NCBI RefSeq assembly: GCF_019649055.1
Contig: NW_026570224.1
Coordinates: 2,666,001-2,730,000 of the forward strand
Source: Paramacrobiotus metropolitanus
Taxonomy: Eukaryota; Tardigrada; Eutardigrada; Parachela; Macrobiotidae
Direction: 5' to 3'
DNA: 64,000 nucleotides
Part shown: positions 1-64,000 of the stretch, piece after piece
How the letters are laid out: every line of letters starts with the position of its first letter
How positions within the stretch are numbered: the first letter of the stretch is position 1
Translations under genes and position numbers: made by a program
The notes under the pieces: model-generated
Seen by the model: only the letters and a program-made list of their open reading frames with translations
Told to the model about the DNA's origin: nothing
Databases searched by the model: none

Positions 1-262
1 TGTGAGCGGAGCAGCTTTAGTATGCGTAAGAAGTACATGTATTTTTCAGAATTCGCAGTGACAGTTCATCACCCTATCATTCAGCGTGTTGTAACTGTGG
101 GATTTTCTTTCACAATCAAGTTAGTGCCCGAGGCGAGTGCTAGAATCATTAAATAATTAATCGTTAGTTTGTAGCCTAGGAAAGTGTACCGTGTGATTGA
201 ACTATTGGTTCAGTTAGTTATGATGTTGTCTCTTAATTTATTTTCTAATCTTTGAGATAGTA
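1..262. other. 5' flank of the ZNRF gene
   Basis: No coding exon is recognised here. It is probably 5' UTR or promoter sequence of the gene that starts at 263. An additional upstream exon outside the window cannot be excluded. Confidence 0.3.
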
Positions 263-1464
263 ATGGAAATCTGCGACAAATCAGGATTCGCTAACGAGGC
301 ATTTGTATTTTACAATCATAGAAGTAAGTTTTGATATCGTCCCCTAAATATTACTGTGCAGTGTGCTGAAGTGAAAGGTTTTATTTTGGCGGTTGTTTGA
401 AGTTGCCTTACGTGAGCTTGCAAACTGTAAGTGTAACCATAAGATAGCAATTAAGTAATCGATGACGATTACATTTCTCATGTTAGGTACTTGTAGTTTT
501 TTATGGTGGTCATGTTTAGTCGTCCGCAACTAGTCGCGGAGCCGCGAAAGGCATGACATATTTTTAAACAAACAAGTCTGTCTGCTTCCTGCACCTGATT
601 CCTGTCTGATGTGCAACAAAGCCTCCTGACGGTATCACAGGAGAACATGCTTCGATTAGAATTTAAATAAAAATTCCTGATAGAGGTAATTATTAAAGTA
701 TGAATATTTTGAGTTAAACAAAGTTCATAGGTCATTACATTTTTATTTCGAAGAATCAGAAATTCAGAATTTAAGGGGAGGTTTCCGGTCGCACGTACAA
801 TTTGTTATTCTTGAAGGAAAATTTGCTGAGGCTTGCAAGTTCCTGCGCAAATAAACATGTTAAAATTCTCTATTGTTGTTTATTAATACAGGTATTAAAT
901 GCCCTGTTTGTGGCAAGCAGATTGCTTCTGACAATGTGGAGCTTCATTTGGTGGAATGTTTGACTAAACCAAGACTGGAATACAACGGTAAGCGCGGTAA
1001 ATTGTTCTGTGAAAAACACCAAACTACGATGAGCAATGCAGGCTTTGGTTAGCGCTCGCCATTTTGACACACTAAATTTGAAACGTTTTTAATTATGTAG
1101 AGGATGTCCTTACGGAACCTAAAGGCGAATGTGTTATCTGTTTCGACGAGATGGAGTGTGGACAATCGATTGCGCGTTTGCCATGCCTTTGCATTTACCA
1201 TAAACGGTGAAATTAATTTTATTGCTTTTCTTGGTTGCATTATTTTTTTCCTTTTCATGAAGAAATAGAGATAAGAAGTAGATTATAAGCGCAGAGATGT
1301 GCTACATGTTATGTAAAACATCCTAGTCTGCAGAAGCATATGCAGTCTTTCGAAGTCATGTAATGTTTGCGAGAAAATGACAGTAGCTGACTCAAATATT
1401 TTTCAGGTGCATCGATTCGTGGTTCAGAGTAAACCGCTCTTGTCCGGAGCACCCCGGAGACTGA
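263..1464 (+). CDS. ZNRF2: ZNRF1/ZNRF2-type RING-finger E3 ubiquitin ligase, short form
   Basis: Four exons: 263..323, 892..987, 1101..1206, 1407..1464, giving 106 aa. Exon 2 carries a CPVC...H...C zinc finger followed by KPRLEYN. Exons 3 and 4 carry the C-terminal RING: CVICFDEM, the ARLPCLCIYHK stretch, CIDSWF, and NRSCPEHP next to the stop. This order and ending are diagnostic of ZNRF1/2, membrane-associated E3 ligases of the endosome/lysosome and neuronal compartments. All junctions are GT-AG and phases agree. The oddity is length: vertebrate ZNRF1/2 are about 230 aa with a disordered N-terminus bearing a myristoylation glycine at position 2. Here only about 20 residues (MEICDKSGF...) precede the zinc finger and residue 2 is Glu. 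Either an upstream alternative first exon exists or this lineage has a short form. Family assignment is firm; the start is uncertain. Confidence 0.85.
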
Positions 1465-2291
1465 TGCCATGGAGAAGAGTGCTGATACGGCATTGGATGG
1501 TGTAAATTGTACAGCTGAGCTTTGAAGGTCGGGACCGCTCTGTGATAGGGAGCAGAAGGGCGGCTAATCCATTCCTTTCCGAAGTTGATCGGTTGATCCG
1601 TTTGTTTGCGTCGGTTGTATGTATATTTTGCACATTTTCGGATATTGCTTTCTTAGGAATTTGTTTGAGCTTGTTATTGGTTAACAATGTGTTCTTTAGC
1701 TGGCCAGTGTATAGCATGCATGTACAGTACAGAGCCATTCGCCGATAATCTGCCGTTTGAACGAGATACTGTTTCTGTGTTTTAATTGTCACCGATAATG
1801 TAGATTGTACATATATAGCTTGGTTTGTTTGAAGTTTTTGAGAGACGATTGTTTTTATTCTGTGAGTTCGGCATGTGAAGATGTTTTTTTCCAAAAAAAT
1901 TGTTGCATGGCATTATCTGAATAATGCTGAAATTTTCGTATGCAGAGTTAGTAGTAACTAGTAACAGATGAGAAACACCACGGTAAGCGTTTTCGTTTAT
2001 TTTCATTTATTATCACAGAAGTTTGTTTGAAGACTTATATAGAAGACATCCTCGAAGAGCCAAACCCGGCAAGGCGTTAATAAATGAAGAATTTAACAGT
2101 ATCACAGCATTTGAGAAGGAATCTCTTAAACATGGAACCGGTTTCAGCAGAAGATTTTATGACGATTATACAAGTGCAGAAGCGCTCATTAGCTGCAATA
2201 TCGAATTTACATTGGTAAATAATTTAAGTTATCATAAAATAAGTACCGTTTACAGAACCACGAACAGTGGCAAGCAGTCTACTCTTTTACA
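1465..2291. other. Convergent intergenic region (ZNRF / NIT cyclase 1)
   Basis: This holds the 3' UTR of the ZNRF gene and the 3' flank of the first guanylate cyclase on the other strand. The reading frames here have no recognisable motif and no convincing splice context. Nothing else seen. Confidence 0.4.
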
Positions 2292-5200
2292 TTAAACGTT
2301 CGAAGGTTTGTCTTGGACCTCCGGTCCGAAAAGTTTCCTTTTTGTTTCTTTCCGGCCGACCTAAGCATGACAACAACCGTCGTAAGACATGACAGATAAT
2401 TTGATGCCCTCTACTGCTGTCCACAATACATCCTCAGAAATCAGTTCTATATTCTTCTTCCGGTATTTGATTAAGTACTCAAAATGCCATTGAAATTAAA
2501 CGTTAAAAATTTAACATTGGCCACATAATTGTTCTGTTTATTTACCAGCCAGTATGTGGTCATCAAGCCTTTGCCTTTTATCTGAAATCATCCAGAATTA
2601 CGCACCAGTAATAAACGTGGCACATACATGTATAGATATATGATACGCATGCATGTATGACATTCTCCAAGTTTGAGATTGAGAAAAAGCACTAACCGGA
2701 ATTTCACCGCGTTTCTCCAGTTCAAATACACCGAAAAATGTTATAGCGTCGTACGATGACTGGCTGCAGTGAATTCTCAGCCCTTCTCCATTGGACTCCA
2801 TGCGGCTTGCAGTATTTACTGTATCTCCGAACCTGATCAGATTGGCATGAGTGAACGCATAAATAGCTTCTTGTTATTTTGCTATCAGTAGTTATCTACC
2901 ATTAGCTGTTATTTTGCCATCACAGTTATTATAAACAAGTATTAATCAAAAGTTTGGTCATCCACTCATCCGCAACTTACACGCAGTATCTGGGCATTTT
3001 GTTACCGATGACCCCTAAAAAGCACAAGATGCGTAAAATACGTTTTGACTGTAGTCTGTAGCGATAATGGTACAGATACTGCAGTCTATTGTACATGTGC
3101 TTGATGGGATGCAAAGTATGGCTATGAGCTACCGTAACGCAGTCAGGCTATCGAAGGTAAGAATAACTTTCACGAAAATAAAAATCAAACATGAGCCAAT
3201 ACCCGAAACAGCTTTTGGGTTGTTATAAATTTTCCTACAGGATAATGTTTTGCATGACCGCAGTTTTAGGCACACTAACCGGCAACGCATGGTCCAGTGT
3301 GAATACCAATTCTTATTCTGAGCCGATACTCTGGCTTATGAGGAAGCACGATTCCGCTCACCTGAAATCATATTTTTTCGTGTAACTGTATTTGGCATTT
3401 CTATACCGGCATCACGCTGACTGAGAGGTTATGTAATTGTTGCTTAAGTTGTTCTGGTAGGTATATTAACGATATCTCAGTTTCAGATCCCTTACATCCG
3501 GTATTAGCTCTAAAGCCATGGATGCTATCTCAAAGGAATGTTTGTTTCCATTTCTCTCCGGAAGTCCGGATACGCATAAATAAGCGTCACCTAGCATGAT
3601 CAATATATAATCAGAATATGCAGATTGACCTTACATTGGGCCTGGAATCCCATAACACCCACCTATTGTTTCGACTTTATATACATCGTACGCTTCGATT
3701 CTGTTGTCCATAATTGTGTACAACTTATTTAAGGTATCCACGACTTGCAACGGCGTCGAAGCGGCACTTAAATCCGTAAACGATACAATATCACTAAAGA
3801 ATATTGTGACTTGATCAAATGATTCCTGCAACGAAACATCGCTTTGTATTTACGTACTACATTACTCGTCCGGTTAAAATTAGCTGGTCAAATAGAAATG
3901 AATGCTCCTCGTATACATGCTTGCTAAACAATTGTAAGTGCTGGATGCAGATCCAGAATGGCATTAACGGTAACATGCTTAAGTTTTATGTGCGTGCATC
4001 GATGCAGGTGAATGTAACTTGCACTTATTTACCGGATATATAGGCTGTCCCATTTTTATCTTCTCGGCAATTTGTCGCGGCATGAGCTGATTCAACACAG
4101 TTTCGGTACGCTTCTTTTCCCGCATAACTTCCTCGTTTTTTGTTTGCAGTATTTGTGCAAAACCGTGTATCTGCGAGGTAATATGGTTTAATAGTATGAT
4201 CACACTGGGAAACAAGATGGCAGCAACGATGACGACAAATATCTGAATCCACAGGGAAATATTGGAGTCATTCACTGCTGTACTCAAATTATTGGTAATA
4301 CTGGCTGTCAGATTTGTCTCAATATCGTATAATATGTTCTGGAAATTGGTCATTTGTGCATAGTAGAACAGTCCGAGGTCAATGTCAACATAGCCATTGT
4401 TTTCGTTAATCAGCTGCCGTTGTGCCGTTATATTCCTTCTTAATCCCGAAGAATACCAGCGTTGTTCAAGCATTTTAGAAATATAGGCATCATACTGTAG
4501 GCTTTTATTCAGCAGAACTTGACCCTGTGATCGTTTGTCCAGGTGCCAAATATATTCGTCCGTCGTCATGTTTCCTGGAAGCACCATTGCATAAACTTGT
4601 GTTTATATCAAACAGTAGACTTGACATGTAAATTTTTCAGAAAATTAGTTCAAAACATTCAAAACACATACTTCAAGTACTGTTATTAAAACTATAAATG
4701 AACTGCTGTAAGCGAGCGTTTCTTTTGATGTTTTTGTTGACATCCATAATTCCGCGGGTACCGTTTACTGCCCCAGTGTTAATTATATAGCGATAATCAA
4801 TACACATAACAAAATTCGCTTTCGCCTGCATAAATATTTTTAAAAAATTATCTGGACAAACAGATATTTTCTTAATATGCTATTGTCCACGCATCCTAGT
4901 TTCCAGTTAATAAATGAGTAGAAATGCAGTATAAAGGTCTTTACGTCATTTTATACACCAAGCCAACCTTTGGAATAGTAAATAGTTCCAGATGACCTTT
5001 CTGCAGCGAAGCCTTCCTTTGCCGATATGAATAAGTGATAACCTAAAGGTACAAGCTCAACAATAAGATGTCGGCACACAAAAACACACATGTGAGCCTT
5101 TTTTCAGAGAATAGAGGTTTTCATTACGTACAGATCTGTACTGATGCATTATAATGCATTAATATTTGCATACTTGCAGTAAATTTTTATCCTAAGTTGT

Positions 5201-7109
5201 ATACACACGAGCATGTACCGGCCGGTATTGTACCGTATTAACAATTTATATAGTTCTGGTTGAAATTCAGCGCAAGCTTGTACCTAATATTATATTATAC
5301 CGCTATACGTACATACCTACTGTTATACGTATATATAAAAGTGCTAGTATGCTGCCGTATTACAATTTACCAATTACAATTACAATAAGTATTAAGTACA
5401 ATAAGTATTACGTATTACAATTTAGCAATTTACCAACTAATTCCTGCCATGGTTGGTCCTGCGATTGCGACTGGACAACAGCCGATCCGATCCAATTTAG
5501 AAGCCCCGCTACCATGTCGGTGAAGAAGGTGAGCTGGGCATCCGGAGTGGACGAATTAACGAATATCCGATTCAGCACGATCTGTAAGATCATATCCTGT
5601 TTTGTCGCATAAAAATCGTCCGGTCGTCCGGTTGTTGGCCACAAGGTCATTTTATTAAGCGCATCGTCGACCATTTTCCTCCTGAAAAAGTTGCACCTGG
5701 TTTTAGCAACTTGATCCACTGGCGCTGAATCTGTATACGAGTACAATACAGGTGGTACGTACGTTTTGTAATTTCAATACGTCTTGCGCTAATCCATCTA
5801 TTGTCTAAGCTCGAGAGAAGCTGCCCGCGTTGAGCATCGATTTACAGTAGTAAATCCGCTATTTTTTCCGGATGCTGCAATTCGCGTTCACTTGAGCAGG
5901 TGTATTTAACATTCTTAACATTTAACATTTGTGTATTTAACATTCTTTTTGAAGTGGTATTACATGATGCAGCGCGAAGCAGGAACAATGTTATGTTACT
6001 AGAAACGTTTTCGACTAAACTACACCAACTCATCAATGCTTCCATACTTCTACTTACTACGTCTGTTGCAAAAAAAAATAATGAAGCATCGAGAAGAATT
6101 TTGTTAATAAGGAGATATGATATTTTAAAAAGCGCACTCAGATATTGTGCAGATATTGTAGTACAGGTTTCAATGCAATAATGATTTTATTTGGACCCTA
6201 AACAATTTTAATACCAGTCGTACCACCTATAAAACGTTTGTGATTGCTTAATCTGGACGTTTCGGTAATTATCAAAACTACTCCACTCATTTAGTGTTCG
6301 GCGAAATCACGTATCACAGCAGCATATTGTCTGTTTGAGTGGTAATTTTTGTGGACGATTTAGCATACTTGATTCAATGCTTTGTCTATATGCTTGTGCA
6401 TCTCCTGCAAGTAAAATCGGTAACCAGAAACTTAGGCGAAACTAAATATTAGCAGCTACAGAGTATGTCTAAACCGATTTCCACGAAAACATATTACCCG
6501 CTTAACTATATATGGTCATAGCGTAACGTTTTTCAAAAAACAAGGTGGCAGATGTTATATTAAAAACACACTTTAAATATCTGTTGCGACTTGCGAGAAC
6601 CATATGTTTTGCGCGATTTACCTGACCAACACTGGAGCGAGTAATCGGTCAATCATCATCCCGCAGTAAAACGTCGTTGTGCCTCTTTCCAGTCCCAGTG
6701 CATGCACAACTGCGCCCGCTTGAATCGCAAATTCCACCTCCTTACGAAATGCACTAGCCGCTTGTTGTTCGGTCAGCGCCGATTTCACAGCGAAACCGGT
6801 TTGTATTAACAGAATAACAATGGGAATACCGGCCAACAACAGGATTTTAGCTAGCTGCGAACGACGTCCTTTGACTGTTCGCGGATCATCGGAACAACGT
6901 CCCAGTGCGAGTTTTAATCGTGAGATAGAACTATGTCCGGTTGTCGTAGAAAGGGCATCAAATTTTTTGGAGGTCACTGAGCTCAGTGTCGCCACCGAAG
7001 ACGCTCGATTACCGTTGTCCATATGGTTATTTGGTAAACGGGGTTTAGAAGGAAATCGCGGTGGAGGATGCGGGAAATCCGTGCCGTTACCAAGTTTTTC
7101 CGTAGCCAT
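2292..7109 (-). CDS. Transmembrane guanylate cyclase with extracellular NIT-like domain, copy 1
   Basis: Eleven exons in transcript order: 7109..6622, 5681..5434, 5042..4968, 4574..4033, 3825..3663, 3590..3496, 3361..3280, 3014..2981, 2832..2697, 2581..2546, 2360..2292; 1968 nt, 655 aa. Order: a cytosolic Ser/Thr-rich N-terminus with [12 protein letters not shown]1 (about 86-108), an extracellular helical region (about 109-378) with an LERGTTTFY motif like the (Q)xERG signature of NIT domains, TM2 (about 379-403), a charged coiled-coil linker, then a class III cyclase domain (about 450-640). Metal-binding Asp lie in FSDIVSFT and GDAY. Guanine-selecting Glu and Cys lie in KVETIGD and MPRYC. 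Transition-state Asn/Arg lie in NTASRMES. So it should act as a homodimeric GTP-to-cGMP enzyme. There is no kinase-homology and no H-NOX domain. Start: first in-frame ATG before the juxtamembrane segment. Cyclase is certain; the NIT ligand is inferred. Confidence 0.88.
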
Positions 7110-10100
7110 ATACAATATATATCTACCACTGAACAATATCTTGTCGCTTATACAATTCGATGTACTATTAGCCACTTCCAGGTGGTATGTAGTGGCTCGA
7201 TCAGCCTAGCACTGAAAATTGACACCTTATTACGTTTCGCTTCGCGAGCTGCTTAAAAAACATGAAAGTTGCTTTTGCTGGAGCAGATAAAAACCCGCGT
7301 CCCGTCCCATAAGCCTAATACATATTTAATGCCTCCTTCCCGTTGCATTGGTTTCATTATGTTGCTCCCCGGGTAGCACGCGCGACAGGTGAACAATGCT
7401 TACGTTAAAAGCGTGCCTCCGCAAAAATCGAAGGCCGGAATGCCCAGCTAACTTGCTGTTGGCTCGCCTAATCGATGAAGACCAAATTGGCTGTACTTTG
7501 GCGGTTTGGAGTTAGCCATAAACCTCTCTCAAACTTACGAAATGTCAACATTCCGCCTGCTGACAGCAATTTGCAATCCTATTTAGACCTGATAAAGTAT
7601 TTTGTAAAGCCACTTTGCCTGACCCGTCCCGGCGATCTGCCTATCAAAACATCATAGGCGCAAAATTTCCGATAAAAGTTTTTTGTCATACCTCTGTTTG
7701 GAAAAATTATCATATTATGGCCGATGGAAGGGATCAACGGTTTCTATAGGTTTTTGGTATGTTTACAAGGCCAAACGATCCACTGCAGAAATTAACAGGC
7801 GTGGCTCTGCGGTTATTGATTCGATTCTTGTAGAACCGTAAGCATTTGTGCACTCCCAGGCATGACCTTTCTCGTGTCGCTCTGTGCGTACGTTGGGAGC
7901 ATGGCTTAATTCTGCTGAATTTCAATTTGCAGTCGATCTTGACCATGCAGTTTGTCGCTGTCGTAATCCGATTTTGCATGTTTTCAGTTTGTCTTAGTAC
8001 ACAATTAGCGATGCAAGCGCAGGTTACATGAGATCACTTGCACTCTAGATCTGGCCATGGCGTGCCAGATTGCAATTTGCAATTGCAAGCAGTTGCATAT
8101 GACACATAACCCGAAGATCTTATTGTTAATTAGAACTTTATGTGAACGGAAATACTTCTGGAGGGCAATCCGGCACTTTTAACATTTTATGCATCTCAAG
8201 AATAAGCCGCTTAATTCTTTGTCGTCTTCGAAGAACACTCTTTTAATTCATGGTGCTTAAAAATAAAAAGCCGGTATGTCTTATTATGTATAATTGTTGA
8301 TGTTTTCGTTGGTGTCAATGTACTTAGCTAAAGCGAGACCAGATTTTATATTCATAGGTGGCTATTATGAACACCTGAAGATCTTGTAAAAATTGCAACT
8401 TCCGCTATATTAAGGCGACGTGCGATTATGGTATAGACGATTTAGAATGATGAAATTTATAAACTATTTTTCCAGTAACCATATTAAGTTTTGTTATTTA
8501 AGTTTGGGTCGCAGTTCATGTTTCATTACGACACTGTATGAATATAAATGGATTTTGTGCTGTTTGTGGGATTTTCTATTGGATACTGCGCCCTTACTTC
8601 GTTGGCATTTCGCACCTCGGCTATCACGTGTGTTTTTTGTTATACATATGTCGTACAGAAATATTGTGGAAAAATTGATTAATTCAACTTTTTTTGGTAA
8701 TTCACGGGCACTGTTTACATTTATGATTTTCAAAAAGAGTATTGAAAATTCTTTCGTACTCTCTTATACTGTGGTACCTTCTTTTAAGATTGTTTGAATA
8801 AGGACGTAACAATTTAGGTAAATAAAGGTTACGCTCAACAGAATGCGGGTTCGGAGGTACTCAAACGATTCGGGCAAACCAGTCACAAGATCTGTTACTG
8901 GACTTGAATGCAATATCCGAATTACCTGATTCTGGCGTTCTTAACGAAACTCCTTTAATTTCATTTGTATTATGTAACTACCGTTGGTTGTTGCTGAATG
9001 GCCCGTCTTTTCGATTTTTATTTGAGAGCCTGTGACTGTTATTGGTTAGTGGGGTGTGTACGCTCAGCTATATTATTCACAACGGAACAGTAAACACTGT
9101 TTAGCAGTGTAACTACTACTACAAAGTATTATATTATTTTTCTGTATCATCGACCGTTGATAAGTACGTAATTACTGTACTGTGCTGTTCTACATGTTGC
9201 ATACTGTATTTGTGTAACAATTACAGTAAAACTATTTATACGTATTGTTAATTTCTCCATCGTGCATGCAAGTGTACGAAAGTCGGTGCCGCTTGGTAGT
9301 ACAATTATATATGCCGCACTCGCCAAATAATTTCTTTCTTGCTAAACTTGGAATGTTTATTTTATTATATTGACAAGTTGCATTTAACCTTGCGATTATA
9401 ATGGACAAACTAAATTAAGGCTTTTCTGGGTTGTTTTTCTTCGTCTGTCTCCTTGTATAGGACCAGTTCTGGTTGTTATAGTGTGTCTCGTTGTACTGGA
9501 GCAATCCTGATTGTAGCAAAACTAAGAGAACAATATAAACAAACCATGCTACAAAGTTGTAAGTGAAAGCAGTCAGCAGAATATCTTTGAATACCCGTTG
9601 GATGTTGATATATACGCACACTTCTTAAAATGTTTTGGCCCTCATGTTTTTTTTTATTTAAAAAACTGAAAATTAAAATTTAACTCCATTCGCCTTAAAC
9701 TGAACTAAATTCACAGGTAAACTATGTTTAGGAACTGTTTACCATTCAAATTGATGGGGTTTTAACTTGAAAACGCCTATTACAGGTCGAAGCGTCTTTA
9801 AACTGATCCAGGTACCGGTGCACATTACTTATTTACAGATACCTTTAGGTTCTAAACTGACGAACAATTGAATACGATTGATTGATGTTGATTCTTGCGC
9901 AGTTAACCATAAGTAGGTTCCGTAACTCCGTTAGATCATTTGAAGAAACAGGTAATCATAATATTATAATTGATTTGAACCGTGATTAGCTTAAAGTAAT
10001 TAAGCTAATCGCGGTTAATATTGTTCGTTTCATGAGAGGCTTGAGAGCTGTCGCAGCTGAGAATAAAAAACATAAAACCATTACTTATCCTTTAACGATA

Positions 10101-11454
10101 TTGTATCCTGTGTATATAACCTGTTACGCATACAGTCTTCCAAAATGTTGCGAGCAATACAAATGGCAGCGCGGCCTTAATATTATAACATTTCGATGAA
10201 TAGCAGCAAAAGTACTTATACAAACTGACCGCAGTTCCAGCGCTTCGAGCTATCCCTGCTACGTTTCTTGAACACCCTTGTCACTAAATATGCCGTGAGA
10301 CGTGAGTTATGCTGTTCGTTTGACCGCTTGGAATGAACCAGTATCCCAGCTGGAGCCACCTGAGTAATAGTGTCAAGTCAGTTAAGAACCTCCTCGGTCG
10401 TATTGTTGCCGGTCGAGCCAACTTTTCATCCCAGTAACCGCATAATCACGGTAAAGGTGGTAAGGACTGCAGATATATCGCCACCGCACTCGGACAGACG
10501 TAGCCACTATAGCTGCAGATAGGCTGTTGCGACAATAATATACTCGTACATTCACAGTCAGGAAGAAACCGAGAATTTTTGTGGAGCGAACTTTATTCGG
10601 TATAGACATTCATTTAATATCACAGGTAATTGACTACATATACATTTATCGCAGTAGCATGCGCAATTTTAATAGTCACCTGATTCAAATCGTATTTTTA
10701 GTCACCAAAAATAAGTAAAAGCGCACTGCATGGATAACCTTAGAGACTTTTGAAGGCATCAAATTATTTTATTAATCATCGACTTATAGCAATAATATTT
10801 AAGCATCCTGCATCGCATCCGTTGGTTGGAGATTTTCAATTCTTATACCAACCGGTGTAATCTGAATACATGTAGTATTCACAGAAATTTGTGCGCTAAG
10901 TAACAAATTTTTGCACATCGCCTACCATAGCGCACAAGCATCGCAAAGTGTGATAAGACCTCACACACTCTTTTGCATAACATTTTGTTCGGTACTGCAG
11001 AGTACAATTAGGCACCGAAAATATTAGAAGCAAATTAAATCTTTGCCGAAAAATCTGCGAAATGAACGAAAGAACTGGTAACGTGGATGATAATCACTTA
11101 GTACAGGCATTTCATAAAACTGTTTCCGGTTCTCAAAGGTTTCCCGCTGCGGATCCTTTTAGTGTTGTAGCTATTTAACACAGCTGTAAGGCACAGGGAG
11201 TGGAACGAACGCCGGCGCCCTGCGAACGATGTCACATGGCACGCCAGCATGGAACAATGTGTGTCGCAAAATTAGACATCACTGTACAATATGATCGGTG
11301 AAACAACCTCGCCGAATCTTAGCGAAATTTACAGGCACACTCAGTACCGGCGCGTCGCAAAGGATCTCAGCCCAGCATGTCCGTGCGGCAGACCGGAAAC
11401 TACGTGGATTGCTCCAGGCGACCTTGCCGCGACAGCAATCAATTAAACTTCCAT
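7110..11454. other. 4.3-kb intergenic region between the two cyclases
   Basis: The 5' flank of cyclase copy 1 and 3' flank of copy 2. No conserved domain or splice-supported gene was found on either strand. Frames such as 8420..8797 are low-complexity and lack a plausible ATG context. An imperfect hairpin at 9978..10016 is listed separately. If the two cyclases share distal control, it would sit here. Confidence 0.4.
9978..10016. repeat. Imperfect hairpin, 17-bp arms
   Basis: Left arm 9978..9994 and right arm 10000..10016 are reverse complements with one mismatch, separated by 5 nt. It is AT-rich and lies in the long intercyclase spacer. It could be a relic of a mobile element. No transcript evidence is available from sequence. 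Confidence 0.6.
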
Positions 11455-14400
11455 CTAGGCTTTGACCTCCGGACCGAATAGGTTTCTCTTGGTTGCCTTT
11501 TTAGACATCAGCCAGTAGGTTACCATCAAGCCTTTTCCTTTGATCTGCAGCCCATTACAACGGCCTTGAACAAATTTTGATTTTCTCCATTTTCTTCTAG
11601 TTTACTGTGTTAATGCCAGTGCACCTTACATTCATTTCTCCACGCCGTTCCATTTCAAAGATGTTAAAAAATGTTAATGCATCATAGGTGGCTGTGCTTA
11701 GATGAATTTTTAACGGCTCTCCATTCGATTCCATTCGGCTGGCTGTATTCACGGTATCACCGAATCTGAAATTCAAAAGCAAACTACCACTCAGTTTTCG
11801 GCGGCTGGTGTACATAATTAAGGATCGAAAACTCGGCCTTTAGCGTAAAGGTTAACGCATTCACGAATTACGATTATGCCTCACGTGAATTCAGTAAAGC
11901 CTCGTGACCGAGTTTCGGCTTTAATTATAACTTTTAATTATCGGGAAATTGTACGTTTTTACATGTTAATCCGTTTCCGGTCATATTGTAACACGCCTAA
12001 ACTTACATGCAGTAGCGAGGCATTTTTATCCCGGTAATACCTAAGGCGGACAAGGATTAATTTAATGCGGAGTGACTCGGCAAACTGCACAGTAAACTGT
12101 TAAATCTACCGTATGACCATTTCCCCAAAAATGCCACAATCTCGGCACCATTTATAGCTCTCGCAGGATTACGAGTGCATGCAGAGAAAAGAGACACTCC
12201 GCGACTTACCTGCAACACACGGTCCAGTATTCAGCCCGATACGTAATCGTAATTCATAATCCGGCTTGTGAGGCATTCGGATTCCCGAAACATCTTTCAG
12301 AAGATCGAGACTCATACAGGCAATTTCATACGAATGTTTGTTCCCATTGCGCTCCGGTAAGCCCGATACGCATAAATAAGCGTCACCTAAAAGCACTTCT
12401 GTTATAACGATCTCACAAATGGGGTAATACTGTGTTATGATACCGGCAAGCCCGATACGCATGAGAATTGTACTCGCAGAATCAGGCTCGGTGAACCGCG
12501 ATTAGCATTTAATGTTTGATTTTTCATTTTTTCACTTAATGTAGTATATTTCGGTAGATGGAGAATACATAAAAAGCCTGCGTATACGTACTATGGACAA
12601 ACAAAGCAATCGTAAAGTGATCAGGTTCATTAAACAGTGGGTAACCTCGTTAAAACGTGTAACTGGATTAGAAAACATGAAATATGTATCTAGTTAAATT
12701 ACTAGTAATAGTTTTCCGAGGGATGATAACGCTATTTTTAGATAAAAACCGTTAGTAGAACAAAAAAAAGTGTGCGTGTGCCAAACGATTGCTTGTGAGA
12801 AACTTTTGAAATGCTAAAAGGTTAAGCCAAATTCGTTGGAAGCTATCAGATAGGTCACAAAAACTATACAGCTGAATTACTTCCGCAGGCCACTGTTTAA
12901 TGATTATGGGCTTAAAGTATTAACCAATGTGCATTAGCCTGGTGTTGATTCCCCTTTTGGTCATTATCTCAAATTGCACTTGATCGACAGTTTACCAGCA
13001 CGCGGATCTGTGACGAATGGGGAAATTACCACTTTCAAGTATTTTACCGTAGTTCCGGTGTACGTAACCGCACTTCCGTATAAAAAAGCTTTTCGCATCC
13101 TGTGGCGACTGTAGCTGTACATGTTTTAGGAAGAATGGCTGCACTGAGTTTTGCACAGAAACAACAAACCAATAAAACATCTTTTTACTGTTTTATGAAC
13201 TGAAAGTTTTTGCACGATTCTCGTATTAAGCACTCCGTATCCACCATCAGACGCGACGCCTAATACGAAAATATTATTATTAGGCTATTAGCCCATGCTT
13301 ATTATTTATAATTAGCCTTTTCAGATTCGGTAGCGTAAGCGGTACATCAGTAAAACCATAATGCTACCCTTCTATGAATGATATTGGAAAGTTAGTAAGT
13401 AATTTAAAAGCCGTACGTTATGGGCTGTAATACAATACATACAGTCACCACTTACCAATTGTTTCGACTTTGTACACGTCATACGCCTCAATCCGTTTAT
13501 CCATAATTGTATATAATTTGTTCAGAGTATCAACAACTTGAAGTGGAGTGGAGCTAGCGCTAAAGTCGGTAAACTGAACAATATCGCTGAAGAAAACCGT
13601 TACTTGATCGTAACTCTCCGGATATACTGGTTGACCACTTTTGATTTTCTCCGCAACTTGCCGAGGTAATAAATGGTTCAGTACAGCATCCGTTCGCTTT
13701 TTCTCTTTCATAATTTCTTCGTTTTTCGTTTGGAGCACAGCCGCAAAGGTCTGTATTTGGCCAGTAATATGCGTGAGGAAGAAGATAATGCTCGGGAATA
13801 AACAACACGCTAAAATCACCACGAAGAGCTGTGCCGCCACTGTCCGTGCTGAATCACTCACAGCATCATTTAAAGTATTTGTAATATTTTTTGTCAGAGT
13901 GTTTTCTATGTCAAAAAGAACACTCTGGAATTTGCTCATCTGGTCGTAATAGAAATTTCCACGTTCAAGATCAGGAACATAATTATTTTCATCGATTCGT
14001 ACACGCTCCAGTGTAACGTTTTTTTCCAGATCGGACGTGTACCATTTGTCCACTAGTATCTGTTGAATCGTTGGGTTAAACTGCATGCTTTTGTTTAAAA
14101 AGGCGTTGCCCTGAGATCGTTTGTCCAGGTACCACTTATATTGCTTCTTCGTCATATTTCCTGTAAAACATTTCATATTAAGTAGACAGTAGACACCGAA
14201 ATTTAACTGCATACGTATATTTTGCCTTTTATTTGTATAAGATGAACAGAAAAATTAAAGTAAATAAATTTTTCCATTAAAGTAAATATGTTTTTCCATA
14301 ATTGATTACGCTCAATGAATACTGCAGTACAGAATACTTTGTACGATTACTATATAGGTAGGCAAGTCCAAACGTTTCAAATTTTCGATACAGAACCAGA

Positions 14401-16611
14401 TGCCTGGTTTACAAGTTGGCTTGACTATGTGGAACAGATAATGTGAATAGCGCGTTACATGTTAATAATGAATTATGTTAATAATCATTTATGGAAAACT
14501 TCGACTGCAGTTTTGTATTCTTCTTATCCTGCGTCGCAAACTATAAAAAAAATCCAAACAAGGGATAGTGCGCACGGGTTGTTTCCTATATTGTATACAT
14601 ATGTTGTAAGTACATACAGAAGTATTCGTATAGGTTATAAATAATTAACCCAATGACGTCAGTTCACTTTATGCTGCTCACGTTTCTTACCGCGGGCGTA
14701 AAATACAGTTCCTGATGAGCGTTCAGCTGCGAATCCCTCCTTGGCAATGATAAATGTGTAATATGCTACCAAATCCTGCCAGCGTTGTTCTTGGGACTCC
14801 GATTTGATAACAGCATCTCCAACCCATCTTAACAATGGCGCAATGATAGTATCCGTGAAGAAAGTTAGCTGTTCTTCCGGCGTGCTCGTATTGACAAAGA
14901 CGCGGTTAACCAGCACTCTTAGAGTTAGCTCCTGTTTATTTTCGAACTCAAACGTACCATCCTTGACGGCTGGCCAGTGGGTCATATTTTTTAAGGCCGC
15001 GTCTACCATAAGTCGCCTAGAACGATGCCACACATGTATAAGTGGACTACCATTTACTTTGAGCTACAATAATTATAAATACTCCTTTTTATATTTCGCG
15101 GATCTCTGTGACGGTTAGTCAGAAGAAGAATAAATATCGTAATACGCATTTTTACTGCTTATTCAGAGCACCAAAAAATTACACAAGCGACAGCACAAAA
15201 CAATTAGGCAGCAATATGTTCCAGTTTCGCATTAACTGCTTTCTTGATCAGCCATAACAGATTCTAGAACATAAATTTGCACTCCGTAAAGCAGTCACAA
15301 TGGCATACTGCGTAAAGTGGTTTGATTTAGTAATATTGTTGCAGTTCTGAAAACAAAACCAATCAGCTCTGAGCTCGCACGGGAATTATAAACAGTAGTT
15401 GTGTGATCTTAAAAGGCAAAACCCTGATTTCAAACCAGACGTCCGATCACATCCGGTGCACTTATTTAACTGTTTGGGTGAACTTTAAATTAAATTTAAA
15501 TTAGTTTTGGTGAACTTCGCTCGTACTAGGGCAGTTACTTTCCGTTACGTTTTTGGTATATATACATGAAAAAGTTAGAAAAACAAAACCAGGTTTTATT
15601 ATAAAAGATTTTTAAGATTAACTGAACGATCCACAAGCATATTTTTTAACCAAGAGACCAGAGACTCATACTATAATTATGTAGTACATATATCGATTAA
15701 GCGTTTTGTATGCTGGAATTACTACTTTCATATGCATCGATATCAGTTTCGGAGCATAAGTTTCGGAGCATAAGTTCGGAGCATAAGTTCGGAGCATAAG
15801 TTACAGGGCAGAAGTACGTTGAGAAATTTGTTACACTCAAAAAACACAAGCGTTATGCAGCGACACGCAAATAAGGGATCGGTTGACTTTCATTAAGTCA
15901 TGCTGCGAAGGTGTGTCTAGTTCTCATTGCTCGTATGCGAAGTAATTTATCCAAGAAGAGTTCAAGCGACATAATTAATATCCATCAGTTTCCTGTTAGT
16001 TTTTGCCTGTCATCAGTACAATGCTGAATGCAATACCTTTTCATCACTGGTTCGAACAATGATTTCTCTTGCATTGCGACAAAGAATGTTGTCGTCCCCC
16101 GTTCCAGGCCTAAGGCATGTACGGCGTATCCGGTCTGAATGGCAAACTCCAGTTGCGCGATAAAAGCATTGGATACGCGCTGCTCCGTTAAGGCTTGCGA
16201 CACGGATATTCCTGACTGAATAATCAGAATTAAAATGGGAATCCCTGCCAGGCACACCATCTTGGTCATCTGGATCCGTCGCCCTTTGACAGTCCGCGGA
16301 TCATCCACACAGTAGCCCACGAGGATTCTGGAGCGGCGTGATAATGAACTCCGACCACTCCGACCGGTGGTTATCGAGACGCCGTCGTAGCGTTTAGTAT
16401 CACCGGCACTGGAAGCAAATGTCGTAACGGAAGCGCGTCGTTCATGATCGCGAGCACTGCCATGATCCGCATTATGCAGAGAAGACCGTTCTTTCAGTAT
16501 ATCCGCCACAGAACCGGAAATCGTGCCATTATGATTAACCACCGGTGTAGGATTAGCATCAGCAGGAATGGCATCACCATTCTCAATCTTATTGTTGCTA
16601 CTGAGTACCAT
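11455..16611 (-). CDS. Transmembrane guanylate cyclase with extracellular NIT-like domain, copy 2
   Basis: Seven exons in transcript order: 16611..16037, 15016..14691, 14160..13456, 12386..12210, 12040..12007, 11765..11630, 11544..11455; 2043 nt, 680 aa. Architecture matches copy 1: a cytosolic N-terminus with the same [10 protein letters not shown] juxtamembrane motif, TM1 (about 116-137), an extracellular helical NIT-like domain starting with [15 protein letters not shown]2 (about 409-432), the linker, and a class III cyclase domain. [20 protein letters not shown] and NTASRMES keep all metal-, guanine- and transition-state residues, so it should be active as a guanylate cyclase. All six introns match positions in copy 1; four further copy-1 introns are absent. 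A TATA-like element lies about 170 bp upstream of the ATG. It ends with [15 protein letters not shown], a tail also conserved in copy 1. Confidence 0.9.
11829..11915. other. Structured tRNA-like inverted-repeat element in an intron
   Basis: An 8-bp closing stem (11829..11836 with 11908..11915) encloses a GCG/CGC mini-stem with a GG-containing loop (11843..11858) and a 7-bp stem (11859..11865 with 11884..11890) with an 18-nt loop. The layout recalls a tRNA or tRNA-derived SINE head. A B-box/T-loop consensus is absent, so I do not call a tRNA gene. Confidence 0.3.
15747..15800. repeat. Short tandem repeat, four 13-14-bp units
   Basis: Four head-to-tail copies of (t)ttcggagcataag: two of 14 nt, then two of 13 nt. 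It lies in the first intron of cyclase copy 2 (intron 15017..16036). Confidence 0.9.
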
Positions 16612-16778
16612 ATTGCCGCATTCCTGATTATATCGCTGGATGTCATAAATCAGATAACTAATAGTGGAGATGAGCGGTGAAGTAGGGAATCAGTACTTGT
16701 CTTCTTTTAGTTAATCACTACGTTCTCGTCAACAAAATGTGACGGTGTGTGATCATCTGAAGCTACTCCAGAGTACCG

Positions 16779-16786
16779 TTTATATA
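16779..16786 (-). promoter_or_regulatory. Candidate TATA box of cyclase copy 2
   Basis: On the minus strand the sequence reads TATATAAA, about 170 bp upstream of the cyclase-2 ATG at 16611. That spacing would leave a 5' UTR of roughly 140 nt. Position and consensus are suggestive only. Confidence 0.4.
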
Positions 16787-18779
16787 GGTATGCCGCACCG
16801 TGCGCTCGTGTTGCTTATAAATGAACCGCCGGGACGATTAAAATGCCGCATCCACAAATTGACCTTTCGCTTTACGTTAGAGGAAAAAGTGTTGCGTGAT
16901 CACTGTACTGACTTGTCATGACTAATGGTGCCGAAATTTTGGGATTGATCAATTAAATATTAATATAAAACAGAACGGATATACCCAAGGTGAAACAGCC
17001 GGCACGAGAGAAAATTGCAACCTGTAAGAAAAACGCAAAGCCTCTGTTTAAAAGGAAATAACATGTTAGCGGTATCATGGCATCGCGTTTCTCTGCGCAC
17101 GTATACGCGTGAGTAATTACCTCTCTAAAGTCGAAAAACCGGGAAAACGGACTGCAGAACTCAAACTGTCACAAAGCATTTCCCCTTGTCATGAAGGTAG
17201 GGATACAAGATTGATAGGTCTAGTAGCGCTAAAAAGTCCAAGCGATTACTACGGCAATTAAGGTGCTCTTTATTCTTAGACTCGCTCACGGTGCAGTGTA
17301 ATGCAGTAGGCATAGCTGGCAGGACTCCCGTATGAATGAATGTTCGGTTGAGAATTGATTTTGACTTGCTTTGCACAAATCCCAACGAGAGCGGCCTTGT
17401 ATGCAATCCCAAGCAGATTCCATAAGACAACTTTCCTGGATAATCAAAGCTTTACGGGATGTAGAACACTCTCCACTTGCCTGCGTCAGATAGTCCTCTA
17501 ATTTTTGAGAGGTATTAATGAGCGTTAAGCGCAACCGAATAGAATATGACGACTAATTTTGACACGAGCTCAGGAGGTGAAGTGAAACATCCACAGTTTC
17601 TACATGGTTGAATAAAAAAGGCAACCACGAGGCTCCAGGAGTATAATCAGCATTATACTTCTATTAAAACTAAAAAGTCTCGATAAATTAGTGCCGCTAC
17701 AGCAACATTGTCACCTGCATGATGACGTAATTTATGTATTAACGTAGTCCTTTGCAGACTTACTCCTCAAGTTGACCAACTGTAATATCCAGAACGTTTA
17801 TAGCTGTACATAAGGGTAATCAACCGGCACAACAAACCGTCGGTATGTGACACAAAATGATCGCTTTCCATTATTTTTGGATCGATTCCACTTTCCCATG
17901 TTAAAACTTCTTAAGTATTCCGAAAGAAATGTCTTTTTTAGAGCATCGTTGCCACTTCCTAGTTCCCACTTCCCAGTAATAAGAATTACGTAAACTTTCA
18001 TCTGTATTACGTGCGTAATGTATAATTTTGCCGTCAGATTAATACAGATAAGCACTTTAAATGTACTCTCTGCGCAAGAATCGTACAGGAATAAGAACAG
18101 AACGATGTCCCAAGTGAACATCAAGAGCTACGTAGCTATATATAAGCGAATAGACATGTGCCCGGTAATCAGCTCAAATTAAACCAAATTAACTCAATTA
18201 AACGCATCTTCCAGGTCTGGTATGCTACATAAATGCAACTCATTTATGCTTGCGGCGTTGCGGGTGTATCGTCGGCGACCTGTCGGGAGATTCTGAGCTG
18301 GTTTCAGCCAATGACATCAGCGTGTGCGGATTAGTAAGTAACGCTGTTCCCGAAAGGTAGTCTCGGAATTGCAACGGAATAGGCTCAGTTTACGCCTATA
18401 TCGTAGTTGTCGAAGTTGAGAAAAATGCTTTAAAATACGTTTGATTGCTTGCTTGCTTGATCGTTGCTGAGAAAGCATTTGACAGCGATTCCTACGTTCG
18501 GCCGATGGTCACCCTTAACATAAGTCGTGACCAAGCTATTGATTTAAAGATTTCTCGATTGCAGTAATATCTACTACGTATACGGTAGTAATTTCAAGTT
18601 TGTAATGTTTGTAATGTTAATAATTTTTCTCCAAACTGTAATTGAAGGCAATATATATTAACTTATTAAGAAACAACTTTCTGTAAAAAAAACGGATCCG
18701 ATCATACTTAAAAAAAAATTGCAGAACGTGGTGTCCATGGTGTTCGCGTGTTGAAATTTGCCGGATTGCAACACTATAA

Positions 18780-18824
18780 TTTTGATCATAAAATGAAATT
18801 AATAATTTCATTTTATGATCAAAA
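18780..18824. repeat. 45-bp near-perfect palindrome
   Basis: Two perfectly complementary 22-nt arms (18780..18801 and 18803..18824) separated by one base, in AT-rich intergenic DNA. It would extrude as a cruciform or fold as a tight hairpin if transcribed. Confidence 0.9.
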
Positions 18825-19964
18825 CGATCAAGCTTATACCGCAGTGATTTACTGCTTTTCTAAGCCGAAGTGTAGAAACTTTTCTGACCACCCAATGCTA
18901 CTATAATTATAGCAAGGCTTATTAAAATTAGTTTGACAATGTTAATTAATACGTACCGTTGGACTACTGATAATAATAATCTTTAATCGCGGTATTAAAG
19001 ATAATAATTTATTAAGTACTGTATATAGGTAATTATGTTGTGGTAAAGCAGAGCGCAGTCTGGTATCTTTATACTTCATAGTGTTGTGAGTACAGCGTGT
19101 GATGTGGCCTGCAGCATGCTTATTGCGTACACGTGTGCTTTAGGAATATAGAAGACCAGCAAGAAACAGGTTTTTCTGGAAGGTTTTGTAATCCTAGAAA
19201 TATTTTTGTCTTTCGCGGTTTCACCATATCGTTCTTGTGACTCGGCACTGTCGGCAGTGTAATATCTTTCCTAACTCACGGTAATTTCCTGTAGGCTGTA
19301 CCGCCTGTACGGCATTGTCTATTTCTGTAATGTAAAATAATAGTTTCGTTCTATACTTCTACTTCTATGTGAATAATGATAACTTGCATTTACTGGAGGA
19401 TAATAAGACAGTCGAAAGCGATAAGTCAGATATGCAAACGCTATCTTTGGAACCTGTCGTATACTTACTGCAGTGGTGATCTCATGCACAATACACATCG
19501 TTGGCAGGGAATCCTTGAAGCACTGCAGCTGGTTTGCTGAGTTAACGTGAAGGATAGATGCATAGTTGGAGATCCCTATGCCCTCACATTACTGTAGACT
19601 GTTTAGTAAGTTCTACGATCTATTCTATTCGCATCTATTCTGTGTCCTATAGTTGCTGGACAACTCCGCTGATTCTGCGCTAGTGGAAGGGGAATATCAA
19701 TGTTTCTTGAGATCCAGCACGCGATTCACGATTGTAATACCTTCTGGGGACCATCTCACCATCAGCTAAATCTAACTAATTGAGAATCTACAGCTGCGAT
19801 TTCCTGGCTGCTAACTGGGCTTTCATTTGTGATTAGCTCGCTCATTATCCTTTTGCATTTGCCACATGCAACTACTGGGTTTCTTTGCTTTTCGGGGATT
19901 CGTATGATTAGCAGCTGCTTCAAGCCACGTTTCTTTCCTTCGCCACGGTCCGTGCACAGCAACC

Positions 19965-21856
19965 ATGGAAAGTTTGTACAATGCTCGGAATCCAGCAGTA
20001 AAGCGCTTATTTCGGGAAGCTCAGGAACTGCGTCAAAATCCCGATGAAGATTTCAACGCTGAACCTCTCAAGGACAATCTCTTTGAATGGCACTTTACCA
20101 TACGTGGGCCATCCGACACATCGTTTGAAAATGGGCTGTACCATGGTAAGTAATGAGTTGACGTCGATATTTGTAAGTCCTGCCGTCCTGTATAATGAAT
20201 ACTGGAGTACACAGACATCTGTTGTCGTTGCGAACTTGATTGTTACGGTAATGGTGACCGTGAATAGATCATAAAAACGATTTTGCGTAAAGCGAAAATT
20301 TGAGAATTTGAAACATTGTGGCTTTGTGCATAGGCCGAATTATTTTGCCACCTGATTACCCGATGAAGCCTCCCAACATTATCATCTTGACGCCTAACGG
20401 ACGCTTCGAGACCAACACCAAAATTTGTTTAAGCATTTCTGGATATCACCCCGAAACATGGCAGCCTTCTTGGTCTATTAGAACCGCTTTGAAAGCTTTG
20501 ATTGGTAATGCGGCTTGAATTACTCAGTCAGATGCTATCCGTTTTTTATACTGCTTTATTTGTTAATTGTAATTTTCGACAAAAATTAGGTTGCGTTGCA
20601 GTGTCCTAAAAGGGACGCCTCCTATAACTGCTCCCATAAATTTAAAACAATAATTGTAATATAAATATTAAAATTTGAAGAATTTTGGCTTTAGGATTCG
20701 TATCCGCGCAAAAAATGCTTTTAGCACCGATTGCTGTGTCATTTTGGTGTTACCTAGTTTAATTGGAATTTCTGTGCTTACACAGGCTTCATGCCCACGC
20801 CGGGAAACGGGGCTATTGGTTCGCTGGATTTGCCCGACTCTCATCGGCGACAGTTGGCAATAGCTTCACGGAACTGGAAATGTCCTGAGTGTCAGACAGC
20901 CAATTGTGACTTGTTGGTGTCCTGCTCCACAAGCGGTAACACATCCACTCCGACGCCCACACCCACTGATACTGTGGATGGATTTAATCCGTTTTCTGTT
21001 TTGGCACCGCGAGCGGACACCTCTGGTACAAAAACTTTTGTCAAGAGAAAGTCAAGAGAAATGAAATATTCAAAGAAATAAAAAAATATACGAAAATAGG
21101 TTTTGAAACCCCACTTTGTTTGTACAGTGTAACTCAGAAAATGGTAGTTCAGGATTATTTCGCATAGAACTGGCGCCGAGCTGTGTATAATGTCATATAG
21201 CTTACAGTTAAGAAAGCATCAGTTTTTTTACTTAATTAATTTCCTTTTTTTCAGCTTCTGCTGAATCATTGACGCCATCCATTACTAGTGAGCCAGTGAA
21301 AGCTTCTGGAGACATTGTGGATGACCCCTCCTTTGCGCCATTAGCCCGTCCCCGGGCCAGCTCTTTGCAGAGCCGACCCGGTCAAGGCAGTGGGAAACGT
21401 GCACATTTCGCAACGGAGCTGGTGAAGTCCACAACTTTTAACAGTAGTGACCCGCCTTCTGAAGCCTATGTGTTTCCACCACGGTCCCCTCTGGCACAGT
21501 CAACTTCCGAGCCAGTTGTTGCACAGTCGTCGGCATCGTTTCTAGAAGCAACGACGCCATCGTCCCCACCACGCGCCGTGCAGAGCGATCTAACTGAAAT
21601 GCGAGAAAGACAGGCAAAAATTCTGCAGGAGCGTAGGAGAGTCTTGCGGGAGCGTTTAGCTACGACGGAACGCGAGCCGGAGACAGGAGAGCAACCTTCT
21701 GCTGCTGGAGCATTCGGTGTCACTGATCCACAACGACTGGAACGTATTGTGCAAGGACTGAGACAAATTGTTTTGTTTATTATGGTGTGCCTGATGATAA
21801 TTATACTGCGGCGTGTTATGATGGTTTTGGAAGACGATAGCTTTGCTGAATTGTGA
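19965..21856 (+). CDS. UBE2J1: Ubiquitin-conjugating enzyme E2 J1 (ERAD E2, tail-anchored)
   Basis: Four exons: 19965..20145, 20334..20504, 20786..21025, 21255..21856; 1194 nt, 397 aa. The UBC fold starts at residue 9 (NPAVKRL). The J-family catalytic core, without the usual HPN motif, reads KICLSISGYHPETW with active-site Cys92; NLFEWHF, PPDYPMKPP and AIGSLD also match UBE2J1. A long Ser/Pro/Thr-rich linker follows. A basic coiled segment (RERQAKILQERRRVLRERL) precedes a single C-terminal hydrophobic segment (IVLFIMVCLMIIIL), the ER tail anchor. It should charge ubiquitin for ERAD ligases such as HRD1. The third donor is GTACAA, a weak site. If it is not used, the frame stops at 21079 beside an AATAAA-like run, which would give a soluble form. 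It is longer than human UBE2J1 (318 aa) because of the linker. Confidence 0.92.
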
Positions 21857-22745
21857 TAAATTTACCGTTTTTGAGATTTCCATGCCAGAATGGTCATTGC
21901 TTTGGTTACTCACGGACCACGGTCATCATATGGATTTGCGTAGTTTTAATTTTACAGTCTTTTATTGAATGTCCCCGGTGATGGTTGATTTTGTGAGAAT
22001 TCGCGGTCGTTTACTGTTTTCTGGATTAAATTTGGTACAGTGTGCATAGTTTTCGATTTGCCTGTTGTTGGATTTGGATTTATCCGATTTGGCAATTGGT
22101 TAACAAATTTAAGTGAACAAAGTCCGGCTGTTTGCTTCAGCGAAATGCCTGAATTATTAATTTTTGTGGACGGAATCATCAGATTTTGATTTTGGTTGTT
22201 GAGAAATAACCGGACTTCGTATTTAATATAAACGATATACGCGTCTGAGAAACTCAAAAATAATTTTAGCTGACCGCTGAATTTTCCGACTGGCCTTTTT
22301 CTAGATTCAATGTTTTGTTGTAGCAGTCAGAAAAACCATAAATATTATTAATGGTAAGTAAATATTTTTTATTATAGCCAGTGTATGTGCGGCTGTATTA
22401 AAGTGCAAAGTAAAGTACGTACGTTCTATGTATGTTATTTATACGAGTATCGATTTTCCGGGTTCATTTGCTATAAACACAGTTTCGATCAAACAGGTTT
22501 CTCATGTATTGCGTAGCGACAATTTACTATTTGACAGTGCGTTAAATATTTTGTTCCCGTGTACGTCTGTTGTGTTGTCATATGTTTCGTAGTGCGCATA
22601 CAGACCCATGTGGTGCAGTAATTGGGCTTTGAGAGCGAAGCACGAACCAGCATTATAAGGAAATTCCTCCCATTTATCTGAGAATTTGTTGCTTATGGAG
22701 TTGTGGATGTAAATTTGGAGTGGATTATAATCTACTGTTTCAATC
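21857..22745. other. Intergenic region UBE2J1-RAB2
   Basis: 3' UTR of UBE2J1 and promoter/5' UTR of RAB2 on the same strand. No further gene seen. Confidence 0.4.
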
Positions 22746-25889
<3,144 letters not shown>

Positions 25890-26850
25890 GGATGACAAAG
25901 GACATCAATGCCGGGAACGGCATTAGCAGCACTTGGTGGGAGATTGCTGACATTCACTGAACAGAAGCCCTTGAACACAGGTCCCGTTGTCGAAATTTTG
26001 GGTTCTCCTTTTTAGTCACGTGAGCTATGTTTATTTCTGATTAGACTCTTTCTGTTAATTATTTTGTATTAATCCTTAGCCGAGTTGCCGCCGTGCGCTT
26101 TTTGATTTGGATGTACGTTTTATTTTAGTTCGATTTTTCTTTCGTCTGTGTCAGAGATGAATGTTTTTGCCAACATTCTTATGTTTTTAATCCTTCTTAC
26201 ATGCCGAATTTCATGTGCTTGGTGTTTATCGGTGCGCGGTTTTTGAGTTTTGTGGGTCGTCCTCCGGATTTTCCGACACCTGTTCGTGTTGCTGGCAGTT
26301 TTATAACGAGCACTCAAATTGACGATGATCTCCCTCAATCTTATAATGTTTGTTTTGTCCTCGCAACTTCAGAGTTCAGGCTACTCTAGAGCATCGTCTT
26401 TTGATGTATTGCTGGCGTGAATAAACACAGTAACAAGAATGAAATCTTTTTTCTATGACAAGCTTAACTGCTTAAGCTCAATTTTACGGTTCATCCCGCC
26501 AGTCAGAAAGTCGAAGCAACAGTTGTTTTTTTTATTTTATATGGATAAATTCCCAGACATACAACAAAGATGAGCCGCTTCCTGTAAGCATGTGCAATCG
26601 TGAAAAAATAGCAGAGGACAACCCAGGATATCTTCCGAAAATAATCTAATGCAAACCGCCGAATGATTATAGTACATAAGATTCAATTACGGGGAATTAG
26701 TAACTGTTAAGAAATGAGATTTGCCGTTTGCGCACAAACGGAAACCAAACACTCCCTCCTGCAATGTCTGGATAAAACCATAAGATTATTAACAAGTAAA
26801 AAATTTTCCGGCACATCAGAATGGTAATGTACTAATGTATGCAAGAGTCG
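25890..26850. other. Convergent intergenic region RAB2/SSBP1
   Basis: 3' UTRs of RAB2 (+) and SSBP1 (-). No gene or repeat recognised. Confidence 0.4.
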
Positions 26851-27495
26851 TTAAGGCGAAACTGGGCCGGCCGGATCACTTAAAATGATGAGATTATCAG
26901 CAACGACGGTAGCGATAGTCCGCATATTGCCCGTTTCGGGATCCTTGACGTTTCCATAGTTCAGAACTCCAGTGACGTAGACGCGATGGCCTTTCTTACA
27001 GATACGAAACACAGTTTCCCGCAATCCTGGCCTGAAAATAGCGATACGATGCCACATCGTTTTCTGCATGATAGCACCCGTTGTATCGCGGAAATTCTCA
27101 TGGGTCGCCACCGAAAACAGCAGAACCGGATTCTCCTCAGTTCCTCGCATCTGCGGGTCTCCTCCAACACGGCCCATCAGAGTTACCAGGTTGACCGTTC
27201 TTTCCAGTCGTTCCAAGTGTGATACGTCCTGGGGTCCAGAGGCACCGCCAAAGTGCGCTTTAGTGTTGAAACTCGGCTGAGATTTAGGCTTGCTTGGCTC
27301 TTCTTCGTCATCCAGCACACTGGTCGGAGTTCCTGCTTGGAAAGGATTACTACTGGTTGTGAAATGCCGAGTATTATCGTCTTTCACGTTCCAGATTCGT
27401 GGAGTCCCACTCGAACCCAACGAGGAGATCGCTGTGATCCTTACTGCGGGAGCTCTCAACAGACCAACGGCCGCGAAAGCGCAACGCGCAGCCAT
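26851..27495 (-). CDS. SSBP1: Mitochondrial single-stranded DNA-binding protein
   Basis: A single-exon frame of 214 aa. The first ~90 residues form an Arg-rich mitochondrial presequence plus a Pro/Ser linker. The SSB-type OB fold follows: LERTVNLVTLMGRVGGDPQ, a strand with ENPVLLFSVATHENF, TMWHRIAIFRPGLRE, KKGHRVYVTGVLNYG, then RTIATVVADNLIILS. This is the mtSSB pattern: a homotetramer that coats displaced single strands during mtDNA replication and stimulates Twinkle and Pol gamma. Human SSBP1 is 148 aa; the excess is in the N-terminal extension. It is intronless, unlike most genes here, but too intact to be a processed pseudogene. It is head-to-head with NUFIP1, 636 bp away. The start is the first ATG of the frame. 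Confidence 0.93.
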   Translation of the reverse strand: MAARCAFAAVGLLRAPAVRITAISSLGSSGTPRIWNVKDDNTRHFTTSSNPFQAGTPTSVLDDEEEPSKPKSQPSFNTKAHFGGASGPQDVSHLERLERTVNLVTLMGRVGGDPQMRGTEENPVLLFSVATHENFRDTTGAIMQKTMWHRIAIFRPGLRETVFRICKKGHRVYVTGVLNYGNVKDPETGNMRTIATVVADNLIILSDPAGPVSP

Positions 27496-28131
27496 TTATT
27501 CGCAAGCTGGAAAAACGCGGAAGCGATCTAGCATGAAAGGATCAACAGAAACTGCATTAGAAGTTCACTTCGTTCTCCTTCGTCGTACCGTTCGAAATTT
27601 TAAATATTGTAATGATGGCAGTGCAATCAGTAAAAATTTGAAAACGGTAAAAATTTTCTTTAACGCGGGCCCCCCATAAACAGCGCGAGGTGGCAGCTAC
27701 TGTGTGAATAGTCAGCTGGATTTTACTGTAATGTACTTACTGTAATATCCGGCGACTTACTGTAATATCCGGCGATTTCGCAATCGCGCTTAAAATAATT
27801 TCACCAGTCTAGTACAGAACAATAGGTCCTGCAGACAAATACATATGATATTTATGTATTTTTGTAGTGCTTAAAACGTTTAATGTTCCCCTATCTAGCC
27901 GTAAAAAAACGACAGAGTTTTTGATTTTTCCGTTTACTTTGGAGACTAAGGCGACGACTTCCTGTACGCGACTTCCTTACGCGACTAAAAACAGTACGCG
28001 ACTTCCTTAGCGCATTCTCCTGTCACAGTTTTGTTGAAGACTTCCAAAATCCAAAGCTTCCGTGGGTTTTGCTACTTTTGCTGCAAAAGTTTTGTAGCGT
28101 CCCAAACTGATTAAGAATTAAAGATCGTGTG
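27496..28131. promoter_or_regulatory. Divergent SSBP1/NUFIP1 intergenic region
   Basis: 636 bp between the two start codons. It includes a perfect 20-bp tandem duplication (27735..27754 and 27755..27774) and a second partly repeated cluster around 27972..28010 (GTACGCGACTTCCTTA twice). A shared bidirectional promoter is likely but no core element was identified. Confidence 0.5.
27735..27774. repeat. Perfect 20-bp tandem duplication
   Basis: Two identical adjacent 20-bp units (acttactgtaatatccggcg) in the SSBP1/NUFIP1 intergenic region. It could duplicate a factor-binding site. Confidence 0.9.
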
Positions 28132-30627
28132 ATGGTCATGGATCGCAGTCTGTGGAATCCATTCCGAGATCCTTCTACTCCTGGAATTGTTGGCAATCTG
28201 GGCAATGAAGTTACACCTCGTGTGCATCACAGTCTCCATTCTTCGTACAGGTTTGTTGCAGCGGCGGAGTTCCTTACAGGCTATCAGCTTATTGATTTAT
28301 GGAACTGTTGGCTGTGTTACAGATTTGCTTGAAAAAATAGATTTCGGTAATAAATACTGCATCATTACTACATTGTTTATCGAGCTTATATATACCCGTA
28401 TAATCCGTATTAGGTGGAAATTAAAGGTAATGAACTTGTATTTCTCGTCTGATTCTGGAATCAATGCATTGTAAATTTGTCCTGGAAAAGTCTCGACTCT
28501 CGAAAGTGTCTAACATCTGTTACGAAAAGCCCAGTAATTTTTATGTTTTTTTTCTCGCAGGTTATTGCTGTGCTTGAACTTGTAAACTATATAATCGTGA
28601 ATCGTCAGTCATCTATTTTGCAGAGGAGGAAGGCCTGCAAGAACAGTTATGGGAAAGTTTGGTCCTTCATCTGTTGCTCCTCCTCACCACAGCGCACAGA
28701 TGAGGGCTCCCAGTTCCTTCCATGTCAGTCATCAGCCGTATCCCGTTCCCTTTCAGCCGAATTTTTTCAGTCACCGGCCACGAGGCATGATGCCGCTTCG
28801 AGGAGGATTCGCGCCTTCTCCAATGCGGGGAAGGGTTAGTGGCTTTAGTTGTATAAATTGGACTGAAATAATATTTCCTTAGTACTTGTAGCATGTACCG
28901 AGTACATTTACCCTGGTAGTGCAGGAAATTACTCTAAAATTTGGGGTTTGATTCCAGAGCAATATTAATGTGTATCTAAACTTCTTAGGGTGGTCAGCAG
29001 AGATTTTTGTCATACCATTCTAATTCCGGAAATCGTTTTCGAGGTCCGCAGCCGTTTCGGTCTGCAGGCAGCGCAATATTTTGTGATGTGTGTGAGAAGG
29101 ATTTCCGGAGTAGGGCCCAATTTGACGAGCATATGGGTAAACATCTGAAGGTTAGTGGAATTTGTGAGCTGTGATCTGGTCTTCTTCCGGCAACATTTTT
29201 TCTGAAATTTTATATTTCAGTGTCCAAAGTGCGATTTTGTTGGAGTGTTTGAATCCGTGGAAGTTCATTTTGAAATCGTAAGTAAATCTTTTAGTAATTC
29301 GAAATTTGGTGTTCTTACTTTACCTTTTGCACATTTTGCGAAATTCTGTGGGGATAGAGAGCATTTTACTAATTTGCTAGAAGCGCTTTGATAAGTACGT
29401 ACTTACGAAAGTAAGTACGAGTCATGAGTAGTTATTTTACTCGATAGTTTAACTTCGCTACGATTTCACTGATGTCGAATTTTTATGTTTGAACAGATAT
29501 GTTTTTAGGTGCACCTGTCTGCCTTGGTCAATAAAAACAAACCAGAAGAAACGCCCGAGGATTTGAAAAGATGGCGCGAAGAGCGAGCACGGTAGCGAGT
29601 TGTAATTTTATCTGAATATTTTCCGTTTTACTCCTAACTTCTCCTAATATTCAGTTTTGGATGGCTGTATTCAATGTAGGAGATATCCGCGTGTCATGAA
29701 GTGCGCACAGAGTGCCTCTCGTGCCCCTGCTTTAATTGCACATGCTTCCTCGGATGTAGGAGAACTTAGTGATGGAGAGATTGGTATGCTTCCTCACAAG
29801 AATTTCGCATCCATAAAAACACTTCCTGGTAGATTTGTTTTTATATTTGTTTTTTGCTTTGTCGATGCTTTTTTTGTAGATGACTCGGAGGTGAAAGACC
29901 AAGAAGCACCGTCTAGCCTCAACGGTTTGGCTAGTTTGTCCACGTATCTGGATTCAGAATCTGATTCCGAGCCACCGGAAGAGCTCCCCGCAAAATTCGG
30001 TAAAATTACACCCTGAATCCATACGGCGTCCAGCGGGTACAATGTGTCAGAACCTTGAAGCGCATGAATTCATGATTATTACTTATTAGGATTTGCTTAT
30101 TTTGAAATCCTCTTTCACACAATAGCGTATTGTGAGCTGCCTTTGTACTTAATAATTGTATAGCTATTCTACGGCAGGAATTGCATAAATGCAAAATGTT
30201 ATATTTCTTTATATAACTGAAATCTAAAATTTGTATGTGATGTTTTACCATAGTTTTATTATCAGAGAAAAGAGCGGATCCGCCTGTATCGTGTAACCTT
30301 GTACCTGTTGCCGCGCCCATAGATGTGGAAGGTGATGTGCGTAGCCAGTTACAGCGATATATCGGTGTTCCTAAACGACTACCCAAAGTCAAAGCGGAAT
30401 TTTCGACGTTTTTATCTGAACATGGTGTGCCCATGAGGAAACCACGTACTTTGTTTGAAAAGGTAACCGAATTCGAATATTTACGTTGTTTTCAGATGAA
30501 CATTTATATCTGTGGCAGTGGTATGCTTATAAAGCTTGATTTTGTTTTGCAGCTAGTTTTAAAGGATCTTCAGACAGAGAACGATCAGATTCTCCAGTGT
30601 ATTGCTCATTTGTGCAACAAGCATTAG
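28132..30627 (+). CDS. NUFIP1: NUFIP1-type zinc-finger RNA-binding protein
   Basis: Nine exons: 28132..28250, 28624..28834, 28989..29150, 29221..29277, 29509..29591, 29680..29783, 29880..29999, 30266..30462, 30553..30627; 1128 nt, 375 aa. The N-terminus is Pro/Gly/Arg/His-rich. A C2H2 finger (FCDVCEKDF...H...H) is followed by CPKCDFVG and, after a short linker, by the NUFIP core motif PEETPEDLKRWREERARR. An acidic Ser-rich segment (YLDSESDSEPPEEL) and a C-terminal helix with LKDLQTENDQILQCI complete the protein. NUFIP1 is the assembly adaptor of box C/D snoRNPs, binding SNU13/15.5K with the R2TP complex, and has been reported as a ribophagy receptor. Every exon is short, and the zinc finger is split by an intron between its two halves. 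Assignment rests on the finger plus PEE...WREER block; the remainder is divergent. Confidence 0.88.
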
Positions 30628-31394
30628 CAGAGTGACGGGAAGATAATTTGCTGACCATGAGCCCTTGAATTTGTTGAATCTGTTCGAGAATTTTGATCGT
30701 GAATAGCTTTTGTGTGCATAGTTGAACATTTTCGATGTGTGATTACTGTGCTTATACTGAAGTATACGCAAATCGTTTTTAAATGTTGCCTTTGCGGCTG
30801 TGCCATGGGAATAATTCCGTTATGACGACCTTCTGTTTTTTGCAGACAGTGAAGGAATATCGAGTACAATACCTGATTGTCGTACCCAAAAATGAACTCA
30901 CAGTACTATACCAAACAATACCACAATAAACAAACAAACAATACCACAAAAGCTTGCTTAAGTACACTGGGAAAATGAAAACAAAAATGAAAGTATTTCC
31001 AAAAGTACGGAGTAAGTACAGGTCACCAATCACCGGCAGGACTGATCCATATCATATTTATTTGCACCGAGCGCGAAGCGCGAGGTGCTGCAATTAAGCC
31101 TTCGTCAAGGGGAAAAATTTTGTCTGTCCCACGAAGAGCGTGGGTCACGCTTTTCCAATTCCACAAGTTCTCATGTCCGTTGGAAGTGGTATTGCAGAGC
31201 AAACGTGCTGTTGAATGGATGTGGTTTACATCGCTTTTTAATGGTACTGGAAGCGCGCAATAATTCTTGGTGTTGTTAGACTCGTTATTAATTCTGAATT
31301 TAAATTTTCATGGTTTTAAATTTTGATTTTGTAATCTGCATTGCGAAATTTTGTTGGTGAGAATTTCAATAAAACCATTTACTTTTATCTCCAG
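30628..31394. other. NUFIP1 3' flank with left half of a dispersed repeat
   Basis: 3' UTR of NUFIP1, then the repeat half at 31061..31167. No other gene visible. Confidence 0.4.
31061..31167 (+). mobile_element. Left half of a dispersed short repeat
   Basis: This is closely similar to the first ~105 bp of the intact copy at 63679..63854. Shared blocks include GAGGTGCTGCAATTAAGCC, TTCGTCAAG, CACGAAGAGCGT and CACGCTTTTCCAATTC. The matching right half occurs 1.65 kb downstream at 32815..32860 in the same orientation. It probably belongs to a non-autonomous element with subterminal inverted GC-rich ends. Confidence 0.75.
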
Positions 31395-31876
31395 CGAAAT
31401 CTGTTGCAAATGACTTACGAAATATGCTACTCTGCATCCTGACAATCCCCAGATTGTCTGCAGATCTCGCCCATCATACTGTGGAGTATGCCAGCCACAT
31501 CTTGCAACATCCTCGACTGCCATCAGAACTGGGTTCGCCGTTTGCCACTCGTCCGGATCTTCTGACTATGTCGGCCGGTTGGGATAAGGTTCTACTTTCT
31601 TGACAGGTGAGAAGAACCCCCGACTAAAATGCCTTTCTAAGTTTAGGCATTGACTACTTCAACCTCGACACCTGTTGTATTGGCCTTTCGTGACGCTCCG
31701 TTGTATGTGAGTTCTGGGAATTTACCGTGGTTCGCGTCTACCGTACTGTCGATAGTGTCGTATTTTACAACAGTTCTGCATTATGCGCAACTGAAAGATG
31801 GTAAATAGTTTTTTGTCTTCTTGCAGATTTGTGGGCTCGTACGTGTTTGGCTTGTGCGTGTTTGTCTTCCGCGTGA
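31395..31876 (+). CDS. Unidentified gene fragment (three spliced segments)
   Basis: Three segments join in frame: 31395..31588, 31647..31800, 31827..31876, with good GT-AG signals and a stop at 31874. The translation is helical and hydrophobic, including LRNMLLCILTIPRLSADL and SSGNLPWFASTVLS. I do not recognise it. A weak resemblance to the helical N-terminal part of HECT ligases of the UBE3B/UBE3C type is only a guess. The first in-frame Met is at 31424, inside the first segment, and no upstream exon was found. The product would be about 125 aa, so this is either a small lineage-specific gene or a 5'- and 3'-truncated relic. It lies between the two halves of a dispersed repeat. Confidence 0.4.
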
Positions 31877-32223
31877 ATTTTTCGTATCGGATCCTGTTTA
31901 CTACCTAGCGATGCTGTGGGTAAGATTCATTTACAAGTTAGCAGTAATATTTGCAATGTTGTTTGAAGCAAAGTGTGGAATAATTTTTAAAAAAACAAAT
32001 AATAAAATATTCAGGCTTATGCTTTTATATCGAAATGATGTCAGCTTTTATATCGAATTCTCTTTGCAGTTTCACTTTTCATCGCATCGCTGCGCAGCCT
32101 TTTGTTATATTGCGTCGCCATTATCAAGTTAACCCGGGGAAGTTTCTCTGCTCTTTCTCTTTTGACGGAATCACCAAGAGCTGCCGTCGACGACGTATAA
32201 CGGACGAAAGAATGGTCTAAAGA
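31877..32223. other. Short intergenic stretch
   Basis: No feature recognised. It includes the probable 5' UTR of the ORF at 32224, with a minimal two-codon upstream ORF (ATG GTC TAA) just before it. Confidence 0.3.
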
Positions 32224-32523
32224 ATGGATCCGTTGTCTTGTGAATTTGTACAATACCGAGAGCCTCAATTTTTGTTGACACTTCAAGAGAAAGAAGAAAA
32301 GCGTTTGCGTGAGAAAGGAACCTGCTATCTTGACAAGTTTGAGGATCTGCTCCCGTATGCTAGAACGTCCGTTGGCCGGAGCCTTACTTCAAGCCGTGCG
32401 GAACTGTACACTTCAACCACAACTGAATTTGAACTGCAACGAATGCTTCTGTATCTCAACGCGATTAAGGCAAAGATCAGTGAACTGGAGAAAAAGAAGG
32501 TTGTGGCCGATAAAAAAAATTAA
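32224..32523 (+). CDS. Small coiled-coil protein of unknown function
   Basis: An uninterrupted 99-aa frame, starting MDPLSCEFVQY. Charged helical segments (LQEKEEKRLREKG) are followed by a Ser/Thr-rich middle and a C-terminal coiled coil (FELQRMLLYLNAIKAKISEL, then a Lys-rich end). No signal peptide or membrane segment. The composition resembles small subunits of vesicle-tethering or cytoskeletal complexes, but I cannot match it to a family. It sits inside the repeat-bounded stretch 31061..32860. The coding reading is supported by the regular heptad-like C-terminus and amino-acid composition, not by homology. Confidence 0.5.
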   Translation: MDPLSCEFVQYREPQFLLTLQEKEEKRLREKGTCYLDKFEDLLPYARTSVGRSLTSSRAELYTSTTTEFELQRMLLYLNAIKAKISELEKKKVVADKKN

Positions 32524-33271
32524 TTTTGAACTGAAACGTGATGTCAAAAATGTGATTGGGTTGTGTAATATGGTAAAATCCGAAGCCCATTGGAAGAATA
32601 CGCAGCGCTGAATGTTGTCGATAAACCTAAGCCGTGTTTTTTTATTGTTCCACCTGATCAAAAGCATGCTTGCTCTGAGGCGGGATGCCACAAAATGTGA
32701 TTGTTAGTTTCAATAAAGATGCTTTCAGTTAGATTTTTCGAATGAATTGTGGGTTATGAGTTCGAATAACACATATGCTGCACTGCCACATGAATGTGAA
32801 CATTTACCGGAGAACAGCGCTCGCGCTCGGTGCAAGAATGTGGTTAACAACCACCACTAGTATTTATTAAATACTTGAAGTAAAAAGATTTTACCAAGTA
32901 CTTGGGCTAATGGGCAACCTACACAGGGTGACCGTCTACGAGTGTGAACCCGCCAAAACACACATTCTGCTACTTGAAATGGGCGGTACTCGTAAGTTCT
33001 GATTTGTCAGCTTTCACGAAGAAGTAAGCGCCAGCGGAAAGCAGCTCCAGGATTTCCGAACCAAAGATTTTTGCGTTTTGTTTATGATTCAGTCATTCGG
33101 TACTTAATTTATTAATACTGTAACAGTGTAACTCAATATCTTTGCATTTTGACTTTCTTTTGACATTTTCGTTTTGTGAGAATAACTTATTAATTTGCAA
33201 TTTTTATCGTTTTAATTGTTGACACATACTGTTTGCTGTCTCCGCTATTTTATCGACTTTTTTGTAACACA
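32524..33271. other. Intergenic region before the pocket-protein gene
   Basis: 3' flank of the small ORF, the right repeat half (32815..32860) and the 5' flank of the RBL gene. No other gene recognised. Confidence 0.4.
32815..32860 (+). mobile_element. Right half of the dispersed short repeat
   Basis: It matches the last ~45 bp of the intact copy at 63679..63854: GCGCTCGCGCTCGG, then AATGTGGTT and the palindrome GTGGTT-NNN-AACCAC, ending CTAG. Base changes in the palindrome fall in its loop and leave the arms intact. Confidence 0.7.
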
Positions 33272-36200
33272 ATGGCTCCACGCGGGCGTGAGAAGACACC
33301 AGACTCGTTGAACGAGCCTAAAACGAGATTTTTGGCAATTTTGAAGGAAGCCAGTGTTGACCAACGGATTGGACAGCAGGTTTTCGCGAAGCTTAAACAA
33401 CTTCAGCAAGAGAACGCTCCTCTGGAGGTAACGCCATTAATATGAATATTTTTCCAGTAAAATTTTTCATTTCGAAGATGAAAGCTGAAAGCACTCGGCA
33501 CAGCGCTTGCAGGAAAGTGTGGAAAAGGCTGTGTATAGTACTTACTGTGAGGTTTCATTTTTTGTTATTGTTTGCGCATGTGTGCAAATCCTCGAATGAT
33601 TTAACAGGGTGATGCGATGGATTGGTTAATACCCGGAGCCTACGCTTTCGCCATCTCCAGCAAAGCTCCGAATTTTGAACACAAAGTGGTCCTCATTAAG
33701 CTTTTAAAAGCGACCAACATGAAGTGAGGATTGGATTTCTGATTATCTGGCGCTGCGGAATAGTACGTGGAATGTTGTTTCTTTGGTTTTAGCGTTACGA
33801 ATTTCTACGCGAGAGTGCGCAAATGGACGGAGATGGCTGCGCTGAATCCCGTTGTGCGCGACGTCATTTCGCAATCGGAACGATATTTCCAAATCTCCCG
33901 GACGGTTTACGAGCGCTATGATCAAATCTTCTTGGATATTTTTCGCGATCCCCTCGATCCCGAACCGATTAAAACACCCGTGGCGGAAAAACTAATTACT
34001 CTGCGACGCAAGCAGTTAGTCTGTTTTTTCTTTCCGAAAATGCCGCTTTTCCGCAATGATTAATCGTTATCATTGTTGCCACTTTAGGAAAGTTGTCGCG
34101 GGTCCGAAAATAGTTCAGCCGATTGACGTCTATGTTTTCACTTGGGATTTTTTCGTTTATATTCGTCGTAAGTAACACAATTTTGAGCGTACAATTTTGA
34201 GTTGGAGTTTCCGGGCTTTTTTTCAAAGTTACTCGTTTATTTTCTTATTGTTTGTCTGTTTTCTCTTATAATATGGTTTTTGACGTGAATATAATTAATA
34301 TTAGATGAAAGTGTGGCGTAATATTTATGAAGTGTCATATCCACTTCATAAATATTACGCCACACTTTCATCTAATATTAATTATATTCACGTCAAAAAC
34401 CATGGATATAACAAAAACCATCAAAAAACCATGGATCAAGTGGATATTACACTTGATTGTTAGCTGCACGTTTAATTTTTGGATTGATTTTTTGTTGACA
34501 GGTTTGGTTCCTGCTGCGCGGGATGATCTTTTGGCCACTTATCATCTGTTTCTCTGTGTGATTGATTGTATTCGCACCAATGTCGTGAGCCTTAAAAGAC
34601 CGGAACTTCTCAATTTAAACTCCGAAGGTAGGAAGTCAGTTAAAAAGAAACTGGGAAAGCTGTTCGAAATAGCGATATCTTCGTAGCTTTGCCTAAAGAA
34701 GCTGAAGAAAATGACGGGAACGAGCGCAAATTCTCTTTACTACCGTACTTGTGCAGTCATTACGATGGAGTATGTAAGGATTGTCTGGGATTCTACGTGA
34801 ACGGTTTCGTTCCGGCAATGGAGGCAATGGTCAAGGAAAAAGCAGTATTCTGTGATCCAGTGGAATTCACAGGATTGCTGGTTCCGGAAAATTACGATAA
34901 AAACTTGTAGGAGTCGCAGACACGAATCTATTTCAAAATTAATGGATTTCTGTCACTGCGGCATGATGGCGTTCTTGTTATGTTTAGGAATAGCATAAGC
35001 TCTTCATACGACTATTCGATCCGAGTGGGCAGTGCTGTGGATGAGCGCGTCTTGTTGGTATCGAGGGATGTTGCCAATCCTGAAGCCGGTGGTGATCCGT
35101 CGAATATTACGGATGTTACTGACATTTTAAAACATCGCCGCGATCTGCAGTCTGATCATAAGAGGAAACTAGACAGTACGGACTTTAAGACGCCACCACC
35201 GGTGATGCCGCTGCCTGTAAGTACCGCCTGTGATTTCGGTTCCGTTACCGATAAGTTATGTTAGCTTGCCGTAGTCGGTCATCTCGTCATCGGCGCCTTT
35301 GACGCCGGCGTCGTCGTGCAGTGCTCTGGAACGACGCGAAGCTGAAGAGTCCAAAAAGACACCGGCTCTGACCTCCGCTGTCGATCTCGTGAACAAACTC
35401 AACAGTCTGTGTACAGGCTGTTTGCCCGCTCCGAGCACAAATCTCGTCAACATTTTGTCGTAAGAAAATATAAGAAATAAAAATGTAATAAGAAGAATAA
35501 GATTAAGTAGCAGAAAATAAAATAACTAACAAAAACATTAGAAAATTTGCTGGTATTTCGATTATATTTTACACTTGATAACAGATACGTAAAGCGCAGA
35601 ATCAGATATGTGTTAGCAGATATTATGTGTAAGTGAGAAAAAAGCGTTCGGTCGTTGAACATATCAAATTTGTTACCAACATTTAGGTATCTACAACAAC
35701 CATAGTATGTTCAGAAAAATACTCTACGGTAGTTGTTGTAGGTTTCTATATGTTGACCGCTGACGCCCTGTTTGTATCTTATTACGGTAGTTTTATTCGC
35801 TGTATGTGGCTTATCTAGACAATTCTGTGACAACGACATCTCGAACGATCTTGTTAAACAAGCGGACCTGTACCGCGAGAAGCTCGTATCATCTTATAAC
35901 GAACAAGAGGATGAAACTGGCGTTTCCGAAAACTTGGCCAGGAATCGGTTCAACTTAGCGCAAGTTTGGCACTTCAAAATTTTGGAGGATGTTTTCATCT
36001 TTGAGAGAAGCCGGCCGGTATCGAATCCGGATAAACTAAGGGTGACTTTTAAACAGCATGTGGACTGAAGTGGCTACTCGGGCCTACATTACAACTGTTC
36101 CTCGTTTCAGAAACTTGCCGAAAATGAGATCTTGCAAAAGGGTGTTTTCGTTTTTGCGACGGAAATTGTCCTTTATGCGCACAATTGTTCTAAGTAAGTC

Positions 36201-38747
36201 GTCATAGATCAGTACTGTTTTTCATTTTTAATCAGATATTTTACAAAATTAATTGCACGTAATGTTCGAAATACACGTACATTGCAGGATGTTTCCGTGG
36301 CCTTTGGATGTTTTGGAGTTAGCTCCATTTGACTTTGTTAAAATCATTGAGTTGGTTGTTCGCTTGGAGGCCCTCCCCCGTACTCTCGTGAAGCATTTCG
36401 GATCCGTTGAGGAAAGCATTCTAGAGCAGTATGTGTGGGCATCGAATTCACCATTATGGGCGGAAATTCAGTCCGAAAAAGTACTCCCTGCGCAAGATGT
36501 GTGCTGGCCACACGCACTGGAGGAAACACCCACTAGTCCTGTTTCAGGTCAGTGTTTGCGGTTGGTGTGACCGCTGATGATTTCTTGACTGTACGATAAT
36601 CGGCTTTCATTCTGTCATGTTTTCCATAACCGAGACGTTAGGGTGCCGTGCATGACACGCATAGTTCGTGAACAACTCGATGATTTGTTCTGTTCTGGCA
36701 GCTGCCTAATTGCCCAGATGGAATAAAAAATTATTTTTCAGAGCCCTTCTTTTCTCCTGGTGGAATTGGTCGAAAAAAAGAAATTAAGCTGTTGGCCTCA
36801 CCCGGTCCTGGGCAAGCACCGATTGCCATATGTTCTGCCAACGGAACGGAGCCACAGATTTTCGTTTCTCCCGGCAGCCCTACCACAGCATCAAAACCAA
36901 AAATCAGTTCGATAAACCTCTTTTTTCGAAAAGTAAGGTGGCTGTTATCGTAGCATCCTGTGTTGACGAGAGCAGTATCATTCGGTTTAGGCAATAAATG
37001 CGGTGGTTAAAAATTTAAAAAATGAGCGGAGTTTGCAGCAAAAATATTTTATTTTATAACTTGGAAAAATGCTACCTGGTTTCTGTTTGGTTGTCGGAAC
37101 TAAGCTGAATTGCACCACACGCTGTACCGATGCCGTTTTTATATTACTGTTTGATGTTCTAGATATACATTTTAGCCGGGGCGCGTTTGCGAGACCTCTG
37201 CGATAAGCTGGGATTTGATTCTCTTGTGGAAAAAGATCACCACATGTTTCAGAGGATGTTCACATTGTTTGAGTTTTGTTTGACGGAACACATCACTTTA
37301 TTGCGCGATCGACACCTGGATCAAATTCTCATGTGCTGTGCGTACGTTGTTGCAAAGGTTCGTTTTTTCAAATTTTTATTCAAGCTATATCGAGGAATTG
37401 TTTAATTCGGGTTGATATGATCTTTTAGCTTGAATCGGCGAATGCCTTGGACCGCTCGTTTCACCAGATTATGAATGCTTATCGAGCGCAACCGCAGGCC
37501 GAAAGCCGGGTAAGAATTAAGGGCGCAGTTTTAAATTATTGCATCCTGACTGACAAGTAAAATAATGCAAAATAACCAGATACTGTAACAGTTATCAAAA
37601 TTATAATACCATATAAGTAATATGAACGCTTAGATTCTGCAGTTGACAAGTATTTCAGCAGAAAATGATTTGTTTTCTAGGTATATCGGAATGTACTTAT
37701 CGATCCCGATGAAGAAAAGAAGCCTGATTTTCGGACTCGCAGTCAGCATTCTAGTAGCTCGACTGCTTCCGATCCCGAAGAAGGAAGCAATCGGGGTGAC
37801 ATCATCAAGTTCTACAATAAAGTTTTCGTGCGCTCCACGCAAGGATTTATTGCTAAATTCTCACCCCGCAAGAAAATGGTAAATAAACCCCATTTTTGTT
37901 TCGAACTTCCAAACTGAAAAACCATTATTCTAATTGTTTGCGTACTGTGATTTTAGGGAACTCCCGGTATCGCTCTTAGTCCGGTACCGAAAATTAGTTC
38001 AAATACTGCCCGCCGGCAGATACATCCTGCTACAAATGTCTACGTATCCCCGCTAAAACGAGAGACTGAGTATTTTACACCGGCTAACCCTGGAGGAAAA
38101 GTTCTTACGTTTACATTTGGAGTCTCGGGACAGAAGGTTTGTTGAATATTTCTGTATTTGTATAATTATGTCCATTAATATCTAGTGAATTAAATTCATA
38201 TACTGTAGTTGCAGTATATATCGAATTTAGAATTTTTTGCAGTCATATGATTATACGTGCAAATTTAAATGTCGCAAAATGAAGGAATGAACTTCGATTT
38301 AGAGGTAATCCTTGTGAGTAGCCATTATACCCGACATTGCTTTTGGAGCTGTTAGTGTTTAGTCACTTTTAGTCCAGTTAATTTGTTACGCTTTAAGCTT
38401 AATAAATTAACTGGATTAAAAGTGATAATATGCATACTGTAATATGCAAACTAGGCTTAAGCTTATTAATGCAACAGATTGTAAGGTAAAAATAATATAC
38501 TTTGCTGCGTTGTTTATAGGATGCATTCAGTATTCCTAATTTGGATAGCCCCGCCAAATTAAAGAAACCCGACAATGGCACACTTAGTCCCTCTCCACCA
38601 AAGAAACTTCGAAGGACAAGTAGCTTATCCCCAAAAATACCTTCGCCGTACATGAAAACGCCGGATGGATTGGGAATCCGCATTAATTTCCCCGTGACTT
38701 TTTCGGCAACGAATCCAGCGGAAGGGATACCACCAGCTTTGCCATGA
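33272..38747 (+). CDS. RBL1: Retinoblastoma-like pocket protein (p107/p130 type)
   Basis: Seventeen exons: 33272..33427, 33608..33723, 33793..34014, 34088..34167, 34502..34627, 34687..34906, 34988..35216, 35275..35459, 35819..36041, 36111..36193, 36288..36547, 36742..36932, 37163..37357, 37429..37509, 37681..37878, 37957..38136, 38520..38747; 2973 nt, 990 aa. An N-terminal cyclin-like region (LPYLCSHYDG...) precedes pocket box A (about 384-640; RFNLAQVWHFKILEDV, FPWPLDVLELAPFDFVKIIE, ESILEQYVWASNSPLW). After a Ser/Pro spacer comes box B (from 698: YILAGARLRDLCDKL, RHLDQILMCCAYVVAK, DIIKFYNKVFV). The C-terminus has S/T-P sites and a KKLRR basic motif. Length and spacer fit RBL1/RBL2 better than RB1. 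It represses E2F targets and scaffolds DREAM. Acceptor choices for exons 8, 9 and 13 were set by phase plus similarity. Confidence 0.93.
34273..34403. repeat. Perfect 62-bp inverted repeat with 7-nt loop
   Basis: Arms 34273..34334 and 34342..34403 are exact reverse complements around a 7-nt loop. It lies wholly in RBL intron 4 (34168..34501), starting 105 nt after the donor and ending 98 nt before the next exon. Such perfection implies recent origin or active maintenance. Confidence 0.93.
38363..38424. repeat. Imperfect hairpin in the last RBL intron
   Basis: Arms of about 21-22 nt (38363..38383 and 38403..38424), complementary except for a short mismatch, separated by about 19 nt that includes AAGCTT. 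AT-rich, within intron 38137..38519. Confidence 0.75.
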
Positions 38748-39429
38748 GGCTAATAGTACATATTCGGATTTCTTCGACATGATGTCGAAGACGTTTAAAA
38801 TTTTATGAGATCCGTAAAGATTTTTATCGTTTTGTAAGTCTTTTTATCTGTAGCGGTTGCGTTTTGTGTTAATGTGCAACATGGTTGACTATGGTTTTGC
38901 GCGTAATATTTCTCTATTCAGAATTCGGTATTCTTTTTCGTCCTTGTTGGGATAACGCTTAGGTTATGGGCACGCAGTGGGCTTTTCATATTTTTTTACG
39001 AATTTAGCTGTTTCTAGTGTTTCAGTTGGAAATGCTGGTGTCATACTCATGAGTGCGGTGCAATTTGTCAAAAAATGGTATTTCGTTAACAGCAAACAGA
39101 CATACTCACACAAATAAACGATCCAACTTACAAAAAAACCTTCAATTCTAACCCGAGCGTGTTAAGAACTGAACAAAAATTTAGAATACTTACTAAATTT
39201 TGAACTTACTGACAAATTACAATTAAGTAAATGCACAAGTGCCAAAAACCCAGTCACTGGCTGCATTTTTATTAAAGTTTTAGGACTTCCATCAAATCGA
39301 AAGAGGCCAAGTAGTAACAAGAACTGGTAAAGCGGATGTAAAACTCAAAGGCGCGCATATTACTCAACACCAACAGTTCGAAACGATCAGCGCTCTTGAT
39401 TTTTCAGGAAGCATGGTTATTCGGAAACC
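38748..39429. other. Convergent intergenic region RBL/RPS29
   Basis: 3' UTRs of the pocket protein (+) and RPS29 (-). Nothing else recognised. Confidence 0.4.
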
Positions 39430-39887
39430 TCAATCAAGCTGCAACAAAGAAGGACCTTTGTACATTTTGAACTTCAAACGATAAAAGTATTTTCAATGCG
39501 ATGAACCACAGGTCATCGTTATGAACCCTTTAAAGTTAAGACTAAGAGCCTGCGCAACGGTAAACTGTAAACAGCCCCATGTGTAACGAAATAGAGAAAG
39601 CGGCGAAAACCAGATAACTTTCAACAGAGACACATAGCGTACCTTTTTAAATCCAATCTGTTTAGCATTTTCTCTGAAACACTGACGGCAGGTGTTCAGA
39701 CCGTATTTCCTTATTAATCCGTGTCCATTACCGCAAACTCGACTACAACCAACCAACCATGTTTAGCCAATGAAGATCTCCACATTCAACAACAACTCAT
39801 GGGTTCTTCAACACATATGACATACCAGCTTCGAGATCCGGGACCGAACTTTCGGGGATGTTGGAAGTAGATGTTTTTATGCCCCAT
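39430..39887 (-). CDS. RPS29: 40S ribosomal protein S29 (uS14)
   Basis: Three exons in transcript order: 39887..39826 (62 nt), 39742..39643 (100 nt), 39438..39430 (9 nt); 171 nt, 56 aa, the same length as human RPS29. Exon 1 encodes [20 protein letters not shown]; exon 2 adds the zinc-binding CRVC and CRQC pairs around [10 protein letters not shown] and ends IGFKK. Exon 3 encodes only Leu-Asp-stop. The long minus-strand frame through exon 2 (to 39493) is intron read-through. RPS29 is a zinc-ribbon protein of the 40S head near the decoding region. A 5' UTR exon further upstream is possible, because a TTTCAG lies before the start. The gene is head-to-head with PSMC2. Confidence 0.95.
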
Positions 39888-40655
39888 GTTGGGATAGTCA
39901 GACGATCAAAAGCGTAAAAACTGAAATCAACCACTAGAAATCAAGCAAAATTTCACAACTTTCGAACAGTTCTCGATGGTTCGTGTCTGAGTTCTCCAGT
40001 CTGTCTGACGACTCCAAAAGGCCGAAAACGAAAATCACAGGAAAAGGACGCGCCACCTACAGTGATATTACAGGGAGAAAATAGACTTTCCAACGCGTTA
40101 TTATGCTGTACAGAAAACGTGTTTCTGTAAGTACATAAACAATTTAACAGAAAGGTACGTTATCACTATGGTATAAGCCATATTTAGGATCATTTAGTAC
40201 TTGCAGGTGTTTTCCCTGTACTTTTATCGCTTGGTGCATGGTGACTGTGCGTTTCATGAAAAATTTAAGCACACAGCACCGTGAGACACGCAGAAGCACA
40301 AGTAAACTGCATATCATATAGTAGTGTAAAGTTGTAAACAGTAAAAAAATTTCAGATTTTATTTGGATTTCCTATTAAATCTGGAAGCGGAGCTTTCGGA
40401 CAAACGGGTTACCTCTGAATCAGAAAAGCCTGTCTGTTTGCAGAGAGCTGGAAAAACTCCACATCAGCGGCAGGATTTGTGGTGAGATAGATAATATACA
40501 TCATACATACTTAAATTAAACAAAAACAACCTAGCAGTAGCATCAGAAATATAAGTAGTGCACGATTCCGTAATTTTAAGGAAACTATTTTTTTAGAAGG
40601 CTCACTGTTTGTTCTTCAGGAGGCCAAAGGATTTCCTGATCGCGCGCGATATAAA
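39888..40655. promoter_or_regulatory. Divergent RPS29/PSMC2 intergenic region
   Basis: 768 bp between the start codons of two strongly expressed housekeeping genes. No core promoter motif was confidently identified. Non-coding 5' exons may lie here. Confidence 0.35.
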
Positions 40656-42681
<2,026 letters not shown>

Positions 42682-44728
42682 ATTAAATTTTGTGGCTTCT
42701 CGTGCTACCTTGCAGAAACATTTTCTGATTACATTTTGTGTTAGATTTGCTGACTTTCGTTTTCATAAAACTCATTATTATCGCTTCTCATTCCTTAAAT
42801 TGCAGCGAACTAGTACATTAACTATTCGTAATGTGCAAATTAACTGCTCGGGATTTATTCACCTGTAAATGATTATATAGCAGAATGTACATGTGAGATA
42901 ATTTACAAAGTATATGAAGTGTATGCTCAAAAAGTGAGATCGCTCAAGCGCTCTAATGGTAAGTACAGAAGTTTGTACAAAATAAGTTAAATAATCCGCG
43001 CACAAGGTATTCACTATTCAGAATCTGGTATTAAAGTTAAAATGGTTTAAACTTGTTTTGAAGCCGATTTTTGGGTTGGAAACTTGGAATATTGCGACGG
43101 AAACGGACCCTGAGCGCCTAATGGTCATTCAATAAAATTATATGAGAGACAAGCGAGGTGGATGTGGCCAGGGTATACTGTCCGAAACAAAAGAGCGTTG
43201 ATACGGTATGTAGCTCTTTGCTAATTACAACGGCCAACGCATGGGTTTACGGGCTTGACCCGGGAACGGCAACATCCGAACCGGAAACGATGCGAGATCA
43301 TCCGAAGGCCGCGTACGAAGCTATGAGCATGCACCTTTCACTCTTGTCACAGGGAGATCTGACAAATGCCTGACCAGAAGAAGAAATTTCTCTGACTGTG
43401 TCTCAATCGCCGAATACCACAAAATAGGCCTCAGAAGCGCTGAAAAATCAATCATTATGGAATAAAGTGAGAGAAAGGTTACGAATTATATGTAATTAGA
43501 AACTAAAATTAAAAGATATTCAATATATGTATTTAAAAGTCTGTGCACGCAGCCAGCACCCGTGCGGACTCAAAAAGGTCACCCGTGCACGCAGCCATAT
43601 ACAGTTTTCATACTTAAACAGAGTGGAAAGAACACGGAAATTATTGCGGTATAGCACGTACGTATGCGCTGAAGCACCTTGCCGACTGCAAGCGATGCAG
43701 ATTGCACAGTAAAGCAACCTCAGAAGCCGGTAAATGTTTCAGTTTAAAATTCAAATTATGGTTATGAATTTCATGAGTTTTTATATGAAAATGGAAGTTT
43801 TTATGATAGTTTCAAGAGGCTTCACAATGGACTGCAGAAGTTTTTATAATTACAGTAGTTGATTTTGTAACTGTAATTTTATTATTCTAATAAGAAAGAG
43901 GTACAGCAGTTATTGAAAAAGTATTGTGCAATTTTACCTTTTTATTTAGCCGCAATAATTAATACAGCACTCTGTAAGTACTTACACAATATTAAACTTA
44001 ATAAATAAATACTGTATATAGATATGTACGGCTGCACAAACCTTCACAAATCTTGTTCAAATGATGCAAAAAGCAAATCTTCATATTTTCTGTTGGGACT
44101 CAGCGATTGCTATGTACTCGCTGGCTGCAAGCCTGCATGCCAGTATTAAAGGCAATAAGCAGTGTGCAGGAGTGGCTTTGTCAGTGCTACCGTACTTGCA
44201 GTTTGTCACGTACATGATTACATCCCCAGATGCAAGTTGAAAATCCCGGAGAAGTGTTTCTGCTTTGCTTTCCGCGGCGACAGTAATTATGGTAGTTTTA
44301 TCGATTGATCTTTTATTCTGCGGTTACAGCGTCCGAGCCGATGAATACAAGAGAAATTTTACACTTCCTGCCTTAAGTGCCGCTGACGTTCCTGGCTTTA
44401 TCCCCATCAAATCCCATGTACAATGCGTCTTCATTTGATTTCATCCAGGAAATGTTAAGTTCACCATTTTCCCATAACAATCGGTGTCTTCAGCCGTAAA
44501 TGGGCATCATCATTATGAAACCAAGCCTACTGTGAAGAGCAACTGGTTGGTTGGTCCGTGGTTATATCTGCTGACTGAGCAAACACACAAGTGACAGCTG
44601 AACTCAGGCGCTGCTCTCTGTGCCCGCGCTCTCCCTTGCTCCTGTATTCCGTGATTGAGGTTCCCTGCAGCTTTGCCGTCTGGCCCGCGTTAAGTGCATT
44701 AATATAGTCTCCACTCACATCCGCTCCC
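42682..44728. other. 2-kb intergenic region PSMC2-POMGNT2
   Basis: No recognisable gene. The 72-codon frame at 43158..43373 has no motif. A short direct repeat (GTGCACGCAGCCA) occurs twice near 43541 and 43585. Confidence 0.4.
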
Positions 44729-47700
44729 ATGGCGCAGAAGGAAGAGTACTCCTACACCATGTTGGCTAAGCTGCTCATCGTCTTTCTCATCGTCCATCTG
44801 CTGGCGGTGATCACGCTCATCCTCATGTTCTCCGCCGAGCATGAAGTGGCCAGCAACACCAAAGTCCCGGTTTCGTCGGTGTGGTGCTCGGGAAAGGATG
44901 TCCTGACACGGCGCTGTTATTTTAAGAATTTGTGCTACCATCACAAAGAGGATGTGTTTGTGTTTGTGCACGGCGCGCAATCCGTGCGACAGGGATTGCC
45001 GCGTAATCGCCAGGAAGCGCTGGCCGATTTAACGGGCGGCGTGGAACAGCACGGTAATGCTAAGCTGTACTTTAATTACGTGGACATCCCGGAGAAAGCC
45101 GTGCGTAAGGGCAATTTGTCGTCGACCATACTGCCGGATAAAGTGGTGCTGTTTAAGCGCTTCAAACCGGATAATCTCATGCATGTGGTGCATGATGATT
45201 TACTGCCGTTGTTTTTTACCCTCAATGATCTAGAGCATGCCGGTGCTCGGGATTATCGGGTGTTTTTTGTGGATGATTACGGTCAAAGCGAGCACTTGGA
45301 TCTGTACCGGTTGTTCCGTTCGCGGACATTTCCAAATTCCCATCATCCCTTATTGAAATCGACAGTGAAAGCCGAGGGCCTGCAGGATTCAGAGGCTGAT
45401 TTAATTTGCTTTGGTACGGCTGCCGTCGGTGCTCCGGCTAATACGCGATGGTAAGCTAAATGCCTTGTGATGGCAATTGATTTTTCCTTTGCGTTGAAAA
45501 ATCATTAAGCGCCCGCTGCTCAGGGCATAGGTCCACCAAATAGCGATATTTCAGATTCAGCTGTTTTCTGTTGACTGTAGAGTATGGATTAGGCATATCG
45601 CGCAAAAATGAATTTTTGGGATAATAACCTCCACGCCTATCCTTTAAATTTTGTTCCCGTGTTGAATACTTATTATCTAAATGCCTACGCTATTAAATAA
45701 AAACGAAACGTACAGAGGTACACGAAAAGCTGTAAAAAAATTTATGCCGGTTTCACCTTGCCGGTATGACCCAAAGTACGAAGTACGCATCAACGTTTTT
45801 AAAAAAGGTTATTAATTTTGTTTTACGGCATAATTTTTCTTCGAAAAACAACGTGCAATGATAGGTAGAAAAAGATATATATTTTCTTTCCCGATCCGCT
45901 GGATAGCCTGGATTATATCATTTATTTGCAGAATTTGCACTCTACTATACGTATACTAGTACAGTAATGTTATAGTGACTGTATCCCAGTCTCACCAGTC
46001 ACCAGTATCAATTCTCGCCGATCGATGTGATCGTTTTTTAAATCCGCTAGGTTTTGCATTTCAAATTATATCTGATTGACATTGAATTTTCATCCGTTCA
46101 GATGAACATGATCTTGTTTGCTTTGGTTCATCGCGTGTATGTACCCTGTGTAAATTGTCTTTTTGTAATAAGTTGAGGACATCATCCAGCGCACATGGAT
46201 GAATTTGCTTGCTAGTAGTAGATAACCGTAGTTAGATCGTAGTTGTACAAACTTGTGGAGTGCTCACAATATTTAGTAGCAGGTGATCTGTGTGTAAGTA
46301 TGGTTATTTAATGAGCAAATTCACAAATGTGTACTGGAAAGGAAAGGCGACAGAGGGGCGGAAAATTATTAAATTATTGAAGTTTAATTTTTCCACCTTA
46401 ACTTCCTTGTTTCTTTTTTATGAGCGGTTGCTGCGACAGCAGTTTCTTTTGAGATTGCCTACTACCTTCTGGCTTGTGCAGGATAACGGTCTTGATCGTA
46501 GTAGACATCAAGCTGAAATAAACAAACAAACAAACACTAAACATACCAGTTAGAGACTTAGAGTACTTCTGAACAATCGCATCATCCCGATTATTTTAAC
46601 ACATGCACTCATATATTGTTGGTGTCATGTAAGAGTCGCCAATTACAGTTCAAAAATTATAGCCCAAAGTATGCCTGCTGGTAGTTTGACACAGTTGTTT
46701 TATGTATTACTGATCGTTTTTATGAGATGGTTGGAGCCGGAGGTAGTGTACATCATGGCCGCTTATAACTGGCTACTTTAATTACAACTGCGGCTGTTTG
46801 TTGTACAATACACTGAGTTTTTGTAGCATTTTTATTCGCCCTTGCTCAGTTCGGTTTTCTGACAGTGTTTTATATTTTTATCTCATTATCACCTTTCGGT
46901 GCTGATTCTCTGGAACAGGTTGCTGAAAGTGTTTTTTACCTAGGTATCAATATGGATTTGATCGTCCTCAAGGACCAGTTTCCAACATCCCCCTTTCTGG
47001 GCAAAACATCCGGTCTTTTGTTGAATTTGTTCGGTCTGGTTTGGAAATTCAGAAATATGACATCGATATGCCGCGCTTCGCTGTCCGTGTACGCCAGAAG
47101 TATCCTTATGCTGTATTCTTTAGCCGCAAAACCAACCGGCGCATCATCAACGAAGCCGACCTAATCCACGCAATTTCCGCTGAGTTTAAGTTGCGTGTCG
47201 TCAGTATCAACTTTGAAACACACTCTCTGGCGGAAATTGTGCATTTACTGGAGAACGCCACTATGCTTGTGTCGGTGCACGGAGCACAGCTGGTACTAAG
47301 TATGTTCCTACCGGAAAACGCTGTGGTGGTTGAATTATTCCCCTACGCTGTGCCGGCCGACAGCTATACTCCGTACAAAACATTAGCCGGGATTAGCGGA
47401 GTGAATTTGATCTATCGGGCCTGGGAAAACAAAGATTCCGCTAACACTGTCGTCCATCCCAATTATAAGCCGGAGTACGGGGGGATTATCCATTTGTCCG
47501 TAGAAGAACAGATAAGCATTAACGAGACAGTTCCCGTTGGTCCCCATCGCTGCTGCATGGATCCCGTCTTTTTGTACAGGATTTACCAAGATACTATCGT
47601 CGATGTGGCGTCATTTACCACAGTAGCAGCCGGCGCCTTGATGGAACGCGAAAGACGCATAAACAGTACGGTCAATGCTACGGAAAATGCTGAAGATTTG

Positions 47701-47991
47701 GTCCCCAGTGCGGTGCGGAATATTAATTGCTCGTTCCTCAATCAGAGCGGCGTATTTCACATCGATTGGGATGTTCCGTGGAATCTTAAATATCTTGGCA
47801 ATAAAAGTGTTCAATATTCCGTAAAAATACAGAAAATGGGAGAGCCAACCTATACACCGTATTATACACCGGAGATACATATCGAAATACCGGCAAACGA
47901 GAAGGGAACATATTATGTGTGGATTTCCTCTCAGATAGATGGTATTTCAGGATTAGGTCATGGCATTCCTGGCAAATGTATCAATCTTTGA
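44729..47991 (+). CDS. POMGNT2: Protein O-linked-mannose beta-1,4-N-acetylglucosaminyltransferase 2
   Basis: Two exons, 44729..45450 and 46944..47991, with a 1.5-kb intron; 1770 nt, 589 aa (human 580). It is a type II membrane protein: a short cytosolic tail, then a hydrophobic anchor (about 12-33, AKLLIVFLIVHLLAVITLIL). The GT61 catalytic domain has PDNLMHVVHDDLLPLFFTL, YAVFFSRKTNRRIINEADL, MLVSVHGAQLV, VVELFPYAV and YTPYKTLAGISG, all matching POMGNT2. A fibronectin-III domain follows, with IDWDVPWNLKYL and YVWISSQIDG. The enzyme adds GlcNAc to O-mannose on alpha-dystroglycan in the ER, making core M3, the base for matriglycan. The GT61 relative EOGT is less likely given the FN3 tail and the LFPYAV/YTPYKT blocks. 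The start lies just before the anchor. Confidence 0.95.
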
Positions 47992-48676
47992 GAAGAATCA
48001 AAATTTATCAACGCTATATTTGAGGACGTTCAGCATAATTACAGTAACCTCGGCACATATTTCTGCCATTAACCTTCTCTGCTCAAGCCGAGATTGCAAT
48101 TTTGGCACCCGGCTGTTTCTTCGCCAAAGTTTTTAGCTGTAAAATTTATCGTATAATTATTGCTTTTAGCTTCTGGGATTTTGATGCATCTGTCCTTCAT
48201 TACCAGTGATCTCGTATTCCTGTGGAAACCTAAGATGGTGACATCTTAATATCTCAAAAGAGTTGTGCTTACCGGCCGCCAAGAGCCCTCTTGTGTGTAA
48301 TTACAGTTATATTGTTTTTAATGTTTTCAAGTTTTTGGCGCCTTTTCTGTCGGTATGTAGTGCTCTTCTCCGCTAGGATTTTTATCTTTCTATCTTAATA
48401 CCGCAGTGTGACTGTGCTTCGTGGTCCATCAATCACAAAAGTTATATATTCTGTTTGCTTAAGCAGTTAGCGCTGTACATGAAACCATAAAAAACTTTGA
48501 TTGCCCGAATGAGCATCTTGAACGTTTACATTCGAACATTTCACATAAACATTTAGATATTTTGAAATTTGAACCACTTGGACCGGCAGGCGTACTGTAA
48601 TCCAGAAACAAAAAAGAATCGAATCTGAACAGCGTTTTATAACGGATGTGCGATGAGCTTTCAAAAAGAAAGAGCA
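47992..48676. other. Convergent intergenic region POMGNT2/mTERF
   Basis: 3' UTRs of the two flanking genes. No additional feature. Confidence 0.4.
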
Positions 48677-51095
48677 TCAATCATGAAACCACTCTTTATC
48701 TGTATCCTGCTCTTTGCCAACGTCCTTGTTATTTTCCACGATTACTGCATCTTTTTCATCATCTTCCGATGCGGGGAAATGTTGAGACAGACGTTCTGAC
48801 ATCGCACTACGAACAGCTGGAGTAATTACTGCGACCGATGCCGCAGGCGAAATCTCCCACTCATCCCCTTCTTCTGAAACACTCGCACCGCCAACTGGAG
48901 ACCATGCCGCCGGCCCCCCAAAATTACTTTCCTTTTCCATGGTAAAAATCGCATAATGCAGAAAGTTTTTTTGCTGCCGTCGTTCATTCATTCCCGGTTC
49001 ATTAAGCACTGCCTCCAGGTGTCGTTTAACGACCTCAGCAGGGTACAAGACAATACTCAACGCCTCCAGTATCTGCTGCTTTGTGATTTCACAATCAGTC
49101 AAACACTGCAATACGCCCAGAACGTCCCTCTCGTTGCCAGCATAAAGCGGTATGCTTTTGATCTGCGCACGCATCCGTTTTCGGACTTCGCATAAGGATG
49201 TTCCCAGGTATTCCGCTACGTGAAACAGGTAATTAGGGTTCACACGGGGTGTCGATGCGTGGGTGATGTTATGACTGGTCGTGATATGGAACTTCTTCCG
49301 ATGACATATCAACAAATCCAGTCCGAAATCCTTAACCTTCATAATGCGGAGAAAGCTTAAACGCCGCATCACGTCTACATAACGCACCACCAATTCCAGA
49401 AAACTAGGATGCTCCTTAAACTTCCACAAATCCGGATCGGCTTTCAACGCGGTCAAACGTTTCGCCACGGTTGCAGGGTTTAGGGAGGTGAGGAAATACG
49501 CACGTGTCAGCTGGAACGGAGTAAAACCGTGTTCGGTCAGGACGGACTCGAATTGTCTTAGATGTTGCGCAGGGACGCAAATAACGCGCGGATAATTGCT
49601 GGCAATCACCCGCAAATCGAACTCCATGAACTTGGGATTGCGTAGATGCTCTTCTAAGTGTATTTCGTCTCTGGTGAGGAGCACCTCGTATTTAAAAATG
49701 CGCTCGATAGGCAGTTTGAAATCCTCTTGCAGATAGCGCAACACCTGCTTAATACCCTTGACCGTGCGGATGGCACCGACCGCTTTCATGGCGATGGCCA
49801 GAGTCCGTGAGATCTCATCCTCCGTGTACAGCGAACGAAGGTACTGGCGCAGCGCCAAACATCGACAATCATGCAGCGTCTGCAAAATTACTTCAGCGTT
49901 ATTCCTCAGCCATCATTATATAAGCAAATGAAAAATTACTGAAAAAGAATTATTCTTTAAACCAGGACAATCGCCCGCAGAATGCACTGTACTTACAAAA
50001 GCTAGACAAGGAAACCCTAAATAACCTAAAAAACGTAAGAAACTGGAGAAGACTTCAGAAATCTAAAAAACTGAAGAAATTCCAAAAACCCTAAGAAAAA
50101 CAGACTATCACACCCGCACGGGCGCACCAAAACAGTCAACCGGTTATTTTGACATCAAGACTGTGGCTTACAAAGTTACAATATAGTATTCGCTAAACAT
50201 AATTAAGCAAAACTTTCGCACAAAAATCATTTTAAAATACTTAGCTGATGGAAAACAACCAGTTGTACAGGTACTTCAGATCCCCAGTTTTTAATAATAT
50301 GGTAATTTATTAAATTAAAAACCACGAATACATGATTTTTCTGTAGCATGATCAATTCTGAGAGCTCTAAATGTAAACTGGTCGGTTTACCAATGAAGCG
50401 GTGGCTGATGCAGATATACTGCTGAGCAGCTGCTGTTGTCGAGATTCGTCTACTTGCAGTTCATCCAGTAAACACCGCAGAACACTGCGCGTTACACTCT
50501 CACTTTCCGATCCAATAAGATCGCGCGCCGTACGTTTGGTAAAAAGGCTGTTCGCAAAAACAATCATATCCGCTGAGAATGTTTCCCATCCGCACTCTTT
50601 AAAACTTTCCAACCTACAGTCAGTGTAAATGTTTTTACTCCTAAACGGGCAACAAAAAATTAAACTGATCAAAAAGCCGCAACTGCTACGAGCACCGCAC
50701 CAAATTCTTCACCTTAGCTCAATTTCTCTGGCAGGCATGGAGAATAATACAGGATTACCCTGGATTTCTTTGGCGTTCATATTATACTTGCGCAGTACCT
50801 CCCCAACGTGCCTAAATCCATCGGGATCCATACTGCCTTTCTTAGCACGTGGTAATTTTATGCCATACACCTCATCGCTGTTATCCACCTCGACTGCCGA
50901 CATTTCGCCGGGACGAGGTCCCCATGGAGATATCCGAATGTACTGCGGTATGGATCGAGATGATTTCGGGCTAGGAACGGTGTGATAGCGTCTTGTCCAG
51001 GAAGCAGCATATCGCGGAGCAGCTGCGTAAGGCATCAGGAGTCGCTGTACAACAACGTAAGTGGTGGAGAGCTTGATTCCGCTGCAAAGGCACAT
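48677..51095 (-). CDS. mTERF-family mitochondrial transcription factor
   Basis: Three exons in transcript order: 51095..50713, 50613..50391, 49879..48677; 1809 nt, about 602 aa. The N-terminus is basic and hydroxylated with few acids (YAAAPRYAASWTRRYHTV), a mitochondrial presequence. Repeated mTERF helical motifs follow, for example YPRVICVPAQHLRQFESVL and HGFTPFQLTRAYFLTSLNP. The C-terminus is an acidic, poorly conserved tail. mTERF proteins bind mtDNA or mt-rRNA and control transcription, termination or ribosome assembly. The arrangement recalls metazoan mTERF5/MTERF1-like members, but I cannot fix the subfamily. Two in-frame starts are possible, 51095 and 51035; the second places the presequence at the extreme N-terminus. 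The gene is head-to-head with APEX2. Confidence 0.78.
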
Positions 51096-51728
51096 TGTGC
51101 CTGAATCATCCACCGAAGACAGAACCGGAAACCGACTGCAGAATTCGCGTCCCAAATTGTACTCGAGAGCGACGATGGAAAAAATTACCAGTAATTCTTC
51201 AGCGTTTAATAAACAAAATCACTCAACCTATATTATGGTATGCCACAGACTTTTTTGGATACGTTATTATCAAAGCCAAAACCTGAAAGGTAGCCAAAAA
51301 TGTGTGCCTGCCTTGGCGGTTGCGTATTCCACAGAGACTAGCTAGTAAAGCGCCCAGAAGTGTGGCGCCAAGCCGCCGGATATCCGCTGAAATCTAGCAG
51401 TGGATTGCTTATGTTTTTTAAACAAAGCTGTTCTTCAAACCGATTCAAACAGCGAAATATTTTAACTTTCCGCTTTCGAAGTCCATTTTTTTCGAATGGG
51501 AATTCCTAATTCTTCCGGCCTTCTTTCGCTGCGAAGTGCGAACCCGTACCATCCAATGCAGCCCATATGTCTGGGGAACTAAGAAATCAGAACGGTTAGC
51601 TACTAGATGGCTGTAAATACCAGTCGTCCCGCTGTCCATAAATTGTGACTGCACTCTGCTCGACATCCATCCGGATCCTTACGACCTTGTATTGCTGCAA
51701 AGTCGCAAGCGTCGGCATACTGCTAAGA
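51096..51728. promoter_or_regulatory. Divergent mTERF/APEX2 intergenic region
   Basis: 633 bp between start codons on opposite strands. Part is open on both strands, so 5' UTR boundaries are unclear. A bidirectional promoter is likely. Confidence 0.4.
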
Positions 51729-53623
51729 ATGAAAATCGTCACCTGGAACATCAACGGTATTCGGGCCACATCCGGAAGTCTGAAGGCCCTACTGGATAGT
51801 CTCGACGCCGACATTATCTGCCTGCAAGAGACGAAGATCACTCGGGAAATGCAAACAGCCAGTACGGCGCTGGTGGACGGCTACAACGCGTACTTCTCCT
51901 ACTCGCGGAAACGAGCCGGATATTCCGGTGTTGTCAACTACTGTCGGGATCGTGTGCGACCCGTTGCCGCGGAAGAGGGCCTTTCGGGGTATCTTGCCAC
52001 AGCCAACGGACGGCAGCCTGCGGCGGATACGGTGGGCTGTTATGGAAATTTGACGGACTTCCCTGACGGAGAACTGAAGGATCTGGACGGGGAGGGCCGC
52101 ACTGTCATCACAGAACATCAGTTCCGGGACAAGGAGGGACGGTTGCAGACTGTGTGTGTTATTAATGTTTATTGTCCGCATATCGACAAGGAACGTGATG
52201 ACAGGAAAGCCTATAAGGCAAATTTTTTTGCGTGTCTGCAAAAGCGCGCTGAAGCTTTGCTGACAGCAGGAAAGTAAGTATTTTCTTTCTGCCATTGTGC
52301 TGCCTTAAGTTTGATAAGGTAGGTAAATGAAAATGTTTTATGAAAATTTATCGTACATTTTGATGTTGTAACTGGGCTTTTCACATTTAATCAGTATTTT
52401 TCATTTAATCAGTATTTGCAAGTATACGTAGTACTCGGTAGAACTAAAAATTTTGTTGTTTAGTCTTTAGACAGTCAACACCTAATTATTTCGGAGCTGG
52501 TTTGTATTCACCAGGGCAATTTCGGTTTTGTCTGCATGATTTAAATTAGTTGTGTTTAGTTAAACGGTGATTTACTTTTTTTTTATTGCTTAGGCATGTG
52601 ATTATTGTTGGGGATCTCAACACTTCGCATCGACCAATAGACACGTGCGATTCTTGGACCGAAAATCCCTACCGCCTTTGGATGAACGATTTTCTTTTGG
52701 ACCACTCAATCGTTCTTCCAGCTTCTGCCCCATCGTCCGAAGATGGCGTTCCCCTGACTTGCGAAAATGATAAAAGTGACACACTCAGTCAGCCACCGGT
52801 TTCCAGCGCAAAATTCACCGATGCCTTCCGGTATTTTCAGCCAACAACGAAATGCGCGTACACCTGTTGGTCAACTTCCACTGGGGCTCGGCATAACAAC
52901 TATGGTTGCCGGTTGGATTATATTATCGCTGATAATGATCTGATAAAGACTGCATTTGTTGCTTGTGAAATACGAGCGGAAATTCAAGGATCTGATCACT
53001 GCCCTGTACGCGCTACCCTGGGTGTGGAATGTATCGCCGCGGAAAAGTGTCCATCATTGTGTACGAAATACATGCCAGAATTTCAAGGGAAACAGCAAAC
53101 TCTTCATGCTTTTTTTCGAAGCCAGACAGTTACGCAGGAAGCCGAGCCGTCTGTAAAGAAGCTGAAATTGACGGAAACTGTTATCACCACGAACAAACTC
53201 GTGAAATCTGCCTCGTTAAATGTCACGAAGAGTAAAGGACAGATGTCTTTGACGAATTTTTTCGGAAAGAGGACCGATGTGATTAACGCTGTAGTCGCCA
53301 CAAACCCCGTTGAAGCATCTGTTAAAGCAGAATCGCCTGCGTCGCCGGACGTTGTTTGCCTTGATACATGTAGTTCACAGTCATCCGGTGCCAGTGTCGT
53401 ATCGGATACGACAGATAGTGATAGTGATGCGGCTAGGATTCAATGGCAAAAATTGCTCAAAGGTCCACGACCGCCTCCGACTTGTCACTGTGGTCAGGCT
53501 TGCATCATGAAGAAAGTGAATAAAAAAGGTCCCAACAAGGGTAAGCAGTTTTATCTGTGCTCAAAGCCGCCGGGTGTGCCTGGTGATCCTAATGCTCGAT
53601 GTAATTTCTTTAGATGGATTTAA
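51729..53623 (+). CDS. APEX2: AP endonuclease 2 (APEX2)
   Basis: Two exons, 51729..52273 and 52594..53623; 1575 nt, 524 aa (human 518). The exonuclease-III fold carries its catalytic set: WNINGIR, LQETK (metal Glu), GDLNTSHRPID and GSDHCPV. APE2-specific blocks are present (GYSGVVNYCRD, AAEEGLSGY, NYGCRLDYI, CPSLCTKYMPEF). Two PCNA-interacting (PIP) boxes follow, QQTLHAFF and QMSLTNFF. The C-terminus is a GRF zinc finger (CHCGQACIMKK...QFYLCSKP...CNFFRWI), which binds single-stranded DNA. APE2 provides 3'-5' exonuclease/phosphodiesterase activity in base excision repair and ATR-Chk1 signalling. The codon before the ATG run is not needed; the start MKIVTWNING aligns with the family. All catalytic residues are intact. 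Confidence 0.96.
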
Positions 53624-54008
53624 TGCTTTGTGTGATATACTTGTTTGTAGTTTTAAAAATGATCTGTTGCTACCTGTTCATTGATATGCACCTTGCATAA
53701 TGATCTAGAATTTTGTGTAATTGTGTTCAGTATTAGTTGTGCAAACTACAAAAATTCGAAGCACGGATGAAATGACTCGCATCATGTACGTAAGTGATAC
53801 TGTCAAAGATCGATGTTATTGTGACAGTGAAGGTTGACCGCGAATCATCACAGTGGACATTGAAAATTATTGGTCTCCAAAGGAAAGCAAAGGACGAAAC
53901 TGTTATCAGTTGCAGGAAATTATCATTACATCCTGATTTTTAAAGTTTGTTTATTTTTCATGATTGAAAGTTGGGATTATCGATTTAACAAGCGCTGGGC
54001 CGCGTAAT
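53624..54008. other. Convergent intergenic region APEX2/PAN protein A
   Basis: 3' UTRs only. A near-terminal AT-rich tract, no other feature. Confidence 0.4.
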
Positions 54009-54662
54009 CTATGGACGAAGTGAAGCTAAATCCACAAAAGCAGTGGCAGTTTTATCCAGTCCAAATTCAGCTGACTGTGGAATGGTTTTCAGTGAGCATG
54101 CTCCATCTCTGCGAAACACAGATGCATTGCATTTCGCCACAATTTGGCACAATTTTTTGCATGTCTCTTTGTCGTCCACAACCAGCCAAGCAATTTGCCG
54201 TCCAACATAGATGTCTGTAGATGGCTTGATTGTCAGATGCTTGGTGGTTGTAGCGGCTAGAACGGAAGTGGATACGGGTAGGTACGAGCACTGAGCATCC
54301 TTGCTGACCAGTGTACAGACTTTGCTGGTTGTGTCAAAGTTAACAAAGTGACACGAAATTGTTCGGGAACAAGCTTGTGCGCATTCCATTGGTGATGGTA
54401 AAGGGCGTTGTGTGTTGGTTTCTCGTGAGGAACATGATGACTGCCATCCGTGCACTTCAACGGTACTGCCTATATATAATCAAAAGAAAAATTGTCAGTT
54501 GTTACAGAGCGGGATATTAAAGATCCTAGGACCATAATAATGCGAGTCTGACCTTTAGCTGCGTTCAGTTATTTTACCTGTAAGTTGGCCTTTAAGTTCC
54601 ATGATGCAGGTCGAAAGCAGAACAGCAGTTATTAACATGTTCAGTGATGGCTGCTGCAACAT
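54009..54662 (-). CDS. Secreted two-module PAN/apple-domain protein A
   Basis: Two exons in transcript order: 54662..54578 (85 nt, phase-1 end) and 54469..54009; 546 nt, 181 aa. Exon 1 encodes a signal peptide with core LITAVLLSTCIM. Exon 2 encodes two PAN-like modules, each with a CxxxC pair followed by further cysteines: ECAQACSRTISCHF...VC, then TCKKLCQIVAKC...AC. PAN modules are protein- or carbohydrate-binding folds of secreted and matrix proteins. There is no membrane anchor, so the product should be secreted. Gene structure (phase-1 intron right after the signal peptide) and module pattern match PAN protein B at 57531..58589 on the same strand, so the two are probably duplicates. No specific ligand can be inferred. 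Confidence 0.78.
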
Positions 54663-56425
54663 CTTTGCCACCAAAACATTAATTATGTAATTTAATAATG
54701 AAATGTATATGTATAAGAAATCACTCCGAAACTTTTGTGATAGGATGCGTAGCTGCGGCTAAAGACAGCGGGATGAGCTAAACGCTGAGTTAGAAGAAAT
54801 CAACTGGTTTGAAAAGCAACAATGAACAATGTACGACACCGCGGAGAATTTTGTAGCATTTACGAAGATTTTTAAAGGAGTATTACCATAGATCAACTAG
54901 GTATATATACTTATATTTATTTACTTATAATTCTACGCATGAAGTCTGCATTTTTGCACACCCGACCAACGGATAAACATCGTTCCGCACACGCTCGAGT
55001 TTCACGGTTCACATGGACCTACCATTATGATTTTTAGCTCGTGCATAAATACAACAGTTTTATACAGTGATACTGTGATATTATAGTTCTAGTATGTTTT
55101 AAAAAAAACTTTTATTTTTTGTGAAACGCTAGTTTAGTTGCGTTAGTATTCTTTAGATTCGAAATTGTACAAATAAATAAAATTAAATAAACAACGATTT
55201 TGGGTGTTTTTCCAGTTTTTAAAATTCATTCACTTTCACTAGTGTAAATCTGCGAAGGCGTAACGTTATTTGTCAAATATAAATAGTTAAATAAGTAAAA
55301 AAAATTGATACGCGCTGCAGTCGCCAACTTTGGCAGAACACTCGATCATCGGGCTAAAATAAATGTATAATATCGATATACAGTATCCGTATATATACAA
55401 GTACTGAATATAGATATGTTATCATATGTATGTGTTACACAATTTAATGGAAACTTACAAGTTAGTGGCGAGCATAATCGGTGAATGTACCTGAGATAGA
55501 TAATTATGTAAATTATGCACTATATAAATACTAGTTATAAGTGATAATATATTAGTACGTGAAATAAAAATTAATTTAGCTTAGAATAAGTTTAACTATG
55601 AGGTATAAAATTATACCGTTACGTTTGACCTTCAGTGCATGTTGCTGGTTTCAGACATATTTCCTTTTTAACATACAAAGTAATTCGATGCAGACTGTGT
55701 ACGAGTAGTATTATGTACAGTGCAAGCAAGCTGTTCGGGAGAATAATCATAAATGCTCAAAAATCGAGTATTGCTAAACATAAAATTTGTTCATAAATAT
55801 ATATACGAATATTAATAGTACCGTAATGAACTGCGTTCGTTCATGATTGTGCGTACGAGAATCTGCAATCACAGCGATTTTCATGGTAGCACAATATATT
55901 GGCATATGAGGCTTTGAGCTAGAAATTCCATTGTTGGTTATTTTTCTTCGAGATTTTACCAGATGGTAAATTTGCAAAGATTAAACTCTGCAATTATAAA
56001 ACAATCAAAACTATTGCAAATTGCTGATTAATAGTAAATTATGCTTTTGGAGTAGATTTATGTGGGTTAATCCTGAACTAATGTGTACATTCCATAGCAG
56101 GTATTAATTAAGCCATGTGCATTTCTGATAATTCACGGCAAGGAGTATCGTATGAACAATGTTACATATGGCTACACTTTAACAGTCGTAAAACGGCTAC
56201 CTCGTTCATCGAGGCGTTTTTTCTGACATCTTTCAGAAATGGAAGCATAAGAAGTTGTATAAATAATCAGCCACCAGAAAACATTTATTGGAAGTAAAAG
56301 CGAAAGTTACCGATTGGGGCCGTTTATTTATTATTTTCTGGCTGTGCAGTAAACTGGTCACGCATTTGTAGATTTATTGAATTTAATAATTTTCTGCAGT
56401 TTGATAAAGGGCTAAAAGGTCGAGT
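54663..56425. other. 1.8-kb intergenic region
   Basis: Very AT-rich spacer between PAN protein A (-) and the tyrosine-rich gene (+), hence a divergent regulatory region. It contains a TATA-like site at 56258. No gene recognised. Confidence 0.4.
56258..56266 (+). promoter_or_regulatory. Candidate TATA box of the tyrosine-rich gene
   Basis: TATAAATAA, about 160 bp upstream of the ATG at 56426. This fits a focused promoter for a highly expressed structural gene, but no initiator was identified. Confidence 0.4.
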
Positions 56426-57253
56426 ATGAGTAGAATGAATTTTCCTGCAATAACAGCATTCTTGATTGCATGGGTGTTACAAGGTACTGTGGCTGACGGG
56501 AAATACGGCAATTATCAAACGTACGGCAGTCCTGGACTTTTTTATTACGGGAATGGCCCGCCCATGTACAGTTCACCACCGGCATATTACGGATCATATT
56601 ATTCCGGAAATGGGTACGGCGATCCCTATAAATATCCTTCCTCGTACAGTGATTATTATGGCTACCCGGCTTATCAGCCGAGTTATGCGGATGATTATGC
56701 CTACGCGCCGCCTGCGTATGATTATCCATCCACCTATGATTCGCCCAAAAAATCTGCTTATTATCCCCTTCCCATAACTTATTCATCACCATCCTACACA
56801 TCATACGATTCTTACCAGCCGGCGTACGATTACAAGAAACCGGATTATCGCCCTCAATATTACGATGAGAAATACCAAAAACCCACTTATGATTACAACT
56901 ATGCTCCGCCGGCGTATGAGTACAAGAAACCGTCTTATGACTATTATTCGCCACCGTATGAAGTGTATCAGAGTCCACCGTACTATCAGTACTACGATGC
57001 AAAAAAGAAGCCCTACGCCAGTTACTCGTCGAGTTCATACGAATACAGTGGATACCATCCAGACGAGTATGCGCGCACTCCGGACAAATATCCAAAGGAA
57101 AGCTACAGTAGTTATGACACCTCGTACAGTAAACCTTACGAACGCCGGCAGCATGGATCATCCTATTATGGAACTGGACCATCCTATCGCAGTCTGGAGG
57201 ATTCTGCGGACTCCGATAACAGATCGACCAAAACTCAGACTAAGACCAAATAG
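56426..57253 (+). CDS. Secreted tyrosine- and proline-rich structural protein
   Basis: A single-exon frame of 275 aa. Residues 1-24 form a signal peptide (core FPAITAFLIAWVLQG). The mature part is low complexity, with roughly 64 tyrosines (about 23%) plus Pro, Ser, Asp and Lys. It has irregular repeats: APPAYDY / APPAYEYKKP, SPPYEVYQSPPYYQYY and KKPDYRPQYYDEKY. The Tyr-Pro spacing and lysines resemble cuticular, eggshell, byssal or adhesive proteins, which can cross-link through dityrosine or DOPA. Cysteine is absent from the mature part, so cross-links would be tyrosine-based. The tail is Ser/Asp/Thr/Lys-rich without an anchor. The gene lies between two secreted PAN proteins. A structural role is inferred from composition; no orthologue is recognised. 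The long minus-strand frame across it is an antisense artefact. Confidence 0.82.
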   Translation: MSRMNFPAITAFLIAWVLQGTVADGKYGNYQTYGSPGLFYYGNGPPMYSSPPAYYGSYYSGNGYGDPYKYPSSYSDYYGYPAYQPSYADDYAYAPPAYDYPSTYDSPKKSAYYPLPITYSSPSYTSYDSYQPAYDYKKPDYRPQYYDEKYQKPTYDYNYAPPAYEYKKPSYDYYSPPYEVYQSPPYYQYYDAKKKPYASYSSSSYEYSGYHPDEYARTPDKYPKESYSSYDTSYSKPYERRQHGSSYYGTGPSYRSLEDSADSDNRSTKTQTKTK

Positions 57254-57530
57254 GGCAAAATACAAAATTGTAACTTAAGCGCCAGCGATTGAAACGGTAT
57301 AATTACTTAACTTGTGTATCACAATACGTACATATAGCAAATTTCATGTAAACCGTATCCTTTTTCTGTGCGTCGATTTAACACCTGCTTCATTTTAATT
57401 ATGTATATAAATTTGCTTACACAAATGGGTCCTTGAAAGAATAAACAAAATCTGCAACAATAAATAAACTTTGGAATAACAACATCTCATATGCACATGT
57501 ATGTCACAAAGGTCAACCATATTATAAAAA

Positions 57531-58589
57531 TTACGATGCCACGTATGCCACGGACATATCAGTCATTCCCAGACGTTTTGTCGGCCCAGAGATTCCTTTC
57601 AGCGTACACGCCTGTGGTCCATGTCCGCCGGCAGAAACCTGGGCTACTTTGCACTTGGGCTGAATGTTGCACAACCCTGTGCAGTCGTCTGTCGATACGC
57701 CCAGGGCGCCATCCAGGATAATGTCACCTTTATTGTTGGTCAGGGCTTTTGTATCAATGTTGCCCATTCTCGGTGTGAATTTCTTCTTCTCTACACCCAG
57801 CAGCATATTTTCCTCCGACCGTCTCTGGAAGATACAGTCGAAATTGGCGGGCACTAAACCGCATTGGACTTCTTTGGAATTATACGAGGCGAACAAACAA
57901 GCGTGGTCCGCTTTGCATTTTGCCAAACAATCCTCCTCCGTTGAACTGGCTTCGTAAGCAATTTCCTGATTGCAGATGGCTTGCCAAAATATCATTTTTA
58001 CGGTCTTGCCGCCTGTAGTACACAATGCACGAACTTCATTCTAACACCTTTACTACAGGTGTATAGTATAACGGTCGAGGTGACGGATAATATATAGCTG
58101 CAACTTGCCACCAGAAAGCACTCTTAAGAAATTTAAAATGTACAGCAGATACTAAATCTGTTATCTCAAGATGCATCCGCTGCTGCAGACCTTCCACAAT
58201 AATATTGTTGTTATGACACACTGATATATTGCGGATAGCACTAGTGCAACATTTCACAAACAATGCCATGTCCTTGAACATAATTCCTTGAATACTAAGA
58301 ACAAGATATTTCTCGATCCAGATTTTTCTTCAGTTATGTTACAAAACTAACCTGCGGCAGGCTTTGGATTGGGCGCAGCATATCCCAAGTTTGCGACTGC
58401 AAGAAATGCTCAAATCTGAAGTGTGCAGGTCTTAAAGCCGATAAAGCTATTGCAATTTTTGTACCCGACAAATATAGTCGTCGCGTAAATCCATTTGTTA
58501 TTTTAAATGTCTTTATGTTCGTCATCGGTTTGAATATAGCGCTACGTACCTGCTCCCAAAAGCGCTAATAAAGAGACGGAATAAAGCAT
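57531..58589 (-). CDS. Secreted two-module PAN/apple-domain protein B
   Basis: Two exons in transcript order: 58589..58550 (40 nt) and 58012..57531; 522 nt, 173 aa. Exon 1 encodes a compact signal peptide (MLYSVSLLALLGA) and ends in phase 1 at a GTACGT donor. Exon 2 starts with GlyLys and carries two PAN-like modules: DCLAKCKADHACLFASY...QC, then DCTGLCNIQPKC...AC. No membrane anchor. The intron phase, signal-peptide exon and double-module layout repeat those of PAN protein A, 3 kb away. An alternative first exon inside 58281..58189 also fits the phase but has no convincing signal peptide. Function unknown; probably an extracellular adhesion or matrix protein. Confidence 0.75.
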
Positions 58590-59540
58590 TGTCGGGCAGA
58601 TTTCTATAGTTGTGAAAACAAATTTTCGCTAGATTTTGCACAGAAAATGCGCAATTGATCGAATGAAATCTTTATCACGTTGGCGACAACAAGGATGCCG
58701 CATCTGCGTAAAACATCTGTTTATGATCTTATGCCTAGAGGAAATCTATATAAAGGTTGTTAACTTGGCTCTGTGTACGCGGTACATTTCTGAATTTGTG
58801 TACGAGTATACAGCGTTTTTGCTTCACAGTAAACACTTCCTTAATCCTCTTTCTTATAAGATGTAATTCTGCGGAAAACCGGAATTTTAATCGGCGAAAT
58901 GCAACGTAGCATCGTGAATCACGCCTTCCATCGTGCATTTTTGTATTTCCTGTTCGGCATGCATACGACGGCCGGTAGTCGATTCATATGCACATAAAAT
59001 ATGAAGAACAATCACCGACGTGCCGCATTGTGCGACGAAATTTACAGCGCTTGCTTACAATTTGGATAAAAACCTGCACAATAAAATAGGTGACAAAAAC
59101 GTCAAATGGTTGTATGTAGCATGCTGCATTAAGGAAAAATTTTCTTACTATTTGTTGCATATGTTCGCTTCTAAACTGCAGCACTGTTTTGCAAGGTGTA
59201 GTTCTATTTAATGGTTGTCCTAAAGAAGCAGTGTTTTATTCAAGTGTTTATTTAATTGTTTCGCTATTGCTTTACGCATGTGAAATATTAGATGCGTACG
59301 TTTTCTGCACTTCCTACGAGTAAGCTTTTATTTCGGTACAGAACTATGCTCACATCAGTAGCTACATTCACGAAACACTTTCTGCATATCCAGTCACTGC
59401 AATGCAATCAGTTCTGATCGTCGACAAGTTTTTTCCGATTGTGGCATAATTATAAAATCGTTATCATATTAAGATTACAAAAATAACATAAATTACCCTA
59501 TTGTAATTGTAATTAACACTATTGTAAAACGTCGTTGTCA
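58590..59540. other. Intergenic region PAN protein B-P450
   Basis: 5' flank of PAN protein B and 3' flank of the P450 (both -). No other feature. Confidence 0.4.
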
Positions 59541-61294
59541 TTAACGAGGCGTTACCACAACATCGAAGGGATCAGGATACATCACTACGGCGTCGTTCAT
59601 CTTAAGCGACGGTAAACCCTGGCCTTTAGGTACAGAGAAGATGAAATTCTGCATCAAATTGGCAAACACCAGAAATACTTCCTTGCGTGCCAACTGCTCA
59701 CCAATGCAGGATCGTCGTCCAGCCGAAAAGGGTATAAAGTAATCCGGAGCATGCAGTTTCCCATTAACTACAAACCGTTCGGGTTTGAATGTTTCTGGCT
59801 CTTCCCACAAATCCGGGTCGTGGTGAATGGAGTGCAAATGCAATACAACACGAGTGTCTAAACCAAAAATACGTGTTCCTGACATTAGTCAAATGTCAAA
59901 CAGATAGTGAACAATTAAAATTTAATTGGTAACTACTCTACAGTCTGTATATGACGGAGATATAAATTTGGATTTAAACTATACTTCTACAATTACTGCG
60001 AAGTGATACTTTGGTAATGATAGCAAGAGTAAAAGAATAACAATTTAGCGCTCCATGTTTTTCAAGCAGGTTTTAATTAATTATGGTTACTAATAACACC
60101 GGAAAAAGATCCCGTAACCGAAAAAGAACTGACCTTTTGGTATCGTGTAGCGTCCGATAGCGGCGTCTTCTGTGCTCATATGCGGCACAGCAAACGGGAT
60201 GACGGTGTACATTCGTAGCGTTTCCCATATGACTGCTTCGACATAAGCCAATGCTTCGCGATCTTGCAGAGTTATTTGTGCGCCACGGCTGGTAGAACGA
60301 TCCAAAGTCTCATGGATTTTATCTTGTACCTCTGGATGATGCAGAAGCATGGCTATGGTCCTAACACAATTTGAAAATCTTCCACATTTCTCTTTGATTC
60401 GATTAATTAGCATTATTCATTAATCATTACTCAAAGTACCATTGCAATGTCGTTGCTGTTGTCTCGAATCCGCCGCCAAAAAGATCCAGCAAAGACGACT
60501 CCAGCTTTTCCGCCGTGAATGCCTGCCCCGATGGGCTACCGGGTTTCTGAGCGTGGTCCAGCCATGCGTCAATGAAATCCCGGTGTACATCCGGTACCCG
60601 TGTGTCTTCGTGTTCGCGGACAACCTTTTTCAGAAAGTTGACACTGGAGCGGAAGCTCTCAATAAATTTCTTGACTTTGCCGAGCGGTAGATAATTTAAT
60701 ATGGGAAAAGAAGAGCGCCGTGCAGCCACCAGGACCAATTTGATTCCTTCGGTCATCGCTTCGCTAACCACACGGAATTCCGGATCACCATACTGGAACG
60801 ATTTTCCCAGTAAAATGGCAGAGATTACATTAGCTGCGGCGTTGGTGATTGGTAGGCGCGGGTTAAAGGGCGCGCCGTTGGTGTTCCGGAAATGGTCAAT
60901 CAGGGTGTCGGCTTCCTGGAGGATGATGTTCTCCATGTCAGCCTTACCGAAACCGAAACTGCGCAAGGTCAGCAGCGTGAAGCGCCGCACTTCTCGATCG
61001 TCAGTATCCACACCACCGGCGATAATGCCTGGTAAATACATTCGAAAGTCGAAATTAATATTGTACAGCATGTGGCTATTATATCGTTTATACAACAGAT
61101 TCTCCACTTGATAGATTAATTAAATGCACTAGGGAAGTATTTATCGTGTCAATATCGTTTGAGACTTGCCGGGTTGCAGATCGCCAAATCGTACTTCCGG
61201 CGGTCGTCCAGCAAACTCCCAGGCTTTGTCGATCACGGCTTCCCGAAACAATCGATATGACGTTATCACAACACTGTATCTGTAATCATAGAAC
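59541..61294 (-). CDS. Cytochrome P450, CYP2 clan, 5' end not found
   Basis: Four exons in transcript order: 61294..61170, 61028..60440, 60360..60134, 59878..59541; about 426 aa recovered. Motifs are in order: FAGRPP, RRFTLLTLRSFGFGK (helix C), the I-helix oxygen-activation motif GGGFETTATT, K-helix ETLR, FKPERF, and the heme-binding loop FSAGRRSCIGE with the Cys thiolate ligand. The C-helix, PERF and heme motifs place it in the CYP2 clan of microsomal monooxygenases. The first visible exon needs a phase-2 upstream exon carrying the membrane anchor and proline hinge (about 70-80 aa). None was found up to 64000, so the gene is either partial here or 5'-truncated. The intron between 61170 and 61028 appears to be GC-AG (donor GCAAGT). 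Substrate unknown. Confidence 0.87.
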
Positions 61295-63286
61295 CTGCAG
61301 TTTTATAAGTGATAATTTCCACTCTATAATCATGGATAATCTACCGACTGTCGAGTACTCCTATAAGTAATGGTATTAAACATAACTAAAATCCATTACT
61401 CCCTCCCGGGGCGCCCTGGGGGAGGGGGAACGCATGCGACAAGCTTTATTAAATTAAACAAATTTCGCTTTTTTATAGAAAGAGTACTAGTTAGAGTATT
61501 TTTATAGAACGAGTTATAGAAAGCGTAGCATACCGGATCAAAAGCTGTGCACGTTTGTTTGTCTACCAAGAGTTAGTGACGTGAACTTTCGCGCGAAGCC
61601 AAAGACAATTGTTAGTGCGGAAATTTATATTAGAAACAGTAAACCATTTTAACTGTTAACCGTGACCATATTACTGTATTTTAAACTAGCGAAATCCGAT
61701 GCTATGTAATATCAAAGAAAAATTAATTGTAAGAAAAAGTGGGGTTTCGCGCGAACCGCGAAACCGACGTACTTCTTTCCTGTGAGATTTGCTAGAATTC
61801 TATGAAAAATAGTAATTTTATTATGAATTTTTGTTTTTATTTTGTTTTGAAAAATAAAAGACAAGTTTGTTTTGATTCAATTTCGTGACCGGATTTTGTA
61901 CAGTTAAACAAGTACGCACTTTACGTCGTTCACTAATTATCACTATTGTACACAAAATGTACACAATTATTTCAATAGCGTGATAACAATATCAACATCT
62001 AATTACGCTTAAACGAAACAACATTCTCTACGGTACCGATTACTGAAGCAGCATTACCACGTTGAATTGCTTGTTAGAGAGATGTTCCGTAGTCTAGCTG
62101 TGTCAGTTCAGCTTGACTACGATCAAACTCTTTCACCTGCGCTAGGCAAGCATGAGGCATCTTTCAATACTTAATCCCAGACAGCGCACTATGCAAGTGC
62201 ATTGTCTTATCAGACTGTCTGCATTATATGGCAACACAGTATACATGATACTAAATCTTGCTGGTAAGTGGTAACTAACTGATACTAAGTTCAATTTGCA
62301 GCACCATTGCATCTTGCAGTAGGAAACTTGTTTGTTTTTTGATAAATTTTGCTTTACTGCCTTTAGCCGAGAACACCATTTTCCACGTATTGCAATCGGG
62401 ACTATAATTATATCGACATTCGATCAGTTTCGATGGCAGTTTCTGGTGCCTGTATTTTTTTAAATTGTAATACATAATTATTATATGGAATCGGTTAATA
62501 ATGTTCGCCGCTGTTTTGATGGGAAGCAGTGGAGGATTAAGTAGTGCAGCGTATTTTTGAGTTAGAAATCTTTCCATGTGTTTCGTTTTAATGTAAATTG
62601 TAAAAAATAAACTTGTTGGTGCAGGCCGAATTATAGAATATGACATTGTAGTTTTAAACAGTACAGTAACTATAGATACTAGAAGTATACAAGTAGAAAT
62701 ACTTGTACAGTATTAGTGGGTTAGCGTTTACCAGCTGTAAAACTGGGCAACTCATAAAATTCGGAAATTTTGCCCATGGAGTTGGTAAGCGGATAGGTGT
62801 TATTTCATTTATAAGAACGCGCGATATATGCTAGGTCCAAAAATGAGCACGGGGCGGGATTATCACACATACACGTAAGGCCCTTACATGTATGCATTTT
62901 GGCACCGCCCTCATACAAACATAGTTACATCTAATGTGCGCGGCAGCGAATCACTGCGTTTTGGGTTCGGCCGTGACGTCACTTATCTAGATGGATCCTT
63001 ATTTGTGTAGCATACAAGCTGCCAACGCACTCCCCATATTATGTGGTCACAAAATATCTATAGATACAGATAGCCATGGCACACTGTTGCTTTCAGTATA
63101 GAAAGCCATGTATGATGTACGTAATGTCTCTATTACCCCATTCCAGCTCTGCGAAATGGAGTTGCACAGCATTTTTGTATACAGATGGTTTCAAGTTAAT
63201 CAGCTACGTTTGAGAGAAATCTCACTGTCTGCTATATATGCAATTGCACTACGCTTTTGTAAGTGAGTTACTACTTTGGACTATTT

Positions 63287-63541
63287 CGACAATGCGGCGA
63301 AATGCCTTATCTGGGCTCCCTTTGGAGTACAGGCCCATATCGGATTCTGCGCACCCCTGTAGTTAAAACGGCTACGAAACTGCAAGTACTAATGTAACCG
63401 CGCACAAGGTTGGTTGCGCACACTTCCCGCAGTACTGACAGTATGGGTAACCGCCTTCGTGCGCGGTTGCATTAGTACTTGCGGTTTTGTAAGTAACTGT
63501 TTTAATTAGAAGAGAGCCCAGATAAGGCATTAATTTTGTCG
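63287..63541. mobile_element. Fold-back (long inverted-repeat) element
   Basis: The outer arms match (GCCTTATCTGGGCTC near 63304 versus its complement ending about 63534). The inner arms 63382..63405 and 63459..63482 are complementary over 24 bp with one mismatch. The whole folds on itself with a central loop of about 50 nt. No coding capacity, so a MITE-like or fold-back non-autonomous element. Confidence 0.75.
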
Positions 63542-63678
63542 AAGTACCCGTTGTAGAAGAACACGACTGCACAAACTGTGGAAGCCGGGTAGCCAACGGC
63601 CACCACGGTTTGTCCTGCTCCAGCATTAAGGGCACATAGGGCAGATGGTCGCGACAATAAGTTATGTTAAACCTTTAG

Positions 63679-63854
63679 TTTGCGCCGAGCACGAAGCACG
63701 AGGTGCTGCAATTAAGCCTTCGTCAAGAGTATAAAATTTGTCTGACGCCACGAAGAGCGTAGGCCACGCTTTTCCAATTCGACAAGCCCAATACCATTCC
63801 CAATGGTAATGGCGCTCGCGCTCGGGCAATAATGTGGTTCGCAACCACCGCTAG
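63679..63854 (+). mobile_element. Intact ~176-bp copy of the dispersed short repeat
   Basis: This contains both halves seen separately at 31061..31167 and 32815..32860. The ends carry GC-rich segments in inverted orientation (TTGCGCCGAGCACGAAGC on the left, complement of TTGCCCGAGCGCGAGCGCC on the right). The right end includes the palindrome GTGGTTCGCAACCAC. Three positions in one 64-kb window suggest a family dispersed in this genome. Confidence 0.75.
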
Positions 63855-64000
63855 TAAGTATTATGCATACAGTCATATTATTACATACATGCTTCTGCAT
63901 TCTTGGTCAGCTGGCTGGAGTACGTACGATTAAGTACAGTACTAGTACTTACTGTACTGTATGACGTTGCGGGTATACAGTAACAAAGTATACTTACTAA

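Follow-up and report, generated by a model that had tools for sequence, protein, structure and literature searches.

Two tandem NIT-guanylyl cyclase genes in the tardigrade Paramacrobiotus metropolitanus

Described NIT-guanylyl cyclases and the tardigrade pair

Receptors that join a NIT domain, a nitrate sensor of bacterial type, to a guanylyl cyclase, the enzyme that makes the messenger cGMP (NIT-GCs), are a real and already described family. The available text of Anantharaman, Balaji and Aravind (2006, PMC1592074) describes such cyclases from insects and sea urchins, with a predicted extracellular NIT domain, an intracellular S-helix and a guanylyl cyclase, and proposes the class as an extracellular nitrogen oxide receptor separate from the HNOB/HNOBA cyclases. 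The accessible parts of an animal-wide survey (Moroz et al. 2020, PMC7400543) report that NIT-GCs were lost in vertebrates, and that in placozoan members two transmembrane (TM) segments enclose NIT, with a PF00211 cyclase of the ANPR group at the C terminus. Platynereis has two guanylate cyclases of the nitrate-sensing type, NIT-GC1 and NIT-GC2, and NIT-GC1 is required for NO signalling and feedback, according to an eLife Insight (PMC10584369) on Jokura et al. 2023. Membership of the NIT family does not prove nitrate binding: for the NIT of Pseudomonas PA4520 no binding of either nitrate or nitrite was seen, and the authors of that study propose NIT subfamilies with different ligands (PMC6381276). 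No mention of NIT cyclases was found in the accessible passages of the one paper that a literature search for tardigrade cyclases gave.

Here we describe two neighbouring minus-strand genes, A and B, in a 64,000-nucleotide stretch of the P. metropolitanus genome (hereafter the window; contig NW_026570224.1). Each codes for a membrane receptor with NIT and guanylyl cyclase domains, and it is close to certain that both are paralogous members of the animal NIT-GC family. Their layout agrees with the placozoan proteins, and no difference was found from the insect and sea urchin class, a likeness drawn from its published description alone, as far as that is accessible. An earlier note on this DNA had implied that the combination of NIT and cyclase is unexpected in animals. 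The architecture was published in 2006 with the same ligand hypothesis (PMC1592074) and surveyed in 2020 (PMC7400543), as the accessible parts of these papers show, so we rejected it as a novelty. What this work adds is an old pair of tandem genes with an altered pocket; no other NIT-GC genes were detected in the genome.

Gene models, domain layout and cyclase type

Exons were set by hand, guided by homology between the copies and by candidate GT and AG sites; that the 16 introns begin with GT and end with AG is thus in part built into the models. The joined frames of both genes run from ATG to stop and are open throughout (Table 1). Both genes lie on the minus strand, at the positions given in the earlier note. 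All six introns of A match a B intron in alignment column and phase, and B has four extra.

Table 1. Features of genes A and B, in window coordinates
Feature	Position	Strand	Remark
Gene A (copy 1), NIT-guanylyl cyclase, 680 aa, 7 exons	16611-11455	minus	hand-placed spliced model, open frame
Gene A exons 1-4	16611-16037, 15016-14691, 14160-13456, 12386-12210	minus	
Gene A exons 5-7	12040-12007, 11765-11630, 11544-11455	minus	
Gene A NIT part 1 (end of exon 1)	16037..16122	minus	pocket R171 at 16101-16099; from exon table
Gene A NIT part 2 (all of exon 2)	14691..15016	minus	pocket R291 at 14721-14719
Gene A NIT part 3 (exon 3 start)	13883..14160	minus	
Gene A guanylyl cyclase, aa 479-664	11506..13627	minus	exon 3 end to exon 7, introns counted in
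Gene B (copy 2), NIT-guanylyl cyclase, 655 aa, 11 exons	7109-2292	minus	hand-placed spliced model, open frame
Gene B exons 1-4	7109-6622, 5681-5434, 5042-4968, 4574-4033	minus	
Gene B exons 5-8	3825-3663, 3590-3496, 3361-3280, 3014-2981	minus	
Gene B exons 9-11	2832-2697, 2581-2546, 2360-2292	minus	
Gene B NIT part 1 (end of exon 1)	6622..6713	minus	pocket R142 at 6686-6684
Gene B NIT, exons 2 and 3	4968..5681	minus	split by B-only intron; pocket R261 at 4998-4996
Gene B NIT last part (exon 4 start)	4297..4574	minus	

Both proteins consist of an N-terminal tail, TM1, NIT, TM2, a helical linker and a guanylyl cyclase, and Pfam and hydropathy together uphold the order read in the earlier note. 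The Pfam NIT search proposed there (PF08376) places the domain at aa 164-393 of A (54.1 bits) and aa 133-363 of B (49.3 bits), both above the curated cut-off of 24.9. Two TM segments per protein, called by hydropathy alone (19-residue windows >1.6, starting at 112-124 and 403-416 in A and at 83-95 and 373-386 in B), flank the NIT domain; in gene A, exon 3 encodes the last part of NIT followed by TM2 and the coiled linker. The A ectodomain holds six N-glycosylation sequons (202, 234, 302, 323, 348 and 392) and a scan of the cyclase part of A and B found none, which fits an extracellular NIT domain. We infer that NIT lies outside the cell and the cyclase inside.

The linker of both copies contains KKRT, similar by eye to the ERT signature of the S-helix that the accessible text reports for the class (PMC1592074). 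A Pfam search for the HNOB haem domain gave no match in A or B up to E 1, and independence of H-NOX, as the earlier note had put it, is a fair description at the domain level. HNOBA gives a sub-threshold match in the linker (19.7 bits in A and 16.3 in B; cut-off 23.4) that is confined to the final 38 profile positions in A and the final 33 in B.

The C-terminal cyclase (PF00211; Guanylate_cyc, 220.2 bits in A and 217.6 in B) is of the receptor (ANPR) type, an assignment made by best PDB match. That match, ANP receptor 1 (GC-A; E 1.2e-78), covers the cyclase and part of the linker. ANP receptor 1 differs from A and B in having another ectodomain, a single TM segment and a kinase-homology domain; no kinase match was found by Pfam in either protein up to E 1. 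FFSDIV, VETIGDAY, PRYC and NTASRMES are unbroken in both copies. With catalytic and guanine-selecting motifs whole, the predicted active site is of guanylyl type, and the earlier reading of a full cyclase site holds.

The two copies are 53.9% identical over the NIT region and 79.0% over the cyclase. Their synonymous distance is saturated and not computable, so no selection ratio can be given; they are an old, duplicated tandem pair of paralogues. A and B are the only NIT-GC genes detected in the genome, compared with the twelve that the accessible survey text gives for Trichoplax (PMC7400543). A six-frame PF08376 search of the same genome found nothing, and likewise nothing in 14 control genomes. 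The domain is spread over three exons of gene A and over four of gene B, which probably explains the empty search. For this reason, and because the control genomes came up empty too, we rejected the search as a sign that NIT is absent. The genome also contains NO synthase matches at two places, H-NOX domain matches and at least 205 cyclase-domain exon matches.

NIT homology and pocket residues

Kinship of the ectodomain with NIT emerges from profile comparison. A plain phmmer search of the PDB with the A ectodomain gave no matches up to E 10. A profile of A and B matched a profile of 29 bacterial NITs with 98.3% probability (E 1.8e-14, 273 columns), and 20 column shuffles of the same comparison gave 0.1 to 1.0%. 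With A and B alone, the top PDB match was Klebsiella oxytoca NasR (4akk). Its E of 0.78 lay close to the 0.94 of an unrelated iron-binding protein, and this likeness by itself is not significant. Adding two plasmid-encoded bacterial NITs to the profile brought 4akk to E 2.8e-21. These comparisons support homology of the ectodomains to NIT and a link to NasR that runs via bacterial NITs; the NasR comparison suggested in the earlier note yields kinship by this route, with the pocket arginines aligned. From homology we predict the two four-helix bundles of the NIT fold in both proteins.

The ERG motif that the earlier note had singled out is present in both copies (A170 and B141). B has this one only and A has a further ERG at A366, which makes the motif weak evidence by itself, and we dropped it as a stand-alone sign of NIT. 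A second ER motif, absent from that note, lies at A290 and B260. The longer forms H....ERG and KE....ER are kept in both copies; when the A ectodomain was shuffled 20,000 times, they arose 11 and 77 times, respectively, and never jointly. The pocket arginines, R171 and R291 in A and R142 and R261 in B, align with R77 and R203 of NasR (numbered by chain, as in the PDB match), and all 30 aligned bacterial sequences have Arg at both positions. NasR thus shares the family and both arginines with A and B, and differs in its ANTAR RNA-binding output and in the residues three before the arginines: these are Gly and Ala in A and B, and Gln and Gly in NasR and throughout the 30 aligned bacterial sequences. 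To judge by the accessible passage of a review, these positions probably lie on the ligand side. With Gly in place of Gln, and Ala in place of Gly, the pocket is not identical to the one in NasR.

How far these counts carry depends on how the sample was drawn. At least 27 bacterial loci were found by DNA patterns built on both ER motifs of an alignment containing A, B and the plasmid loci L003 and L004, and were then confirmed by similarity to A; conservation of a recruiting motif is therefore by construction. Among the 27 loci listed, 25 hold the first pattern only, one (L033) the second only and one (L021) both, so those 25 were not chosen for the second arginine (R291). The patterns permitted Gly/Gln and Ala/Gly at the changed positions, so the counts there were not forced. 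NasR and the two plasmid loci stand outside pattern recruitment, the latter having come from a search with the A ectodomain. Just one of the 27 listed loci carries a cyclase: L029, from a gammaproteobacterial MAG, joins NIT to a PF00211 cyclase in a single 534-codon frame, as A and B join theirs. By eye it has DKYIGD where A and B have VETIGD, a residue that we take to be of adenylyl type by class III rules.

Ligand readings

We conjecture that the receptor is a dimer in which a small ligand would sit where the two NIT helical bundles meet, bound by R171 and R291 in A or by R142 and R261 in B, and would shift TM2 and the linker so that cGMP synthesis is switched on. The likeliest ligand class may be a nitrogen oxide that derives from NO synthase activity, whether nitrite, nitrate or NO itself. 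On such a ligand A and B would belong to the NO network and would not be independent of it. We put the whole of this explanation, from NIT-GC identity and topology to dimer, mechanism and ligand, at roughly 0.55, in a scale where the confidences of different readings overlap and do not sum to 1; for the nitrogen-oxide ligand taken singly, sequence leaves the odds about even.

The rival that survives best, though we hold it less probable, keeps A and B as NIT-GC members whose ectodomain now serves another ligand (a small anion, a peptide or none), the NIT fold being merely inherited. The pocket changes shared by both copies suit it, as do PA4520 and the proposed ligand subfamilies (PMC6381276). 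The gap between 53.9% and 79.0% identity fits diverging sensors, although enzymes are usually better conserved anyway, and at least 205 cyclase-domain exon matches are compatible with much receptor specialisation. Both arginines, H....ERG and KE....ER are nevertheless retained in both copies, and the Platynereis relative works in an NO pathway (PMC10584369).

Retention of the arginines together with two shared substitutions absent from 30 of 30 aligned bacterial sequences also suggests, more tentatively still, that animal NIT-GCs, or those of this lineage, were retuned from nitrate to another NO-derived or small ligand. The two old tandem copies, whose ectodomains diverge around a conserved cyclase, might form a heterodimer or serve as two receptors, each with its own tuning.

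We consider it doubtful that A and B are direct receptors for environmental nitrate or nitrite, independent of NO, as the earlier note proposed. The ectodomain is a NIT homologue, predicted extracellular, and the accessible texts of 2006 and 2020 hold a similar hypothesis (PMC1592074, PMC7400543). Yet the pocket positions are unlike those of bacterial NITs, the genome has NO synthase matches, and Platynereis NIT-GC1, known by its role in endogenous NO feedback where A and B are known here from sequence alone, mediates NO signalling (PMC10584369). On the last two grounds we rejected NO independence. The earlier reading as a whole stands for the NIT homologue and the full cyclase site, and falls for surprise in animals and for independence of NO.

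That one or both copies are pseudogenes or wrongly joined exons is very improbable: although built manually on genomic sequence alone with GT and AG sought, the models give ATG-to-stop open frames with six shared in-phase introns, whole catalytic motifs in both copies and 79.0% cyclase identity despite a saturated synonymous distance.

The pair contributes one more member and a pocket-residue difference to the family, and no new principle. Among animals, NIT-GCs stand as a candidate second route, this one membrane-bound, that leads from nitrogen oxides to cGMP. With two full-frame NIT-GCs detected alongside NO synthase and H-NOX matches, this genome offers a small test case for the ligand of the animal NIT domain.

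Gene structure and domain order of the tandem pair

Genes A and B encode receptors whose parts, and the order of these parts, are seen directly in the sequence: a tail, a first transmembrane segment (TM1), a NIT domain, TM2, a helical linker and a guanylyl cyclase domain. The NIT domain matches its Pfam profile at 54.1 bits in A (residues 164–393) and 49.3 bits in B (residues 133–363), above the cut-off of 24.9, and each protein has two hydrophobic segments, one on either side of it. Pfam Guanylate_cyc scores are 220.2 and 217.6 bits, respectively. The best PDB sequence match of the cyclase is ANP receptor 1 (E 1.2e-78). Both cyclases contain FFSDIV, VETIGDAY, PRYC and NTASRMES, with E and C residues that we take to be the GTP-selecting residues of class III cyclases. 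Neither protein has a Pfam match to a kinase domain or to HNOB up to E 1. The linker has a sub-cut-off HNOBA match to only the last 38 (A) or 33 (B) positions of that profile, and B has a sub-threshold Ank_KRIT1 match (14 bits versus 80). The A ectodomain (residues 141–402) carries six N-glycosylation sequons and no cysteine; the corresponding part of B has one cysteine (residue 149). The earlier reading, a tandem pair joining a NIT-type sensor to a guanylate cyclase, is correct and stands on firmer ground than the sequence alone had given it.

Exons were positioned by hand from copy-to-copy homology and the presence of GT and AG, which makes the GT...AG borders partly a product of the modelling. 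All six introns of A match B introns in alignment column and phase; B has four more. The copies are 53.9% identical in the NIT region (144/267), 72.7% in the coil (32/44) and 79.0% in the cyclase (147/186), and their synonymous distance is saturated, with no computable value. Taken together, these features are most simply explained if a gene that already had introns was duplicated in tandem long ago. The tails ahead of TM1, about 80 to 110 residues long, are 44.2% identical (38/86 aligned positions). Among 10 neighbouring coding frames scanned with Pfam (window 19908–61119), seven have a match above cut-off.

Features in the window and elsewhere in the genome
Feature	Position	Strand	Basis
Gene A	16611-11455	minus	7 exons, 680 aa
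First exon of A, opening with the tail	16037-16611
Gene B	7109-2292	minus	11 exons, 655 aa
First exon of B, opening with the tail	6622-7109
Weak RING-finger match past 3' end of gene B	1103-1206		Pfam, 20.6 bits (cut-off 27.3)
Ubiquitin-conjugating enzyme	19908		Pfam
SSB	26854	minus	Pfam
AAA ATPase with 26S subunit 7 OB match	41280		Pfam
Glycosyltransferase 61	46927		Pfam
GRF zinc finger and endonuclease domain	52571		Pfam
PAN domain	57534	minus	Pfam
Cytochrome P450	60430	minus	Pfam
NO synthase oxygenase-domain exons	C4:1102769-1105086 (near 1.10 Mb)		exon matches
NO synthase oxygenase-domain exons	C18:376436-378149 (near 377 kb)		exon matches

Relationship to bacterial NIT domains

A tblastn search of 72,556 plasmid records with the A ectodomain gave four matches. 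Three are chemoreceptors, from Plesiomonas (E 6e-4), Aliarcobacter (E 4e-3) and Allorhizobium (E 1); the fourth, in Azospirillum (E 0.2), falls where nothing is annotated. The first two contain Pfam NIT domains (225.5 and 180.9 bits), and that of Plesiomonas matches NasR of Klebsiella oxytoca (4akk) at E 9.3e-19. Aligned by hhalign with 29 bacterial NITs, the A and B profile reached 98.3% probability over 273 columns, versus 0.1 to 1.0% for 20 column-shuffled controls. The likeness to NasR is clear by this route: a profile of A, B and the Plesiomonas and Aliarcobacter NITs reaches 4akk at E 2.8e-21. It is not significant for the pair by itself, where 4akk ranks first at only E 0.78, followed by an iron-binding protein (E 0.94), and phmmer with the A ectodomain alone finds no match in the PDB up to E 10. 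By sequence comparison, the link to NasR is thus weak directly and strong through the bacterial NITs.

The 27 bacterial NIT loci listed, two of which have short frames (L011, 291 codons; L033, 268 codons), all match NIT, along with MCPsignal (22), HAMP (18), GGDEF (1), EAL (1) and the PF00211 cyclase family (1). This single cyclase-bearing locus among them, L029 from a gammaproteobacterial MAG (464–2065), encodes NIT and a class III cyclase in one frame (PF00211, 73.7 bits); a NIT-cyclase fusion therefore exists in a bacterium too.

Candidate pocket and ligand

A review describes the nitrate-binding residues of NarQ-like sensors as forming G-x-x-R motifs, and NasR as keeping both arginines with Gln replacing one Gly (PMC8199190). 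R171 and R291 of A align with R77 and R203 of NasR (chain numbering). They are probably these two arginines, an identification that fits NasR itself, whose first site reads Q-x-x-R and whose second reads G-x-x-R. Both columns hold Arg in all 30 comparison sequences (27 genome loci, two plasmid loci and NasR), although the genome loci were recruited by patterns on the two motifs; 25 of the 27 match the first pattern only, so in these the second arginine was not pre-selected. Three residues before the first arginine, all 30 have Gln, but A has Gly168 and B likewise Gly; before the second, all have Gly, but A has Ala288 and B likewise Ala. Opposite R353 of A, in a gapped part of the alignment, 25 of the 30 sequences also have Arg, including NasR.

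The own genome (169,799,020 bases, 533 contigs) is judged to be that of an animal by the animal-type spliced genes it carries. Searched with the A ectodomain to a limit of E 10, it yields seven exon matches, all within genes A and B, though such a search could miss more divergent NIT-GCs. It also holds 11 exon matches to the NO synthase oxygenase domain, in two places, 22 to HNOB and, with an E limit of 0.1, 43 to HNOBA; this last set includes the linker of gene A and some matches that fall short of the cut-off. PF00211, which takes in adenylyl and guanylyl cyclases alike, has a minimum of 205 exon matches, counted with 150 of the 849 candidates scored, pointing to a probable large expansion of class III cyclases. 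These lie over many contigs (e.g., C71, C87, C163 and C6), several clustered on one contig.

The architecture and the ligand idea are already in print. Anantharaman, Balaji and Aravind (2006) described, from insects and sea urchins, a third animal guanylyl cyclase class that joins a NIT domain, predicted to be extracellular, to an S-helix and a cyclase; in their proposal, these proteins are receptors that sense nitrogen oxides outside the cell and form a class apart from the HNOB/HNOBA cyclases (PMC1592074). A 2023 ctenophore paper mentions cyclases with NIT domains in ctenophores, at odds with the 2020 survey across animals by Moroz et al. (PMC7400543). According to an eLife Insight (PMC10584369) on Jokura et al. 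(2023), NO feedback to Platynereis photoreceptors needs NIT-GC1. The NIT domain of Pseudomonas PA4520 is reported to bind neither nitrate nor nitrite (PMC6381276), which argues against an automatic nitrate reading of a NIT domain. In A and B, the receptor would be a dimer oriented in the membrane with its NIT domain outside, the ligand would sit at the bundle interface, and the signal would pass through TM2 and the linker to the cyclase. A nitrogen oxide acting in the NO network is the likeliest class of ligand, at about even odds, given that the pocket arginines are kept and that NIT-GC1 has its reported role in Platynereis; doubt comes mainly from the changed pocket positions and from PA4520.
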